The position numbers were made by a program, and so were the translations under genes. Positions 1 through 64,000 of a DNA stretch of 64,000 nucleotides are shown here, piece by piece. The DNA is taken from NCBI GenBank assembly GCA_015234045.1, contig JADFWU010000016.1:1-64000 (forward strand), read 5' to 3'. This DNA is from Magnetococcales bacterium (GTDB taxonomy: Bacteria > Pseudomonadota > Magnetococcia > Magnetococcales > JADFWU01). A model generated the notes under the pieces. It saw only the letters and a program-made list of their open reading frames with translations. It was not told where the DNA came from and ran no database searches. The stretch's first letter is position 1; the number at the start of each line of letters is the position of its first letter.

Positions 1-50
1 CTTGAATATCTATCTGATAAAGTCGTGTTTACACAGGCATGGAAGAAATC

Positions 51-260
51 TCACTTGTGAATCGGCAAAGACAATAGCATCTCTGGATGATAGGCCTTTG
101 ATCCTCGACCAGCATAGACAACCTTAATCCTTCTAAGGTCAAGTTGTTCCATAATCTCAACGACAAAACGAGCAAGATGATCGTCAGGTAGCCAATCATC
201 TACAGAGGGAGGCAAGAGAAATAGAGTCTCTCGATCATACTGCCGAAATGTGTCGCCCAT
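51..260 (-). pseudogene. IS1182-type transposase, N-terminal fragment
   Basis: The 69-residue ORF matches the start of IS1182/IS5-like transposases: a FRQYDRETLFLLPP opening, then WLPDDHLARFVVE and a YHPEMLLSL stretch. Full-length members run to several hundred residues. Here the frame ends just after MLLSLPIHK, and the remaining bases to the window edge do not obviously resume the family in any frame. It is therefore a decayed or truncated copy. Upstream (326-345) lies an imperfect hairpin CTGTCCGGA-AAG-TCCGACAG that may belong to its outer end, and the neighbouring IS1380 element begins right after it. The fragment is not expected to be active. Confidence 0.75.
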
Positions 261-376
261 GAGAATCCACCATTACAGAGTTTTTTGCCGTCATGTAGTT
301 GCCGTCATGTAGAGTTTAACATTTTCTGTCCGGAAAGTCCGACAGTCTCCTAGCCCGAATATTTCATTAGAAAAGA

Positions 377-438
377 GGTAGAGTCTCTGAAAATCCTGTA
401 TAATCAGGATACTAAAAAAGAAAGAAGGAGACTCTACC
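377..438 (+). promoter_or_regulatory. Transposase promoter and SD-sequestering inverted repeat
   Basis: GGTAGAGTCTC (377-387) is exactly complementary to GAGACTCTACC (428-438), and the second arm overlaps the transposase ribosome-binding site AAGGAG (425-430). Between the arms lies a -10-like TATAAT (399-404) flanked by a perfect ATCCTG/CAGGAT pair. A transcript starting inside the element just after the TATAAT would carry only the second arm and be translatable. A transcript entering from outside would carry both arms and fold the SD away. That is the classic IS defence against impinging transcription. The sequence facts are direct; the role is inferred. Confidence 0.6.
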
Positions 439-440
439 CA

Positions 441-1754
441 ATGACAGAATGTACACCACCAACGCTCAACTTTCCAGCGTGTAAACGGCGAGCAGTCCAG
501 GCTGAATTTTCCGGCGATGATATCACCAGTGATGGCGGTCTTCTTCTTATAAGACAGGCTGATCGCTTACATGGCTTATGCGAACGTGTCGCCGCTTCAC
601 TTCCTGATCAAAGAGATCAATCCCGAATAACCCACAAATTGATCGACCTCGTGCGCCAACGGATTTTCGGAATTGCGGCTGGATACGAGGATCTCAATGA
701 TCACGAAATGCTTCGCAAAGATCCTGCATTTCAAACGTCAGTGAATCGAGATACGGATCTGGCCAGCAGTGCCACCTTATGCCGTTTGGAGAATAGTGCA
801 ACCAGCGAAATATTCTGGAAAATCCAGAATATCATGGTGGACCATTTCATGGACTCTTTCACCAAGCCGCCCGATGAATTGATCCTTGATTTCGATGCGA
901 CAGATGATCCAGTTCACGGTCTCCAGGTTGGACGATTTTTTCATGGATATTATGACGAGTACTGCTTTCTGCCATTATACGTGTTTTGTGGCGATCAGTT
1001 ACTGGTCAGCTATCTGAGGACCAGTGGTCAGGATGGGGCCAAACATGCTGGTGCTATCCTGAGGTGGCTGGTGAACCGTTTTCGCCAGAAATGGCCCAAT
1101 GTCCGAATTATATTCCGTGCAGACAGTGGGTTCTGTAGAGCCAGATATCTGTCATGGTGTGAAAGAAATAGAGTGGACTATGTCATAGGGCTGACAAAGA
1201 ATCCGCGCTTGGAACGCTTGTCGGCTTTTCAGGAACGTATTGCTGAAGCAGTTTTCAATGCCACTGGCCGTGACTACAGATTAATCGATGAAATTGAATA
1301 TGGATCATGTAGTTGGAAACAAAGTCGGCGTGTAATCGTTCGTGCTCATCATTCGGCTAAAGGCAAAAATCCACGATTCGTGGTGACCAATTTGGAATAT
1401 GATCCGACAGTTATCTATGACGACATCTATTGCCAGCGCGGAGAAGCGGAAAATCGCATAAAAGAACAACAACTCTGCCTCTTTGCGGATAGAACGAGCT
1501 GTCACGATTGGTGGCCCAATCAGCTCCGTCTATTTTTTTCGAGCATCGCTTATATTTTGCTCGAAACAATTCGTCGCACGGCCCTTTATGGAACCAATCT
1601 GGCTCACGCTCGCTGTGACACTATCAGACTGAAGCTGATAAAAATCGGAGCTGTAATCCTTCGGAATACAAGAAGAGTCCGATTTCTCCTGTCCAGCGCC
1701 AATCCCAATAAGGAGCTGTTCTTTTTGGTGGCTCGGCGTCTTGCCAGCCGATAA
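441..1754 (+). CDS. IS1380-family transposase
   Basis: A 437-residue DDE transposase of the IS1380 family. It has the family's N-terminal FSGDDITSDGGLLLIRQ-type block and a central catalytic core: LILDFDATDDPVHG supplies the first acidic residues, RADSGFCR the second, and the YCQRGEAENRIKE segment near residue 335 the catalytic glutamate. The length is normal and the frame is uninterrupted, so it may be functional. The ATG start at 441 has an AAGGAG ribosome-binding site ten bases upstream, which is itself part of an inverted repeat (see the regulatory entry). It sits alone between inverted repeats. Minus-strand ORFs over its 3' end are shadows. Confidence 0.93.
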   Translation: MTECTPPTLNFPACKRRAVQAEFSGDDITSDGGLLLIRQADRLHGLCERVAASLPDQRDQSRITHKLIDLVRQRIFGIAAGYEDLNDHEMLRKDPAFQTSVNRDTDLASSATLCRLENSATSEIFWKIQNIMVDHFMDSFTKPPDELILDFDATDDPVHGLQVGRFFHGYYDEYCFLPLYVFCGDQLLVSYLRTSGQDGAKHAGAILRWLVNRFRQKWPNVRIIFRADSGFCRARYLSWCERNRVDYVIGLTKNPRLERLSAFQERIAEAVFNATGRDYRLIDEIEYGSCSWKQSRRVIVRAHHSAKGKNPRFVVTNLEYDPTVIYDDIYCQRGEAENRIKEQQLCLFADRTSCHDWWPNQLRLFFSSIAYILLETIRRTALYGTNLAHARCDTIRLKLIKIGAVILRNTRRVRFLLSSANPNKELFFLVARRLASR

Positions 1755-1961
1755 GGGGCGAAGGTGCTGTCCCCGGCACCGGAAAATCATGGGGGAAATG
1801 GGGAAGTATGTCCAAAATCAGAAAAAAGCATCTGTTTCATTGAACATGAGCAAGAAATTACAGCTATTCGCCCTCATCAGTGGACTTTTTGAGAGGTGAA
1901 TCATGTTGATGAAATATGCGGGCTAGCGGGATAGGCAAATAGAACGGAGAGAGAATAGACT

Positions 1962-2031
1962 TAGGAGTTACGCAATTGCCGGTTGAAGCGAGAATGGCGG
2001 GTACAAAATTCATTCAACTGCGTAACCCCTG
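1962..2031. repeat. Small TAGGAGTTACGCA element, degenerate copy
   Basis: Left end TAGGAGTTACGCAATTG and right end TTCAACTGCGTAACCCCTGA are inverted copies of the terminal repeat seen perfectly at 8605-8720. About 70 bases, non-coding, lying between the IS1380 element and the FecR gene. The internal string gggtacaaaattcattc also occurs beside the relic at 5001-5025. Confidence 0.65.
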
Positions 2032-2068
2032 ATACTTTGAGTGAAACGGATTTGAAACAATCGGTTCA

Positions 2069-3205
2069 CTATTTCTGTCCCCAAAGCAGGGTCTTAACGC
2101 TACTGATATGAACACCTTCTGGAAATTCAGTAGCATAGCGTACCAGAAAAGCCTTGCTGCGCTCTTCTTCATTCATGGCATTCATGACCATAGCCATCTG
2201 GAACAGCGCGGATTCATATTTGGGCGTGTCTTTGAAGTCTCTCATGATGCGTTGCAGATAGAGAAACGCGCTTTTAGGATCATTGCGGAAACGGGCGTGG
2301 ATATTGGCCACATGTAAGAGGGTTTCACTCTTCACATTGTCCAAATAGCTGAGATTATGGGCAATTAGCAGAGCGGTTTCAGCATCTTCATAGCGTTTTT
2401 GGTCGGTTAACAGGCTGGCATAGCTGATATACCAGCGGCTTAGGATCTCCCGAAACGCCTCACGGGCCTTGATATCAGCAGGCACATCACTGTCGGTAAA
2501 GGTCTGAAGTTTGGTGCGAATCTCTTCAAGCCCAGGATTCTCTTTCAGACTCACCGGCACCATGGGCATGCGTCCTCGGGTGTTGGCAGTCATCTCACCT
2601 GGACCAAGCAAAACCCCCTCACCGGATTGTTCACCTTCATTAACGTGAACACCGCCTTCAATCTGAATGACCGTGGTGGTACCAAACACGGCATTGACCA
2701 AAAATTCAGTGCCGCGCACACCGATAATCGCCGTTGGTGTGCGTAACTGAAACGCCTGTTTATCCTTTTGAGCAGCAACAAACGCCCGCACAACGCCTTC
2801 AAACACATGGGCGGAAAAAGCCCTCTGAGACGCATCATTTACCGCATCATCATTTACCGCAGCATTTTTGGCAGCATCCACCGCCAGATTCAAGCGCGTT
2901 GCCTCACCCAGCGCTAAAAGTGAGTGATCATAAAATTCCAGCGTTGCCTTACCATCATCCTTGGTCTCTACCCGACTACCCGCTTTCAGCACCATACCCA
3001 CCGTCGCCTCTTGCCACTCCGGCTGATCCAGAGGACGCACATGCACTTGCCCCATCACCTTGATGATGGTCGCTCCCTCTGGGATGCCTCCCTCTTTCAG
3101 TGCCTCTTCGGCATACGACCGCGTTACACCAAACAGGATACCCAGACAGAGTACAGCGCGTATCACTTGCTTCCAGGGTGTGACTGTAGCCATCACGACG
3201 ATCAC
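2069..3205 (-). CDS. Exported FecR-domain protein with TPR-like tail
   Basis: A 378-residue predicted exported protein. A basic, hydrophobic signal sequence (about residues 10-32, ending near RSYAEE) precedes a FecR domain (about 45-210). It has the hallmark stretches VGMVLKAGSRVETKDDGKATLEF, FQLRTPTAIIGVRGTEF and GVLLGPGEMT. The C-terminal third (about 240-370) is helical and reads like TPR units (YEDAETALLIAHNLSY, ALFQMAMVMNAM). FecR domains in this arrangement are usually periplasmic and unrelated to iron sensing; the role here is unknown. The ORF start is GTG at 3205, but an ATG at 3193 gives a more conventional signal peptide. It lies downstream of the GAF and LRR genes on the same strand, separated by a small repeat. 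Confidence 0.85.
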   Translation of the reverse strand: MIVVMATVTPWKQVIRAVLCLGILFGVTRSYAEEALKEGGIPEGATIIKVMGQVHVRPLDQPEWQEATVGMVLKAGSRVETKDDGKATLEFYDHSLLALGEATRLNLAVDAAKNAAVNDDAVNDASQRAFSAHVFEGVVRAFVAAQKDKQAFQLRTPTAIIGVRGTEFLVNAVFGTTTVIQIEGGVHVNEGEQSGEGVLLGPGEMTANTRGRMPMVPVSLKENPGLEEIRTKLQTFTDSDVPADIKAREAFREILSRWYISYASLLTDQKRYEDAETALLIAHNLSYLDNVKSETLLHVANIHARFRNDPKSAFLYLQRIMRDFKDTPKYESALFQMAMVMNAMNEEERSKAFLVRYATEFPEGVHISSVKTLLWGQK

Positions 3206-3219
3206 TTCTCCGAATTATT

Positions 3220-3291
3220 TAAGGTATTACGCAGTTGAGTGACGGGTACACGCTTTGACACCTGTTACAATCGACAATTGCATAACGCCTA
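3220..3291. repeat. Small TAGGAGTTACGCA element, degenerate copy
   Basis: Ends TAAGGTATTACGCAGTTGA and, reverse-complemented, TAGGCGTTATGCAATTG match the terminal repeat of the 8605-8720 element. It fills the gap between the FecR and LRR genes. Its terminal TAG supplies the stop codon of the minus-strand LRR gene (3289-3291), suggesting that insertion set that protein's C-terminus. Confidence 0.6.
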
Positions 3292-4275
3292 CTCCGAAAT
3301 TTTATACTGTTTCAGTGCGTCAGGCAGATTTTCAACGCTATTCCAATCAAGATCCAATTTCTGAAGTGTTTTGGCAAGTGTTGCGAATTTTTCCGGTAAG
3401 TGAGTCATTGGGTTACGATCCAGTCGCAACTCGGTTAAATGACTCAAATCTGCGAGCTCTACTGGTACTTCAGACAGTTTATTATCGTCCAAACGCAGTT
3501 CCGTCAAATGAACCAACTGGCCCAATGCGGCCGGCACACTCTTGAGATTATTTTTTTGAACCCGAAGCGCAGCCAAATTGACCAATGAGCCAATCTGCTC
3601 AGGCAATGTCTCTAATTTATTTCCATAAAGACGCAACGAAACCAGCTGTGTGAGTTGGCCGATTTCCGCTGGCAAGGTTTCGATATCATTCTTAAACAGC
3701 GACAACTCACTGAGATGACTGAGCAAACCGATCTCTTTAGGCAGTTCTGTCAAGTCGTTATCAAACAACATCAAGCGCGATAACTGTGTCATACCGCCAA
3801 TCTCAGCAGGCAGATATTCCAACTTATTATCATAGAGATGCAATTCAACAAGCCGCGTAAGCCGGCCAATTTCCTTGGGTAGAAATTCCAGCTTGTTCTT
3901 AAAGCACCGAAAAGAAACCAGTTGCGTTAACTGACCAATTGTAGCGGGCAGCATTTCGATTTTATTATCACTGAGATTCAAACGCTTAAGTGCCGTAAGC
4001 TGACCGATCTGCTCTGGAATTTCTTCGATACGGTTCCCACCCAGATCAAGCTCTTTAAGCTTGGTGAGTTGACACACCCACTTTGGAATTTTTTTCAGCC
4101 GACAGCCGCGCAGGGACAAGCGCTCAAGATTGACAGCCTGCTCCATATCCGGCAGATCTTCCAGCTTTTTCCCTTCAAAAGAGACCGCGACCAACATACC
4201 CGGCGATTGAGAGGACTCTCCTTTACCTAACCGAAAAGCGAAGCTAAACGCTTCTTTCTTAATAAAATCAATCAC
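3289..4275 (-). CDS. Leucine-rich-repeat protein
   Basis: A 328-residue protein made almost entirely of about twelve 23-residue leucine-rich repeats of the bacterial/plant-intracellular type (LPxEIGQLTQLxxLxLxxN, about residues 40-320). A short N-terminal region (IDFIKKEAFSFAFRLG) precedes them. There is no signal peptide or membrane segment, so it is probably cytoplasmic. LRR blocks bind proteins; no enzymatic domain is attached. The start is GTG at 4275 with an AGGGGGGAAGCT ribosome-binding site. It follows the GAF gene by 34 bases, a likely operon. The stop codon lies in a small mobile repeat, so the native C-terminus may be lost. Confidence 0.88.
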   Translation of the reverse strand: MIDFIKKEAFSFAFRLGKGESSQSPGMLVAVSFEGKKLEDLPDMEQAVNLERLSLRGCRLKKIPKWVCQLTKLKELDLGGNRIEEIPEQIGQLTALKRLNLSDNKIEMLPATIGQLTQLVSFRCFKNKLEFLPKEIGRLTRLVELHLYDNKLEYLPAEIGGMTQLSRLMLFDNDLTELPKEIGLLSHLSELSLFKNDIETLPAEIGQLTQLVSLRLYGNKLETLPEQIGSLVNLAALRVQKNNLKSVPAALGQLVHLTELRLDDNKLSEVPVELADLSHLTELRLDRNPMTHLPEKFATLAKTLQKLDLDWNSVENLPDALKQYKISE

Positions 4276-4309
4276 AGCTTCCCCCCTGAGTCCCGCACTA
4301 ATTCTGCAT

Positions 4310-4867
4310 TCAACGCCGTTTTGAGAAAAGCCCTTTTATGGAAAAACGGAAACCACGTGACTCTTGTTCTTCATCGTCCGCCTGATCCATAAAAAGCGCT
4401 TGGACAGCGGGTTGAACACGCTCAGCCAGGTCTTCCGTCATCTGCTGGTCTCTGGCATCAAAGCCAGTATCACCTTGTTTATTCAGTAGCTGAACAACGC
4501 CGGCCACGCCACGACCAGATGCCTTGATCGGCACACACAAAATATTATGGGTCTGAAAACCAGTCATATCATCCACATCCCGATGCACGCCATCCCGCTC
4601 TCCGGCCTGCTCCAGGATACGCACCTGCCCTGTTACCACCACCTCACCGACGATGGAACGACTGACTGGGATATCCAATCCATCCTGTTCCAGACCGGTG
4701 CCCGCGATCAGAGAGACCCGTTGCATCTGAGGATCGTGCAGAAAAATACTACACCGCTCAACATTTAACTGTTCGGGAGCCTGTTCGACAAAATCAGCCA
4801 GAAATGCCCTGTGATCTTCAGTGCGGTTATACGCTCCTTCCAATACATCCATCCAGGCCTGTGACAT
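4310..4867 (-). CDS. GAF-domain protein
   Basis: A 185-residue single-domain protein. The GAF fold covers about residues 20-160, with the typical LNVERCSIFLHDPQ opening, GTGLEQDGLDIPVSRSIVGEVV centre and ILCVPIKASGRGVAGVVQLLNK strand pair. GAF domains bind small ligands such as cyclic nucleotides or mediate dimerisation. No output domain is attached, so it probably works through a partner, perhaps the LRR protein encoded 34 bases downstream. The basic C-terminal tail (FSIKGLFSKRR) is unusual. The ATG start has an AAAGGATCGTT ribosome-binding site. Confidence 0.85.
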   Translation of the reverse strand: MSQAWMDVLEGAYNRTEDHRAFLADFVEQAPEQLNVERCSIFLHDPQMQRVSLIAGTGLEQDGLDIPVSRSIVGEVVVTGQVRILEQAGERDGVHRDVDDMTGFQTHNILCVPIKASGRGVAGVVQLLNKQGDTGFDARDQQMTEDLAERVQPAVQALFMDQADDEEQESRGFRFSIKGLFSKRR

Positions 4868-5204
4868 AACGATCCTTTCACGGTCATATCCTATTGATAT
4901 TAATCTATAACCAAGCTAAAAATACATATAATAGCATGAAACAATACTACGTCATATTCTAAATCAGACTTATTTCCAAAGCCGTCTGTCAGGGTACAAA
5001 ATTCATTCGACTGCATAACTTCCAAGGGTATAGTATTTTATTATTGGATTCAATTTCCTGAATTTTTTCTGAACAGCACCCCTTTTGATTCGATAAAATT
5101 GGGAATCAATGATGAAATTACCCGGATTTGGGGTTATTCAGCCCTGTCCATATATGGTATAAATTTGGAGTTTTACACTCACATCCGTTTCGGAGCCAGA
5201 CAAT
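4868..5204. other. Divergent intergenic region upstream of hisI
   Basis: AT-rich gap between the minus-strand GAF gene and hisI. It holds a relic end of the small repeat (see 5001-5025) and a possible hisI promoter: TTATTC at about 5131 and TATAAA at about 5158, spaced roughly 18 bases. The hisI ribosome-binding site GGAG (5190s) precedes ATG 5205. No ORF or RNA structure stands out. Confidence 0.4.
5001..5025. repeat. Relic end of the small TAGGAGTTACGCA element
   Basis: attcattcgactgcataacttccaa corresponds to the right end of the element family, preceded by gggtacaaa as at 2000-2008. No matching left end is visible. Confidence 0.4.
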
Positions 5205-5594
5205 ATGGAGAACCTCCCCGACCTCGACCGTCTTAAATTCAATCAAGATGGTCTGATTCCCGCGATTGCCCAACAACATGATACAGGCGACATTCTCATG
5301 ATGGCCTGGATGAATCGGGATTCATTGGCAGAAACCCTGAAATCAGGCGTTGCCTGCTACTGGTCGCGCTCTCGGCAGAAATTTTGGAAAAAAGGCGAAT
5401 CCTCCGGCCATACCCAACAAGTTAAATCACTCAGAACCGATTGCGATTGCGATACGATCCTGCTCTTGGTGGATCAAGTGGGCGGAATTGCCTGTCATAC
5501 TGGTCGCGGAAACTGCTTTTTCCTGGAAGCGGCTGAAGGCGAATGGAAAGAGATCCATGCGCCCATCAAGGATCCCAAAGAGATTTATAAATGA
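5205..5594 (+). CDS. hisI: Phosphoribosyl-AMP cyclohydrolase
   Basis: A 129-residue HisI of normal length, catalysing hydrolysis of phosphoribosyl-AMP to ProFAR, the third step of histidine synthesis. Diagnostic motifs are all present: [20 protein letters not shown], the metal-binding DCDCD, and [11 protein letters not shown]. It is a stand-alone HisI, unlike the fused HisIE of enterobacteria. The next gene, hisE (here fused to PilZ), starts four bases before this stop (ATGA overlap), so the two are translationally coupled and encode consecutive steps in reverse order. ATG 5205 has GGAG ten bases upstream. Confidence 0.97.
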
Positions 5595-6331
5595 CTCAGA
5601 GAAATGGACCCGAGGTTCTGACAAAGTTATTTGCTTTGCTTCAAGAACGTCGCCAGGCTGATCCTAAGTCATCCTATACGGCAACCCTGCTCAACAAGGG
5701 CCTGAATGCCATATTGGATAAAGTTGCCGAAGAGTCTGAAGAGACTATTGAGGCGGCCCGATCCGGCCAATCCAACGAGATTGTTCATGAATCTGCTGAC
5801 CTCATATACCATTTACTGGTAATGCTGGTTCAACAGGATATTGCACTGGAGCGCGTCCTGGGCGAGTTGGGTCGTCGCCTGGGACGCTCCGGTCATTTGC
5901 GCCATGATGCGCCGGTGACACCCAGCAATCGATCCAACATGCGCCATCATCACTGCCACTATTTGACCCTGCATTTCAACAATGGTCAGATCGTTACCGG
6001 CACTACTCAGGATATCAGTCTCACTGGTTTAATGCTGTCCGTTAACGAGGACACGCCTTTGGATGACCTGTTGGGCGAAACCGGCACCTTTGACCTTACG
6101 CCTGCGCGCACGACAACACACGCCGCCGCCCGAAATATCCAATACAATCCACTGCCAACGCTGCCGGAACTGGCTAACCTGCCAGATAATCCACTCAATC
6201 AGGCGGTAAACAGCTTCCGGTTCACTTTTGAGATTGTACGTGTCACACCGGCTGGATTAGGCTTGCATATTATAGATGGTAGCGGGCTGTTTGGATTTAC
6301 TTTTTCGACTGTTTTTAAAGAGATATTTTAA
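5591..6331 (+). CDS. hisE: Phosphoribosyl-ATP pyrophosphatase fused to a PilZ domain
   Basis: A 246-residue two-domain protein; HisE alone is about 105 residues. Residues 8-105 are HisE, hydrolysing phosphoribosyl-ATP to phosphoribosyl-AMP. They show the Mg-binding EExxE-type block ([13 protein letters not shown], 45-57) and ExxD ([12 protein letters not shown], 66-77). Residues about 112-240 look like PilZ, with RSNMR (114-118) fitting RxxxR and DISLTG (141-146) fitting D/NxSxxG, the two c-di-GMP-contacting motifs. [17 protein letters not shown] closes the barrel. The enzyme half follows hisI with ATGA coupling. The fusion suggests c-di-GMP influences histidine synthesis or places the enzyme, but this is inference. 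A frameshift joining two genes is possible, but the single frame is clean across the junction. Confidence 0.85.
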
Positions 6332-6363
6332 ATATCCACGCATCGTTCAGAGTGAGGTGACAC

Positions 6364-6714
6364 ATGTCTGACAACTGCCTGTTCTGCAAAATCATCAACG
6401 GCACCATTCCCGCCGACATCGTCTACCAAGATGATACCGTACTCGCTTTTAAAGATATTAATCCACAAGCCCCTGTCCATATCCTGGTGATTCCCAAACG
6501 CCATATTGCCACCCTGGATGATCTGACCGAAGCAGACCGAGCGGATATCGGCCACCTGATGGAACGCCTCGCCCATGTCGCCCGTGCAGCAGGCGTGGCT
6601 GAAAAAGGCTATCGCACCATCATCAATACCCGTGCCCATGGCGGACAGGAAGTATTTCATATCCATGCCCATATTCTGGGCGGAAAACCCATCGGACCCA
6701 TGGTGGCACGCTGA
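6364..6714 (+). CDS. HIT-family (HinT-like) nucleotide hydrolase
   Basis: A 116-residue histidine-triad protein of the Hint branch, which hydrolyses purine nucleoside phosphoramidates and adenylates. CxxC-type CLFCKI opens the protein, KDINPQAPVHILVIPKRH forms the nucleotide-binding core, and HIHAHIL is the catalytic HxHxHxx triad near the C-terminus. Length and motifs are standard. It starts 32 bases after the hisE-PilZ fusion with a GAGGTGACAC ribosome-binding site. HIT genes next to hisE are common, so it probably belongs to the same transcript. Confidence 0.93.
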   Translation: MSDNCLFCKIINGTIPADIVYQDDTVLAFKDINPQAPVHILVIPKRHIATLDDLTEADRADIGHLMERLAHVARAAGVAEKGYRTIINTRAHGGQEVFHIHAHILGGKPIGPMVAR

Positions 6715-7116
6715 GCGATTCGATCCTGTCAAACAGCCAGCATGGCACCCTAAAACTGTCAATAACCAAACTTAATGATGGCGTTATTTGGGGCCTGAGA
6801 TAACAGCCTCATCACCTTCCCGGTGGGCATTGCGGCGGCAACTGTTATGATGGGCATTCCGGCACATATTTTATCACTACATTGATTTCAAACGCATTAA
6901 ATTGTTTAATAAGGCGTTGACTATTGCGGATGTAGTGATGAGTCTACTGCTCGTTATGGCAGATAATTAATGACCGGACCACATTTTGCATGCTTCCTCA
7001 TTGTTGGAACGACATCACTTTCCTTATGCTAAAGTGGCTTGGGACAGGGTGATATTGTCGCTCTATCTGGCACTTATATAGTGGGATCACCCCATCAACT
7101 AGGAATCGTCGTTATC
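6715..7116. other. Intergenic region before the TPR-sulfotransferase
   Basis: About 400 bases with no convincing ORF. A promoter candidate TTGTTG-18-TATGCT lies at about 7001-7030, just upstream of ATG 7117. The computed ORF reaches back into this region only through a TTG codon at 7039 and lacks family similarity there. Confidence 0.35.
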
Positions 7117-8538
7117 ATGGCTAACACAGGTTTTGCACAGCGGGAAGTCAACATCAAAGATGCCTTTAAAGTCGCTGCCCAACAACACATCAAAGGCGAA
7201 CTTGATCTTGCAGAAACCAACTACAACGCCATTCTCAAAACCCAGCCAGACTACGCCCTAGCCATTCACAACCTCGGCCTGATCGCATACCAACGCGGTG
7301 ATGTGGAAACGGCCATGGATAAATACCGTGAGTCCCTCAAGCTATTGCCAACCCATGCAGATGCCTACAACAATCTCGGCGTGGCCTACCAAAGTCTTGG
7401 TCAACTGGATGAGGCAATGGGCTGCTATCAAAAAGCGGTCAAACTGAAACCAACCTATGCCCAAGCCATTCGACATCTGGCTCTATATTGCAAACAATAT
7501 CCGTTTGAAGATGGAGAGATTGACCGGATTAAAAAGCTGATCACCAATCGGGAAGTACCAGAACTCGATGCCATGCACCTGCATTTTGCCTTGGGCCATA
7601 CGTTGGATTTTCGTGGTGACTATGACGATGCGTTCAAACATTTCAAACAGGGCAATGATATCCACGGTCGCACCATGAAGTTTGACTTCAACCGCAGCCG
7701 GTATTATGTGGAACACATCAAGAAAACATTCACAAAAGAATACTTTGAAAAACGCGCTCACTGGGGTCTGAAGTCAGATCTGCCAGTATTTATCATTGGC
7801 ATGCCGCGCTCTGGCACCTCTTTGGTAGAACAGATACTCGCCAGCCATGATGATGCCTATGGTGCCGGTGAATTACGTGATATCCGCCAGATGGTCGCTT
7901 CCCTGCGTGACAAGTTAGGCGGCAAGAATCAATATCCACAAAATCTCCGCGATGCCGACATGACTGCATTGATGAGCATGGGCAGTCAATACCTTGAAAG
8001 AGTGGTGCAACTACCGGAGGAGAAGGTACTGCGAATCTCTGACAAAATGCCGTTCAATTTTATGCATCTTGGCCTTATTGCGGTCATGTTTCCCAACTGT
8101 AAGATCATCCGATGTGGTCGTCATCCGCTGGACACCTGTTTATCCAACTATTTTCAGTTCTTTCCAGAAGGAAACCAGTTCTCCTACGACCTGCACAACA
8201 TCGGATTTTACCACCGCCAATACGAAGAATTGACTGAGCATTGGGCTGAAGTGCTACCTGTTGAAATTCTTGATGTTAATTACGAAGATGTCGTAGCCAA
8301 TCCCAAGCAAGAAGTGAAGCGCATGCTCAAGCATGTTGATCTGCCTTGGAGTGATGATTGTCTGGCGTTTCATAAGAAAAAACGCAGCGTGCGTACCGCC
8401 AGTGCGGTTCAGGTACGCCAACCGCTTTATAATCGTTCTGTGGCACGTTGGGAGAAGTACCGCAAGTATGTTGATCCTATTATTGATGGACTGGGATGGG
8501 ACAAGAAAGATCTCAAGAAATATGGCTTGGAAGAGTAA
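7117..8538 (+). CDS. TPR-sulfotransferase
   Basis: A 473-residue protein. Residues about 15-135 are TPR units (AIHNLGLIAYQRGDVETAMDKY, DAYNNLGVAYQSLGQLDEAM), followed by a linker. From about 225 comes a PAPS-dependent sulfotransferase domain with the 5'-phosphosulfate loop FIIGMPRSGTSLVEQ and the 3'-phosphate motif IIRCGRHPLDTCLSNY. Such TPR-sulfotransferases are proposed to sulfate proteins or glycans. I chose ATG 7117 (MANTGF) over the ORF's TTG 7039 because the upstream 26 residues are not family-like and an AGGA sits before 7117. It is monocistronic, ending before a repeat-rich gap. A second, TPR-less sulfotransferase lies at 58339. Confidence 0.9.
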   Translation: MANTGFAQREVNIKDAFKVAAQQHIKGELDLAETNYNAILKTQPDYALAIHNLGLIAYQRGDVETAMDKYRESLKLLPTHADAYNNLGVAYQSLGQLDEAMGCYQKAVKLKPTYAQAIRHLALYCKQYPFEDGEIDRIKKLITNREVPELDAMHLHFALGHTLDFRGDYDDAFKHFKQGNDIHGRTMKFDFNRSRYYVEHIKKTFTKEYFEKRAHWGLKSDLPVFIIGMPRSGTSLVEQILASHDDAYGAGELRDIRQMVASLRDKLGGKNQYPQNLRDADMTALMSMGSQYLERVVQLPEEKVLRISDKMPFNFMHLGLIAVMFPNCKIIRCGRHPLDTCLSNYFQFFPEGNQFSYDLHNIGFYHRQYEELTEHWAEVLPVEILDVNYEDVVANPKQEVKRMLKHVDLPWSDDCLAFHKKKRSVRTASAVQVRQPLYNRSVARWEKYRKYVDPIIDGLGWDKKDLKKYGLEE

Positions 8539-8604
8539 AATCGCACAAGCTATTGATGGCACAAACTTAATAGGAAAGCCGTCTGCGCCTGGCTGGGTAC
8601 ATTT

Positions 8605-8720
8605 TAGGAGTTACGCAGTTGAAATTGAGATCGTAGTGAATTCAATGAGTTGCATATTTACTCTGTTTTTCATGATCTATGCAAAATCAATCAGCTAGAC
8701 TTTCAACTGCGTAACTCCTA
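8605..8720. repeat. Intact 116-bp MITE-like element
   Basis: TAGGAGTTACGCAGTTGAAA (8605-8624) and TTTCAACTGCGTAACTCCTA (8701-8720) are perfect 20-bp terminal inverted repeats around 76 bases of AT-rich non-coding DNA. No ORF is present, so it must be mobilised in trans if at all. No clear target duplication is visible in the flanks. Degenerate copies lie at 1962, 3220, 5001, 8795 and 30331. Confidence 0.8.
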
Positions 8721-8794
8721 TTGATATCAAAACCGGCATCGTTCGAGAAGCTGTTCGCCTTTATTTGGCAAAGCCGTTTTGTGTCTTGCCGATA

Positions 8795-8814
8795 GAGGCA
8801 ACTGCGTAACTCCT
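8795..8814. repeat. Extra single end of the MITE-like element
   Basis: gaggcaactgcgtaactccta repeats the right end of the 8605-8720 element 94 bases further on. It directly abuts the solo IS1380 end at 8816, indicating nested or serial insertions in this gap. Confidence 0.65.
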
Positions 8815-8815
8815 A

Positions 8816-8840
8816 CATGTTGATGAAATATGCGGGCTAG
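8816..8840. repeat. Solo IS1380 right inverted repeat
   Basis: catgttgatgaaatatgcgg-gctag is identical over 25 bases to 1902-1926, the right end of the resident IS1380 element. No transposase or left end accompanies it here. It is a footprint of a deleted copy or an IS end used by a deletion event. Confidence 0.85.
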
Positions 8841-8883
8841 ATGGCCATTTCATACTAAATTGAATTGAGGTGAATAATTTTCC

Positions 8884-9546
8884 ATGGCCCTTGAGCAGGA
8901 GATCAAGCTCACCCCCACAGATCCGGCTGTTTTAGATCAGTTGGCCGATGATCCGTTGATTCTGTCTCGACTATCCGACAAAAAATTAATCCCTGAACAA
9001 GTCACAACCACCTATCTGGACACACCAGATCATGCCCTATTAAAAAACCGCTTGGCCTTTCGTGTGCGCCAGACAGGTAACCAATGGTCCGCAGGATTCA
9101 AGGGCAATGGTGCCATTGATGGCGGCGTTTTGCGTCTTGATGAATGGGAAACGCCGATTTCGCGGGAAATTACCTGTTTGAATGATCTGCCAGAAGGTCC
9201 GGTGCGGAAGCAGATTCCAGCGGGCATCAATCCAGTCACGCCACTGGTTCCCTTAATGGTAACCGACATCCGCCGCCATCATGGGCTCTTGATACTTCCG
9301 GGAGAGACCACTCAACCGTCAACACAAGTGGAATTGGCATTGGATCACGGTGAAATTCGTGCTAACAATGCGGTCAAAATGCTTGCAGAAGTTGAGTTGG
9401 AACTGCACTCTGGAGATTGGTCATCGCTTGTTGCTTTTGCGGACTTATTGACCAAACACTATCCTTTGACCGCTTCGGTGCATTCAAAGTTCGCCTGGGG
9501 GTTGACCCTGTTCGACCCGGAAGACACCTGTTTCAGTGCCTTATGA
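8884..9546 (+). CDS. CYTH-domain (triphosphate tunnel) phosphohydrolase
   Basis: A 220-residue CYTH/TTM protein. The signature ExExK appears as EQEIKL at residues 4-9. The barrel strands follow: TTYLDTPDHALLKNRLAFRVRQ (substrate-binding arginines), WSAGFKGNG, LRLDEWE, and VELALDHGEI and LAEVELELHSG as paired acidic strands. Proteobacterial stand-alone CYTH proteins of this type usually hydrolyse inorganic triphosphate (YgiF-like), but without the C-terminal CHAD domain. Activity could also be thiamine-triphosphatase or adenylate cyclase-like. It is transcribed towards thrC 153 bases downstream. The GAGGTGAATAATTTTCC leader gives a rather long SD spacing. Confidence 0.85.
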   Translation: MALEQEIKLTPTDPAVLDQLADDPLILSRLSDKKLIPEQVTTTYLDTPDHALLKNRLAFRVRQTGNQWSAGFKGNGAIDGGVLRLDEWETPISREITCLNDLPEGPVRKQIPAGINPVTPLVPLMVTDIRRHHGLLILPGETTQPSTQVELALDHGEIRANNAVKMLAEVELELHSGDWSSLVAFADLLTKHYPLTASVHSKFAWGLTLFDPEDTCFSAL

Positions 9547-9699
9547 AGTGAACCGTTTCATCATTTATGGTAAGATGGATGACAACATTCAAACAAACTC
9601 TTTGAGTAGAAAAATAGGCCTCTACCCACACATCGAGAGCGTACCCTGAGTGGTTATCTCGAACCAGCAGAGTGATATCTTCGCCTGAGGAATTTATTT

Positions 9700-11079
9700 A
9701 TGCGTTACATCAGCACCCGTGGTGGCGTGGAACCCATCACTTTCTCTCAAGCCGTCATGATGGGATTGGCCACCGATGGTGGTCTGCTTCTGCCTGAAAA
9801 GATCCCCACCGTTGATCCAAAAGACCTGACTGCGTGGGCTAAACTGCCTTTCCAAGAACTGGCTCTTGAGGTGATGCGTCCCTTTGTTGAGCCAGATATT
9901 CCCGCTGAGGATCTCAAGGGATTGATTGATCGCTCCTACGCCGCATTTGATCACCCAAAAGTAACGCCGGTGATCACACCCGGCAATGTGCAGATCATGG
10001 AGCTTTTTCACGGCCCAACGCTGGCATTCAAAGATGTCGCCCTGCAACTGTTGGGCAATCTGTTTGAGTACCTGCTTGAACGCGATGGCGGACAGCTGAA
10101 TATCCTGGGAGCAACTTCCGGCGACACCGGCTCATCGGCCATCTACGGTGTACGCGGCAAAGCCCATATCAATATTTTTATCCTTCATCCACACAAACGG
10201 GTCTCGCCGATCCAAGAACGGCAGATGACTTCGGTACTGGATGACAATGTCCACAATATCGCCATCAAAGGCACTTTTGATGATGGTCAATCCATTGTTA
10301 AAGGATTGTTCAATGATCTGGATTTCAAAAACAAATACAGCCTTGGTGCGGTAAACTCCATCAACTGGGCTCGGATTCTGGCCCAAGTAGTCTATTACTT
10401 CTACGCCTGGGGACAGGTCAGCAAAGGCGATTCCAAGGTAAAAATTCCCTTTTCAGTGCCTACGGGTAACTTTGGTGACATCTTTGCCGGTTATGTAGCC
10501 TATCGCATGGGCTTACCTATTTCGCGGCTGATTTTGGCTACTAATCGCAATGACATTTTGTCACGGTTTGCCAAAACCGGGACCTATGAAGCCGGTACGG
10601 TGCGTCCCACCATGAGTCCGTCCATGGATATTCAGGTTGCGTCCAATTTTGAACGCTATCTCTATTATCTATTGGATGAGGATAGCGCTCTGCTCAGTGA
10701 AAAAATGCAGGGATTCGCTGAAACCGGCACCCTGGAAGTGTCAGCTGAAAAGAAAGCCGAGGTAGACCAACTCATCACCGGTTGCGCGGTCAGCGAAGAA
10801 GAGACGCTAGAACAAATTCGCACCACCTTCACCGAAACCGGCTATGTGCTGGATCCGCACACTGCGGTCGGTGTCCGCGCAGCACGCGATGAACCAACTG
10901 CTGTCTGTCTGGCCACAGCCCATCCCGCCAAATTCAGTGAAGCGGTCAAAAAAGCAACAGGAAAAGAGCCGGAACTGCCCGCTGCATTGGCAGATCTCAT
11001 GGATCGTCCCACACGGGTAGCTCTTCTGGATGCACAACAAGAAACAATCAAAGCCCATATGATCTCAACGCTGGACTAG
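9700..11079 (+). CDS. thrC: Threonine synthase
   Basis: A 459-residue fold-type II PLP enzyme converting O-phosphohomoserine to threonine. It opens with the typical MRYISTRGG and has the N-terminal GLATDGGLLLPE block. GPTLAFKDVALQ carries the PLP lysine (Lys111), and LNILGATSGDTGSSAIYG and IPFSVPTGNFGD bind the cofactor phosphate. The length matches the proteobacterial long form. ATG 9700 follows GAGGAATTTATTT. A 153-base gap upstream suggests its own promoter (candidate -10 TAAGAT near 9572). A run of exported-protein genes begins 45 bases after it and is functionally unrelated. Confidence 0.97.
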   Translation: MRYISTRGGVEPITFSQAVMMGLATDGGLLLPEKIPTVDPKDLTAWAKLPFQELALEVMRPFVEPDIPAEDLKGLIDRSYAAFDHPKVTPVITPGNVQIMELFHGPTLAFKDVALQLLGNLFEYLLERDGGQLNILGATSGDTGSSAIYGVRGKAHINIFILHPHKRVSPIQERQMTSVLDDNVHNIAIKGTFDDGQSIVKGLFNDLDFKNKYSLGAVNSINWARILAQVVYYFYAWGQVSKGDSKVKIPFSVPTGNFGDIFAGYVAYRMGLPISRLILATNRNDILSRFAKTGTYEAGTVRPTMSPSMDIQVASNFERYLYYLLDEDSALLSEKMQGFAETGTLEVSAEKKAEVDQLITGCAVSEEETLEQIRTTFTETGYVLDPHTAVGVRAARDEPTAVCLATAHPAKFSEAVKKATGKEPELPAALADLMDRPTRVALLDAQQETIKAHMISTLD

Positions 11080-11124
11080 GGCGTGTTGACATTCAACAGG
11101 GCCTAAGCCTCAAGAGGAACCAAC

Positions 11125-12120
11125 ATGAGCACCACACCTGCCACCGCAGCACAACAAAAAAACCAGCCAGGATTTTTGCGTGGAGTGGTGGTAGGTGCGG
11201 TGTGTGCTCTGCTTCTCTCCGGCATAGCAATGGCCAGCGGTTTTTTGGACCTTGATAACACGCCTTCCAAACAAAAGCCTGTTATTGCTGAAACAGAACC
11301 CGTATTCCAACTATCCAGCACAGTACAAAACATTGCCCAAACTTCCGAAGTACTGCTCCAAGCTTGGCAGGATGGCGGACAACTCCATGAAGCACGCCGC
11401 AAAGGCAGTGGCCTGTTGAGTCTAACGGGGCTTCCTGCCGGTGCATACACCCTGATGGTGCGTTTTGACCAGCAACCCGCCATGATCTATGCCGGTCAAA
11501 ATCAATGGACCCGTACTTTGGATATTGCCTCCAAACTCTCACTTGAGGGCGACACGGATGACCTGCTTCTGACACCCACTCAAGACGATACTGTTAACAC
11601 GCTGATTTCCGGATTATTAACCCATCAAGGCCACCCCATCAGCGGACAGGTTGTCACCGTGCGTGATGGCAACGGTGCTGCCGTGGGCGTTACACTCTCC
11701 AAAGAGGATGGTAGCTTCTCCGTTGAAGGACTCCAACCCGGTACCTACACCCTTCAGGCAGACGGCGAAAACATCACCGGTTCCAAACCGGTAGCGCTCT
11801 CCGAGTCAACACAAACATCCCTACTGTTACCCATGGAGCCGAAAACCAAAAACGTTAAAGGACGGCTGGTTGGCTATGGTGCCGGCACACTTGTACGCAT
11901 CATGGACAGTAACGGGACTTTGCTTGCCGCCACGATCACCGGTGATAATGGCGAATATGATGTCCAAGGTATCCCGGCAAACACAACACCCGAGATCATG
12001 ACCGTCCCGAACACCCCTACCACATCTTCGCCCTCTACATCCTCACCTCACACAAACGCGCCAACCCGAGAACAGTGGAAACAGAAACAGACCCGCACTC
12101 TCAGTGATCTCGGACCATAA
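11125..12120 (+). CDS. Membrane-anchored protein with carboxypeptidase-regulatory-like repeats
   Basis: A 331-residue protein. A hydrophobic segment (about 14-38, VVVGAVCALLLSGIAMASGF) acts as signal anchor. Three beta-sandwich units of the carboxypeptidase regulatory / SpaA-like type follow: LSLTGLPAGAYTLMVRF near 105; GQVVTVRDGNG with FSVEGLQPGTYTLQADG near 175-235; VRIMDSNGTLLA with YDVQGIPANT near 255-290. The tail is Pro/Thr/Ser-rich and then basic. Such repeats are usually cell-surface adhesive or structural. Similar G-x-Y-x-L units recur in the 2258-aa protein at 19992. ATG 11125 has AAGAGGAACC. No specific function can be assigned. Confidence 0.75.
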   Translation: MSTTPATAAQQKNQPGFLRGVVVGAVCALLLSGIAMASGFLDLDNTPSKQKPVIAETEPVFQLSSTVQNIAQTSEVLLQAWQDGGQLHEARRKGSGLLSLTGLPAGAYTLMVRFDQQPAMIYAGQNQWTRTLDIASKLSLEGDTDDLLLTPTQDDTVNTLISGLLTHQGHPISGQVVTVRDGNGAAVGVTLSKEDGSFSVEGLQPGTYTLQADGENITGSKPVALSESTQTSLLLPMEPKTKNVKGRLVGYGAGTLVRIMDSNGTLLAATITGDNGEYDVQGIPANTTPEIMTVPNTPTTSSPSTSSPHTNAPTREQWKQKQTRTLSDLGP

Positions 12121-12408
12121 GAGAAAACGATGCACACACTCCAAAACACTCTACACGCCTCTTATCCAGCCTACGATTGCCACACGTGTCTTACATGATC
12201 TGTATAGCGCCAGGCGTTCCGCAGATATCGCCATAAGAAACCATTTGTAACTGAAGCAAATGCGCTTTTTGTTAGCAATAATCGTCTAAGAACTGTATAC
12301 ATGGTAGTTACTTGTTTCAAAATTGTAACAATGACACCTCTGGGGTTCGAAGGTGTCATTATGTGTGCGTGCCGTCAGGTACGGTTATCGTGGTATAGGA
12401 GTTGACAC
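12121..12408. other. Intergenic region with a perfect hairpin
   Basis: 288 bases without an ORF. aatgacacct (12330-12339) and aggtgtcatt (12351-12360) form a perfect 10-bp stem with an 11-base loop, not followed by a T run. It sits 48 bases before the ATG of the next exported-protein gene, so it is more likely a protein-binding site or leader structure than a terminator. Confidence 0.45.
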
Positions 12409-13315
12409 ATGTTTGGCAAAAAAACGCTATCTCAAGCAGCCCGACGACCTGGGGGAGGGTCTACCCTGTCCATGGTGGCAGCGACATTGTTGATGGGCTT
12501 CACCAGCATTGCCCATGCGGAATCCGTTGACATCATGATTGATGGTGCAGGAGTCGGTATGGTCACCAGTGACCCAACGGGCATTGAATGCTCTAACGAC
12601 ACCGAAGGCACAGGCACGATCTGTTCCCTTGATGTCGATTTGAACGGTGATATTGAACTGTTTGCCGATCCTGCTGACGGCTCCGTTTTTGATGGATGGA
12701 GTATTGCAGGCTGTACGACTGACGCATGCTCAATCCATGTTGATGGTCCAATCAGCGTCACCGCTCGGTTTGAACCTGATATGGGTGCCCCCCCCCCCTT
12801 CGGAAGAGGAACTGAAAGCAGAAGCTGAACGCCGTGTTCCACCCGTACTGAATGCCCTTGAACTACCCGGACAACTGGTCGCAGGCGAAAGCTATACTCT
12901 CAGATGGTCCCTACTTGGCTACCATGACAGCTATATGTCCGCCGCTGTAACGTTTAATTGTGAAGAAGCCCCGGCAGGTGAGTGCGGTAAATATTATCGT
13001 GATCACCATGAAAGCTCTGGCAAAATCGATCCCATGCCTGACCCTGACACCGATGAAGTCGGCACAGAGACAGATTGGGACTACTCAGGCATAAAAGCAC
13101 GGGAATTTCTCTACGAATTCAATTTTGTTGCGCCCGATGTAGACGCTCCCACTGAGATGGTCATCCGTTTCTATCGCATCAGCGATATTGATGAAGGCGC
13201 AGGCAATACGGCAATCTCCCTGTTGGTGCCCGGCGGACTGCCGAATGTTGGCTATTACGACACTGCCGGACGGCGGATCAGCGTCGAAGTGGTGCCCAAC
13301 AATACGGACCAATAA
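12409..13315 (+). CDS. Exported protein interrupted by an 11-C run (frameshifted)
   Basis: Two overlapping ORFs (12409-12828 and 12647-13315) read as one about 301-residue protein if one C is removed from the C11 tract at 12788-12798. The first part has a signal peptide (ending AHAES) and an InlB-B-like 'bacterial repeat' (VFDGWSIAGC...ISVTARFEPD). The second part is a module also found in the next gene (VPPVLNALELPGQLVAG, LGYHDSY, PGGLPNVGYYDTAGRR). With 11 Cs the product stops after GAPPPFGRGTESRS; with 10 Cs the frame continues as GAPPPSEEELKAEAE. This could be phase variation by slipped-strand mispairing or a homopolymer sequencing error. Start ATG 12409 follows AGGAGTTGACAC. Confidence 0.75.
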
Positions 13316-13365
13316 GTCACTCCCGATCACTGTATCGAAAGATACGATCGACTGGAAATACAAAA

Positions 13366-13384
13366 GGGTAACCGTTAGTTACCC
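13366..13384 (+). other. Hairpin between paired exported-protein genes
   Basis: GGGTAAC-CGTTA-GTTACCC forms a perfect 7-bp stem just upstream of the next gene's ribosome-binding site GGAG. Weak T run only. It may modulate expression between the two related genes. Confidence 0.4.
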
Positions 13385-13404
13385 CTTATGATGGAGCTTC
13401 AACC

Positions 13405-16023
13405 ATGTTCAATATAAAACGGAAAGCGATTACGCTCTCCCCTTTGAGCCGAACTGGTCGGGTGTTTGGGATGTTTATGGCCCCGGTCATGATGACAGGG
13501 CTTCTGCTTCCCCAAACCTCACTGGCCGCTCCCGGCGATCCTACAATAATTACAGCACAGATTCGTGGTGCTGCTGACACAGCACCACCTATGAATGATG
13601 TACGCATCATTCTGGAAGGCGATGATGGTGCCTTGGCTACATATGAGTCAGGTACGGATCCGTCAGGCGTAATCAACTACGATGAAACCGATGGTTCCAT
13701 TACCATTGAAGGCAGTGTTCTTGATCAGTGGGATGATGAATCTGACTGGGTGGTTCTCGTGGAACTGGGCGACAAAGAGTCCACAACCGATCCTCTGCAC
13801 TCCACGGTCCTTTTTATTGATTCCGTCACACCGGAAGAGACAAACGACCTAACCGGCCCCGATGGCCCAGCCATGATGGCGGACCAACATCACCTGATGA
13901 TTGATGTAGAGGGTCCAGGATTCGTTGTCAGTGATGGCCCTATTGACTGTATGGATAGCGACTCCGATCCTGGCGTTTGTGAAGCTGATTTTCCAGCCGG
14001 TGAGATGGTCCATTTGACCGCCACCCCGGACACTGACATGTTCTTTGTTGGTTGGGAAGGTGTCTGTGCTGGTGAAGAGGAACAGTGTGAAATTGAGCTG
14101 CTCGTGCCGCTGGGTGTAAAAGCCATTTTTAGTGATGTTGAACCAAACACCGGCACAGGTACAACGGACACACGGCATCTGTCTGTCGATATCGATGGCA
14201 TGGGTTCTGGCGTAGTCGAAAACCATCCAAATGCCGACATCATCAACTGCGGCACCAATTGTGACGCTGATATCCCGGTTGATGATGACATCGTTCTCAC
14301 AGCCATGCCTGATGCGGGTTCGGTCTTTGGTGGTTGGAGTGATGCAGTTTGCGACATGGATCTCTCCTGTACCATACCCATGAACATGGATCAAAACGTC
14401 ACGGCCTACTTCGATGTTGATGATGGTGGCGGTAACGGCGGTGGCGATGATCCACTGCTCAATGAAACAATCCGTGAACAAGCTGCCCGGCGCATGCCAC
14501 CAATTCTGTTCGAATTGGGCATGGCACCCATGCTACCAGCAGGTCAGAACGCCTATTTCGAATGGGATATCCTCGGCTATCATGAGGGATATCGCTCTGT
14601 TGTCGCGGTCTTCGACTGCACAGGCATCACCGATGACAGCTGCGGGGCTGACTTCAACACCAATATCGCAACATCCGATAAGCTTGAGCCAAATGAAGTT
14701 AATCCAGGCCCATGGGCCTTTGAAGGCGAACAGGCTGAACTGTTCAACTTCTCTGCGATGCTGCCCATGCCTGCTGTAACAGAAAATACTGAAGCCGTTG
14801 TTCGTTTTTATTGGGTATCAAAAATGGACCACATGGACGACTTGCACACAGTCTCCCTTCTGCTTCCTGGCGGGCTGCCTGACGTGGGCTACTACGACAC
14901 TTCCGGTCGTCGTTTGATGACCATGATGGGACCATCTGACACGGCTGGCAATGGCATGATCGGCATGACCGGTGAATATACCGGTACCTTCATGCTTGCG
15001 GATGGCATCGAAGGCGAATGGTCTATTGAGGTAGATGACGATGGTAACGTCATGGGCACCTTTACTGCCATGGAGAACGGTACCGTTATCGACTCCGGTG
15101 ATATCATGGGCCCACCAGACCCTGACAATGGCGATATGCCCGAACCTCTCATGATTGATCAGGATGGCCATTTCAAATTCCAAATTGGTGATGAAGATGA
15201 CGGCACCCTGGAGATCATCACCCTGAAAATGGATGCCGACACCCGGGAAATCATTTGCGCTGATGATGGTTGCCCTTTGAACACCACCTTTGATGGCGGT
15301 CCCAAGCCGGATGATCAAACCGGTGGTGAACCAAACCAATACGAAGGCACCTTTACTGCCACGACATTGGATATTGAGGGATCTTGGCATGTTGATGTTG
15401 ATGCTGATGGCAACGTCACAGGCGCTTACGCGGTCTCCGAAAACGGCTCACTGTTAGACCCAAAAACACTCCTCGGACCTCCTGACGGCTCAGGTGACAA
15501 TCAGCCCATCGCGATTGATGTTAACGGCCAATTCGTTATTGAGGTAACTATTGGACCCGTTACTCAAGAGGTAACGCTCCAAGTCTCTTCAGACGGTACA
15601 GTCAGCTGTGCTACTGATGGCTGCCCTGCGGGTATTGAATTCACCGGCATGCCAAAAATAGATGATGGCAGCGATCACTTTGCAGGCACTTTCTCCATAC
15701 CCAATGATGACGGCAATGTGGATTCAGGTGTTTGGGAAATGGACATTGATGGCGACGGCAATATTGTCGGCAACTACGAAGTCCATGATGCCGATGGCAC
15801 CGTTATCGATTCTGGTTCAATGGAAGGCCCTGAAGGCAGCGATGGTAACCCGATACCACTCAAACTCGACGCAAACATGCGATTCATGATTGAGGGTAGC
15901 GACACTATTGGCGATATCATCATAGAAGTGACTGAACAAGGTGATGTATTCTGCCCAACAGATTCCTGCCCAGCAGGTGTCGTTTTCGAAGGCGGCATCC
16001 CTTCAAATATGGCTGGCATGTAA
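13405..16023 (+). CDS. Large acidic exported multi-domain protein
   Basis: 872 residues, strongly acidic (Asp-rich), with an N-terminal signal sequence (about 18-42, ending SLAAPGD). A FlgD/beta-sandwich-like region comes first, then two InlB-B-type repeats (GWEGVCAGEEEQCEIELLVPLGVKAIF; GWSDAVCDMDLSCTIPMNMDQNVTAYF). The module shared with the preceding gene follows (RRMPPILFELGMAPMLPAGQ, LGYHEGYRS, PGGLPDVGYYDTSGRR, about 355-510). The rest is three tandem units of about 110 residues, each starting GTF, containing D-x-D/D-G-N-V-x-G and ending with a C-x-x-x-x-C-P pair. I do not recognise this last unit as a named family. Paired cysteines suggest extracytoplasmic disulfides. Transcription ends at the terminator at 16078. 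Confidence 0.8.
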   Translation: MFNIKRKAITLSPLSRTGRVFGMFMAPVMMTGLLLPQTSLAAPGDPTIITAQIRGAADTAPPMNDVRIILEGDDGALATYESGTDPSGVINYDETDGSITIEGSVLDQWDDESDWVVLVELGDKESTTDPLHSTVLFIDSVTPEETNDLTGPDGPAMMADQHHLMIDVEGPGFVVSDGPIDCMDSDSDPGVCEADFPAGEMVHLTATPDTDMFFVGWEGVCAGEEEQCEIELLVPLGVKAIFSDVEPNTGTGTTDTRHLSVDIDGMGSGVVENHPNADIINCGTNCDADIPVDDDIVLTAMPDAGSVFGGWSDAVCDMDLSCTIPMNMDQNVTAYFDVDDGGGNGGGDDPLLNETIREQAARRMPPILFELGMAPMLPAGQNAYFEWDILGYHEGYRSVVAVFDCTGITDDSCGADFNTNIATSDKLEPNEVNPGPWAFEGEQAELFNFSAMLPMPAVTENTEAVVRFYWVSKMDHMDDLHTVSLLLPGGLPDVGYYDTSGRRLMTMMGPSDTAGNGMIGMTGEYTGTFMLADGIEGEWSIEVDDDGNVMGTFTAMENGTVIDSGDIMGPPDPDNGDMPEPLMIDQDGHFKFQIGDEDDGTLEIITLKMDADTREIICADDGCPLNTTFDGGPKPDDQTGGEPNQYEGTFTATTLDIEGSWHVDVDADGNVTGAYAVSENGSLLDPKTLLGPPDGSGDNQPIAIDVNGQFVIEVTIGPVTQEVTLQVSSDGTVSCATDGCPAGIEFTGMPKIDDGSDHFAGTFSIPNDDGNVDSGVWEMDIDGDGNIVGNYEVHDADGTVIDSGSMEGPEGSDGNPIPLKLDANMRFMIEGSDTIGDIIIEVTEQGDVFCPTDSCPAGVVFEGGIPSNMAGM

Positions 16024-16077
16024 TACGGTCTGTATTTTCAGCCAGCAAATGATCAGTGAAAATTGATCAATAAAAGT

Positions 16078-16106
16078 GAGGGGGCTTAATTGCCCCCTCT
16101 TTTTTT
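16078..16106 (+). terminator. Rho-independent terminator
   Basis: GAGGGGGC-TTAATT-GCCCCCTC, a perfect 8-bp GC-rich stem followed by seven Ts (16100-16106). It lies 55 bases after the 872-residue protein's stop, ending the exported-protein run. Confidence 0.92.
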
Positions 16107-16128
16107 GGCTCAACAAGGATGACAATAG

Positions 16129-16581
16129 ATGGATGAAAAGGGCTTTAATGCGCTTTTGTCAGGTCGATTTGATGGCATGGTCCGGCTTCAGGATGTGGAC
16201 CAACTCAAAGAAAAGATCACCGCGACAAATGGCTGGTATGTGGTCGATCCCGGTGATTCCACGTCCAACAACACCCCTGTTGACGGTATTGAAGCACGTC
16301 AACAATTGGATACCATGGTAGAAGAGATCCTCACCGAGGAACGCGGCATCTGGACAACCATGATCTACGCAAACACCATTGAAGATCCCCTGTTGATCAA
16401 GGTATTCCATCCCCGCCGGGCGGGTTGTGGTTGTGGACCGAGCATGGGCATCGTGCCTTGGCGGGTTTTTTCCCGCGTGGAGCCTGAATTGGTGCCTGAA
16501 TGGCAACCCAAAGAGAGCTGTCGTTTGCCCGACAACAGCGATAAAACAGGAGAACAACCCTGGTGGAAGAAAATGTTTTAG
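16129..16581 (+). CDS. Hypothetical protein
   Basis: A 150-residue, probably cytoplasmic protein that I cannot place in a family. Visible features are an acidic N-terminal half (QLKEKITATNGWYVVDPGD, EARQQLDTMVEEILTEERG), then HPRRAGCGCGPSMGIVPWRVF with a Cys-Gly-Cys pair, and a W-rich basic end (QPWWKKMF). ATG 16129 has AAGGATGACAATAG. Its last 19 bases overlap the GTG start of mutT, so the two are translationally coupled. The context suggests a housekeeping rather than exported role. Confidence 0.7.
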   Translation: MDEKGFNALLSGRFDGMVRLQDVDQLKEKITATNGWYVVDPGDSTSNNTPVDGIEARQQLDTMVEEILTEERGIWTTMIYANTIEDPLLIKVFHPRRAGCGCGPSMGIVPWRVFSRVEPELVPEWQPKESCRLPDNSDKTGEQPWWKKMF

Positions 16582-16982
16582 CACAAAGGCCCGTAATTTT
16601 GGTGGTGGCGGCACTGATTCGCAACAGTGAAAGACAGGTCCTACTCACCCAACGCGCCCGACATTCCCATTTGGAAATGCACTGGGAGTTTCCCGGCGGC
16701 AAGGTTGAACCTGGAGAGACACCGGAACAAGCACTGATTCGGGAAATAAAAGAAGAGGTTGGCTTAACGATTGACGACCTTAATCCATGGCGTTTCGTCT
16801 CGTATGGTTACACCAGTTTTCACCTCTTGATGCCAGTATTCGAAGTAGGCAAATTCTCAGGCACACCACACCCTTGTGATCCAAAAGTACGTGATGCTGG
16901 TTGGTTTTCCCTGCAAAAAATGGCACAAATGGACTTCCCACCCGCAGACAGGCCGTTGTTGAGTGCCTTAGGCCTGCGTTAA
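16563..16982 (+). CDS. mutT: MutT-type 8-oxo-dGTP diphosphatase
   Basis: A 139-residue Nudix hydrolase that removes oxidised dGTP from the nucleotide pool. The Nudix box is perfect: GGKVEPGETPEQALIREIKEEVGL fits GX5EX7REUXEEXGU, and MHWEFPGGK precedes it as in MutT. The C-terminal PPADRPLL is typical of MutT. The start is GTG at 16563, overlapping the upstream unknown gene by 19 bases; an internal start would cut the first beta strand (ILVVAALIRN). Length equals E. coli MutT-like proteins. A different, IPP-isomerase-like Nudix protein lies at 30400. Confidence 0.9.
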   Translation: MEENVLAQRPVILVVAALIRNSERQVLLTQRARHSHLEMHWEFPGGKVEPGETPEQALIREIKEEVGLTIDDLNPWRFVSYGYTSFHLLMPVFEVGKFSGTPHPCDPKVRDAGWFSLQKMAQMDFPPADRPLLSALGLR

Positions 16983-17049
16983 ACTGTCGGCGTAATCATA
17001 CCGTAACCCACTCTCAGGCTCTGCCCTGGGCCTGCGATACCAAGGTGCC

Positions 17050-17319
17050 ATGAAGGCCTATTTACAACGTGTAAACCCGGAAAACCAGTCAGTCTGGTTC
17101 TACTCCATCCAGATTCAACAGGATCTTTTGGGTCATTGGCAGGTGGTACGCAACTGGGGAAGCTTTGGCGCTGGCGGCACCATGAAACAAACACCGTTTG
17201 ATACCATGGACAAGGCCCTGACGTTTATGGAACGCCTTCGCAATGAACTGGTGCGTAAAGGGTATAAGGTCGTGATGCAAGAAGGCTTTTCTGCTCACCG
17301 AGCCAACCCATCATCTTGA
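17050..17319 (+). CDS. WGR-domain protein
   Basis: An 89-residue protein consisting of a single WGR domain: VWFYSIQIQQDLLGHW opening, WGSFGAGG (the eponymous motif, here with S for R), then TFMERLRNELVRKGYK. WGR domains occur in PARPs and in small bacterial proteins, often tied to DNA or nucleotide transactions; the stand-alone role is not established. ATG 17050 has AAGGTGCC. It lies 67 bases after mutT and 22 before the metallo-hydrolase, likely one transcript. Confidence 0.85.
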   Translation: MKAYLQRVNPENQSVWFYSIQIQQDLLGHWQVVRNWGSFGAGGTMKQTPFDTMDKALTFMERLRNELVRKGYKVVMQEGFSAHRANPSS

Positions 17320-17341
17320 TTGTTACCGAGGATTTCAGATC

Positions 17342-17971
17342 ATGTCCATCATCCATCAATCCATGGAAACCGGCCCACTACAGGTGAATTGCCAAATTAT
17401 CGGCAACACCGAAACCGGACAAGCGGTGTTGATTGATCCAGGTGGTCACGCTGATCAGATTCTGGCGACACTGGAACGTCTCTCCCTCAAACTGACCGAT
17501 ATTGTCAACACCCACGGCCACTTTGATCACCTCGGTGCCGTTGCGGCCCTACAGGAGAAAACCGGCTGCACCTTCTGGATTCATCCTGAAGATCAATTCC
17601 TGGTACAGAACGCTCCTCAACATGCGGCAACCTGGGGTATTTCATTCGACAAAGTACCCAGCATGGATAAAGATCTCAGCCATGGTCAAACCCTGGAATT
17701 AGCGGGCATCACCCTGACCGTCATTCACACACCCGGCCACACACCCGGCGGTGTCTGTCTGCGTTGGAACGACAATCTCGCGGTAGGCGATACGCTGTTT
17801 GCTGGCTCCATCGGCCGCACCGATCTCCCCGGCGGTAATCATTCACAACTTCTGAGCAGCATCCGCGACCGACTTCTCACCCTTCCCCATACCATCAACT
17901 GCTTCCCTGGTCATGGCCCAGCCACTACCATTGGACAGGAACGCAATTTTAATCCGTTTTTGACTTCTTAA
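17342..17971 (+). CDS. Glyoxalase II-like metallo-beta-lactamase-fold hydrolase
   Basis: A 209-residue MBL-fold enzyme of the YcbL/glyoxalase II type. The metal-binding motif THGHFDH sits near residue 59, with HTPGHTPGG (His near 130), AVGDTLFAGSIGRTDLPGG (Asp near 149) and CFPGHGPATT (last His near 190). Family members hydrolyse S-lactoylglutathione or related thioesters with two Zn or Fe ions. It is short, lacking the C-terminal helical domain of classical GloB. ATG 17342 follows GAGGATTTCAGATC. Its stop overlaps by four bases the stop of the convergent SLC13 gene. Confidence 0.9.
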   Translation: MSIIHQSMETGPLQVNCQIIGNTETGQAVLIDPGGHADQILATLERLSLKLTDIVNTHGHFDHLGAVAALQEKTGCTFWIHPEDQFLVQNAPQHAATWGISFDKVPSMDKDLSHGQTLELAGITLTVIHTPGHTPGGVCLRWNDNLAVGDTLFAGSIGRTDLPGGNHSQLLSSIRDRLLTLPHTINCFPGHGPATTIGQERNFNPFLTS

Positions 17972-19803
17972 AAAGGCCAGAATAGAGGAATCAATAAAGT
18001 AGCCACCCCCCAATGAAGCAGATTGAGAGGAACACCTACTTTAATGAAATCTTTAAAATCATACCCTCCAGAGCTGTAAACCAATAGGTTGGTCTTATAC
18101 CCAAAAGGCGTGGAAAATGCGGCGTTCGCGCCAAAAATGACGGCAATCAAAAACGGCAAACTGCTCACATCCATGGTATGTGCAATACTGATCCCCACCG
18201 GCGCAAACAGGATGGCTGTGGCATTGTTGGAGATGATGTTGGTGAACGTGGTCACCAACAATCCAAACAGCGCCAAAGCCAGAAGAGGACGTGTGGGATC
18301 GACGATACCCAAAAATCCTTGAGCCAGTAGCTGATCAGCTTGGCTCGCTTGCATGGCATCGCCCAGCGCAAGAGAAGCCGCGATAAGAAGGACCACCTTG
18401 GCCGGAACAGCACCATATCCCTGAGACGCGGTAATACACCCGGTAGCAATGGTTAAAAATGCACCAACAATAGCCAAGATTGGCATGACGCTACTCTTAA
18501 AAGCCGCAATAGCTATGATTGACCCAAGAATGGTCAATGCAAGTTTGGACTTTCGGGGATTGGTAACCCCTTTGCTCGCCTGCATATAGAGATGGTAATT
18601 GCTACTGCTTGTCAGGCGCTGGAGATTCTCTTTCTCTCCTTCAACGACAAGCAATGTACCCGCGCGCAACGGTTGCTCAAAAAGTCGCCCTGAAAAATCT
18701 TGAGAACGCCGATGAATGGCCGTCACAAAAACCCCGTTGAGTTGCTGAAAACGGGTATTGGACAACGCTCTGCCGATATAACGGGAATCGGGCGTGATAA
18801 CAAGCTCTGCTGTGGACCAAATGCCCCTCTCATCCGCACTTGGGGATCGTCGTCCAGGCACTTTTGGAATTAATGACAGCCCTACTTTCCTTTCAGCTTC
18901 TTTAAGCTTTTTCAAAGTGCCCATCATCATGAGGACATCGCCTGTCTCTGAGATGGTTTGCCGTTTTTTTTCCGATGCCACCTCCTGCCCATCACGAATC
19001 AGACGGTGCAACTTTAACCCTTTCAGACTCTCTTCCAGTGTTTCTCCGTAAGGACGACCAACCAAAGAAGCATTTTCACTTACCTCAAGTTCCGCTGTAA
19101 ACAGACGGGGCTTAAAGAGGCTCTTACCATCAGAATCTGATTGATCTGGTAGAAGTTTTGCTACCGCAAACGGAAGATAAAGAAAACCCATCACCATGAG
19201 TAGCAGTGCAACAGGTGTCAGGGTAAACATGCCGATCCCCTCAACACCCGCTCTATTGGCAAAATCTGCCACAAGGATGTTGGTGGAACTGCCAATCAGC
19301 GTGCATGACCCTCCCAAACTGGCGATAAAGGCAATAGGCATCAACATCCGCTTGGGTGGCGCGTCCATCTCCTCAGAAAGAGCGAGCAGAATCGGAATAA
19401 AAATGACAACGACTGGCGTGTTATTGACAAATGCACTCAAAAGCCCTGAGAGCGCCATAGCCAAAAACAACCCTTTAACCCAAGAACCCTGTGCAATTTG
19501 TCCGATCCATTGCGCCACTGGTTCCAAAGCACCCGTGCGAGACACGCCTTCCCCTACGATAAGCAATGCCACCACCGTGGCCAGTGCAGAATTCGCAAAC
19601 CCCTTGAGAAGCGTTAACGGATTAAAGAAAGCGCCCTGCGAATTTGGAAGCGGCATGGGATAGAGGGTAAAAATCGCCAGCAAAAGCGCCAGAAGTCCGA
19701 ATGAAATCAAATCAACCGAAATGCGCCCCATGGCAAACATGATCACCGCCAGGACCAACACGGAGAGAATAAGCCATGAATGGGGAAGTGTGGACAAGAT
19801 CAT
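17968..19803 (-). CDS. SLC13/DASS-family permease with two RCK_C domains
   Basis: A 611-residue inner-membrane transporter. N-terminal transmembrane helices (about 1-200) include the FVNNTPVVVIFIPI and GGSCTLIGSSTNILV repeats that hold the substrate and sodium sites. Two cytoplasmic TrkA-C/RCK_C domains lie at about 215-300 and 315-400, and a second membrane half contains FTNIISNNATAILFAPV. Family members move anions such as dicarboxylates or sulfate, coupled to sodium or protons; the substrate is not deducible here. It is convergent with the MBL hydrolase and single-gene. Start ATG at 19803. Confidence 0.9.
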   Translation of the reverse strand: MILSTLPHSWLILSVLVLAVIMFAMGRISVDLISFGLLALLLAIFTLYPMPLPNSQGAFFNPLTLLKGFANSALATVVALLIVGEGVSRTGALEPVAQWIGQIAQGSWVKGLFLAMALSGLLSAFVNNTPVVVIFIPILLALSEEMDAPPKRMLMPIAFIASLGGSCTLIGSSTNILVADFANRAGVEGIGMFTLTPVALLLMVMGFLYLPFAVAKLLPDQSDSDGKSLFKPRLFTAELEVSENASLVGRPYGETLEESLKGLKLHRLIRDGQEVASEKKRQTISETGDVLMMMGTLKKLKEAERKVGLSLIPKVPGRRSPSADERGIWSTAELVITPDSRYIGRALSNTRFQQLNGVFVTAIHRRSQDFSGRLFEQPLRAGTLLVVEGEKENLQRLTSSSNYHLYMQASKGVTNPRKSKLALTILGSIIAIAAFKSSVMPILAIVGAFLTIATGCITASQGYGAVPAKVVLLIAASLALGDAMQASQADQLLAQGFLGIVDPTRPLLALALFGLLVTTFTNIISNNATAILFAPVGISIAHTMDVSSLPFLIAVIFGANAAFSTPFGYKTNLLVYSSGGYDFKDFIKVGVPLNLLHWGVATLLIPLFWPF

Positions 19804-19991
19804 GATCTAAACCGCAGCACCTATCTCAGCATTGCAATAGGCAGGCGGCCTCCTGTATGGCTGGTGGTCTATGGTTCATGATTCACCCTTGGCACCATGG
19901 AATGAATAGATTATTTCCCTCGATAGTCCATTCACTCCAAGGCCCTAATTCAACAGGGTATCGTCAATCCAAAACAATCGCCACACCTAAA

Positions 19992-22900
19992 TCAATTCCG
20001 GCTGATTGAATAGATCAGAACCGGCTCAATTGGATAGTTGGCCATAGGTGCTGCATTTGAGTCTTCCCCTGTTGTCTCAACCGCAGCAATCGTATCTACC
20101 ACATCCAAGCCGTCCGTTACCTGACCAAAAACCGCATAACCAGGCGTAACACCCAGTTGATAGTCCAAGAACAGATTATCTTTATGATTGATGAAAAATT
20201 GTGATGTTGCGGTATCCGCACCTGATTGACGCGCCATGGCAATGGTTCCGCGCAGGTTTGACAGCCCATTGGTCGCTGCTTCGTTCACAATAGACGCATT
20301 GGGCGTTTTATAAAACGGAACCAAATCACCGCCAGAGTATTTAAGCTCGAACCCGCCGCCCTGTATCATGAAGTCCTGGATAACTCTGTGGAATATCATA
20401 TAGCTATAATATCCACTATCTACATATTCCAAAAAGTTGGCTACAGTGATTGGCGATTTATCAGGGTAGAGTTCCAAAGTGATTGCACCCAGGCTGGTTG
20501 CAATCGTCACATCAACAGGCTCAACCGTAACCCCCAATGAAAGAGGCACACCATTCGCCGACACATTGGCCTCGCTGACCTCCAGCACACTATAGTCACC
20601 GTCTGAATCCACATCCACACGATAGCTGGCCGCACTATTCAATCCTGTCACGGCAAAGGCACCGTTTGAGTCCGCCACCACCGCATCAACAAAATCACCC
20701 ACACTATCATGAATCAACACCAACGCACCCGCACCGTTCTCAATGGTGCCAACAATGCTACCCGCGCCAGACTCCAGCTCCAACAGCAAGCCGGTTTGAT
20801 CCCCTGAAGCCAGTGACAATCCTTGTAACCCTGCAACATCACGCCCCTTTCTGGCTTCCAGGTTATACGTCCCACTGGCGGACAGACCGGTTATTTCAAA
20901 AGAGCCATCCTGTGCTGTTACGGCACTACCCGCGATTTTCAGTGTGTCATCCCATGCCTGGACGGTTACACCCGGTGTGACAACACTATTGGTCCACACA
21001 TCACCGGCAATTATCCGACCAGCACTCATGGCGATGGACAGGTTGGCAATATTGGAAAGAATCGTCACCCGACCTGCGTTTTCATGAGACACCTGCCAGC
21101 TGGAACCACTGTAGTACAAATCCACCAGATCTGGCGCAGAAACTGAGAGAGAGTATGATCCTGACGGCACACCGGTTATTTGAAAATCACCATTGCCACT
21201 GCGTTTGGTCTGAGCATAACTGCCACTGTCGGAAATCGCTGTGATGGTGACCACCTGATCAGCCAAGGCATCGGGAATACCAGTCAAACTCCCGGAAATG
21301 GTCAGACTCTGACTGGTTGTCAGATTCATATCCAAACCGTTGAGCGTCTCTCCCTCATCCAATGAAAGCCGTGTTGCAGTAACCGGTGTACGCACCACAC
21401 CTGCTTGACTGAAATAATAGCGCCCGGATTTTGTCTCAACAGCTAAAATGAGATCATCAGCAGGCAGAATACCGCGCAAAGTGAAGTCATCCGAACCATA
21501 TCCCGAACCATATATTGTATCGGTTATCTGCTGATCATTGGTGCTGCTCCATGCTTCAATCTGAGCCTGTTCATTACTGGTCAGGCCATAAATAACACCG
21601 TCAAGACGACCACCCTCAAGCAAACTGAAATTGATATTGCTGCGACTACCACCGGTGAGATCCACCAGCTGCGGTGCCACTCCACGTTCTGGCACCTCAA
21701 CGGAGACACGATAATCCTCTACGCTATGCAATCCTGAGAACACATAGCCACCCTCATTTTCAATAGGCACGGAAACAAAGTGATTCTGCACGTTCGACCA
21801 GGCGTTAACGCGACCGGTAACAGCGTCTGGCAAGTTACTGACAGTGCCGCTCACTGAACGCCCACTACTCAGGAAAACATCAACATCACTTTGTGATTCC
21901 GACTCCAGATTGAAGCGCATCGCATCAATAAAGGTCGTCAACCCGCTCGCACTATAGTATCCACCAGGCTGATAATCGCTTTCGACAAACAACCGGTAAT
22001 CTGAAGCGGGAGGCAGGCCTTTGATGGCAAAGCTACCGCTGGAATTCAGCATCACACGACCACCTCGACTCAACCGAGAGGACCACGCTTCCACAACAAC
22101 CGGTCCTTGACTGACACCCGAAACGGTACCGGAAATGGACATACCATCAGACAACGCCACATGCACATCTCTGGACGTGGTCAGATCAATCTGTGCTGCC
22201 CGTTGCTCACCCGCTGGAGACAACCCGTCACCTGCATAGAATCCACCAACCTGATCTCCGTTTTGCGGCGTGATCATCACCTGATAGTCATCCGCTGAGA
22301 TCAAACCAGTCAGCATTGCGCTAACCGAAGTGTTGAGCGCGGTCACCGTAGTCCAAACAAAACTGCCAGAGTGGTCCGAATAGGCCATGACATCGAACAT
22401 ATCACCCGGCTGTGTACCAGTCAGATTGACCGTTAACGAGATCCCCTCTTCCACTTGGATATTGATACCGCTGATATCATGCTCTGACAGATCCAACAGT
22501 GTGGCCTGATCCCACGCTCTCAAAGGTGTGGGTAAGCCATCGACCACACCCTGCCAATAGCCATCTGCATAACGTTCGGCAGTGACAAAAAGACGGTAGT
22601 CGCTGGCCGGTTGCATATTCTCGATAGTAAACGGTGCGAACGCACTTTCCGCCGTCAGGGTGAGGGTACGCGCAATGGATTTACTCTCTGACAACGCAGA
22701 GATAATCAGCTGATCTCCCGTACTCAACCCACTGACCATGCCAGAAATCGCATAACGCGCTTCCGCCACGTCCACGGTAAAGCTTTGTTGCAGGGTATTG
22801 CCATCCGACCCGGTCACTGTGAGCGTTACAGTCTGCGAACCGGGTTGCTTAAACGTATATATGACCTGTGAACCACTGCGGGTATTGCCATCTTCAAAGA

Positions 22901-25900
22901 GCCAAAGATAATCGGTCACTTCACCGCCTGCTTGCAGGGCATTGGCTTGGAAGATCTGAGCCTTAGACGCACGTGCCTCGGTTGGCAATACCATATCTTT
23001 GATGACAATTGTGCCTGGAGGACCAATATCACCATCATCTCTTTCCAGGGCATACAACTTGGTAAGTGTTGCACCGGAACTCATGGTAAACGTATCGGAA
23101 ACATCCAGATATCCACTGACATCAGTGGTCAGTGTTCGGCTACCACTTGCCAAGGCCAGTGAAAAGCGACCACTGGTATCGGTTTGGATGGTCTCACCCC
23201 CAACAGTGACCGTGACATCCGCCATACGGTGCAGATCAAGGCTGTTAAACAGCACGCCATTGACTACACCCTCTCCAACACCCACCACGATATCGTCTTG
23301 CGCTGGACTGCCCAACGCAAAGAGTCGCATATCACTATCACTGTTACCCGCCGCATCAATCGCACGCGCTTTAATGGTGTAGAAATCGGAAGGCAAAGAT
23401 CCACCCCCCGTCACCACGGCGGATGAAAGGTTCAGCGACCAACCATAAACACCATTGCTACCAGAGAGGGAATCCACATCAATCCAGGCGGATTCCTGTG
23501 TCCATTGATAGCGGCTACTACTGTCATGCCTGAGTTGAAATTGTCCGTTGGATATCTGCACGTGAACAGTTGGCATCGCGCCACCAACGTCAGACACCGC
23601 ACCGGAAATCAAAGGAAAAGCACTGCTTGATGACAGTATTTCCTGATCAACAGGCGTGGTAATGGAAACCACTGGATCAGTGTCATCCACTGTAAACACA
23701 GCACTTTTGACACCCTGACTATACCCGCCGCCATCAATGGCGAAATAACGCAACGTGGTCGTTTGAGAGAGCACAAACGGCGCACTGTATTTGGGACTGG
23801 ATGTGGTAGGTGACGTACCATTTGTGGTGTAGTGAATAGCCGTACACCCCAAAGCAGAAGCGTATTCACAGTCAAAGGAGACAGTAACAGGCTCTGCAAA
23901 GACACCCGGCGTTGGTGAAATAACTGCCGCCGGACCAGACAGTGAGAGCACTGTAATGGAAAAAGGATCAAGAATGGCTGTTGCCGTACCATCGGAAACC
24001 GTGATGGTCACATCATAAGTGGTTCCGGCTGTCTGAGGTGTACCGGTAATTTTTCCGGTACTGGTATTGAATGATGCCCAAGCTGGCAGGTTTTCGACTG
24101 TAAATGTCAGGCCCTGTCCATCCACATCCAGCACATCCGGCTGAAAACTGTAGTCTCGACTCGCCTTGATTGTCGTAACCGGCGAACCGCTGATTATCGG
24201 TACATCGTTAACAGGCTCTATGATAATTTCATAGCTGTGATTTTCAGCATCCGACGTGTTGGCTTTGTAGGTAATGGTATCCACGCCATTGGCATTGGCG
24301 AACGGCGTATAAGTAAACGCGCCCGTACTGGTATTGAGGTCTGAGATAATCCCTTTTTCCGGCTGTCCTGTAATGGCATAGGCATACGGCTTGGTGGCAC
24401 CATCCGGTGGTGGCAATACGCCGCTTCCGCCGTTATCTTCGATCAAATAAAGCTGTGTGTCATTCTGAACCAGATCCAGATCCTGTCCACCTGAAGTGGT
24501 TGTAATTACGATGGGACGATAGTGATCCCCGGAAATACCGAGACCAAGTTGGCTGACATCATTGCGGCCCCATCCCAGTACATGGCCATCACTACGCAGT
24601 ACCAGGGTATGATCCCAGGCATCCAGAATGATACCGCTGATCAAACCGGGAATCTGAGCAGGAAAAAACGTGGAATCCTGGTTGTCCGTACCCAGTTGAC
24701 CATATCGATTATCACCCCAACCATAGCCCGTACCATCGGTCAGTAAAGCCACAGAGTGGTTGCGTCCACCAGCCATGACATGGACATCGTACAGACCCGG
24801 CACCAAGGTTGGTGCGGTCCGGTCCATATAATCTCCCAGTCCCAACTGGCCATAGTGATTGGCACCCCATGCGCGAATGCGCGCGCTGTCGGTCTTCACC
24901 ATCGTATGGCGCTCACCCGCTGCAATGGCGGTAATGTTACCCAGACTTGGCACCGCTGTTGGTTGGTCGGCGATTACCGTATGCCCTAACCCCAACTCAC
25001 CCCGACTGTTCTCGCCCCAACTGTACACCACACCATCGGAAGTCAACGCCACACTGTGCAAACTGCCTGTAGCAATCTCCACAACCCTGGAAAGACCACT
25101 CACCTCCGCTGGCGTTGAGGTAGATATCCGGCTACTGTTACCCAACTGTCCGTTACCGTTATAACCCCAACTCCACACCACACCACTGGATTGCAGAACC
25201 ATTACATGTCCGGCACCCGCTTCAATCTCTATCAGATCAGTGGGCAGTCCGGTAATCTTGACCGGTATACTCAGATCCTGTGTACCACTGGCGGTTAAAT
25301 AACCAAAAGCGTCCCAACCCTGAATCCATACCGTGCCATCTCTTTTCAAAATCGCCGAAAAGCCTTCATCCGGATCCAAACCACCGACACTGACTTGACT
25401 GACATTCTGAAATTGGGTGCTCTTTTCCGGTCTGCCAATCTCATCAATACCGGTTACACCCGTCTGACTCTGTGCATTAAACCCCCACCCCCACAGATCA
25501 CCGTCATCGGAAACCGCCAGACTGTGTGGACCGGCGGAAAGCGTGGCTGTGGTTGTCACCGGGATGCTACTGCCAGGCACCACGGCGGTAGTAAGCGAAA
25601 AAATCTCTTCGGTATCAATAGGATTAACTACTGGTGCAGGCTCACTGAGATTGGTGGTGGTCGTGTTACCCAACTGACCGGAATTGTTACCACCCCAGGA
25701 GTACAGTTCACCTTGATTTGTCTGCGCGATAAAATGGTAACCACCGGCACTGATTTTACTGATACCCGTCAACGTACTGATCTGGGCAGGCGTATTGGTT
25801 TTGGTCTTATGACCTAGCCCCAACTGACCATAGTTGTTCTGTCCCCAGCTCCAGAGAGTGCCATCCTGACGCAATACTACTGAAGAGCCCGTACTTGCCG

Positions 25901-26768
25901 AAATCGCCACCACTTGTGAAAGCGTTGATACGGTTATCGGTATAAATGTATCGGTATTGTTGCCAATACCAAGCTGTCCATTGTAGTTATCACCCCACAC
26001 CCACAACGCACCACTGGATGTCATGGCCATGGCGTGGTTATTACCAGCACTGATTGCCACTACCGTATCGGGCAATCCGGCAATCTGCACAGGCGCTCTG
26101 ATAATCGATGAAATACCCGGATCTTGACCAAGCTGTCCTTGATCATTCCTGCCCCACCCCCAAACCGTTCCATCCTGTTTGAGGGCAAGCATATAGTTTG
26201 AGCCTACTGAAATCGCCTGCACACCACTTAATGTAGAGATTTTCGAAGGTGTCAATTTTTTGCTGACATCACTTCCCAAACCTAATTGACCATACTGATT
26301 ATGACCCCATGACCAAACGTAGCCCGCGCTATCCAGAGCGGCACTGAAATAGTCACCCGCATCAATGGCGGCAATATCTGACAAACTCCACAACCGGGTT
26401 GGTTGATAAATATTTTCATCACTCCCGAGACCCAGCTGGCCAATACCATTATTACCCCACACCCACACGGAGCCATCTTCTTTCAACAACAGACTATGGA
26501 GCAACCCCGCTGCACTGGCCTTTGCCTGTGAAACATTGGGCACTTGGGTGGGAATGGAAATGGGCGTGTCCGAGGTCGTATTATTACCAAACTGACCGTC
26601 TGAATTACGCCCCCACACCCAGAGCGTGCCGTCGGCATGGACACCCAGCGTATGGTTCACACCTGCGGATATATAAGGTTCCACCGCGTCAACAGATGGT
26701 GTCATCACCATCTGAATGAGTAGCGTAAGAACAAAGGCAAAGCCCATGATGGCGGCGTTGCGCTTCAT
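19992..26768 (-). CDS. Giant exported RCC1 / Ig-like / PKD / cyclophilin protein
   Basis: 2258 residues with a signal peptide (1-28, ending SVDA). Two RCC1 beta-propellers (about 30-385 and 395-790; W-x-W-G-x-N-x-x-G-Q-L-G units) open it. A cadherin/Big-like unit, a He_PIG domain (LPAWASFNTSTGKITGTP), a chitobiase-C-like unit (IHYTTNGTSP), a PKD domain (near 1280-1360) and about nine carboxypeptidase-regulatory-like repeats follow. The last 195 residues are a cyclophilin-type prolyl isomerase: FHRVIQDFMIQGG keeps the Arg, Phe, Met and Gln active-site residues and SQFFI is present, but the usual late His is Tyr (GYAVFG). It is probably surface-exposed or secreted, with a prolyl isomerase at the tip. 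The start has a strong AAGGAG ribosome-binding site. Large plus-strand ORFs here are shadows. Confidence 0.88.
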   Translation of the reverse strand: MKRNAAIMGFAFVLTLLIQMVMTPSVDAVEPYISAGVNHTLGVHADGTLWVWGRNSDGQFGNNTTSDTPISIPTQVPNVSQAKASAAGLLHSLLLKEDGSVWVWGNNGIGQLGLGSDENIYQPTRLWSLSDIAAIDAGDYFSAALDSAGYVWSWGHNQYGQLGLGSDVSKKLTPSKISTLSGVQAISVGSNYMLALKQDGTVWGWGRNDQGQLGQDPGISSIIRAPVQIAGLPDTVVAISAGNNHAMAMTSSGALWVWGDNYNGQLGIGNNTDTFIPITVSTLSQVVAISASTGSSVVLRQDGTLWSWGQNNYGQLGLGHKTKTNTPAQISTLTGISKISAGGYHFIAQTNQGELYSWGGNNSGQLGNTTTTNLSEPAPVVNPIDTEEIFSLTTAVVPGSSIPVTTTATLSAGPHSLAVSDDGDLWGWGFNAQSQTGVTGIDEIGRPEKSTQFQNVSQVSVGGLDPDEGFSAILKRDGTVWIQGWDAFGYLTASGTQDLSIPVKITGLPTDLIEIEAGAGHVMVLQSSGVVWSWGYNGNGQLGNSSRISTSTPAEVSGLSRVVEIATGSLHSVALTSDGVVYSWGENSRGELGLGHTVIADQPTAVPSLGNITAIAAGERHTMVKTDSARIRAWGANHYGQLGLGDYMDRTAPTLVPGLYDVHVMAGGRNHSVALLTDGTGYGWGDNRYGQLGTDNQDSTFFPAQIPGLISGIILDAWDHTLVLRSDGHVLGWGRNDVSQLGLGISGDHYRPIVITTTSGGQDLDLVQNDTQLYLIEDNGGSGVLPPPDGATKPYAYAITGQPEKGIISDLNTSTGAFTYTPFANANGVDTITYKANTSDAENHSYEIIIEPVNDVPIISGSPVTTIKASRDYSFQPDVLDVDGQGLTFTVENLPAWASFNTSTGKITGTPQTAGTTYDVTITVSDGTATAILDPFSITVLSLSGPAAVISPTPGVFAEPVTVSFDCEYASALGCTAIHYTTNGTSPTTSSPKYSAPFVLSQTTTLRYFAIDGGGYSQGVKSAVFTVDDTDPVVSITTPVDQEILSSSSAFPLISGAVSDVGGAMPTVHVQISNGQFQLRHDSSSRYQWTQESAWIDVDSLSGSNGVYGWSLNLSSAVVTGGGSLPSDFYTIKARAIDAAGNSDSDMRLFALGSPAQDDIVVGVGEGVVNGVLFNSLDLHRMADVTVTVGGETIQTDTSGRFSLALASGSRTLTTDVSGYLDVSDTFTMSSGATLTKLYALERDDGDIGPPGTIVIKDMVLPTEARASKAQIFQANALQAGGEVTDYLWLFEDGNTRSGSQVIYTFKQPGSQTVTLTVTGSDGNTLQQSFTVDVAEARYAISGMVSGLSTGDQLIISALSESKSIARTLTLTAESAFAPFTIENMQPASDYRLFVTAERYADGYWQGVVDGLPTPLRAWDQATLLDLSEHDISGINIQVEEGISLTVNLTGTQPGDMFDVMAYSDHSGSFVWTTVTALNTSVSAMLTGLISADDYQVMITPQNGDQVGGFYAGDGLSPAGEQRAAQIDLTTSRDVHVALSDGMSISGTVSGVSQGPVVVEAWSSRLSRGGRVMLNSSGSFAIKGLPPASDYRLFVESDYQPGGYYSASGLTTFIDAMRFNLESESQSDVDVFLSSGRSVSGTVSNLPDAVTGRVNAWSNVQNHFVSVPIENEGGYVFSGLHSVEDYRVSVEVPERGVAPQLVDLTGGSRSNINFSLLEGGRLDGVIYGLTSNEQAQIEAWSSTNDQQITDTIYGSGYGSDDFTLRGILPADDLILAVETKSGRYYFSQAGVVRTPVTATRLSLDEGETLNGLDMNLTTSQSLTISGSLTGIPDALADQVVTITAISDSGSYAQTKRSGNGDFQITGVPSGSYSLSVSAPDLVDLYYSGSSWQVSHENAGRVTILSNIANLSIAMSAGRIIAGDVWTNSVVTPGVTVQAWDDTLKIAGSAVTAQDGSFEITGLSASGTYNLEARKGRDVAGLQGLSLASGDQTGLLLELESGAGSIVGTIENGAGALVLIHDSVGDFVDAVVADSNGAFAVTGLNSAASYRVDVDSDGDYSVLEVSEANVSANGVPLSLGVTVEPVDVTIATSLGAITLELYPDKSPITVANFLEYVDSGYYSYMIFHRVIQDFMIQGGGFELKYSGGDLVPFYKTPNASIVNEAATNGLSNLRGTIAMARQSGADTATSQFFINHKDNLFLDYQLGVTPGYAVFGQVTDGLDVVDTIAAVETTGEDSNAAPMANYPIEPVLIYSISRN

Positions 26769-27033
26769 TGATGGATCTCCTTGAGGTCGTCTTGCCTGTT
26801 AATTCAAAGTCGCCATTCTGCAACAGTACAGAATGCATCCTTATGTTAATTGCATTTTTTATACCATTGAGGCAAAAGAGGTGTAGACTCGTGCATACTG
26901 TTCGATGCGGATGAGGGTTGTGCAGGACACTATGAAATCGACTATTCAGGATTAATGATCTGATTGATTCTTATTCAAATTTTCGACAAAACCGCTATAT
27001 TAAACAGTTATCTAAACAAAGGAAGCGCACCCC
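26769..27033. other. Intergenic gap between the two giant exported-protein genes
   Basis: 265 AT-rich bases, no ORF of note. 26973-26999 (ttcaaattttcgacaaaaccgctatat) matches the tail of the palindromic repeat at 36407-36535 and 57314-57437. It presumably carries the promoter of the 2258-residue gene, but I see no confident boxes. Confidence 0.35.
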
Positions 27034-30000
27034 TTACTGAGGACCAACGATGCCTTCCTTGTTATCTCCCCAGATACCAGACCAAACCTGCCCACCATGG
27101 ATATAGTGAACACTGTCATTTAACAACAACGCCCGATCCTGTGCAAAGTACCAATAACCGCCGTCAGTATCACCATTGTCCCGACTCGAAATGGTGATCT
27201 GCCCAATGGGATCAATACGCTCTTGCAGAGAAGATGCGCCATCAGAGTAAATATCGAACAAGTGCAAACCGGTATCAGTCCAATCATACCAAGTCCAAGG
27301 TTGACCCAGATCGGCCCATGCATGGGTTGGCTCGGTATCATGGCGTTTAACGGGAATGGCCAACCTTCCGGGCTTACCGTCCATAGGCGGCAACCAAGCC
27401 ATGGCATGATGATCACTGAGGATGCCGGAATCCGTACCACGTTGACCAATCACATGGGATTCAAGTTCTGATGGATTATCAGGGTCCGCGACATCAAACA
27501 GAGTCAGTTTGAGTCCCTGATACCACGCGCCACGCCCACCCATATCTGACGCGTCTGTATCCGCCACAGCTGTTTTTCCTATACCCAACAACAGGGTTTC
27601 ACCAATGGGATGCAGATAGTCGGAATACCCTTCAATATGCAGCGCACCACGTTGAACCGGGTTGAACGGATCGGCCAGATCAAACACATATAGAGGATCG
27701 GTCACCTTAAAGGTCACCAGATAAGCCCGTGAGCCGACATAGCGTACCGAGTACAAACGTTCACCCAACGCGCCAATACCATCAACATGAGCGGTCTCTT
27801 CCAAGCTTGGCAGAACAGTGGACAGATCACTCGTTTTTTCCTGCAACAAGGTCAAGCGCGTGGTTGCGGTGTCGTTCCAAGTCTGTCCCAAAGAAGTTGC
27901 AATACGCAGGGTGTTGTCATACTCACTCATGCGAAACGGTTTTTTATCCTGCTCCCAGCCCAGAGTACCTCGAACAGTACCAGAACCCCGATAGAGCGGC
28001 CCCTCTTCCGTGAGTGAAAATTTATGTATGGCTGTCGTTTCCACCATTTCAACAGGTTCCATCAGGGCATCAAACCGCCCTATTGGTCGGATTCGCGGTG
28101 CTGCGTAATTCACACGGGTTGTGGCCAGATAGAGACTCTCGGTAGAAACATAGATCGTCTCGGTAGGCCCAACAACACAGTGCGCCAACCACTGATCAGG
28201 CTGTGCCAGGTCAATGGTCACCAGTGTGATCAGATCAGGCGTTATGGCCCGTTTTTCTGAAAAAGAGGGCACAAAGCAGTTTTCCGGCTCCACCAGATCA
28301 CCGTGATCAATACCGTTGATTGAGATATCAGGCAACAAATCAGAAACCGTTATCTGTTCTGTAAGAGTCTGATTATCCTGTTTTTCGGAATCCGTGACCG
28401 GATAGTAGTTGAAATCGCGTGGTGACGGTGTATAGCGGGTGACCAGGTAGAGTTTCTCACCGATGCGCCGACTGGAAATCAACTGACCATTGATCTTGAT
28501 ATGGGTGTTGCGTTCGATAGCCGTTGGGTCAGAGACATCATAAAAACCGATTTCAGTATCACCGGAGCGCCAATACCAAGGACTCAACCACATTGCCCAC
28601 ATGTTACTGTTGCGACCGCCTACGGTAACAAGCATATCTGCCGCATCTTCGGGACGGTTGTTGGCCAGATAGAGTCCATCAACCTGCTCGTCCGATTCAA
28701 AGGCAATTTCATCCACCTCAGTAACGGATGCAGGATCATCACGCACACGCAATACCCGCAGATGTTTTTTCGTATAATGGAAAGGTGCCACAAAACTGCT
28801 CACGGCAACATCCGATTCTACACTGTTATCGGTTATTGATTGGTCTGAGATGAGATAAAGATAGTGACCATCGCTTTTGATCCGATCCGCCTCATCCACG
28901 CCAACCTCTTGGAGATTGGTACTGGAAACAGTGGCACCACTACCGGCATCACTGCTGGCATCCGCCTCCATGGCAGTAGCCATATATAAACGATCATACA
29001 TTTGGGGCGTGGCACTATCCAACAGCCCTTGAGTCAGGAAATCCTTGAGCGCCTCACCACTGGCCACCTGAGCCAGAGCAAAGCCCGGCCCACTCTGTCC
29101 TTGAGGTCTCATGGCAAGATGAATCATGCCAGGCTTTTGTTGGGTGTCAGTCGCTGTTGTTACAGGCAGCGTGATTCGATTCCAGGCTTTGTGTTCCATA
29201 CCGGTTGTCAGATCGTCCCGCACTTCATACCAACCCGCACCATCACGAGCGCTGAGACTCAGTACCAACTCATCCGATGGATCATCATCCATATTGGCGC
29301 ACGCAGGCATGACAGCCCCAGAACGTTGGTTATAACCACGCCATCCCAACCGCAACCAACCCCGTCTCAATCCAGTAGCACTTTTGGTATGAAGAGCATC
29401 AGCACTATCAAACACCCTCAACCAGCCACCACCACCCTGCCCCATGCCCAACAGCAACTCAGAAGCGCCGTCACCATCCAGATCACAGATAGCTGGCCAA
29501 ATACCCTCATCATTTCTCTGATATTTTAAATGACCAGGACGCTTCCAATCCAGATGTGCAAAAGATGCCTGAGCGTCATCAAACACCTCTACCCAACCTT
29601 TACCGCCTGGACCCGAGGCAATGACGATTTCGTCAGCACTGTCCTGATCCAAATTACCTACCGCTGGTCTCACACCACCGCCGGAACGGTTATATTTTTT
29701 ACCGGAATACCGTTTCCAACCATTTGTGTGGCTCGTACCTGCGATTTTTTTATACCCATGCAGGGCATCATCCAGCAACAGAAACCAACCCCGACTACCA
29801 TCACCCAAACCGATCACCAACTCATCCAGACCATCGTCATCCAGATCACCACAGGCGGGCATGGTTTCGCCGTTGGCATCGTTATATTTTTTCCAGGGAA
29901 TCCGCAACCAGCGCAGATGCGCATGACTGTGACTCTCATCATCAAGAATCTCAATCCAACCACCACTGCCCGGCCCAAGCCCAACCACCAACTCATCCGC

Positions 30001-30249
30001 CCCATCACCATCAACATCACACCAAGCAGGCCGTGTATCACCGTCATGCTGGTGATTATCGTCCCCACTCACCCGAACACGCCCTTCTGAACTGGCCGGA
30101 TCAAAAGGATCAAGCAACGCCACGGCACCCGCACCGCCCACACCATGACTCATGGCCATCGCACCAGGCAGCCCTGCATTGGCATTGAAAGAAAAGAGGC
30201 AAAAAAGGAAAGCGCCGAGAATAGAACCAAGCATGGTGTGACGAATCAT
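27034..30249 (-). CDS. Exported protein: FG-GAP/VCBS-like repeats plus C-terminal beta-propeller
   Basis: 1071 residues. A signal peptide (about 1-26, ending ANAG) precedes six or so FG-GAP/VCBS-like units (about 45-350) with D-x-D-G-x-x-E-L (DVDGDGADELVVGLGPG, DLDDDGLDELVIGLGDG). These resemble calcium-binding integrin-like blades. From about 435 the protein matches the secreted beta-propeller family of PF09826: NLQEVGVDEADRIKSDGHYLYLISD, later DPLYVFDLADPFNPVQRGALHIEGYSDYLHPI and LFDVADPDNP. The family function is unknown, and peptidase-inhibitor or adhesive roles have been guessed. It lies 265 bases from the 2258-residue gene on the same strand. The start at 30249 has GGAAGTG. Confidence 0.85.
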   Translation of the reverse strand: MIRHTMLGSILGAFLFCLFSFNANAGLPGAMAMSHGVGGAGAVALLDPFDPASSEGRVRVSGDDNHQHDGDTRPAWCDVDGDGADELVVGLGPGSGGWIEILDDESHSHAHLRWLRIPWKKYNDANGETMPACGDLDDDGLDELVIGLGDGSRGWFLLLDDALHGYKKIAGTSHTNGWKRYSGKKYNRSGGGVRPAVGNLDQDSADEIVIASGPGGKGWVEVFDDAQASFAHLDWKRPGHLKYQRNDEGIWPAICDLDGDGASELLLGMGQGGGGWLRVFDSADALHTKSATGLRRGWLRLGWRGYNQRSGAVMPACANMDDDPSDELVLSLSARDGAGWYEVRDDLTTGMEHKAWNRITLPVTTATDTQQKPGMIHLAMRPQGQSGPGFALAQVASGEALKDFLTQGLLDSATPQMYDRLYMATAMEADASSDAGSGATVSSTNLQEVGVDEADRIKSDGHYLYLISDQSITDNSVESDVAVSSFVAPFHYTKKHLRVLRVRDDPASVTEVDEIAFESDEQVDGLYLANNRPEDAADMLVTVGGRNSNMWAMWLSPWYWRSGDTEIGFYDVSDPTAIERNTHIKINGQLISSRRIGEKLYLVTRYTPSPRDFNYYPVTDSEKQDNQTLTEQITVSDLLPDISINGIDHGDLVEPENCFVPSFSEKRAITPDLITLVTIDLAQPDQWLAHCVVGPTETIYVSTESLYLATTRVNYAAPRIRPIGRFDALMEPVEMVETTAIHKFSLTEEGPLYRGSGTVRGTLGWEQDKKPFRMSEYDNTLRIATSLGQTWNDTATTRLTLLQEKTSDLSTVLPSLEETAHVDGIGALGERLYSVRYVGSRAYLVTFKVTDPLYVFDLADPFNPVQRGALHIEGYSDYLHPIGETLLLGIGKTAVADTDASDMGGRGAWYQGLKLTLFDVADPDNPSELESHVIGQRGTDSGILSDHHAMAWLPPMDGKPGRLAIPVKRHDTEPTHAWADLGQPWTWYDWTDTGLHLFDIYSDGASSLQERIDPIGQITISSRDNGDTDGGYWYFAQDRALLLNDSVHYIHGGQVWSGIWGDNKEGIVGPQ

Positions 30250-30330
30250 GAGTACACTTCCATTTGGTTAAGGCTGTTTTTTGAGAGTGTAGAGCCTTTT
30301 CAATGTACTATTTATTCAAATTTTTTTCAA

Positions 30331-30350
30331 TATTCAACTGCGTAACTCTA
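30331..30350. repeat. Single end of the small TAGGAGTTACGCA element
   Basis: tattcaactgcgtaactcta corresponds to the right end of the 8605-8720 element. It lies upstream of the beta-propeller gene and directly before the 48-bp repeat at 30357. Confidence 0.5.
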
Positions 30351-30356
30351 TAATCT

Positions 30357-30404
30357 TGCGCGAGAGGGATAATTTATTTTTTCCGCGACCCTTAACCTAT
30401 CAAT
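30357..30404. repeat. 48-bp intergenic repeat, copy 1
   Basis: The 48 bases around ggataatttattttttccgc match 49554-49601 at 43 of 48 positions without gaps. It lies at the 3' end of the Nudix gene, overlapping its stop codon. Both copies are immediately downstream of minus-strand or convergent genes. Confidence 0.75.
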
Positions 30405-31056
30405 GCGTTTTAAGAAGGTAAAAATAGCGCTGCATCAGAATCCGAACACCATCGGCATAACGCCAGGGATTCTCTTCAACATCATCCTTCAAAGCGCGCA
30501 ATGTCATAGCCCGATGATCCACGGCCTCACCGTCCAAAAACTGAAACGGACCATCAAACACACCCGCGTACACCACAACATTGGACCGCTTGAGCCAAGG
30601 TTCGCCATTGCGTACCCGAACCAGAGAGCCGTGCCAGGGATCATGATCAATCATGCGGATCAAAGCGCGTTGCCCGGGTTGATGACTGTCGGATTTTAGC
30701 AGAGTGTGGTAGTGCAGATCATCATCAGCTATGGTGACATGCCCGACACCAACCTCCTCCATCATCTCCTTACGCGCATTCTCATCAAAGGCCGCACGTG
30801 ACAAAGAGCGATCCTCCGTGACAACATGACCACCGACCGATTTATCCCACATGAAGGGGTTCTCAGGTCGGTCGCCTCGTTTGACCAATCGGATCTCTCC
30901 ATTACTGTGCATGAGGATGACATTGATCACGGGCAGAGCCAGGTGGGCATCACCGTGTTTTCGCGAATATTTTCTAATCTCTTCAAATAGTTTTGGCCGT
31001 GCATCGGTCTTAACATAGTGGCCGTGACGATTGGTGGCATGAAGGCGTTCAGCCAT
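30400..31056 (-). CDS. Nudix hydrolase, IPP-isomerase-like subgroup
   Basis: A 218-residue Nudix-fold protein. The box is GGHVVTEDRSLSRAAFDENARKEMMEEVGVG, longer than MutT's between the Gly pair and the REXXEE-type helix but keeping ENARKEMMEEVG. Preceding FMWDKSVGGHV resembles the isopentenyl-diphosphate isomerase / YfcD subgroup, which often acts on unidentified nucleoside diphosphates. Substrate unknown. ATG 31056 follows AAGGAATAAATA. It is on the same strand as, and 40 bases from, the 54-residue membrane peptide gene and may share the phosphorelay transcript. Confidence 0.85.
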   Translation of the reverse strand: MAERLHATNRHGHYVKTDARPKLFEEIRKYSRKHGDAHLALPVINVILMHSNGEIRLVKRGDRPENPFMWDKSVGGHVVTEDRSLSRAAFDENARKEMMEEVGVGHVTIADDDLHYHTLLKSDSHQPGQRALIRMIDHDPWHGSLVRVRNGEPWLKRSNVVVYAGVFDGPFQFLDGEAVDHRAMTLRALKDDVEENPWRYADGVRILMQRYFYLLKTH

Positions 31057-31095
31057 TATTTATTCCTTATTATTTGCCGTCTGTCCCGATCATTT

Positions 31096-31260
31096 CTACA
31101 GACCTATTCGACGCAGTAACAGTCGCACCGCCTGCACCAAGACGTTAAAGAGTACCGACTTTCCTGTCGGTGACAGGCCGACCTTGATGCCGCGTCTATG
31201 TAAAATATAGGAGACGATCAGAAAGAGAATAAACAGAAAGATAGCAATGCGAATAATCAT
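31096..31260 (-). CDS. Small single-span membrane protein (54 aa)
   Basis: Not in the ORF track. It reads MIIRIAIFLFILFLIVSYIL then a basic tail (HRRGIKVGLSPTGKS, VRLLLRRIGL). There is one transmembrane helix at residues 3-20 with a positively charged cytoplasmic end. ATG 31260 has AGGGGG five bases upstream and lies 10 bases after the stop of the zinc-ribbon gene, so it is translated from the phosphorelay operon. It could be an accessory or regulatory peptide for the kinase. No family recognised. Confidence 0.65.
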   Translation of the reverse strand: MIIRIAIFLFILFLIVSYILHRRGIKVGLSPTGKSVLFNVLVQAVRLLLRRIGL

Positions 31261-31270
31261 GCAACCCCCT

Positions 31271-31642
31271 TCACATCACCATATGTTTTTCATAGAACGC
31301 TCTTGCACTGATGGTATTTGAACAGGTTTGGCAGATAAAATTCTTTAAATTTTCCGCATCGCCAAAAATGCCATCCTCTTTATTGATATCAAAGTAGCCT
31401 GCACACACTCTGCACGCCTTGATATCATTTTTTCTCCGCTTAAGATCACTGATCACCTCAAGGGCCAACTCTCTGAACGGAATGAAATCCGGGTGTGAGA
31501 TCTGCGTTCTATCCGAATTGAGACTGATCTCCTGATAATTCATATTTTCGACAATGAGAAACCAGTAGTTGGCATCAAAATCGGAATCAGTCAGACTGTT
31601 TGCTTCTGCTATGGAGAGAACAGTGAACGGTTGATCTGACAT
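31271..31642 (-). CDS. Small zinc-ribbon-like protein
   Basis: 123 residues from ATG 31642 (M3 of the ORF; GGAG sits eight bases upstream, better than for 31648). The C-terminal half has CRVC and CQTC separated by about 29 residues, a plausible four-cysteine zinc ribbon. The N-terminal half is acidic and unplaced. It follows the REC-PAS regulator by 33 bases and precedes the 54-residue membrane peptide. It is likely a partner of the phosphorelay, possibly metal or redox responsive, but no named family is recognised. Confidence 0.7.
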   Translation of the reverse strand: MSDQPFTVLSIAEANSLTDSDFDANYWFLIVENMNYQEISLNSDRTQISHPDFIPFRELALEVISDLKRRKNDIKACRVCAGYFDINKEDGIFGDAENLKNFICQTCSNTISARAFYEKHMVM

Positions 31643-31675
31643 GATCATTACTCCATTGAGAAAGGGTCACAGCGT

Positions 31676-32662
31676 CTACTTCTGCGCCACCGACGCAGTA
31701 AGCTGGGATAGCGTCTGATCAAAGCGCTCCAGAACATCATCGGAAACAGAGGACTCCAGTTGAGTTCGCAGAGTCGTCAATGATTCGACTTCTCGCATCA
31801 CCGCCGAACGCACACCACCCAACGCATGACGGGCGACATCTTGTTCGCGTTTGCGCTGCATCATATCACGGAGTTTTTTCTCCATGCCGATGTCCCGACC
31901 AAGACAGATTACACCACTTCGGACATCGTTATCATCTTTAAGGACACCCATGGTCCACAAAACCGGAAAGGCTTTACCATCCGCAGCACGACAGGCCACT
32001 TCACCGGAAAAACTGCCCCGTGATTCCACCAGCACATCTATCTGATCCGCTTTATTCGGATCAATAAATAGTGATGCCGGTGATTGACCATACACATCTT
32101 CCGCTTTGCGTCCAAACGCCTTTTGCGCGGCTGCATTGAATTCAACAATTTTAAATTTTGCATCCATTGAGATAATGATATCCATGGATTGATCAATCAA
32201 CGAACGGATATAACGCTCGCGATCCAGAAGATCTCTATTGCGACTCTCCAATGCTCTGCGAATATTGAGCAAAGAGAGGTGATTGCTCACCCGCGCCTGA
32301 ACAATGGGCTCACTAACCGGCTTGGTAATATAGTCAACAGCACCCAATTCAAAGCCCCGGATTTCATCCTCAACCCGTGTCTTTGCGGTAACAAAAATAA
32401 CCGGGATATCGCGTGTTGCCGGATCTGATTTCATGCGCCGACACACTTCATATCCATCCATGCCCGGCATCATGATATCCAGCAACACCAAATCCGGAGG
32501 ATTGTCTGATTCCACCACTTTGAGCACCTGCTCACCGTTGAGCGCAATTCTTCGGTCATAGTCAGACAGAATATCCTTGAGAATATCAATATTGGTTTTC
32601 TGATCATCGACAATCAGAATCCGTGCCGGTTGACTGGATGCTTCCACACTGGACTTATTCAT
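31676..32662 (-). CDS. Response regulator, REC-PAS
   Basis: 328 residues from ATG 32662, which overlaps the kinase stop (ATGAATAA), so the pair is translationally coupled. The receiver domain (about 17-135) has ARILIVDDQ, phosphoacceptor Asp in LVLLDIMMPGMDGYE, VTAK and ITKPVSE. PAS follows (about 165-280, RSLIDQSMDIIISMDAKFKIVEFNAAAQKAFGR), then a helical coiled tail. No DNA-binding or enzymatic output is present; the regulator may act through the tail or by phosphotransfer. It is the natural target of the 1133-residue kinase upstream. Confidence 0.9.
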   Translation of the reverse strand: MNKSSVEASSQPARILIVDDQKTNIDILKDILSDYDRRIALNGEQVLKVVESDNPPDLVLLDIMMPGMDGYEVCRRMKSDPATRDIPVIFVTAKTRVEDEIRGFELGAVDYITKPVSEPIVQARVSNHLSLLNIRRALESRNRDLLDRERYIRSLIDQSMDIIISMDAKFKIVEFNAAAQKAFGRKAEDVYGQSPASLFIDPNKADQIDVLVESRGSFSGEVACRAADGKAFPVLWTMGVLKDDNDVRSGVICLGRDIGMEKKLRDMMQRKREQDVARHALGGVRSAVMREVESLTTLRTQLESSVSDDVLERFDQTLSQLTASVAQK

Positions 32663-35600
32663 TGATATCAATATCCATACTTTCGGCCATGCGTTTCAAG
32701 ATGGCAATTGCCTGATCAAAATCATATTGTTCGATCCGGTCTTGCAGACGTGCCACCAAGCGTTGTGCAGCTCTATCTTGCAACAATGCAGATAGTTTAT
32801 CCATTGTCGAATCGGTTTCAACACTATTCTCTTCCAACAAGGTGACTAACGCTTGGAGTAATGGTGCCACCTGTTGCTTGTCCACCTGGATGGGCTCTCG
32901 ACGCTCTTCGACAACGTTATCCGCCTCACTCTGTGTGGTCTCAAGAGATTTCAGAGCGTTCAACAAAACGGTTAAAGCGGTCTCAAACGCTGACAGTGTT
33001 GAATTGAGGCGTTCACGTTCTTGAGGATGGTCACTACGCAGTATCTCTTCAAGTGCCTCCGCATGCTGTTGCAACACAACAGCACCGATGCCGGAAGCGA
33101 CACCCTTGATCGCATGGAGCAAACCACCGGCCTGTTCGATATCGCCTTGATTCAATGCGTTTTGCAGTGTTGCCATGGTATCAATATTTTCTTGACCAAA
33201 GCGCAGCAAAAGACGGCGATAAAGCGTGTGATTACCACGCACCTGAGCCAGACCAGCCACCTGATCCAATCCCTCTATTTCTGCCATCACCATAGGCGCG
33301 GCTGTATCTTGGGTCAGGTCATTTTTTACACTATTCAGCTGAATACAGCGTGAAAGCAGACCATATAATCTTTTTGGTCGCAACGGCTTGGCCAAATGTT
33401 CGGTCATACCAACATCCAGACAGCGTTTACGGTCCTCTTTCAGAGCGTGAGCAGTCATGGCAATGATGGGAAGATCAACAAAGCGCGGCACTTTTCGAAT
33501 CTGTCGTGCTGCTTCAAAACCATCCATGACGGGCATTTGAATATCCATCAACACCGCTTGGAATTCAGACAAAGCCACTTTCTGTACCGCTTCCTGCCCG
33601 TTGGCCGCCTCCTCCACTTCCAGACCAGCCCGCTCCAACAGTTCACGACCAATTTCACGGTTGATGGCGTTATCATCCACCAATAGAACACGGGCTCCAC
33701 CGATCTTCTCAGTCGTGTCTTCTTCATCCGCCAACACACGGTTGTCATGGCTCCGCTGTCCAGAATCTTCACCAAACGATTCCAGAACCACATCGCGCAG
33801 TCGGGATCGGGTTGGTGGACGACTGAGACACGCATCCACCATCTGTTCGATAATATCCTGTTCCGTATCAAAACTGGTGAGCAAAACGATTTTTGGACAA
33901 AACGCAGGATCAGGAAACGCATCACCCGCTACCAAAGCGGTTTCAAAATCGCTCATAATCGGCTGATCCAGATCAACCAGCAACAGATCACATGCCTGCG
34001 CGCCTATTGCAATTGCGTTAAGATGTGCCAACGCCTGTTCATCAGCTGCCAGAGATGTCACGTCCAGTGAGAGAGCGGATAAAATCTCTGCTGTCAATAA
34101 CCGACTCAACGGACGCGAATCAATCACCGTCACCGCCATATTGAGCAACGCATCAGGCAACCAACAGGGCGCGATTTCACGCTGCTCAGACCGACTGGCA
34201 AACGATATCGAAAATGAAAAAGTACTGCCATCTCCAGGCGTACTGGCGGCCCAAATATCCCCTTTCATCAACCCGACAAGGCGCTTACATATGGTCAAAC
34301 CAAGACCTGTTCCACCATATTTTCGTGTGGTGGAACCATCCGCCTGAATGAAAGGATCAAATAGACTGGGCAGTCGATCCTGTTCGATACCAATACCGGA
34401 ATCCTTTACCGCAAAAACAATCTCGATCGTTTGCGCGTCTTTGACTTTCGGTGTAGCACTGACCTCAATGGAACCGGTGTCAGTAAACTTGATGGCGTTA
34501 CGGATCAGGTTGATCAACACCTGCTCCAAACGCTGATCATCACCAATCAACATGGTATCGAACTCTGGTGGTATACGATAAACCAGATCAACACCCTTCT
34601 GTTCCGATTGGATGCTGAACAGATCCGCCAAACGATCAAACACATCGTGGATTCGAAATGAAACCGGATCAAGCTCTAACCGACCCGCCTCAATTTTGGA
34701 GAAGTCCAACACATCGTCCAGCAATCCCATCAAAGTATGCGAAGAATTTTTCACCTTACGCAGATAGTCGCGCATGCGGGCGGTGATATCCATCTTCAGG
34801 GCCAGCTCAGTAAAACCCATAATGGCGTTCATGGGTGTGCGTATTTCATGGCTGGTATTGGCGATAAATTCACTCTTGGCCTTGCTGGACTCCTCGGCCA
34901 CTGACAACGTCTCTTCCAGCGATTTCAACAACTGCTTTCGCTGGGTTATGTCTTGTAGAAAAGCGGTGAACTGGCGATTCTGACGATGATGGATTGTGGT
35001 GAGCGACACTTCCAGATCTATAGGCTTACCACTGCTATGGCGGCCTCTTACCTCCAACCGTTTTTGAAGCTCTCCACTCTGTTTAAGATTTTTGAGACAC
35101 CCATCAAGCCCTTTACGATTGATATCACAGTTGTTGGTTGGCACGACGGTATTGAAACGATGACCAAGCACATCCTCTTTGGTCTTGCCAAACAGCGTTT
35201 CCGCCGCTGGATTGAAATCCATCATACGTCCATGATCATCAGCCACCACAATGGCATCCAGAGCATTATCCAAAATCGCCTGCTGACGGGTCAGCAGACT
35301 TTTCATATCTTGATGGCGCTCGAGATTTTCGATGGTTTGCGAAACCAGACAGGAGAGCTCTTCTTTACGGAAAGGCTTAGGCAGATAGTAGTTGGCACCG
35401 CTTTTAATAAAACGTACCGCCAAATCACGATCCCCAACGCTGGACAGACCAATCACCGCCATATCATCACGGGAAAAGTGAGCGCGTATTTTGTGCGTCA
35501 GTTCCAGACCATCCATGCCCGGCATCTGGAAATCAGTAATGACCAGGTGGATCTGTTGTTGTTGAATAATTTTCAGCGCTTGGGCACCATCACTGGCTTC

Positions 35601-36056
35601 AACAAGACCAAAACCGTGCCGCTCAAGATGCTGGCCAACCATCCGCCGTGCCGCACGCGAATCATCCACCACCAGAACTTTAAAACGCCCATTGCGGCGC
35701 AATCTGCTGATAAAGTGGATGACCGAATCAATAACGCCGATATTATCTTTAATGAAATAGTCCAATATGCCCTTTTCGAGCATACTGGCTTGCACATCCT
35801 TACTATACTTTCCGCTCAAAACAGCAGAGCGTATCCCTTTGGCAAGACAGGTAGTGACGATTTCACCATCCGCCGCATCCGGCAGAACCAAATCCAGTAT
35901 CCCCACCAAAAACGGATGCTGCGCCGACTCAATAAGCGCCACAGCCTCCGCATGGCTCTTTGCCCACAGCACATTCAAATCCAGCTTTTGCTGAATTCTC
36001 TGTGTCATCAAAGAGGCAAAACTTTTCGAATCTTCAACAAACAGGATGGATTCCAT
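32655..36056 (-). CDS. Hybrid histidine kinase REC-REC-PAS-HisKA-HATPase-REC-HPt
   Basis: 1133 residues from ATG 36056; the ORF runs to TTG 36095, but MESILFVEDSKSF abuts the first receiver. Order: REC (with LDLVLPDAA), REC (VLVVDDSRAARR, DFQMPGMDG), PAS, HisKA (SHEIRTPMN), HATPase_c (NAIKFTD, GGTGLGLTI). Next is a degenerate receiver with LLVDLDQPIMSD, then a normal receiver (LLVDDNAINRE, LMDIQMPVMDG) and HPt (HAIKGVASGIG), plus a helical extension. No membrane segment is present, so it is cytoplasmic. The architecture allows a full His-Asp-His-Asp relay within one protein, ending on the coupled REC-PAS regulator. The large plus-strand ORF 34986-36128 is a shadow. Confidence 0.92.
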   Translation of the reverse strand: MESILFVEDSKSFASLMTQRIQQKLDLNVLWAKSHAEAVALIESAQHPFLVGILDLVLPDAADGEIVTTCLAKGIRSAVLSGKYSKDVQASMLEKGILDYFIKDNIGVIDSVIHFISRLRRNGRFKVLVVDDSRAARRMVGQHLERHGFGLVEASDGAQALKIIQQQQIHLVITDFQMPGMDGLELTHKIRAHFSRDDMAVIGLSSVGDRDLAVRFIKSGANYYLPKPFRKEELSCLVSQTIENLERHQDMKSLLTRQQAILDNALDAIVVADDHGRMMDFNPAAETLFGKTKEDVLGHRFNTVVPTNNCDINRKGLDGCLKNLKQSGELQKRLEVRGRHSSGKPIDLEVSLTTIHHRQNRQFTAFLQDITQRKQLLKSLEETLSVAEESSKAKSEFIANTSHEIRTPMNAIMGFTELALKMDITARMRDYLRKVKNSSHTLMGLLDDVLDFSKIEAGRLELDPVSFRIHDVFDRLADLFSIQSEQKGVDLVYRIPPEFDTMLIGDDQRLEQVLINLIRNAIKFTDTGSIEVSATPKVKDAQTIEIVFAVKDSGIGIEQDRLPSLFDPFIQADGSTTRKYGGTGLGLTICKRLVGLMKGDIWAASTPGDGSTFSFSISFASRSEQREIAPCWLPDALLNMAVTVIDSRPLSRLLTAEILSALSLDVTSLAADEQALAHLNAIAIGAQACDLLLVDLDQPIMSDFETALVAGDAFPDPAFCPKIVLLTSFDTEQDIIEQMVDACLSRPPTRSRLRDVVLESFGEDSGQRSHDNRVLADEEDTTEKIGGARVLLVDDNAINREIGRELLERAGLEVEEAANGQEAVQKVALSEFQAVLMDIQMPVMDGFEAARQIRKVPRFVDLPIIAMTAHALKEDRKRCLDVGMTEHLAKPLRPKRLYGLLSRCIQLNSVKNDLTQDTAAPMVMAEIEGLDQVAGLAQVRGNHTLYRRLLLRFGQENIDTMATLQNALNQGDIEQAGGLLHAIKGVASGIGAVVLQQHAEALEEILRSDHPQERERLNSTLSAFETALTVLLNALKSLETTQSEADNVVEERREPIQVDKQQVAPLLQALVTLLEENSVETDSTMDKLSALLQDRAAQRLVARLQDRIEQYDFDQAIAILKRMAESMDIDINE

Positions 36057-36128
36057 CCCAACCATACCCCCCTGAACCAACACCCTCCCACTCAAAAGAG
36101 GCTGGTTTATGAATTGTGCTATTCATAG

Positions 36129-36578
36129 ATTATTCTCAATTTTTCTATTCTGTACAATCCGCATGGCACCAGCAAGCATAATCGACTCGGTATCATCTCA
36201 TAGTAATCCAACATTCCTGTTGACCTTGATTTTTTATTTATTGAGTTACAGAGAGGATGATTATCTATAATTAATTATTATAGAAAGGGCCGTATTTAGA
36301 ATTATTAATTGCTTAATACGATCACTTTTTATAAAACAACAAGAACATGAAGAGCGTATTACATACAGAATGTAATACTGTAATTTCGATTCAAATTCAC
36401 ACAACAAATCCCAACCTGAGTGGAGCCCCTGGTGATATTTTTACGCCGCTTTTGATAGGCAAAGCAGATCATCAGAACAAAAACAGCACCAGGGCCGAAA
36501 CGGCTGACCGTTCAAATTTTAGACGAAACCGCTATAAACGTCAGCGCCAGACGCTTATTGATTCATTACATGAACACC
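36129..36578. other. AT-rich gap containing a palindromic repeat
   Basis: 450 bases between the kinase start and the diguanylate cyclase stop. The first 280 are AT-rich and likely hold the kinase promoter on the minus strand. 36407-36535 is the repeat described separately. The plus-strand 90-residue ORF across it is not protein-like. Confidence 0.4.
36407..36535. repeat. Palindromic intergenic repeat, copy 1
   Basis: About 129 bases matching 57314-57437 almost throughout (aacctgagtgg, ccctggtgat, cgccgcttttgata, gcagatcatcag, caccaggg, ttcaaattttagac). The outer arms ccctggtgat / caccaggg are inverted. Partial tails occur at 43153-43194 and 26973-26999. Confidence 0.8.
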
Positions 36579-38018
36579 CTACAATGAAACGACAAGCGCC
36601 CGTTTTTTCTTCTTTTTGACCTTTTTCTTTGCCTTATACATCATTTCATCAGCGGCTTTGAGGATATGTTTGCCATCTTCACCGTGATCCGGGTAAGTGG
36701 CAATGCCAATGCTTAACTTGATTTTCAATTTATGACCGTTGAAATCAAGATCAACATCTGTGCCATCCACCACACGATTGGCCAGCACCTCGGCCATATC
36801 CCGATTGGTTTCCGGCAATAACGCCACAAACTCATCTCCACCTAGACGGCAACAGCTGTCACTGTCCCGGGCTACTTCATTGAGAATACGGGAAAACTCC
36901 ACCAAAATATGATCACCCGCATCGTGACCAATCTCATCATTGACCTTTTTAAAATCATTCAGGTCAATGTAAAGAATGGAAAACTTTTTATCATAACGCC
37001 GGGAATCATTTTCAATCTCTTTAATTCGCTCTTCGAAAAAGGCACGATTAGGCAGCCCCGTCAACGCATCATAGACCGACTTTCTCTTGTAGTGGTCGGC
37101 GCGCTCTTTGAGCATGGACTCAAGCGTCTTGATCTCAATGATACCTGACAGGGTGTTGGCAACGGTTCGAAGGAAAGAGACATCCTCTGGGCTGGCTTTC
37201 TGATGGGCGGTGTTATAGAGGTTTAGAATGCCAACAAGCGTTTGATCTTTCTTGATTTTAAAAATCAGATGACCGTGATCCTCCATGCCATCAAAGACGA
37301 AATCATGGTCATGATCCAGGCAGGAAGCCAGCCATTCATCTTTGTCGGACGCGGCCAGCCGTCCGCACAGACAATACCCATAAGCAATGTTATCACAATT
37401 GGTTAAAACTGCCGTGCCATCAAGACCATGCTGAGCAATAACTTGCAATCGGCGCGTGTCGGGATTGGCCAAAAACACCATGCCACGATGATGAATATCC
37501 AACCAGTCCAGCTCAAAAATGATCTGGAGCGCTTTTTCCATCAATTTACCAAGCGGCTTATTATCCATCAGCAATTTGGTAATTCTATTAATCGCGTGCG
37601 ACCGCTGCGCCTGTTTTCGTCCCTCTTTATCCGCTTGGGTGACGTTGGTAATATCCAACACCGTGCCCTTCATATGATGCCCATCTTGTTGATCAAAATG
37701 CTGGGCACGTTGCAGAATCATCCTCTCTTGCCCATCTGGGCGCACAATTCGATGAACAATCTGATAAAAAGATCTGAACTCTATACTCTCCGTCACCGCC
37801 GCTTTCACATCGGCTCGATCGTCTGGATGAACAAAGTCCAGAAACGACTCATACCTCTCTTTAAACTGTTGTTGAGAAGTACCGAATATGGAAAACACTT
37901 TGTCTGACCAGAAGAGCTGATTCTTCGAGATATTCCAATCCCAAGTCCCTAACAACGCAATATCATAGAACTCCTGATGGTGGCTGGTAAGCAAATCCCC
38001 ACTTAAGCGTTCAACCAT
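36579..38018 (-). CDS. Diguanylate cyclase, PAS-GAF-GGDEF
   Basis: 479 residues from ATG 38018, which has AGAGGAAC upstream; the ORF track's start at 38174 adds 52 residues that look non-coding. A PAS domain (about 15-120, GTWDWNISKNQLFWSDKVFSIFG) is followed by GAF (about 150-300) and GGDEF (about 315-475). The active site is RLGGDEFVALLPE, and RDSD placed five residues earlier is the RxxD inhibitory site, so it should make c-di-GMP and be product-inhibited. The C-terminus is strongly basic (KAKKKVKKKKKRA). No EAL domain. A PilZ receptor exists in the same window (hisE fusion), but no direct link is shown. Confidence 0.93.
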   Translation of the reverse strand: MVERLSGDLLTSHHQEFYDIALLGTWDWNISKNQLFWSDKVFSIFGTSQQQFKERYESFLDFVHPDDRADVKAAVTESIEFRSFYQIVHRIVRPDGQERMILQRAQHFDQQDGHHMKGTVLDITNVTQADKEGRKQAQRSHAINRITKLLMDNKPLGKLMEKALQIIFELDWLDIHHRGMVFLANPDTRRLQVIAQHGLDGTAVLTNCDNIAYGYCLCGRLAASDKDEWLASCLDHDHDFVFDGMEDHGHLIFKIKKDQTLVGILNLYNTAHQKASPEDVSFLRTVANTLSGIIEIKTLESMLKERADHYKRKSVYDALTGLPNRAFFEERIKEIENDSRRYDKKFSILYIDLNDFKKVNDEIGHDAGDHILVEFSRILNEVARDSDSCCRLGGDEFVALLPETNRDMAEVLANRVVDGTDVDLDFNGHKLKIKLSIGIATYPDHGEDGKHILKAADEMMYKAKKKVKKKKKRALVVSL

Positions 38019-38433
38019 AACGGTTCCTCTGTAGTCGTCATATCCCCCCAAAAAATTATTTAATAGAATGCATTTTTCTGTATTGCGACAGAGTAAGCCC
38101 GAACATTTCACAAATTCCTGCTGCTCTCGCTTACCATTTGATTCATCAGTAAATTTTCCCTCCTTTGGTCGCATCTAAACAAGCACGACACATAATCGAA
38201 AAATTTACTGACAAATCATATCGCTGAACCATAATTGAAGGGACTCTTGAAATTTTCATGCTAGACAGAGTCTGCCTATTCAACCTTGCCCTAAAACTGT
38301 CACTTTCGGCTCATCATGCCATAATTGTCAACCTAACCTTCTTAATTAATTTAAATATATGACATTATTATGCGGATTGGTAATACATTTTATTGATTGA
38401 TAAAAATTTCAGATACCAACAGCAAGTGAGGGA

Positions 38434-38462
38434 TTGACTATATGTATGGGATTCCATATATT
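38434..38462 (+). promoter_or_regulatory. arsR operon promoter with overlapping operator
   Basis: TTGACT (38434-38439), a 17-base spacer and TATATT (38457-38462) form a near-consensus sigma70 promoter. The spacer lies within the palindrome TATATG-TATGGGATTC-CATATA (38439-38460), a plausible ArsR dimer site that would block RNA polymerase until arsenite binds. The position also shows that the ORF's TTG/early ATG starts are upstream of the transcript. Confidence 0.75.
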
Positions 38463-38475
38463 CATCAAAACAGAT

Positions 38476-38835
38476 ATGGATGAGGCCATGATTGAACCAA
38501 CAACACTTTTCAAAGCACTGGCGGATGAAACACGCCTGCGTTGTCTGATTCTATTAATCCACGAGCAGGAGCTCTGCGTGTGCGAATTGTGCCACGCTCT
38601 GGATATCACGCAACCCAAGATCTCACGCCACTTGGCCACACTACGCAACAATGGTGTTGTGCAGGATCGCCGGTCTGGGCAATGGATCTACTATAGTTTG
38701 CATCCCGAATTGGCGACATGGGCAACTCAAATTATGCAAAATGCCGCTCAAGGTGCACGCAGTTTAGAGCCATTTACCAGAGATCAACAGCGACTTACTT
38801 CAATGCCGGATCGACCAACGCGCTGCTGTAGCTGA
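38476..38835 (+). CDS. arsR: ArsR-family arsenic-responsive repressor
   Basis: About 119 residues with a winged-helix fold: TTLFKALADETRLRCLILL, the metalloid-sensing ELCVCEL, recognition helix TQPKISRHLATLRNNG and wing DRRSGQWIYYSL. The two adjacent cysteines of CVC bind arsenite and release DNA. A Cys pair near the end (RCCS) is extra. The ORF begins at TTG 38434 inside the promoter, so translation must start later. ATG 38476 or ATG 38488 both fit; the former is nearly leaderless and the latter has GATGAGG close by. It heads the arsR-GAPDH-arsJ operon and presumably autoregulates it. Confidence 0.92.
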   Translation: MDEAMIEPTTLFKALADETRLRCLILLIHEQELCVCELCHALDITQPKISRHLATLRNNGVVQDRRSGQWIYYSLHPELATWATQIMQNAAQGARSLEPFTRDQQRLTSMPDRPTRCCS

Positions 38836-38871
38836 TGGAAGCACGCTCAATTCTACAGAAAGAGGAATACT

Positions 38872-39888
38872 ATGACCATTCGTGTAGGCATCAATGGATT
38901 TGGCCGTATGGGCCGTTTAGGACTCCGGGCCGCTTGGGGTCAATTTGACACATTGGAATTTGTCCATATTAACGAAATCGCCGGTGATGCAGTCTGCTCG
39001 GCGCACCTGCTTAAATATGACTCGGTTCATGGCAAATGGGATCATGATGTCTCATCGGATGGCAACAACATCATTATTGATGGCCACTCCATGAGCTACT
39101 CCAGCGCCAAAACACCCGCAGAAGTAGATTGGCAAGGCATGGGCATCGATATGGTGATCGAATGCTCCGGCAAATTCAAAACCATGGACGCACTCAAACC
39201 CTATTTTGACCAAGGTGTTAAAAAAGTGCTGGTGTCCGCACCGGTAAAAGATCCTGACGCAGCCAACATCGTCTATGGCATCAATGATGATATTTACGAT
39301 GCCGCGCGTCACGATGTCATAACAGCGGCATCATGCACCACCAACTGCATGGCACCGGTCGTAAAAGTGATGTTGGAAAAACTGGGGATTCGCCATGTCT
39401 GCATGACCACCATTCACGATATCACCAACACGCAAACCATCATCGACAAAGGTCATAAGGACCTACGCCGCGCCCGTGCCTGTTCCATGTCGCTGATCCC
39501 AACCACCAGCGGTTCTGCCACTGCGATTATTCAGATATTCCCGGAATTGGCGGGCAAAATGAACGGCCTTGCCGTGCGTGTCCCACTGCTCAACGCTTCA
39601 TTGACCGATATGGTTTTCGAAGTGGAACGCCCAACCACGGTTGAAGAGGTAAACGGCTTCATGAAAGAAGCGGCGGACGGCCCATTAAAAGGCATATTGG
39701 GCTATGAGGATCTGCCACTGGTCTCCATCGACTACAACAACGATACCCGCTCCTCTATCGTTGATGGACCATCCACCATGGTAACGGATGGCACACAGGT
39801 CAAAATGCTGCTCTGGTATGACAATGAGGTGGGTTACGCCTGTCGCATGATGGAACTGGCTGACAAAATCGCCACCTCTATCCGTTAA
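38872..39888 (+). CDS. ArsJ-associated glyceraldehyde-3-phosphate dehydrogenase
   Basis: A 338-residue GAPDH with the NAD fold start [13 protein letters not shown], catalytic Cys in [12 protein letters not shown], His in [10 protein letters not shown] and substrate-binding arginine loops. Placement between arsR and arsJ identifies it as the arsenic-pathway paralogue: it uses arsenate instead of phosphate on glyceraldehyde-3-phosphate to form 1-arseno-3-phosphoglycerate, which ArsJ exports. This differs from housekeeping Gap by context and divergent loops such as [11 protein letters not shown]. It starts 36 bases after arsR. Pathway knowledge is from characterised homologues; the sequence alone shows a canonical GAPDH. 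Confidence 0.9.
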
Positions 39889-39938
39889 CTATTTGATGCC
39901 ACCTTAACACCGGCACAGCGTTGATCTGGAGAAAAACC

Positions 39939-41168
39939 ATGGCCAGCACCGATAAACAGAGCATGGGCTTGAAGGTCTACCTGATCATCACGCTGGCCTA
40001 TTGGGCCTTTACCCTGACCGATGGTGCCATTCGGATGTTGGTGGTACTGCACTTTCACAACTTGGGCTTTGCACCGCTTAAGATCGCCTTTCTGTTTCTG
40101 TTCTATGAAATTTTCGGTGTAATCACCAATGGCGTTGGCGGTTGGATCGCGGCACGTATCGGCCTGAATCGCACCATGATCACCGGCGGTTTTCTGCAAG
40201 TTGCCGCCCTGGCCATGCTGGCGGCTGATCCCACTTGGTTGACGGTTAGCTATATCATGGCATCCATGGCACTGTCTGGCATTGCCAAAGATCTTAATAA
40301 GATGAGCGCAAAATCCAGCGTCAAGCTGGTGGTACCCAAAGGCGCAGAAGCGGAAACCCGGCTGTTTAAGTGGGTTGCCATTCTCACCGGATCAAAGAAC
40401 ACTCTGAAGGGCGCTGGATTTTTTCTAGGTGGTTTTCTGCTGTTTAGCATCGGGTTTCGCGGATCCATGGCAGGCATGGCGGCAGCGCTGTTTCTGGTCT
40501 ATCTGCTCACATGGTGGTTTCTGCCCTCGGATATGGGCATTGCCAAAGCCAAATTCAGTCAGATTTTTTCCAAATCCCGTGAAATTAACATACTTTCTGC
40601 GGCCCGTTTCTTTCTGTTCGGCTCTCGGGATGTCTGGTTTGTCGTGGGTTTGCCGGTTTTCCTCGCCTCGGTAACCGGCTGGAGCCATCTGGAAGTAGGT
40701 GGCTTTCTGGCACTCTGGGTGGTGTGCTACGGCTTTGTTCAGGCCGCTGCGCCCACCATGTTGAAAAAGAGCAACCATGGACGCGGTCCGCAAGGTGCCA
40801 GCGCACGTAACTGGGCCTTTCTGCTGGCACTCTTTCCTGTGGGGCTCGCACTGGCACTGATGCAACAAACTGATCCCGCGTTAGCCCTCATCATCGGGCT
40901 ATTTTTATTCGGTGCAGTATTCGCCATCAACTCTGCGGTTCACTCCTATCTGATTCTAGCCTATTCAGACCATGACAAAGTCGCCATGAACGTTGGCTTT
41001 TATTACATGGCTAATGCAGCCGGACGTCTGACCGGTACGGTACTCTCCGGTTGGGCCTATCAAACACAGGGTCTAATCGGCTGTTTATGGTGGTCTACCG
41101 GGTTTGTGTTAATGGCGGGACTCATCTCGGTATTGTTACCTCCTGTTCGACAAACACAGCAAGAATAA
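39939..41168 (+). CDS. arsJ: Organoarsenical efflux permease ArsJ
   Basis: A 409-residue major facilitator superfamily protein with about ten to twelve transmembrane helices. The N-terminal LIITLAYWAFTLTDGAIRMLVVLHF and GAGFFLGGFLLFSIGFRG segments are typical of ArsJ. It exports 1-arseno-3-phosphoglycerate, which decays outside to arsenate, giving arsenate resistance without arsenate reduction. ATG 39939 (GGAGAAAAACC upstream) is preferred to the ORF's TTG 39921. It ends the operon; no arsC, acr3 or arsB is nearby, so resistance here rests on the GAPDH-ArsJ route. Confidence 0.92.
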   Translation: MASTDKQSMGLKVYLIITLAYWAFTLTDGAIRMLVVLHFHNLGFAPLKIAFLFLFYEIFGVITNGVGGWIAARIGLNRTMITGGFLQVAALAMLAADPTWLTVSYIMASMALSGIAKDLNKMSAKSSVKLVVPKGAEAETRLFKWVAILTGSKNTLKGAGFFLGGFLLFSIGFRGSMAGMAAALFLVYLLTWWFLPSDMGIAKAKFSQIFSKSREINILSAARFFLFGSRDVWFVVGLPVFLASVTGWSHLEVGGFLALWVVCYGFVQAAAPTMLKKSNHGRGPQGASARNWAFLLALFPVGLALALMQQTDPALALIIGLFLFGAVFAINSAVHSYLILAYSDHDKVAMNVGFYYMANAAGRLTGTVLSGWAYQTQGLIGCLWWSTGFVLMAGLISVLLPPVRQTQQE

Positions 41169-41342
41169 TTTCACCACGTCGCCAAATAGACATTAATTAT
41201 GGTAAAATGATGTGGTTCATGTTTTCAGTCACTTCTACCATGATGAAGCCTGACTATACACATGAGGTGCCCCCTAGCTTGGTATATTGACACTGCATTA
41301 CTGCGCTTTGCTGTATGCATAATTTGAGATGGACCAAGATCA

Positions 41343-43139
41343 ATGCCTCATCAACCGGCGATTTTATCGCACAAGACGCGACTTAACCAAAGTCAGCGCA
41401 TTGTCCCATGGTTTCTCATGGCTTTGCTGACAATTGCACTTTTGGTTACCAACACCGCACGCGCCACCGACAACACGACACACCATTCTGATGCGCGTCC
41501 ACTGATCATTGCCTCTGCCAACTACCCGCTGTTCACTTTCCCTGATCAGAATGGAGAACCCGTCGGCATTACCGTTGACTTCTGGAAACTCTGGTCTGAA
41601 AAAAAAGCCCTGGATGCCATGAAAGCTGATGGCACTTTTGACCGACTACTTACCGAATGGGTGCCAGGCATCCTCAAAGTTGCTGGACGCTTGGATGAAA
41701 TACCGTATGACCTGGCCATGGCAGTCCGCTCTGATTGGCCTCAACCTGTGGAGACACTTAATCAGGGCATAGCCAATCTCTCTCAGGAAGGCATTGCCGA
41801 TCTGGTAAGAAAAGGGGAGGTAGTCCGCCATGAACCAACCGTAAATCCAGCACAGTTGTGGAAACCTGCCCTTGCCATTCTACTCCCCATTTTGATTGTT
41901 CTCGTACTGTTCATCTATTGGAACCGACATCTGCGACGTGAAGTGGAAGAGCGCCGCCAAGCAGAAAAGGCGCTTCGCACTGCCAAAGAGAGCGCCAATG
42001 AAGCAAACCGCGCTAAAACCGAATTCCTTGCCGTAATGAGCCATGAAATCCGCACGCCAATGAACGTCCTGCTCGGCATGGTAGAACTGGTTCTGGAGGC
42101 GGAAGATGACCCGGATAAACGCCATTATCTCGGCATTGCACAAAGCTCTGGTCAAGCATTAATGACCTTGATCAATGATATGCTCGACTTGTCCCGGATT
42201 GAGTCTGGTAAAATTGAGTTGGAATCCACTCCGTTTCATATTGGCAAACTCATCGAAGATGTCGCACATATCTTTTCCATCTCCGCATCGGATAAAGGCG
42301 TTGAACTCACCGCTCACTGTGCGGATGACGTGCCAGAATGGGTAACCGGAGACACACCACGCATCCGCCAACTACTGATCAACCTATCCGGCAATGCACT
42401 GAAATTTACCGATTCAGGCACTATTTTGATCTCTGCCGAAAACGCAGGAACACATAAAATACACTTCTCTGTGCGTGATAGCGGCATAGGCATTCCGCAA
42501 GACAAGCTGGATATGATTTTTAAGCCTTTCAGCCAAGCCGATGCTGGCATGTCGCGTCATTTTGGCGGCGTGGGTTTGGGACTCTATATCTGTTCCCGGA
42601 TCGTAGACAAAATGCAGGGTCGAATATGGGCTGACAGCACCCAAGGTGAGGGTAGTACATTCCATTTGGAGCTTCCTCTACCTGCTACTGAAGCCGTGAT
42701 AGATGAACAAACCGACTCTACAAAAAACAGCCTGTTAACCACTCAAAACAGGGTTGGAAAAAAAATTCTTCTAGTCGAGGATAGCGAAGACAACCGCTTG
42801 CTCATTCAAGCGTTTCTTAGAAAAACACCACACCATCTCATCATGGCAGTCAATGGCGCAGAAGCAGTAGATCTATTCAAACAGGATCATTTTGATCTGG
42901 TGCTGATGGATGTCCAAATGCCTATCAAGGATGGCTACGCCGCAACCCGAGAAATCCGCCAGTGGGAAAAGCAACACTGTAAAGAACCAACCCCGATTCA
43001 CGCCCTCTCCGCCCATGCGTTTTTGGATGCCCAACGCCACAGCCTTGAAGCCGGTTGTGATGGGCATATTACCAAGCCGATTGCCAAAGCCAAACTATTG
43101 AAGTTTCTTGAAACCATAGCAATTTCCACGCAAAATTAG
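41343..43139 (+). CDS. Hybrid histidine kinase with internally deleted periplasmic sensor
   Basis: 598 residues: signal/TM (about 22-40), a periplasmic stretch, TM (about 175-195), HisKA with SHEIRTPMN (His234), HATPase_c (GNALKFTDSG, GGVGLGLYI) and a C-terminal receiver (LLVEDSEDNR, LMDVQMPIKDG). The periplasmic part is too short for its family. FPDQNGEPVGITVDFWKLWSEK is the start of an SBP_bac_3 domain and jumps into KALDAMKADGTFDRLLTEW, the end of one. Then PYDLAMAVRSDWPQ is a fragment of a second SBP tail. The junction lies in an A8 run (about 41599-41606). Ligand sensing is probably lost while the catalytic half is intact. Confidence 0.88.
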   Translation: MPHQPAILSHKTRLNQSQRIVPWFLMALLTIALLVTNTARATDNTTHHSDARPLIIASANYPLFTFPDQNGEPVGITVDFWKLWSEKKALDAMKADGTFDRLLTEWVPGILKVAGRLDEIPYDLAMAVRSDWPQPVETLNQGIANLSQEGIADLVRKGEVVRHEPTVNPAQLWKPALAILLPILIVLVLFIYWNRHLRREVEERRQAEKALRTAKESANEANRAKTEFLAVMSHEIRTPMNVLLGMVELVLEAEDDPDKRHYLGIAQSSGQALMTLINDMLDLSRIESGKIELESTPFHIGKLIEDVAHIFSISASDKGVELTAHCADDVPEWVTGDTPRIRQLLINLSGNALKFTDSGTILISAENAGTHKIHFSVRDSGIGIPQDKLDMIFKPFSQADAGMSRHFGGVGLGLYICSRIVDKMQGRIWADSTQGEGSTFHLELPLPATEAVIDEQTDSTKNSLLTTQNRVGKKILLVEDSEDNRLLIQAFLRKTPHHLIMAVNGAEAVDLFKQDHFDLVLMDVQMPIKDGYAATREIRQWEKQHCKEPTPIHALSAHAFLDAQRHSLEAGCDGHITKPIAKAKLLKFLETIAISTQN

Positions 43140-43419
43140 ACAGAAAATCCCGACCAGGACTGGAACGACTGACTGTTCAAATTTCAGACGAAATCCCCGT
43201 ATTGCCCGAATAGACGTATAAATTTACGCATCAAGACAACTTTAATAGTTTAAATATATATATATATAGGATATAAATACCTACGACCAGTAAATTGGGT
43301 TGTAAAAATCTTTGACAATAAAATAATATTAACCATTTACTGTATTCACATTTCCCAGATTATTAAATCTGCTTAAAGAATCCATATTTTCAATGAACTG
43401 CTGATAGGGGGAGTGCGCA
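43140..43419. other. Intergenic region before the glycan operon
   Basis: 280 bases. 43153-43194 is a partial copy of the palindromic repeat (ccagg, then gactgttcaaatttcagacgaaa). The rest is very AT-rich (atatatatata near 43258) and likely holds the operon promoter. No ORF. Confidence 0.45.
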
Positions 43420-44202
43420 GTGCATGACTTTATTTCGGTAACTGAAATGGCAGGCGATCATGTCAGTACAGAACAGGTTGATCGCCTTTATCAACGCTAT
43501 GGTTGGGCTATGCCCTATTGTCGTGATCGGGATGTGCTTGAAGTCGCTTGTGGTACTGGTGCGGGACTTGGTTTCCTCAAGTCACACGCACGCTCGCTGA
43601 TCGGCGCTGATCTATGTGACAACGTGCTCTCAACACCTCGACTTCATTACGGAGACCGTATTGATATCCGAACGTTTGACGCACAAGACATCCCACTGCC
43701 CGCCAGTAGTCTGGATGTCGTCATCCTATTTGAAGCACTCTACTACCTACCTGAACCATTACGCTTTTTTCAATCCTGCCAACGGGTATTGCGTCCTGGC
43801 GGTCATCTCTTGATTGCAACTGCCAACAAAGATCTGTCTGATTTCAATCCCAGTCCGTTAAGCACAACATATTTTGGCTCAGTAGAGTTGGCCCAAACGC
43901 TCAACCAACACGGTTTTGAGGTGTCGCTGTATGGCAATACGCCCTATGAAAATACGGGCCTGCGACAACGCACGCTCCGCCCTTTGAAACAGGCTGCCGT
44001 ATCGCTGGGCCTACTCCCTAAATCCAAGGCGGGCAAGATGCTATTGAAGCGGTTTGTTTTTGGCAAGCCGACACATTTTCCTTGGGAAATCAAACAATCA
44101 TCGATTCAACACGCAGCACCTGAGCCAATTTCAAACACTGAGCCTGACCAATCCTTCAAAGTGATCTTTTGCGAGGCAACGTTGAAACATGCCACACAGT
44201 AA
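43420..44202 (+). CDS. Class I SAM-dependent methyltransferase
   Basis: A 260-residue Methyltransf_11-type enzyme: VLEVACGTGAGLGFL (SAM motif I), ADLCDNVL, then DAQDIPLPASSLDVVILFEALYYL and VLRPGGHLLIA. It methylates an unknown acceptor, probably a nucleotide sugar or glycan given the downstream genes. The start is GTG 43420 (MHDFISV) with AGGGGGAGTGC just upstream. It heads an operon in which every following gene overlaps or nearly touches the previous one. Confidence 0.87.
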   Translation: MHDFISVTEMAGDHVSTEQVDRLYQRYGWAMPYCRDRDVLEVACGTGAGLGFLKSHARSLIGADLCDNVLSTPRLHYGDRIDIRTFDAQDIPLPASSLDVVILFEALYYLPEPLRFFQSCQRVLRPGGHLLIATANKDLSDFNPSPLSTTYFGSVELAQTLNQHGFEVSLYGNTPYENTGLRQRTLRPLKQAAVSLGLLPKSKAGKMLLKRFVFGKPTHFPWEIKQSSIQHAAPEPISNTEPDQSFKVIFCEATLKHATQ

Positions 44203-44216
44203 GCGTTGACACAGCC

Positions 44217-45329
44217 ATGCACTCTGTTCCCTTTTTCGATTATCAGGCACTGTTTCGACAGCATGGTAACGCAATGATGGCCATCATTGCGGATTGTGCC
44301 GAGCGTGGCGCATTAATCATGCAGCAGGAACTGCTCGATTTTGAAACAAAGCTGGCCAAATTCATAGGCGTAGACCATGCCATCGGCGTTGGAAACTGCA
44401 CGGATGGGCTCTATCTGGCATTAAGTCAATCCGGCATCGGTGCTGGCGATGAAGTCATTTTTCCGGCTCATACATTTGTTGCCACCGCCGGTGCCATTAA
44501 ACAGGCCAATGCCATACCCGTTCCCGTAGAGTGTGGTACGGACCATTTGATTGATCCCAACGCAATAGAGCAAGCCATCACCCGCAATACACGCGCACTA
44601 TTGCCGGTCCAACTCAACGGGCGTGTGGCACAAATGGACCACATTCTCGCTATTGCCAAGCAGCATGATCTATTGGTGATTGAAGATGCAGCCCAAGCGC
44701 TGGGCGCGACGTTTCAGGGTAAAAAAGCGGGCAGTTTCGGTCTTGCCAGTGCATTCAGCTTCTATCCTGCCAAACTCGTTGGCGGATTGGGCGATGGCGG
44801 TGCTGTGGTGACCAATGATGCGGTATTGGCGAACAAAATCCGCGCCGCCCGAGATCATGGACGAGATCCAGAGCAGGGTACTATCCAATTTTGGGGGATG
44901 AACAGCCGATTGGACACGATCCAAGCGGCGGTACTCTCCTATCTGTTGGATCATTTTGATGAGGTGATCATCAAACGCCGTCACCTGGCCAATCTCTACA
45001 ATGAACAGTTACACGATCTTGATGATCTGACTCTACCACCAGCGCCGTCTGATCAGGGGGCCAACTGGGATGTATTTCAAAATTACGAGATTGAAACCAG
45101 TCACAGAGATCAATTGAAAGCGTATTTGAACCAACAGGGGATCGGCACCGCGCTTCCTTGGGGCGGTCAAGCGGTTCATCAATGGGCCAATCTTGGCTTT
45201 TCCTGTGCACTTCCGGTCACTGAACGCATCTTGTCACGGTCGTTGATGTTGCCGTTGAACATGGCGATAAAGGATGCCGATGTGCGCTCTGTCTGTCAGA
45301 CCATTCGAGGCTTTTATGAACAGGTCTGA
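44217..45329 (+). CDS. DegT/DnrJ/EryC1-family aminotransferase
   Basis: A 370-residue PLP enzyme that aminates keto-sugars (or dehydrates deoxysugars in a few members). Family marks are IGVGNCTDGLYLAL, EVIFPAHTFVATAGAI, VIEDAAQALGATF, and the PLP lysine in FSFYPAKLVGGLGDGGAVV. ATG 44217 (MHSVPFFDY) is 14 bases after the methyltransferase stop and better than the ORF's TTG 44169. In the operon it probably introduces the amino group on the sugar whose carbon frame is built by the split transketolase. Confidence 0.9.
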   Translation: MHSVPFFDYQALFRQHGNAMMAIIADCAERGALIMQQELLDFETKLAKFIGVDHAIGVGNCTDGLYLALSQSGIGAGDEVIFPAHTFVATAGAIKQANAIPVPVECGTDHLIDPNAIEQAITRNTRALLPVQLNGRVAQMDHILAIAKQHDLLVIEDAAQALGATFQGKKAGSFGLASAFSFYPAKLVGGLGDGGAVVTNDAVLANKIRAARDHGRDPEQGTIQFWGMNSRLDTIQAAVLSYLLDHFDEVIIKRRHLANLYNEQLHDLDDLTLPPAPSDQGANWDVFQNYEIETSHRDQLKAYLNQQGIGTALPWGGQAVHQWANLGFSCALPVTERILSRSLMLPLNMAIKDADVRSVCQTIRGFYEQV

Positions 45330-46170
45330 AGCGTGCCATAAAGCCTGGCAAAACGACACGCCAATGCTTGCAAAACATATCCGTAAACATGCTTTAATGA
45401 TGACCAATCGAGGCAATACCGCCCATATCGGCTCTATTCTTTCCATGACAGATATCATTGCCGTGCTTTATGGCGCGGTGATGCGTTTTGATGCGGCCAA
45501 ACCGGATTGGATCGGACGAGATCGCTTTATTCTCAGTAAAGGTCATGCAGCCGCTGGTGTTTATGCGGCTTTGGCAGAGTGTGGGTTCTTCTCTACAGAT
45601 ATCTTAAAAAGTCATTGCCAATCCAATTCACCTCTGTGTGGCCATCTCACTCATAAGCCCCTTCCGGGGATTGAGCACTCTACCGGCTCTTTGGGCCACG
45701 GCTTATCTGTGGCATGTGGTCGGGCATACAGCTTGAAAAAATCCGGTTCGGACAGTCGCGTTTTCGTTGTAATGGGCGATGGCGAATGCGATGAGGGTGC
45801 CATATGGGAAGCGGCACTGTTTGCCGCACACCATCAGTTGGATAACCTGGTAGTGATCATTGATCGCAATCACTTACAAAGCATGACCACCACGGAGAAT
45901 ACCGTAAAGTTGGAGCCATTCGCTGATAAATGGCGGGCATTTGGCTGGGCTGTGGATCAACTGGATGGTCATGATCATACCGCTCTGAATACACGCTTGA
46001 CCACCCTGCCCTTTCGTTCGAATCAACCCAACTGCCTGATTGCCAATACGGTAAAAGGGTGTGGTGTTGGCTTTATGGAAAACCAGGTACTTTGGCACTA
46101 TCGGTCACCGCAAGGCAGTGAATTCATTGCAGCCTGTCACGCACTTGAGCATGGAGACAATAGTGCGTAA
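45316..46170 (+). CDS. Transketolase, N-terminal (TPP-binding) subunit
   Basis: 284 residues, half a transketolase: FILSKGHAAAGVYAALAE, GSLGHGLSVACG, and the TPP motif GDGECDEGAIWEAALFAAHHQLDNLVVIIDRN. ATG 45316 overlaps the aminotransferase stop by 14 bases. Split transketolases usually serve specialised metabolism rather than the pentose-phosphate pathway, moving two-carbon units to make unusual sugars or cyclitols. It pairs with the next gene. Confidence 0.92.
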   Translation: MNRSEACHKAWQNDTPMLAKHIRKHALMMTNRGNTAHIGSILSMTDIIAVLYGAVMRFDAAKPDWIGRDRFILSKGHAAAGVYAALAECGFFSTDILKSHCQSNSPLCGHLTHKPLPGIEHSTGSLGHGLSVACGRAYSLKKSGSDSRVFVVMGDGECDEGAIWEAALFAAHHQLDNLVVIIDRNHLQSMTTTENTVKLEPFADKWRAFGWAVDQLDGHDHTALNTRLTTLPFRSNQPNCLIANTVKGCGVGFMENQVLWHYRSPQGSEFIAACHALEHGDNSA

Positions 46171-47104
46171 TGCGTTTATTGAAACACTCATCACCCTGGC
46201 TGAGAAAAATCCTCGCCTGATGTTGATAACCGCTGATTTGGGATTTCGGATTTTTGATGATTTCATAGAGCGCTTCCCAGAACAGTTTCTCAATGTGGGT
46301 GTAGCGGAACAAAATATGATCGGTGTGGGCACCGGTCTGGCTCAGGAAGGATGGACTGTATTTGCCTATTCCATTGGCAACTTTTCCACACTGCGCTGCC
46401 TGGAACAGATTCGCAATGATGCTGCCTACCATAATGTCAATCTGACCGTTGTGGCATCCGGTGGCGGGATGGCTTATGGCACGTTGGGCATGTCACACCA
46501 CGCCACCGAAGATTTGGCTATCTTGCGTGCTTTGCCTGGCATCACCGTGACTGCGCCCTGTGACGTATTGGAAACAGTGCAACTGACACAGGCGTTAGCA
46601 GATCGACCGGGTGTCGGCTATCTGCGTCTTGAGCGCAGCAGTAGTCTGAAGTCTGATCAACCTGTGCATTTAGGTCAACCACGGCGATTACGCGAAGGAA
46701 ACGACCTGACGTTGATGGCCACTGGCGGCATTGTTTCCGAAGTAATGGCCGCCGCAGAGATGATGGTCAACCATGGAATCGAAGCCCGTGTATTGAGCAT
46801 TCACACGGTGAAACCACTCAACCCTTCTGAAATCCATGCAGCCATCATTGAAACGGGCGGCATTGTCACAGTTGAAGAGCATACTGTAATGGGCGGGTTG
46901 GGCAGTACGGTGATGGAATGCTTTGTTGAACAGGGTATGACACCGGGCTTTTTCATGCGTCTGGGATTACCGGATCGTGCGGTGGACCAAGTGGGCGATC
47001 AAGCCTGGTTGCGTACGCATTATGGATTGGATGCAGTGGCCATTGTCCAGCGTACACGCCAACTGTTTGCGACAAAAAAAACGCAACACTGTGGTATCCA
47101 ATGA
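46151..47104 (+). CDS. Transketolase, C-terminal subunit
   Basis: 317 residues forming the pyrimidine-binding and C-terminal domains: LGFRIFDDFIERFPEQFLNVGVAEQNMIGVGTGLA, TVFAYSIGNFSTLRCLEQIRND, and EEHTVMGGLGSTV. The start at ATG 46151 overlaps the N-subunit stop by 20 bases, ensuring equal synthesis. The catalytic Glu that activates TPP lies in GVAEQNM. Together with the preceding gene it forms an active heterodimer-type transketolase. Confidence 0.92.
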   Translation: METIVRNAFIETLITLAEKNPRLMLITADLGFRIFDDFIERFPEQFLNVGVAEQNMIGVGTGLAQEGWTVFAYSIGNFSTLRCLEQIRNDAAYHNVNLTVVASGGGMAYGTLGMSHHATEDLAILRALPGITVTAPCDVLETVQLTQALADRPGVGYLRLERSSSLKSDQPVHLGQPRRLREGNDLTLMATGGIVSEVMAAAEMMVNHGIEARVLSIHTVKPLNPSEIHAAIIETGGIVTVEEHTVMGGLGSTVMECFVEQGMTPGFFMRLGLPDRAVDQVGDQAWLRTHYGLDAVAIVQRTRQLFATKKTQHCGIQ

Positions 47105-47838
47105 AACGTCTGATGGACATCCTGTTGGCACTGATCGGGCTTTTACTCTCAGCCCCTGTTGTGCTGGTTTTCATGCTGCTTGTCTGGCGACAAGATGGTC
47201 ATAGCCCATTTTATCGCGGAGAGCGCATTGGGTTACAGGGTCGTGTGTTTCGCATGACCAAACTACGCACCATGATACACAACGCCCATCAAAGTGGTGT
47301 CGATTCCACATCCACATCGGACAGACGCATCACGCCGGTTGGTGAACGGATTCGCCGTTTCAAACTGGATGAGCTAACCCAGCTTTGGCATGTATTGATT
47401 GGTGAGATGTCTCTGGTGGGGCCGCGTCCGAATGTTGCTGCGGATGTCGCACTGTATACCAACCGCGAACGGGACCTGCTTTCGGTATTACCGGGTATCA
47501 CGGATCTGGCCTCTATCGTATTTGCCGATGAGGGCGACATCCTACGCCACAGCCAAGACCCGGACCTGGATTACAATCGCCTGATCCGACCTTGGAAAAG
47601 CCGCCTGGGCCTACTCTATGTTCAAAATCGCTCGACATGGCTGGATATACAGATTATCTGGTTGACGATCCGTGCGCTGATCAATCGCCCTTCCGCTTTG
47701 AATCGTCTGGCACGCTGTGTGAGGCGGCTGGGCGGTTCAGAATCGCTCTGCCAGGTGGTGTGCCGGGTTGATCCACTCACACCACATCCACCACCGGGCA
47801 GTGACGTGATTGTCACGTCACGCAGGATCAATGACTGA
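47101..47838 (+). CDS. Undecaprenyl-phosphate sugar-1-phosphate transferase family
   Basis: A 245-residue monotopic Bac_transf (PF02397) enzyme that starts glycan assembly by loading a sugar-1-phosphate on a polyprenyl phosphate. It has an N-terminal membrane helix (LMDILLALIGLLLSAPVVLVFMLLVW), FYRGERIGLQGRVFRMTKLRTM, and the catalytic DELTQLWHVLIGEMSLVGPRPN. Short form without the multi-span N-terminal domain, as in PglC/WcaJ-type cores. ATGA overlap with the transketolase subunit (47101-47104). Confidence 0.9.
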   Translation: MKRLMDILLALIGLLLSAPVVLVFMLLVWRQDGHSPFYRGERIGLQGRVFRMTKLRTMIHNAHQSGVDSTSTSDRRITPVGERIRRFKLDELTQLWHVLIGEMSLVGPRPNVAADVALYTNRERDLLSVLPGITDLASIVFADEGDILRHSQDPDLDYNRLIRPWKSRLGLLYVQNRSTWLDIQIIWLTIRALINRPSALNRLARCVRRLGGSESLCQVVCRVDPLTPHPPPGSDVIVTSRRIND

Positions 47839-49028
47839 TGCCTGAGTCAAACAGATCCACACATCATAAAGGCATCAACCTCCATATCTATCCCTCCCGG
47901 TTTGCCCATCGGACACGGATATTGAAGCAAATGCGAGCAATCTGGGATTGGCACTGTTTTGATGAGATCCATGTGGTCGCGATCCATGATGGTGTACTGC
48001 CACAAGAAGAACAGATTGGACCAGATCAGAGGGTTTTTCGGCTTACTATTCCCGCCATATTACAGTCAGGTGGTCGATTGCGTCGGGTACTGGCACATCT
48101 ATTTTGGATGGTTAAGATCCATCGGACCTATGCCAAACAGACCATACGCTGTATCAACTGCCATAATCTGGGCACGCTTGGATTGGGTGTCTGGTTCAAA
48201 ATACGCTACGGTTCACTACTGATCTACGATGCCCATGAGTTGGAGACTCAGCGCAATGGTTGGCCGACATGGCTCTGTTGGGCTACGGGCGTGATTGAGC
48301 GCCTGCTCATTCGATGGGTGGATCAGCTGATTGTGGTAGGTCCAGCCATTGCAGCATGGTATCAGAATCACTATGGACTGCCGGACAATCGGGTTCATGT
48401 GGTCCGCAATGTGCCACAAAAACAGCCGATTATTAGTGAGTCCATCGACTTGAAACGGCGGATGGGTATTCCTGCGCATCACATACTGTGCATCTATGTC
48501 GGATTGCTGGATAGCGGACGCAATATCACCATGATGTTGGAAAGCTTTTCACGCTGTCATCGGTCAGATATTCACCTGTTGATGCTGGGTTACGGTCCAT
48601 TGAGCAATACCTGTCAAAGCATGGCACACGCACATGACACGATCCATTATCATCCAGCTGTTGCACCAGATCAGGTGGTCAATTATATCACCGCTGCGGA
48701 TGTCGGGTTGGTCCTGATTGAACAGAGCTGTTTGAGTTACTACTACTGCCTGCCCAACAAACTGTTTGAGTGCCTGATGGCCGGCGTTCCTGTGTTAACA
48801 AGCGACTTCCCAGAGATGAGTCAGATTGTTCACACCCATGCGTGCGGCTGGTGCATTCCACCCGCTGATGAAGCGCTTGTTAATTTTTTACAAGAGCTTC
48901 ACATATCCGCCATCGAACAGAAACATCACGGTGCCAAACAGGCCGCTTCTCTACTGGATTGGCATCATGAAGCCAACACGATGAAACAAGCTTATCAAGA
49001 AATTATCGACAATACACAAAAATACTAA
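47838..49028 (+). CDS. Glycosyltransferase family 4-like
   Basis: A 396-residue GT-B fold glycosyltransferase. The Rossmann acceptor half is followed by a donor half with LCIYVGLLDSGRNITMMLESF and LLMLGYGPL. NYITAADVGLVLIEQSC and CLPNKLFECLMAGVPVLTSDFPEMSQIV form the E-x7-E nucleotide-sugar site. It starts in TGATG overlap with the sugar transferase stop. It probably adds the second sugar to the polyprenyl-linked glycan made by the operon. No flippase or polymerase is present, so export must come from elsewhere or the product is a short glycolipid. Confidence 0.9.
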   Translation: MPESNRSTHHKGINLHIYPSRFAHRTRILKQMRAIWDWHCFDEIHVVAIHDGVLPQEEQIGPDQRVFRLTIPAILQSGGRLRRVLAHLFWMVKIHRTYAKQTIRCINCHNLGTLGLGVWFKIRYGSLLIYDAHELETQRNGWPTWLCWATGVIERLLIRWVDQLIVVGPAIAAWYQNHYGLPDNRVHVVRNVPQKQPIISESIDLKRRMGIPAHHILCIYVGLLDSGRNITMMLESFSRCHRSDIHLLMLGYGPLSNTCQSMAHAHDTIHYHPAVAPDQVVNYITAADVGLVLIEQSCLSYYYCLPNKLFECLMAGVPVLTSDFPEMSQIVHTHACGWCIPPADEALVNFLQELHISAIEQKHHGAKQAASLLDWHHEANTMKQAYQEIIDNTQKY

Positions 49029-49182
49029 CAAAAATATCAATATGTTACGATATGCATTAGGAAAACTTTGGTGTAATACAATTTTCTAATTGAGATTATT
49101 ATAATGTTCTGATATTCTAATAATCAGTTGAAGGGGTAAACACAACCTAACCTAATGATTATTATGGGGATATAGTCAAATC

Positions 49183-49326
49183 ATGGATCGATACGAAATA
49201 GAAATTTCCGAAGTGGGTTACACCGTGCAGGACAAGCAGAACCAGACACCTGTCATTGAAGGCATCCGCGAGTGGGAAACAGCGTGTGAAGTGCATGAAA
49301 TGATTGTCGGAGAGGACGAAGAGTGA
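49183..49326 (+). CDS. Small acidic protein (47 aa)
   Basis: Below the ORF-track cutoff. It begins MDRYEIEISEVGYTVQDKQ and ends HEMIVGEDEE; strongly acidic with no membrane segment. It is believable because its TGA is overlapped by the GTG of the next small membrane-protein gene (GTGA, 49323-49326), a coupled pair. A GGGGATATAGTC stretch precedes the ATG, giving a weak ribosome-binding site. No family recognised. Confidence 0.5.
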   Translation: MDRYEIEISEVGYTVQDKQNQTPVIEGIREWETACEVHEMIVGEDEE

Positions 49327-49478
49327 GCCGCATGACTGATTCATCAGACCAAACCAGATGCGGTCGTCTCTGTTTCGGATCAATATTGACCGGTATCATA
49401 CTGTTGCTGTTGATTGTCATCAGCTATCTGCCGACAGTAATCAACACAGCGCTTTCAGAACGCATTCCGCTTTACTAA
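49323..49478 (+). CDS. Small single-span membrane protein (51 aa)
   Basis: Begins at GTG 49323 (VSRMTDSSDQ; ATG 49332 is an alternative). One clear transmembrane helix (ILTGIILLLLIVISYLPTVI, about residues 21-40) is followed by a short tail. It overlaps the 47-residue gene by four bases. With that acidic partner it could form a toxin-antitoxin-like or accessory membrane unit, but nothing in the sequence proves it. Confidence 0.5.
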   Translation: MSRMTDSSDQTRCGRLCFGSILTGIILLLLIVISYLPTVINTALSERIPLY

Positions 49479-49553
49479 GCTGCCGCGTTCCGGCAAGAGT
49501 CATATACAATGAGTATGCTCCTCTTGCCGCGCCTTGCAGACGAACCAATATCC

Positions 49554-49601
49554 TGCGCGATTGGGATAATTTATTTTTTCCGCGACCCTAAACTGATCAA
49601 T
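49554..49601. repeat. 48-bp intergenic repeat, copy 2
   Basis: 43 of 48 bases match 30357-30404. It directly precedes and overlaps the hairpin at 49593-49627 and lies between convergent gene ends. Confidence 0.75.
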
Positions 49602-49627
49602 CATTCGATGCACAAATGATTGATCAG
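49593..49627. terminator. Strong hairpin between convergent genes
   Basis: CTGATCAATCATT (49593-49605) and AATGATTGATCAG (49615-49627) form a perfect 13-bp stem with a nine-base loop. It is followed on the plus strand by ccgtttt and on the minus strand by tttagggtcg. It may terminate transcription from both the micro-gene pair and the minus-strand membrane protein. Confidence 0.55.
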
Positions 49628-49672
49628 CCGTTTTCCCAGATTATCCGCAACTCTATCTCTCTGAGGCAATCG

Positions 49673-49954
49673 TCAGGCAAGCCCGATTCGTGCGGTTTTC
49701 TTGCGCAACTGCTTCACCATATCTTCGATCACTCTTTTTACCATCAATACTTTTTCTGGCGGTTGTTTGCCGGCTTGTTCCATAAAGTAGAGATAGCCGA
49801 TAAAACCAACCAATCCAATCAGAATGGTTTGAATCACCATTTCGATGATTCCGAGAAACAACCAGATCGCTGTCAGGCTGATGGCAGCCAGATAGAGCGG
49901 ATTTTTGACGATGGTGCGAATCAAAGTGCGTAATTGAACAAGCATGGCATCCAT
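49673..49954 (-). CDS. Small membrane protein, hypothetical
   Basis: About 93 residues from ATG 49954 (the ORF extends to 49966). One to two hydrophobic segments (LYLAAISLTAIWLFLGIIEMVIQTILIGLVGFIGYLYFM, about 22-60) lie between amphipathic, basic ends (VKRVIEDMVKQLRKKTAR). Inner-membrane location likely. No family recognised. It sits downstream of argJ on the same strand, separated by about 80 bases, and might share its transcript. Confidence 0.65.
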   Translation of the reverse strand: MDAMLVQLRTLIRTIVKNPLYLAAISLTAIWLFLGIIEMVIQTILIGLVGFIGYLYFMEQAGKQPPEKVLMVKRVIEDMVKQLRKKTARIGLA

Positions 49955-50032
49955 TTCTCTGCACATGTAACGTTGGCGAAAGAGTACAGATTAATGAATG
50001 CAAGCTACGGACCTATCATCACACCAGAGCCG

Positions 50033-51250
50033 CTACGTTCGATAATCCGCATTAATTGAGACATAGCCCTGTGAAAGATCACTGGTCCAAACAGTATGGT
50101 GTGCATCACCGAGGTTCAGATTGATATGAATGGCAATCTCTTCCTTTTGCATAACGGCTTTTCCAGCTTGTTCGGTATAGCGCCCTGCCCGCCCGCCTTT
50201 TGAGACGATCTGCACATCCCCAAGAAAGATATCCACTGCATCCACATCCAACGGCACTTCCGCATAGCCTACCGCAGCGAGGATACGTCCCCAGTTTGGA
50301 TCATTGCCATAGCATGCGGTTTTGACCAACGGGCTTTTTGCCACAGTCATTGCAATCTGTTTGGCATCACTGACACTCCGCGCACCAGATACAGTGACCG
50401 ATATGAACTTGGTCGCCCCTTCCGCATCTTTAATGATCCAATGAGCCAAAGCCTGACAGATTTCATTGATCGCATCAGCCACCGGTTTAGCGGAAGGATG
50501 ATCAGCATCGGTGATTTCAGGCAAACCAGCGGCACCAGACGCAAACAGCAGGACAGTGTCGTTGGTGGATGTATCGCCATCCACAGTGATACTGTTAAAG
50601 CTGTTGGTCATGGCGCGTTTGAGCATTGTTTGCAGTGCGGGCGCGGCCACTGTAGCATCGGTAAACAGATAGACCAGCAGTGTTGCCATATTGGGATGAA
50701 TCATCCCCGCCCCTTTGGCAATACCAACAATATTGGCATCACCTTCTGGCGTGGCAATGATACGGCTTTCCACCTTTGGAAAAGTATCGGTGGTCATGAT
50801 GGCTTTAGCCGCCTGATCCCAACTGGCAGATTTAGCCTTTATTGCCATCTCTTTGATCACTGCCAAAGGCTTTTCAACGGGCAGCGCTTCACCAATCACA
50901 CCGGTTGAGCTGACAAACACATGATCATCCGGTGCATTCAGAGCATCGGAAACGGCATGAGAGAGCGCCAAGGCATCCAGCATACCTTGCGGACCATTAC
51001 AGGCATTTGCATTCCCAGAATTGACCAGCAAACCACGTGCTGTCTGTTCAGACAAACGATCCCGACAGAGTTGAACTGGCGCAGCAACCACTTGATTTCG
51101 TGTAAAAACACCAGCCACCGATGCAGCTGGTTCCATACGAACCAGCAATAAATCCTGCTTACCATTGGCTTTAATGCCACAGGCCGCAGTAGAGAGTTTA
51201 AAACCAGCGACTTCTGGCGCTTCCAAAGAAGGCGGGATGCCCACTGCCAT
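50033..51250 (-). CDS. argJ: Bifunctional ornithine acetyltransferase / N-acetylglutamate synthase
   Basis: A 405-residue ArgJ that recycles the acetyl group in arginine synthesis. The self-cleavage site is KGAGMIHPNMATLL, with Thr190 as the new N-terminal nucleophile of the beta chain. SFNSITVDGDTSTNDT and the C-terminal DPNWGRILAAVGYA are characteristic, and the protein ends in INADYRT. Length is standard. ATG 51250 follows GAGGAGCGTAAAAC. Its neighbours are unrelated to arginine synthesis. Confidence 0.97.
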   Translation of the reverse strand: MAVGIPPSLEAPEVAGFKLSTAACGIKANGKQDLLLVRMEPAASVAGVFTRNQVVAAPVQLCRDRLSEQTARGLLVNSGNANACNGPQGMLDALALSHAVSDALNAPDDHVFVSSTGVIGEALPVEKPLAVIKEMAIKAKSASWDQAAKAIMTTDTFPKVESRIIATPEGDANIVGIAKGAGMIHPNMATLLVYLFTDATVAAPALQTMLKRAMTNSFNSITVDGDTSTNDTVLLFASGAAGLPEITDADHPSAKPVADAINEICQALAHWIIKDAEGATKFISVTVSGARSVSDAKQIAMTVAKSPLVKTACYGNDPNWGRILAAVGYAEVPLDVDAVDIFLGDVQIVSKGGRAGRYTEQAGKAVMQKEEIAIHINLNLGDAHHTVWTSDLSQGYVSINADYRT

Positions 51251-51350
51251 GTTTTACGCTCCTCAAAGGTTCTTTTTTTTGTTGGAATAGTTCATCATTG
51301 CACCTGTCTATTGTATTCGGACCACTAACAACAATGAAAGAGGAAAACCC

Positions 51351-51992
51351 ATGCGTGGTCGTAGTGTTCGTTTCAACCTGTTGATGATCGTATTGGCAGT
51401 GCTGGTTTCCGGCTGTCATTTGGTCACTTTTGAAATTCCTGAGGAAGCCTTACCAGCCCCACTTGAGATGGATCGTCTGGTCGGACAGTGGAAAGGTTCC
51501 GGCGGTTCACCCATTCAATCCATGACCATTTCCAAGGGTGAAAATGGATGGATGTTGGCTGATGTCATTGAAGAAGAGCAACAGAAGCTCACCTTTCGTT
51601 TCCGCATTGCGCAAATGACCCAATGGACGGTTTGGCTTCAGGACATGTCCTCTCACGAGCGCACACTGAAAGACGGCAAGAAACAGAAGCCGTTCCCTTT
51701 CTCCGCCTATCTTACCTATGGGCTTGAAGAGAGAGATGGCATGGTCGCGTTATACCCTTTGGACAATTCTGGAGTGATGCGTGATATTGGCTTAGGTCGT
51801 ATTGGCGGCACATTGATCAATCGGTGCGATCCTGAGATTCCTGGTTTTGGCTCCAGCGAGACATGTGTAAACCCTGATGCACCGTTGATTTACAAAACGA
51901 CTGGTGTGGATTTGGGTGCCTATTTGAAGATGGCAGCAGCGTGGGCATTTCAGAAGAGACCGGCGTTGATTTTATCGCCAATGGAAAAGTAG
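51351..51992 (+). CDS. Predicted outer-membrane or periplasmic lipoprotein
   Basis: A 213-residue protein with a classic lipoprotein signal: basic RGRSVRFN, hydrophobic LLMIVLAVLVSG and lipobox VSGC with Cys at about residue 23. The mature part is soluble, with Trp-rich beta-strand segments (LVGQWKGSGGSPIQSM, WTVWLQDMSSHER) and two distal Cys (RCDPEIPGFGSSETC) that may pair. No known domain is recognised. AAGAGGAAAACCC precedes ATG 51351. It ends at a strong hairpin (52002). Confidence 0.8.
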   Translation: MRGRSVRFNLLMIVLAVLVSGCHLVTFEIPEEALPAPLEMDRLVGQWKGSGGSPIQSMTISKGENGWMLADVIEEEQQKLTFRFRIAQMTQWTVWLQDMSSHERTLKDGKKQKPFPFSAYLTYGLEERDGMVALYPLDNSGVMRDIGLGRIGGTLINRCDPEIPGFGSSETCVNPDAPLIYKTTGVDLGAYLKMAAAWAFQKRPALILSPMEK

Positions 51993-52001
51993 CCGCAGGA
52001 A

Positions 52002-52026
52002 GCTGGGGACCGTCACGGTCCCCAGC
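52002..52026. terminator. GC-rich hairpin between convergent genes
   Basis: GCTGGGGACC-GTCAC-GGTCCCCAGC, a perfect 10-bp stem, lies 10 bases after the lipoprotein stop and 18 before the DUF4351 fragment stop. There is no T run, so termination may be Rho-assisted or the hairpin may protect 3' ends. Confidence 0.55.
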
Positions 52027-52043
52027 GGATCTTGCAAACAGGA

Positions 52044-52430
52044 TCACCCTTCACCCATAAAAACATCATCCAATGACTGGGCATCAAGCACGCGATCTCC
52101 CCAAAGCTCCAGAACAGATTGATCAGCGACTGTCACTTTCTCAACGATCCAGTTTGGTAACGCACCAAATCTCCGCCCTAGCAGTCTAAGAAGGAGCTTG
52201 ACCTCCCCCTTTTGTTCACCTTCCTGCCGGCCTTCCTGCCGGCCTTTTGCGATCATCTCTTTGGCAAATCGAGAAGCATACTGTTTTGAATCGCCTGGGA
52301 AAGCCTCTTCTGTAAAGGCTTGAATACTACTCATATCGAAATCCTCACTCGCTTGAACCAGATACAGTAAAGCGCGTTGAGCAAGCTCTGCATCATTATG
52401 AAGCGCCCGACCAATTGAAGCGAGTCTCTT
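52044..52430 (-). pseudogene. Rpn/PD-(D/E)XK transposase-like remnant (DUF4351 tail)
   Basis: The 96-residue ORF from ATG 52334 is the C-terminal DUF4351 tail of Rpn-family recombination-promoting nucleases: a charged repeat MIAKGRQEGRQEGEQKGE, then KLLLRLLGRRFGALPNWIVEKV and LELWGDRVLDAQSLDDVF. The same frame stays open another 32 codons upstream (AELAQRALLYLVQASEDFD, also family-like) before TGA at 52431-52433, but the nuclease domain is absent. It is a truncated remnant abutting the maeB 3' end. Confidence 0.75.
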
Positions 52431-52442
52431 TCATCAAACGCT

Positions 52443-54716
52443 CTATTTTCCCTTACTCTGTGCCTCTACAACCGCCAAGGCAGCCATATTAACAATACCT
52501 CTGGCATTTACTGCTGGAACCAACACATGAGCAGGCAGGGCCGCGCCGAGCAAAATCGGCCCAACCGACACACTATCATTCAACTCAGCCAACAGGTTAA
52601 ACGATGCGTTAGCCGCCTCAAGCGTTGGCATAACCAGAAGATTTGCCCGCCCGATCAATCGGGAGTTCGGGAAGATTTTCTCACGCAAAACGGGATCTAA
52701 TGCAGCATTGGCACGCATTTCACCTTCGACTTCCAAGTCAGGGGCTTCTTTGTTGAGAAGACGCACCGCCTCACGCATCTTCACAGCGGAGCCGTCATCA
52801 GACGCACCGAAGTTAGAATGAGAAATCAACGCCACTTTGGGTGGAATACCGAACCGCCGGACAACTTCAGCCGCCTGAAGCGTCAAATCAGTCAGGGCTT
52901 CGGGATCAGGATCAGGTTGAACATGGGTATCCGTGATAAAGAACGTACCTTTGGGTGTCACAGTCACCACCAAGGCCGCTGGACGCTTCACATCGTCACG
53001 CAGACCGATCACATCCTGGACATGACGCAAATGCCATTCATAACGACCGAATGTGCCACAGATCATTGCGTCAGCATCTTTGCGCTTAACCATCAACGCA
53101 GCAATAACCGTATTGTTGGTACGTGCAATCATCTGCGCTTCTTTTACTGAGACACCACGCCGTTCCATCAGACCATGGTACGCTTCCCAATAGTCACGAT
53201 AGCGGGGATCAGACTCAGGATTGCACACTTCGAAATCCCGATTCGGACGGATACGCAAGCCCAGTTTATCGATTCGGCTCTGCATCACCTCTGGACGACC
53301 AACAAGGATTGGTATTGCAATCCCTTCATCCAAAAGCACCTGTGTCGCACGTAGTACACGGGTCTCTTCACCTTCGGCGAACACCAATCGGCGTGGATCA
53401 CTTCGGGCTTTATCGACTACCGGTTTCATCAACATCGAACAACGACAGATAAAGCGATTCAATCGCTCTTTATATTGCTCAAAATCATCAATGGGCCGTG
53501 TAGCCACACCGGATTCCATAGCCGCTTTGGCAACTGCCGGTGCAATTTTCAAAATCAAACGCGGGTCAAATGGTTTGGGAATGAGATATTCAGGACCAAA
53601 GGTTAAATCCTCATTGGCATAGGCATCGGCAACATCTTCAGAGGATTCCACCAAGGCAAGATCAGCAATGGCATCCACACAGGCCAACTTCATCTCTTCA
53701 TTGATACAGGTGGCACCGACATCCAATGCGCCTCTGAACAGAAACGGAAAACAGAGGACATTGTTTACCTGGTTGGGATAATCCGAGCGACCGGTTGCGA
53801 TGAGTGCATGAGGTCGCACCTTGCGGGCCTCTTCGGGACGGATCTCCGGCTCTGGATTGGCCAAAGCCAGGATAAGCGGCTTTTCAGCCATTTTATCGAC
53901 CAATTCCGGCTTCAAAAGACCACCGGATGAGACACCGAGGAAAATATCCGCGCCTTCCATCACCTCATCCAAAGTGCGCAAATCCGTATCCTGGGCAAAT
54001 TCGGCCTTTTGCGCGGACATATTTTCCGTACGCCCTTTGAAGATCACACCAGCGCGATCCACCAGATATATGTTTTTGCGTGGCAAGCCCATACCCATCA
54101 ACAAATTCAAGCATGCGATACCCGCTGCGCCACCGCCGATGGAGACAAGCTTCATCTCTTCGAGAGGTTTATCCATCAGACGCATGGCATTGCGTACCGC
54201 AGCACCGGCGATTATGGCAGTGCCGTGCTGATCATCATGAAAAACCGGAATATTGAGCCGCTCTTTCAACTCTTTTTCAACCCGAAAACATTCGGGCGCT
54301 TTGATATCTTCAAGGTTGATACCACCGAAAGTCGGCTCCAAGGCGGCGACGATATCAATGAGTTTATCTGGATCGCTTTCGTTGACCTCGATATCAAACA
54401 CATCAATACCAGCGAAGGCTTTAAACAAAACCGCCTTACCCTCCATAACCGGCTTGGCAGCTAACGGACCAATATTGCCCAAACCAAGCACAGCCGTACC
54501 GTTGGAAATTACGGCAACCAGATTGCCACGGGCGGTCAAATTGGCAACTTCATGTGGATCTTCCACAATAGCATCGCACGCAGCCGCAACGCCTGGCGAG
54601 TAAGCCAAGGCCAGATCACGTTGATTTGAAAGCGGTTTAGTGGCGACTATCGCCAATTTGCCGGGTTTGGGTTGGCGGTGATAACGAAGGGCGGTTTCTT
54701 TGAGATCAGAAATCAT
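52443..54716 (-). CDS. maeB: NADP-dependent malic enzyme with phosphotransacetylase-like domain
   Basis: 757 residues, the typical MaeB length. The malic enzyme half (about 1-425) shows [43 protein letters not shown] (catalytic Lys/Asp region) and [13 protein letters not shown] for NAD(P). The C-terminal half (about 430-750) resembles phosphotransacetylase and is regulatory (acetyl-CoA) rather than catalytic in characterised MaeB. It decarboxylates malate to pyruvate, linking the TCA cycle to NADPH. Single gene; the start at 54716 opens into a long AT-rich intergenic region. Confidence 0.96.
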
Positions 54717-55090
54717 GAAAAGTCCATCAAGTGGCTAAACATTCTAAAAGGTTTCAACACGCTTTAAATCAACCACATTGCCCGGTTAGAAGCAAGCATC
54801 TCATTCACTGATACGGGGTATTGATATAGTGTCGTAAACCACTCAGACATACAGCATTAACTTAATAATTATTTATTGACAATTATTAGCTGTATTTTTA
54901 ACTGAAACATGTTAATTACATTAAGCTATCACAAAAAATATACAATTTAACTTGATATGATATTCATTGCTGCTATTATAGATATGAGTTGTTTTAGAAT
55001 CATTGATAAAAATTAAGATCTTTCGAGATTAATGTTGTGATTTTGTCACAATTAAGACGTTTTATAACCTAACATTCTGAGAGGTGGGTT
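54717..55090. other. AT-rich divergent region before the tail-collar locus
   Basis: 374 bases, clearly richer in AT than the coding neighbours, between maeB (minus) and the collar genes (plus). It must hold both promoters; several TATAAT-like strings are present but none stands out. The composition change supports a separate origin for the following locus. Confidence 0.4.
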
Positions 55091-55612
55091 ATGGGAGAAC
55101 CATATATCGGCGAGGTTCGCATTGTCGGCTTTGACTATGCACCAGTTGGCTGGGCCAAATGTGATGGTCAGACGTTATCAATAAACCAAAATCAAACACT
55201 GTTTGCACAACTCGGTGTAACATATGGTGGCAATGGGATAACCGATTTCAAATTGCCAGATTTGCGTGGGCGCGTACCCATTCATTTTGGCGATAGTTTC
55301 GGCGGGGTCTATTTGCGAGGCCAACTCGGTGGCGTACCATCGACCAATTTACACGAAGAACAGATGGCCACCCATAGTCATTACATCAGAGGATGCCCAG
55401 ACACAGCTGACACAGCTTTACCGGATCAGGCACTGTTCGCAAGCACTGACGACAAAAATGTCTATGAAAATATTGACACAGGTTCTTTGGTTCAGCTTCC
55501 AGCAGACACGGTAAATTCAACTGGTCAAGGTGCAGGACATCCGAACACGCAACCGACCCTGGTTTTGAACTTCATCATTGCTCTGCGTGGTCTTTGGCCA
55601 CCACGGGATTAG
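55091..55612 (+). CDS. Tail-collar-domain protein, paralogue 1
   Basis: 173 residues with an N-terminal phage tail collar domain (about 8-65): FDYAPVGWAKCDGQTLSINQNQTLFAQLGVTYGGNG, then FKLPDLRGRVPIHFG. The C-terminal half has the shared HPNTQPTLVLNFIIALRGLWPPRD end. These short non-phage collar proteins (microcystin-dependent-protein type) occur in groups of two to four in bacterial chromosomes; their function is unknown and no phage genes are near. ATG 55091 has GAGAGGTGGGTT. It is first of three tandem paralogues 13-15 bases apart. Confidence 0.9.
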   Translation: MGEPYIGEVRIVGFDYAPVGWAKCDGQTLSINQNQTLFAQLGVTYGGNGITDFKLPDLRGRVPIHFGDSFGGVYLRGQLGGVPSTNLHEEQMATHSHYIRGCPDTADTALPDQALFASTDDKNVYENIDTGSLVQLPADTVNSTGQGAGHPNTQPTLVLNFIIALRGLWPPRD

Positions 55613-55625
55613 CAGGAGATAAAAA

Positions 55626-56156
55626 ATGGATCCATTTATTGGTGAAATCAGAATGTTTACTGGCAATTTTGCACCAAGATTGTGGGCATTTTGCGATGGA
55701 CAATATGTGACACCTCAGCAACACAGTTCACTTTTTGCTCTTATTGGTGCCACTTATGGTGGAGATGGGTACACAAAGAGTGCACTACCTGACCTACGTG
55801 GACGCCTCCCTGCACACTACGGCCAAGGCCCAGGTACAGACTACTACATTCAAGGCATGACTCCTGGTTACGAGAGAATTCCCCTTTCAATCAGTCAATT
55901 GCCTAGCCATCGCCACTCAGTCTCTGCCTCTGGAGATCCTGCAAACGAATCAGCAATTACAGCAAACTCAAATGAGTCTGTTGCTCTAACAGATAGTCGG
56001 ACGCTGATCTATACAGAAGACAAATCGTCCATGAAAACCATGGACAGCGACACAGTGCAGGTAACCGGGAACTCATTACCACATAACAACATGATGCCAT
56101 ACACTGTTGTTAATTTTATTATTGCCCTTGAAGGTGAGTGGCCGAGCAGAACTTGA
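55626..56156 (+). CDS. Tail-collar-domain protein, paralogue 2
   Basis: 176 residues, homologous to its neighbours: MDPFIGEIRMFTGNFAPRLWAFCDGQYVTPQQHSSLFALIGATYGGDG, YTKSALPDLRGRLPAHYGQGPG, and the ending MPYTVVNFIIALEGEWPSR. The central variable part (about 95-150) differs most among the three, as expected if it contacts different partners. AGGAGATAAAAA precedes ATG 55626. There is no signal peptide; export, if any, needs another route. Confidence 0.9.
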   Translation: MDPFIGEIRMFTGNFAPRLWAFCDGQYVTPQQHSSLFALIGATYGGDGYTKSALPDLRGRLPAHYGQGPGTDYYIQGMTPGYERIPLSISQLPSHRHSVSASGDPANESAITANSNESVALTDSRTLIYTEDKSSMKTMDSDTVQVTGNSLPHNNMMPYTVVNFIIALEGEWPSRT

Positions 56157-56171
56157 TAAAGGAGACGTAAA

Positions 56172-56726
56172 ATGGCAGACCCATTTATCGGTCAAATCAC
56201 TATCATGGCAGGCAGCTATGCACCCAAAGGCCATGCTTTCTGTGATGGTCAGATACTTAGTATTCAGCAAAACCCCGAACTCTACAGTATTATTGGTATA
56301 GGTTATGGCGGTGATGGCCGCTCCACTTTTGGAGTACCTGACATGAGGGGCCGTGCACCACTAGGTGCAGGCTTTGGGACTGGACTGACTCCACACCCAT
56401 TTAATGGAAATAAATATGGCGGTGAACCCCTCCATACGCTTTCAGTGGAAGAAATTCCGTCCCACACCCATACAATCAACACATCTCAAGCTAAAGCTGA
56501 CTTAAACACACCATCTGCTGACACGTATGTTGGCAGACCTCAAGCAATGAAACGCAGAACGTTTTCTGACTTTTTTATGTACAGTCAGGATTTCATTCAA
56601 GAAGTTCAAATGAGCAACGCAGCCATGGGCGCAGCAGGCGCAAGTCAGCCACATGAAAACAGGCAGCCCTTTTCTGTGTTGTCATTTGTCATTGCATTGG
56701 CAGGAACCTATCCCCAACACAGTTAA
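56172..56726 (+). CDS. Tail-collar-domain protein, paralogue 3
   Basis: 184 residues: DPFIGQITIMAGSYAPKGHAFCDGQILSIQQNPELYSIIGIGYGGDG, FGVPDMRGRAPLGAG, PSHTHTINTS, and the end QPFSVLSFVIALAGTYPQ. Longest of the three and with a different distal loop (MKRRTFSDFFMYSQDF). AAAGGAGACGTAAA precedes ATG 56172. It is followed 29 bases later by a GNAT gene, probably in the same transcript. Confidence 0.9.
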   Translation: MADPFIGQITIMAGSYAPKGHAFCDGQILSIQQNPELYSIIGIGYGGDGRSTFGVPDMRGRAPLGAGFGTGLTPHPFNGNKYGGEPLHTLSVEEIPSHTHTINTSQAKADLNTPSADTYVGRPQAMKRRTFSDFFMYSQDFIQEVQMSNAAMGAAGASQPHENRQPFSVLSFVIALAGTYPQHS

Positions 56727-56755
56727 TCCAAAACAGGGACCTCGGAAAAGTCTGA

Positions 56756-57289
56756 ATGACCATGTGCGTAGAAAACATAAAAATAGTACTGCGCCCTTTG
56801 GAAGAGGAAAAGGACTTGCTCTTCCTTCAGTATCTTTACGATACCACACGCCATTGGGAAATGGTCCAGATCCAGCAGGCAGAAAACTGGACAACTGGAG
56901 AGATCATTGCTTTTTTGATCAACCAGTTTACGCTTCAACATCGGCAGTATATGGACAATTACCCCAAGGCCGAACACCACATAATAGAGTGTAACAGCCT
57001 CCCGATTGGGAGGCTTTATGTGGAAACTCAAAAGCATGAGATCAGAATCATTGATATCGCTCTGGTGCCAGAATATCAACAACAAGGTATCGGAGGGAGA
57101 CTGATTCAAAGGGCGCTAAAACGAGGCGAAAATCTGGGGTTGCCGGTTTCCATTCATGTGGAAAACAATAATCCGGCTATGACACTGTATCAGCGTCTTG
57201 GTTTCAAAAAAATTGACGAAGTCGGCATCTATCATCTGATGCGTTGGCATCCTGATGACAGAGAGTCAGATTCATTTGATGCGGCCTAG
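56756..57289 (+). CDS. GNAT-family N-acetyltransferase
   Basis: 177 residues. Acetyl-CoA motif A is IDIALVPEYQQQGIGGRLIQRAL (Q-x-x-G-x-G), followed by VSIHVENNNPAMTLYQRLGFKKI (motif B). The N-terminal part (VLRPLEEEKDLLFLQYLY) is the usual acceptor region. The acceptor is unknown; the position after three collar proteins suggests it may modify one of them, but that is speculation. ATG 56756 has CGGAAAAGTCTG. The plus-strand 113-aa ORF overlapping its start is a shadow. Confidence 0.88.
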   Translation: MTMCVENIKIVLRPLEEEKDLLFLQYLYDTTRHWEMVQIQQAENWTTGEIIAFLINQFTLQHRQYMDNYPKAEHHIIECNSLPIGRLYVETQKHEIRIIDIALVPEYQQQGIGGRLIQRALKRGENLGLPVSIHVENNNPAMTLYQRLGFKKIDEVGIYHLMRWHPDDRESDSFDAA

Positions 57290-57313
57290 AGCATATTATA
57301 AAATTAGACAATG

Positions 57314-57437
57314 AATCACAACCTGAGTGGAAGCCCTGGTGATGTTTTTGCGCCGCTTTTGATATGCGAAGCAGATCATCAGAGCAAAAACATCACCAGG
57401 GCTAGAACACTGTTCAAATTTTAGACAAAAACACTAT
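57314..57437. repeat. Palindromic intergenic repeat, copy 2 (best preserved)
   Basis: AGCCCTGGTGATGTTTTTGC (57332-57351) and GCAAAAACATCACCAGGGCT (57384-57403) form a perfect 20-bp inverted pair around 32 bases, and the whole 124 bases match 36407-36535 closely. It lies between the GNAT and DUF6916 genes, both of which end towards it. Confidence 0.85.
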
Positions 57438-57496
57438 GACATCGGTGGACAGCAAAGGATGATGTAACAACTTCACCCTTTGCTGTCCATTTAGCA

Positions 57497-57892
57497 TCAA
57501 CTAAAAATAGCCTGGAAATTGACACCTTCAACATAATTGTCGTCACTTTGGGCCAAGCTTTTCTGTTGTTCGACCGATTTTTCGACTGTTGCGGGCAACA
57601 CAGGCACCATAAGGATCTGCATTGTGCCAATTTTGTCATTGGACACGTCATAGCATCCCTGCTGTACCGGTGCCTTTCCTTTGGTTTCAAACATCAGGGA
57701 AAAGGGCAGACGACCGACAACACGCAAACGCTCTTTATCAGACTCTTTGGAGGTCATTTTGGCTTCAATCAGTTCAGCCTCAATAACTTTTTCATCAATG
57801 GTAATGTTAAACATTTCGCCCACTAAAGGCTCAAATGTCGCACACCTTAACTGTTGAAGATCTGGCGATTTTAGAGTGGATTCTTCAGCCAT
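57497..57892 (-). CDS. DUF6916-like protein
   Basis: 131 residues from ATG 57892, chosen over the ORF's 57913 because GAGG lies eight bases before it. The protein shows FEPLVGEMFNITIDEKVIEAELIEAK, then GRLPFSLMFETKG and GTMQILMVPVLP, the pattern I associate with DUF6916. That family is often encoded beside tail-collar proteins, which supports its place in the locus. No signal peptide. It points towards the collar genes, not away. Function unknown. Confidence 0.65.
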   Translation of the reverse strand: MAEESTLKSPDLQQLRCATFEPLVGEMFNITIDEKVIEAELIEAKMTSKESDKERLRVVGRLPFSLMFETKGKAPVQQGCYDVSNDKIGTMQILMVPVLPATVEKSVEQQKSLAQSDDNYVEGVNFQAIFS

Positions 57893-58338
57893 GGACTTTG
57901 CCTCACGAAACATTAAGTTAGATTACTTTAATGAAAGAATGCATCACACATAATTAATTGTCAACCCAATATTTTACAATTACAGCGATATTATATTAAA
58001 ATTAAACAGCTATAGGATTATTTGTTGTCCTTTTTTTACCAGCATACAATCATTGCCTGACATATAGTGGTTCATCTATTCTCTGGATGCAGAATCATAA
58101 TATGCGACACCATAATATCACTAATTATCTCATCCACTTCTTATTCTTGAAATATTGATTAAAATTATATATTATTGAGTATAGTTTGAAAGTTTAAACT
58201 TTATTGATAAGTTATTACTGTATCTTCATAAAGAAAAGCATCCTCAACCGTCTCTCAAAAATTGAGTTTAGATCGGGGTTCTGTGCCCCTGGAAGAGCCC
58301 CTAAGCTATTAACCTCACAACAAACCAAGACTATATCT
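57893..58338. other. AT-rich intergenic region before the second sulfotransferase
   Basis: About 445 AT-rich bases separating the divergent DUF6916-like and sulfotransferase genes. The ORF track extends the sulfotransferase to 58204, but those 45 residues are not family-like. I see no RNA gene or strong hairpin. Confidence 0.35.
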
Positions 58339-59232
58339 ATGAGTCATAAAATTCACTTCATCTCTGGTCTTCCTCGTTCTGGCTCAACGTTGCTTGGCGC
58401 AATTCTTCGTCAGAATCCGCGATTCCAGGCAGGAATGAGCAGTCCTGTTTTTAATTTGTGTAGCGGATTAATCGCCATGATGAGTGCTGGTGGTGAGATG
58501 AACTTGATGATTCAAGACTCTCAAAAGCCAAACCTGGTCAGGAATCTCTTTACCAGCTACTACTCTGACCCTATTTTCCCAAAAAATATTGAAGTGATAT
58601 TTGACACCAACAGAGGCTGGTGCGGGAAGCTACACACAGCCCTCGACCTCTTCCCCAATGCCAAAGTGATCTGTACGGTTCGTAACTTGGCTTGGATAAT
58701 GGATAGCTTGGAACGCGTATTTCGAAAAAACCCCTACGAAAACACGAGACTGTTCGGGCCGACCCCCCATACAGGCAGTGTCTATGGCCGAGTTAATACT
58801 CTCTCTCAACCAAACAGCTTGGTTGGAAGCGCCTATCTTGCTCTACGTGAAGCGTTCTATAGCGAAAATTCCCAGGCCCTGTTGGTTGTGGATTATGAAC
58901 TGCTCACGCGCCGTCCACACGAAGTCATGCCTTTGATTTATGAATTTATAGATGAACCCTGGTTTGAACACGATTTTGACAACGTTGAGTATGACGCACC
59001 TGATTTCGACCAGGCAGTTGGCGCACGTGGGCTGCATCATGTGGCTAGAAAAGTCGAGTTCAAACCGCGCAAAAGTCTTCTGCCACCAGATCTATTTCAG
59101 CAATACAGTGATCAGGCTTTCTGGACTGACTTACGCGGCAGCGCAGCTAAAGTGATCGCACCTGAACAAAAAACCAAAAAAAATGAGATGACGGACATCT
59201 CACCCATGCTCCCAAAAGCAGGCGTTTTTTAA
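58339..59232 (+). CDS. Sulfotransferase
   Basis: 297 residues from ATG 58339. HFISGLPRSGSTLLGAILRQNPRF is the PAPS 5'-phosphosulfate loop, and NAKVICTVRNLAWIMDSLERVF the 3'-phosphate-binding region with conserved Arg and Ser. It belongs to the Sulfotransfer_3-type family and lacks the TPR part of the 7117 gene. It ends 36 bases before the giant adhesin ORF, suggesting co-transcription and possible sulfation of the adhesin or a surface glycan; that link is inference. Confidence 0.9.
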   Translation: MSHKIHFISGLPRSGSTLLGAILRQNPRFQAGMSSPVFNLCSGLIAMMSAGGEMNLMIQDSQKPNLVRNLFTSYYSDPIFPKNIEVIFDTNRGWCGKLHTALDLFPNAKVICTVRNLAWIMDSLERVFRKNPYENTRLFGPTPHTGSVYGRVNTLSQPNSLVGSAYLALREAFYSENSQALLVVDYELLTRRPHEVMPLIYEFIDEPWFEHDFDNVEYDAPDFDQAVGARGLHHVARKVEFKPRKSLLPPDLFQQYSDQAFWTDLRGSAAKVIAPEQKTKKNEMTDISPMLPKAGVF

Positions 59233-59268
59233 TCCCCCCTTCATGATTTGCTTGTTAGGAAAACAGCC

Positions 59269-62200
59269 ATGTCTCGTTTTTGTTCAATACTGGATTTTGT
59301 AAATCATAAGAAAAACATCTCTGGTCTTCAAAAACAGAAATCCACAATTTCTGCATTCAATCATGCCCCAGCCCCAGTCAACACAAATCATGCTTTCACT
59401 CTTGAACCACGCATTCTGTTTGATGCAGCTGGCGCTCTGACCATGATCAGTGAGGGTGAGATTAATGAAACCGACATGGACAACTGCGCTTGTGACAACG
59501 CCTTACCCATAACCCCGGACAATGGCAGTGATACTGCGGCAGAACTACTGAACTCGGCACTGCTAACACTTTCTGGAACAGAGAGTTCTACTGACGCGTT
59601 AGATTCCGAAGAACATATAGCCGACACGCCTCTCTCTTTGAACGCGAGACGAGAGATTGTTTTTATTGATCAAGCTATCGAAAATTATGGTGATTTACTC
59701 ACCGGCGTATCATCCTCTGCTGAAATCGTGCTGATTGACGGCGATGGAATCCATCAAATTACCGAATATTTAAAGAGTCAACAGGGGATTGACGCTATTC
59801 ATATTCTTTCCCATGGTGGTATGGGATTTATTGAGCTAGGTGATGACCACCTCTCACTGGAAACATTAAATCAGGACCAATCAGCCATCCAGTCCTGGGG
59901 AAATGCACTCACTGAAAATGGAGATATTTTGCTCTATGGATGTAATGTAAGTGGAAATAGTGAGGGACAAGATTTTATTAGACAACTCTCTGAACTAACC
60001 GGTGCTGATGTTGCTGCCTCTGATGATATTACTGGACATGCAACACTAAGCGGTAACTGGAATCTCGAATCTCAGACAGGTATTATTGAACCAAACTTTT
60101 CTATCACTGATAATATGAGCGATTCTTTTCTTCAGTCGCTTGCTGTTGTCAGTGGCACAGAGCTTTTGGAAGATATGGGGGCGGACACCACTGACGGAAT
60201 CAACACTTCTGGATGGTCAACAAACAATACTTATTACTACCTTACCGGCACTACTCATGATGCAACGGCCGTTGCCTATGTAGAAGTGGACACAAACTAT
60301 ATTAGCAAGTTTGATATTACTGAAATATATTTTGCTTGTACCGGGGATCAACCACTAGATGCTGGCGGATTTGTTTTAACTGGTTATAAAACTGATTCAA
60401 CAACCGTAAGCTGGACTTCCAGTTATGAAACATATTCCCAGTTTTCCGCGAGCATTGTCTGGACTAATCTGACAAAGATTAAATTTTTTGCAGACTCCTC
60501 AAAAAATCAAGAAGCTAGCGCTTCTCCCTCTTGGATGGGCGTTGGTTCCATCACTTTTGGAACGGTAACAGAAGGAGGTGGCGACACCACGTCACCAACG
60601 GTTACCAGCGTTTCAGCCACCACAGCTGACGGCACATATGGAATCAGTGACACCATTGACATAACAGTCACTTTCGATGAATCCGTCACCGTCACCGGCA
60701 CGCCACAAATCACCCTGGAAACCGGCACTTCTGATGCCGTTGTGGACTACAGCAGCGGATCAGGCAGTGCAACACTGACTTTTCAATATACAATCAGTGC
60801 CGGTGAAAGCAGTTCGGATCTTGCCTACTTGAGCACCAGCGCTCTGGACCTTAATGGCGGCACCATTGCCGATTCCTCTGCCAATACCGCAACATTGACC
60901 TTGTCTACACCCGGTGCAGCCAACTCTTTGAGCAATAGCAAAGCCCTAGTGGTAGATGGCGTTGCACCAACGGTTTCCAGTGTTTCAGCCACCACAGCCG
61001 ATGGCACATATGGAATCAGCGACACCATTGATATAACAGTCACCTTTGATGAATCCGTCACCGTCACCGGCACGCCACAAATCACCCTGGAAACCGGCAC
61101 TTCTGATGCGATTGTTGACTACAGCAGCGGCTCTGGTAGCGCCACATTAACTTTCCAATATACCGTTAGCGCAGGCGAAACCAGCTCTGATCTGGACTAC
61201 ATAAGCACCAGTGCTCTGGCACTCAACAGCGGCACCATCCTTGATTCCGCAGGCAATGCAGCCACGCTGACTCTGGCCTCTCCTGGCGCAGCCAACTCCC
61301 TTGGCAATAATAAAGCCCTGGCCTTGGATACAACAGCGCCTACGGTTACCGATGGTAATGTCTCCATCAGCGGCAGCAGTGGCACCTCTGGTGCGTACAT
61401 AGTTGGTGATACAATCACCGCCACTTGGGACAACACCGGCTCCGGTGATAACAACAGCGACATCAATACCGTTACCGTTGATTTTAGCAGTTTCGGCGGC
61501 GGTGCAGCAGTATCAGCGACTAACAGTTCAGAAACCTGGACAGCCACCTATACCCTTGTCTCTGGTTCCATTGATGGTACCAGTCTGAACGTCAGTGTCA
61601 CTGCCACTGATGATGCCAGCAACGCCACCACCACATCGGACAGCACCAATGCCACTGTTGACAACCAGGTAGCCACCGTTACCGATGGCAACCTCTCCAT
61701 CACCAGCAGTGGCAGCGGCACGTCTGGAGCCTATATCATCGGCGACACGATCACCGCCCAATGGGATAACACCGGCAGCGGCGACAACAATGGTGACATC
61801 TCTACAGTTACCATGGATTTCAGCAGTTTTGGCGGCGGTTCAGCGGTCTCTGCCACCAACAGTTCAGACACCTGGTCAGCATCATACACCGTTGTTTCAG
61901 GCTCCATTGACAGCAGCAGCCTGAATGTCTCAGCATCCGCCTCTGATGACGCTGGCAATAGCGCTACAACCACGAGTGACACATCCAATCTCACTTTGGA
62001 TAATCAAGTACCCGTTGTCACAGATGGCAACATCTCTATCACCAGTTCCGGCAGTGGCACCAGCGGCGCGTATATCGTTGGAGATACCGTCACCGTCCAG
62101 TGGGATAACACCGGCAGTGGCGACAATAACGGTGATATTGCCTCCGTTACCGTGGATTTCTCCGCCTTTGGCGGCGGTGCTTCCGTCTCCGCAACCAACA

Positions 62201-64000
62201 GTTCAGACACATGGACCGCCTCTTACACCATCGTCTCCGGCACCATTGACAGCAGTAGTCTGAATGCCTCCGTCTCGGCCACAGATGACGCTGCCAACAC
62301 CGCCACCACCACCGCTGATAGCAGTAATTTAACCCTGGATAATCAAGAACCCTCAGTCAACTCGGTGAGCGTGCCCAGCGATGGCACATATGTTGCCGAT
62401 GACACCCTGGATTTTACCGTAAACTTTGACGAAGCAGTCACGGTTGATACAGGTAGCGGCACGCCAACCATCAGCTTTGATCTTGGCGGCTCTACAAAAT
62501 CAGCCGCCTATCTCAGCGGTTCCACTACCACGGCATTGGTATTCCGCTACACCGTAATCAGTGACGATATTGACTTGGATGGTATTACTGCACCCACAGC
62601 GATCACGTTGAATTCCGGCACCATTCAGGACGACAAAGGCAATGATGCCAGCACCAGCCTGACCAGCGTGGGCAGTACCACCAACGTCCTGGTGGACGCA
62701 GTCGCGCCAACATTCAACAGCGCTGGTTCCACGCCCAATGATGGTGATTCAGGGGTCGCCATTGCCGATGATATTATCGTTGATTTCAGCGAAGACATCG
62801 CCGCTGGCACTGGAAACATCACCCTCTATAACGTGACCGACAGCACCACTACCGAAACCTATGACATCTCCGGCGCAGGCTCCGGCACATCACCCACAGC
62901 GGGCACCATCTCGATAAGTAGCGATAAACTCTATATTGATCCCACCAGCACTCTGAGTGCCGGCAAGCAGTACAGCATCCAAGTAGCCACCACCGCCATC
63001 GAGGATACCGCAGGCAACAGCTTTGCCGGAATTACCGACACCACCACCTTAAATTTCTATACCATCCCACTGGTCACCCTCTCTGCATCACCGACAAGCA
63101 CCAGTGAGAACGGCGGCACGTCCACCATCACCGCCACCTTGAACCAAACATCCAGCAGCACTGTCACCATCAATCTATCCACAAGCGGCACAGCCACAGA
63201 CAGCGGCACCGATTATTCGCTCTCATCCAACAGCATCACCATCACCGCAGGCAACACCACCGGCACCACCACCCTGACCGGCGTTGATGATGCTGCCTCC
63301 GAGGGCGATGAAACCGCTATCATTGATATCAATACGGTGACCAATGGTGCAGAAAGCGGCACCCAATCCGTCACCATCACCCTGACCGATGATGACAATA
63401 CAGCCCCTGAAGTTGATCTGGATACCAGCAGTGGCGGTGTGGATTATTCAGTCACCTTCACCGAAGGCGGCGGCAACATCGATATCGCCAACAGCAGTAA
63501 TTTGGACGTCACTGACGCGGATACCGACACCATCGCCACCGTCATCATCTCCCTGACCAATGATCAGGATGGTGCCAGCGAATATCTGACCTCCACAGTC
63601 AACAATGGTAATGTCACTGTGTCCAATAACGACAGTGATACCATCACCCTCACTGATGCCGGAAGCGCCTCCTATGCCGACTTTGAAGCGGTATTGGATG
63701 GTATTCAGTATGTCAACAGCACCACCACACCGGACACCACGACCCGCACAGTAACCGTGGTCGCCAACGATGGTACCACCGATGGCAGTGCAGCTACCGC
63801 ATCAATTACCGTGGATGCCCTGCCCGTAGTCAGTTCCGTGTCCGTACCCTCTGACGCAACCTACAAATCTGGTGACACACTTGATTTTACTGTAACATTC
63901 AGCGAATCCGTCATCGTTGACACCAGCAGCGGCACACCCTATTTTGAACTCACAGTTGGTTCGTCCACCGTCAATGCCAGCTATAATGGCAGCGATGACG
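59269..64000 (+). CDS. Giant LEPR-XLL / DUF4347 surface adhesin (5' part)
   Basis: Open to the window edge: 1577 codons from ATG 59269 with no stop, so the true protein is larger. FTLEPRILFDAAG (about residues 43-55) is the LEPR-XLL signature of giant exported proteins. DUF4347 follows (about 129-290), with ILSHGGMGFIELG (His182) and DILLYGCNVSGNSEG (Cys225) like a caspase/CHAT-type dyad. From about 443 come tandem Ig/cadherin-like units, two with a 372-base period and three with a 333-339-base period. Next are a Big_5/SbsA-like unit (FSEDIAAGTGNITLYNV), a Calx-beta domain (near 1265-1380) and more repeats. There is no classic signal peptide, so type I secretion with a C-terminal signal beyond the window is likely. 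Confidence 0.88.
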   Translation, partial: MSRFCSILDFVNHKKNISGLQKQKSTISAFNHAPAPVNTNHAFTLEPRILFDAAGALTMISEGEINETDMDNCACDNALPITPDNGSDTAAELLNSALLTLSGTESSTDALDSEEHIADTPLSLNARREIVFIDQAIENYGDLLTGVSSSAEIVLIDGDGIHQITEYLKSQQGIDAIHILSHGGMGFIELGDDHLSLETLNQDQSAIQSWGNALTENGDILLYGCNVSGNSEGQDFIRQLSELTGADVAASDDITGHATLSGNWNLESQTGIIEPNFSITDNMSDSFLQSLAVVSGTELLEDMGADTTDGINTSGWSTNNTYYYLTGTTHDATAVAYVEVDTNYISKFDITEIYFACTGDQPLDAGGFVLTGYKTDSTTVSWTSSYETYSQFSASIVWTNLTKIKFFADSSKNQEASASPSWMGVGSITFGTVTEGGGDTTSPTVTSVSATTADGTYGISDTIDITVTFDESVTVTGTPQITLETGTSDAVVDYSSGSGSATLTFQYTISAGESSSDLAYLSTSALDLNGGTIADSSANTATLTLSTPGAANSLSNSKALVVDGVAPTVSSVSATTADGTYGISDTIDITVTFDESVTVTGTPQITLETGTSDAIVDYSSGSGSATLTFQYTVSAGETSSDLDYISTSALALNSGTILDSAGNAATLTLASPGAANSLGNNKALALDTTAPTVTDGNVSISGSSGTSGAYIVGDTITATWDNTGSGDNNSDINTVTVDFSSFGGGAAVSATNSSETWTATYTLVSGSIDGTSLNVSVTATDDASNATTTSDSTNATVDNQVATVTDGNLSITSSGSGTSGAYIIGDTITAQWDNTGSGDNNGDISTVTMDFSSFGGGSAVSATNSSDTWSASYTVVSGSIDSSSLNVSASASDDAGNSATTTSDTSNLTLDNQVPVVTDGNISITSSGSGTSGAYIVGDTVTVQWDNTGSGDNNGDIASVTVDFSAFGGGASVSATNSSDTWTASYTIVSGTIDSSSLNASVSATDDAANTATTTADSSNLTLDNQEPSVNSVSVPSDGTYVADDTLDFTVNFDEAVTVDTGSGTPTISFDLGGSTKSAAYLSGSTTTALVFRYTVISDDIDLDGITAPTAITLNSGTIQDDKGNDASTSLTSVGSTTNVLVDAVAPTFNSAGSTPNDGDSGVAIADDIIVDFSEDIAAGTGNITLYNVTDSTTTETYDISGAGSGTSPTAGTISISSDKLYIDPTSTLSAGKQYSIQVATTAIEDTAGNSFAGITDTTTLNFYTIPLVTLSASPTSTSENGGTSTITATLNQTSSSTVTINLSTSGTATDSGTDYSLSSNSITITAGNTTGTTTLTGVDDAASEGDETAIIDINTVTNGAESGTQSVTITLTDDDNTAPEVDLDTSSGGVDYSVTFTEGGGNIDIANSSNLDVTDADTDTIATVIISLTNDQDGASEYLTSTVNNGNVTVSNNDSDTITLTDAGSASYADFEAVLDGIQYVNSTTTPDTTTRTVTVVANDGTTDGSAATASITVDALPVVSSVSVPSDATYKSGDTLDFTVTFSESVIVDTSSGTPYFELTVGSSTVNASYNGSDD
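60595..61338 (+). repeat. Two 372-bp tandem coding repeats in the adhesin
   Basis: Units begin at about 60595 and 60967 (ccaacggttaccagcg / ccaacggtttccagtg), share long identical stretches such as gaatccgtcaccgtcaccgg, and encode a 124-residue Ig-like domain twice. High nucleotide identity suggests recent duplication or gene conversion. Confidence 0.8.
61345..62350 (+). repeat. Three 333-339-bp tandem coding repeats in the adhesin
   Basis: Units start at about 61345, 61678 and 62017 (gttaccgatggtaatgtctcc and variants) and encode V-T-D-G-N-x-S-I-x-S-x-G-S-G-T-S-G-A-Y-I-V/I-G-D-T type Ig-like domains of 111-113 residues. Periods are 333 and 339 bases, in frame. Confidence 0.8.

Follow-up and report, generated by a model that had tools for sequence, protein, structure and literature searches.

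Bacterial cyclophilins are usually regarded as small soluble folding helpers. BLIP-II, a bacterial protein built on the RCC1-type propeller, binds a protein. Exported cyclophilins carrying extra, non-catalytic parts are known as the AquaCyps of marine Alphaproteobacteria (PMC4898713), and a 2010 review of RTX proteins gives three predicted members as cyclophilin-like PPIases (PMC3034196). Here, we compare with these systems a giant gene in the window, a stretch of 64,000 nucleotides from the genome of a Magnetococcales bacterium (G000).

The gene runs from an ATG to a stop codon as a single frame with no internal stop (Table 1). By inspection, the N-terminus of its product is an SPase I-like signal peptide (MKRNAAIMGFAFVLTLLIQMVMTPSVDA). 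The two RCC1 propellers of the initial annotation are borne out by PF00415, which matches 12 stretches (E 5e-136), and by motif spacing, which gives two seven-bladed propellers (7+7) of ~50-residue repeats, as in the RCC1 superfamily. The motifs of the first group lie at residues 52, 104, 154, 205, 258, 308, and 358; a long insert separates them from the second group at 428, ~478 (degenerate, read by eye), 534, 584, 634, 684, and 733. An AlphaFold2 (AF2) model of the RCC1 propeller matches UVR8, HERC2, RCC1, and BLIP-II, and was set aside as poor (mean pLDDT 50) and not used as support. The Ig/PKD/carboxypeptidase-like stalk was likewise recovered, with Pfam matches to He_PIG, CHB_HEX_C_1, PKD, and CarboxypepD_reg. 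No Pfam match to the RTX nonapeptide repeats (PF00353) was found in the protein, which thus does not qualify as an RTX exoprotein. A frameshift or other artefact is unlikely, since the frame is single and a sister cyclophilin stands in-frame in a second giant of the same genome.

Table 1. Features of the giant gene, in window coordinates
Feature	Position	Strand	Basis
Whole gene, 2258 aa, one open frame	19992..26768	-	ORF and translation
Sec/SPase I-type signal peptide, residues 1-28 (MKRN...TPSVDA|VE), without lipobox Cys	26685..26768	-	Inspection of translation
First RCC1 propeller, 7 repeats, residues ~29-383	25620..26684	-	PF00415, motif spacing, low-confidence AF2 model
Second RCC1 propeller, 6 clear and 1 degenerate repeat, residues ~405-790	24399..25556	-	PF00415, motif spacing
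Ig-like region: He_PIG (857-940), CHB_HEX_C_1/Fn3_assoc (952-1030)	23679..24200	-	Pfam
PKD domain, residues ~1253-1333	22770..23012	-	Pfam and paralogue comparison
Prealbumin/carboxypeptidase-regulatory-like repeat stalk, residues ~1336-2078	20535..22763	-	Pfam, paralogue alignment, homologue search
Cyclophilin (PPIase) domain, residues 2083-2258, up to the last residue	19995..20522	-	PF00160, E. coli PpiA match, AF2

Directly upstream of the giant gene, on the same strand, a frame of 1071 aa encodes a protein that carries a PF09826 beta-propeller domain (27034-30249, minus strand). Elsewhere in the window, tandem small proteins are encoded at 55091-57289 (plus strand); the two tested carry Phage Tail Collar domains, and two further frames of similar size come after them. 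In a sugar/glycosyltransferase cluster, the N- and C-terminal parts of a transketolase are encoded by two separate frames that overlap (45274-47104, plus strand).

Judged by its sequence, the C-terminus is a cyclophilin far beyond chance. The Pro_isomerase profile PF00160 matches residues 2087-2244 with 136.9 bits against a cut-off of 21.7 (E 9e-40), and the closest sequence match in the PDB is the E. coli periplasmic cyclophilin PpiA (E 2e-39). The protein falls outside the PpiA equivalog NF008151, scoring 164.2 bits as a whole against an NCBIfam cut-off of 308. In an AF2 model of residues 1970-2258, the stalk end is of low confidence and the cyclophilin is confident (pLDDT about 77-99 per ten-residue block). 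Foldseek aligns this cyclophilin model to 1j2a with a TM-score of 0.94 by target length and an rmsd of 1.7 Å, in agreement with the cyclophilin barrel fold.

Numbered as in human CypA, the residues retained by the domain are H54, R55, F60, M61, Q63, A101, Q111, F113, and L122 (H2127, R2128, F2133, M2134, Q2136, A2179, Q2190, F2192, and L2201), with F2200 at the Trp121 position and Y2211 at the His126 position. The catalytic residues Arg55, Phe60, Met61, Gln63, Gln111, Phe113, and Leu122 are thus all present, and the set is that of E. coli PpiA and PpiB. The Arg, Phe, Met, and Gln first read as active-site residues are indeed retained. The Tyr reported in place of the late His is also there, but it is the ordinary bacterial state and no peculiarity of this protein: it is invariant among 19 aligned bacterial cyclophilins, partly picked via a nearby peptide, and in all seven multi-domain cyclophilins discussed below. 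According to a 2026 review, Phe in place of Trp121 and Tyr in place of His126 are frequent in bacterial cyclophilins (PMC13162259). Both the alignments and this reported frequency led us to reject the Tyr as an inactivating change. The domain is probably catalytically competent and a probable prolyl isomerase.

It could instead be a binding module and not a working enzyme, its proline groove gripping matrix or partner ligands as one more adhesive domain. Cyclophilin grooves can hold ligands without turnover, and every other domain recognised by Pfam in the window protein is of a binding or structural type. Pure binding would not, however, require the full catalytic set that is kept (the equivalents of Arg55, Gln63, Gln111, and Phe113), and we consider this explanation unlikely.

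Homologues of the stalk were found in 9 of the 48 genomes of the order, G000 included, and 16 other stalk proteins were read, none of which contains a cyclophilin. In 15 of them (6 from G000, 9 from relatives), the frame ends 3-38 residues past the stalk match, which for one (L145) spans query positions 35-650 only. The sixteenth, at 11125-12120 of the window, aligns partially (query 588-791), its end lying 48 residues further on. This plus-strand frame encodes a 331-aa protein that contains part of this stalk repeat family and closes with a Pro/Ser/Thr-rich tail. Of the stalk proteins read, the giant is alone in having a further domain beyond the stalk. Three giants of the same genome (L111, L113, and L114 on contigs C23, C42, and C26) likewise combine RCC1 blades, PKD, and the same stalk, at 31-34% identity to the window stalk, but they terminate at the stalk end without a cyclophilin. 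By these alignments, the cyclophilin module is attached where a conserved PKD-plus-repeat stalk reaches its C-terminal boundary. L115:5391-6116 and L114:3-8375 are RCC1 frames that run off the ends of C35 and C26 and are likely the two parts of one RCC1/He_PIG/stalk giant of ~3,000 aa split in assembly. L112:2390-9805 encodes a multi-propeller giant of 2472 aa, in which TSP3 repeats divide at least 21 RCC1 repeats into blocks.

G000 encodes three cyclophilins: a small exported one (L001, 218 aa), the window protein, and L004 on contig C44. L004 (1917 aa) consists of an M12-type metalloprotease with an intact HExxHxxGxxH motif, DUF11, RCC1 blades, and then a cyclophilin, followed by further domains. 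It shares 66% identity over 880 aa with L113 (C42), up to the RCC1 end, beyond which L004 has its cyclophilin whereas its paralogue has PKD and stalk. Multi-domain cyclophilins occur in six genomes of the order (G000, G003, G006, G014, G042, and G046). The partner domains are an M10-type protease with RTX and ALTTAQ repeats (L006), RTX (L007 and L008), or Ig repeats (L005 and L009). In L006:4818-9896, the cyclophilin is embedded in a protein with the M10-type protease, RTX, and a long ALTTAQ-repeat tail; L007:4944-6341 and L008:5021-6397 are short cyclophilin-plus-RTX proteins. No type I secretion parts were found in ten tested frames neighbouring these three genes. The module might also serve extracellular proteolysis, as a part of secreted proteases and their relatives that facilitates folding or cleavage at prolyl bonds. 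The metzincin zinc motif is intact in two of the seven multi-domain proteins, L004 (HELGHNLGSMHE) and L006 (HEIGHALGLGHP), but the protease domain is absent from the window protein, L005, L007, L008, and L009, which makes such a role highly improbable.

In a maximum-likelihood tree of 62 cyclophilins, the bootstrap of which is not fully settled, the window and C44 modules are sisters (100/93) and join the cyclophilins of L006, L007, and L008, from three related genomes (98/82). This clade lies apart from the small housekeeping cyclophilins of the order, and the tree rejects a derivation from the genome's own periplasmic cyclophilin. Sequences of L005, L009, and Planctomycetota sit near the clade in a branching order that the tree does not resolve. 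Between the window and C44 modules, 67% of third codon positions differ, as opposed to 24% of second positions, and this excess points to selection on the protein sequence. As read from these codon differences, the split of the two modules is old and under protein-level selection.

The GC content of the cyclophilin segment (46.2%) is below that of any same-length stretch of the remaining gene (51.3%, sd 1.8), but its third-position GC does not differ from the gene, a mixed signal as regards a recent transfer. The low GC content would fit neutral accretion, that is, a module fused by recombination and tolerated with no giant-linked role, as would the fact that each fusion is known from one genome only. 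Against this stand the unchanged third-position GC, the purifying selection on the domain since a deep split, and the presence of the same clade in five multi-domain proteins with different partners; neutral accretion thus seems improbable to us. The comparisons suggest a recruited, probably active prolyl isomerase module that has moved among exported giants.

A profile of the seven modules, which favours its own members, was searched against 399 genomes of the phylum. Among the matches listed, frames above 700 aa came only from G000 (two), G014, and G042, the others listed being at most 630 aa; a cyclophilin in an exported giant is indeed unusual, as first proposed. Planctomycetota did not emerge as a source of giant cyclophilins: across 199 genomes, frames matched at E 1e-50 were no longer than 562 aa. 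RCC1 is present in 6 of the 48 genomes of the order, and only G000 combines it with a cyclophilin within one protein. In the best 80 named loci, the cyclophilin frames caught by a motif scan reach at most 555 aa, and none has RCC1 motifs. No relevant literature on RCC1 plus cyclophilin in bacteria was found, nor was the architecture found described. The general kind, a cyclophilin in an exported repeat protein, is already known; within the reach of these searches, the RCC1/stalk architecture is new. On a wider scale, we tentatively propose, as a possibility somewhat short of even, that one bacterial order may have a cyclophilin subfamily dedicated to giant secreted proteins, in which it would serve as an exchangeable module (in RCC1 giants, metzincin proteases, and RTX and Ig-repeat proteins). 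Such a subfamily would form a tethered prolyl-isomerase toolkit at work outside the cell.

Inspection and Pfam/NCBIfam searches revealed no anchor or sorting signal in the window protein (lipobox, PEP-CTERM, LPXTG, or C-terminal membrane helix); a non-covalent anchor is possible. The initial placement of the cyclophilin at the tip of a surface stalk is not upheld, as neither end has a recognised anchor and the signal peptide leads straight into RCC1. No secretion genes adjoin the window gene. On C44, three AAA_22 ATPases are encoded downstream of the giant on its own strand, and after them come an MshL/GspD-like secretin scoring 241.7, just below the MshL cut-off of 250.2, and a TPR protein (L004:1337-12475, L155:10876-14571). 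The two ATPases tested resemble the XrtA-associated ATPase model, with scores short of its cut-off. From its predicted genes, this neighbourhood resembles an MSHA-pilus or type II-like cluster in composition, and it makes export of the family via a secretin plausible; the genome holds four secretins.

Overall, we favor, with moderate confidence, an exported multi-domain protein in which a catalytically competent cyclophilin was added after the stalk and acts as a tethered extracytoplasmic foldase. The protein would cross the inner membrane by Sec and the outer membrane probably through a secretin. Its RCC1 propellers and Ig-like domains may bind a partner, matrix, or substrate, with the stalk as a spacer, while the tethered cyclophilin would isomerise prolyl bonds of nearby exported proteins, either partners or its own giant chain. 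It counts against this proposal that the cyclophilin is C-terminal and emerges last, so that it could not act on the chain during export. Further points against it are that neither an anchor or sorting signal nor an adjacent secretion gene was seen, that the models of the stalk end and of RCC1 are of low confidence, and that RCC1 plus cyclophilin is known from this one genome. The locus is a rare instance of a cyclophilin put to new use as an add-on module of large secreted proteins, a distinct subfamily being built into several sorts of them. The paralogues with and without the module offer a clean natural comparison, which makes the role of a tethered extracytoplasmic prolyl isomerase directly testable.

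Compared with known systems, the window domain has its fold and active-site residues in common with E. coli PpiA (PDB 1j2a/1v9t) and PpiB, and PpiA is exported too, but both are small enzymes, with a single domain and about 165-190 aa. The AquaCyps differ in their size of 293-300 aa and their NIC domain, and lack RCC1 and a stalk (PMC4898713). BLIP-II (PDB 1jtd, 3qhy) is a secreted RCC1-type propeller and a structural match to the window RCC1 model, but has a single propeller and neither stalk nor enzyme domain. In the predicted RTX proteins (PMC3034196), the cyclophilin is a module of an exported repeat protein, as it is here, and L007 and L008 are of that RTX kind while belonging to the clade of the window module. 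Unlike them, the window protein is devoid of RTX repeats; it carries a signal peptide and is built from RCC1, PKD, and a prealbumin-like stalk instead.
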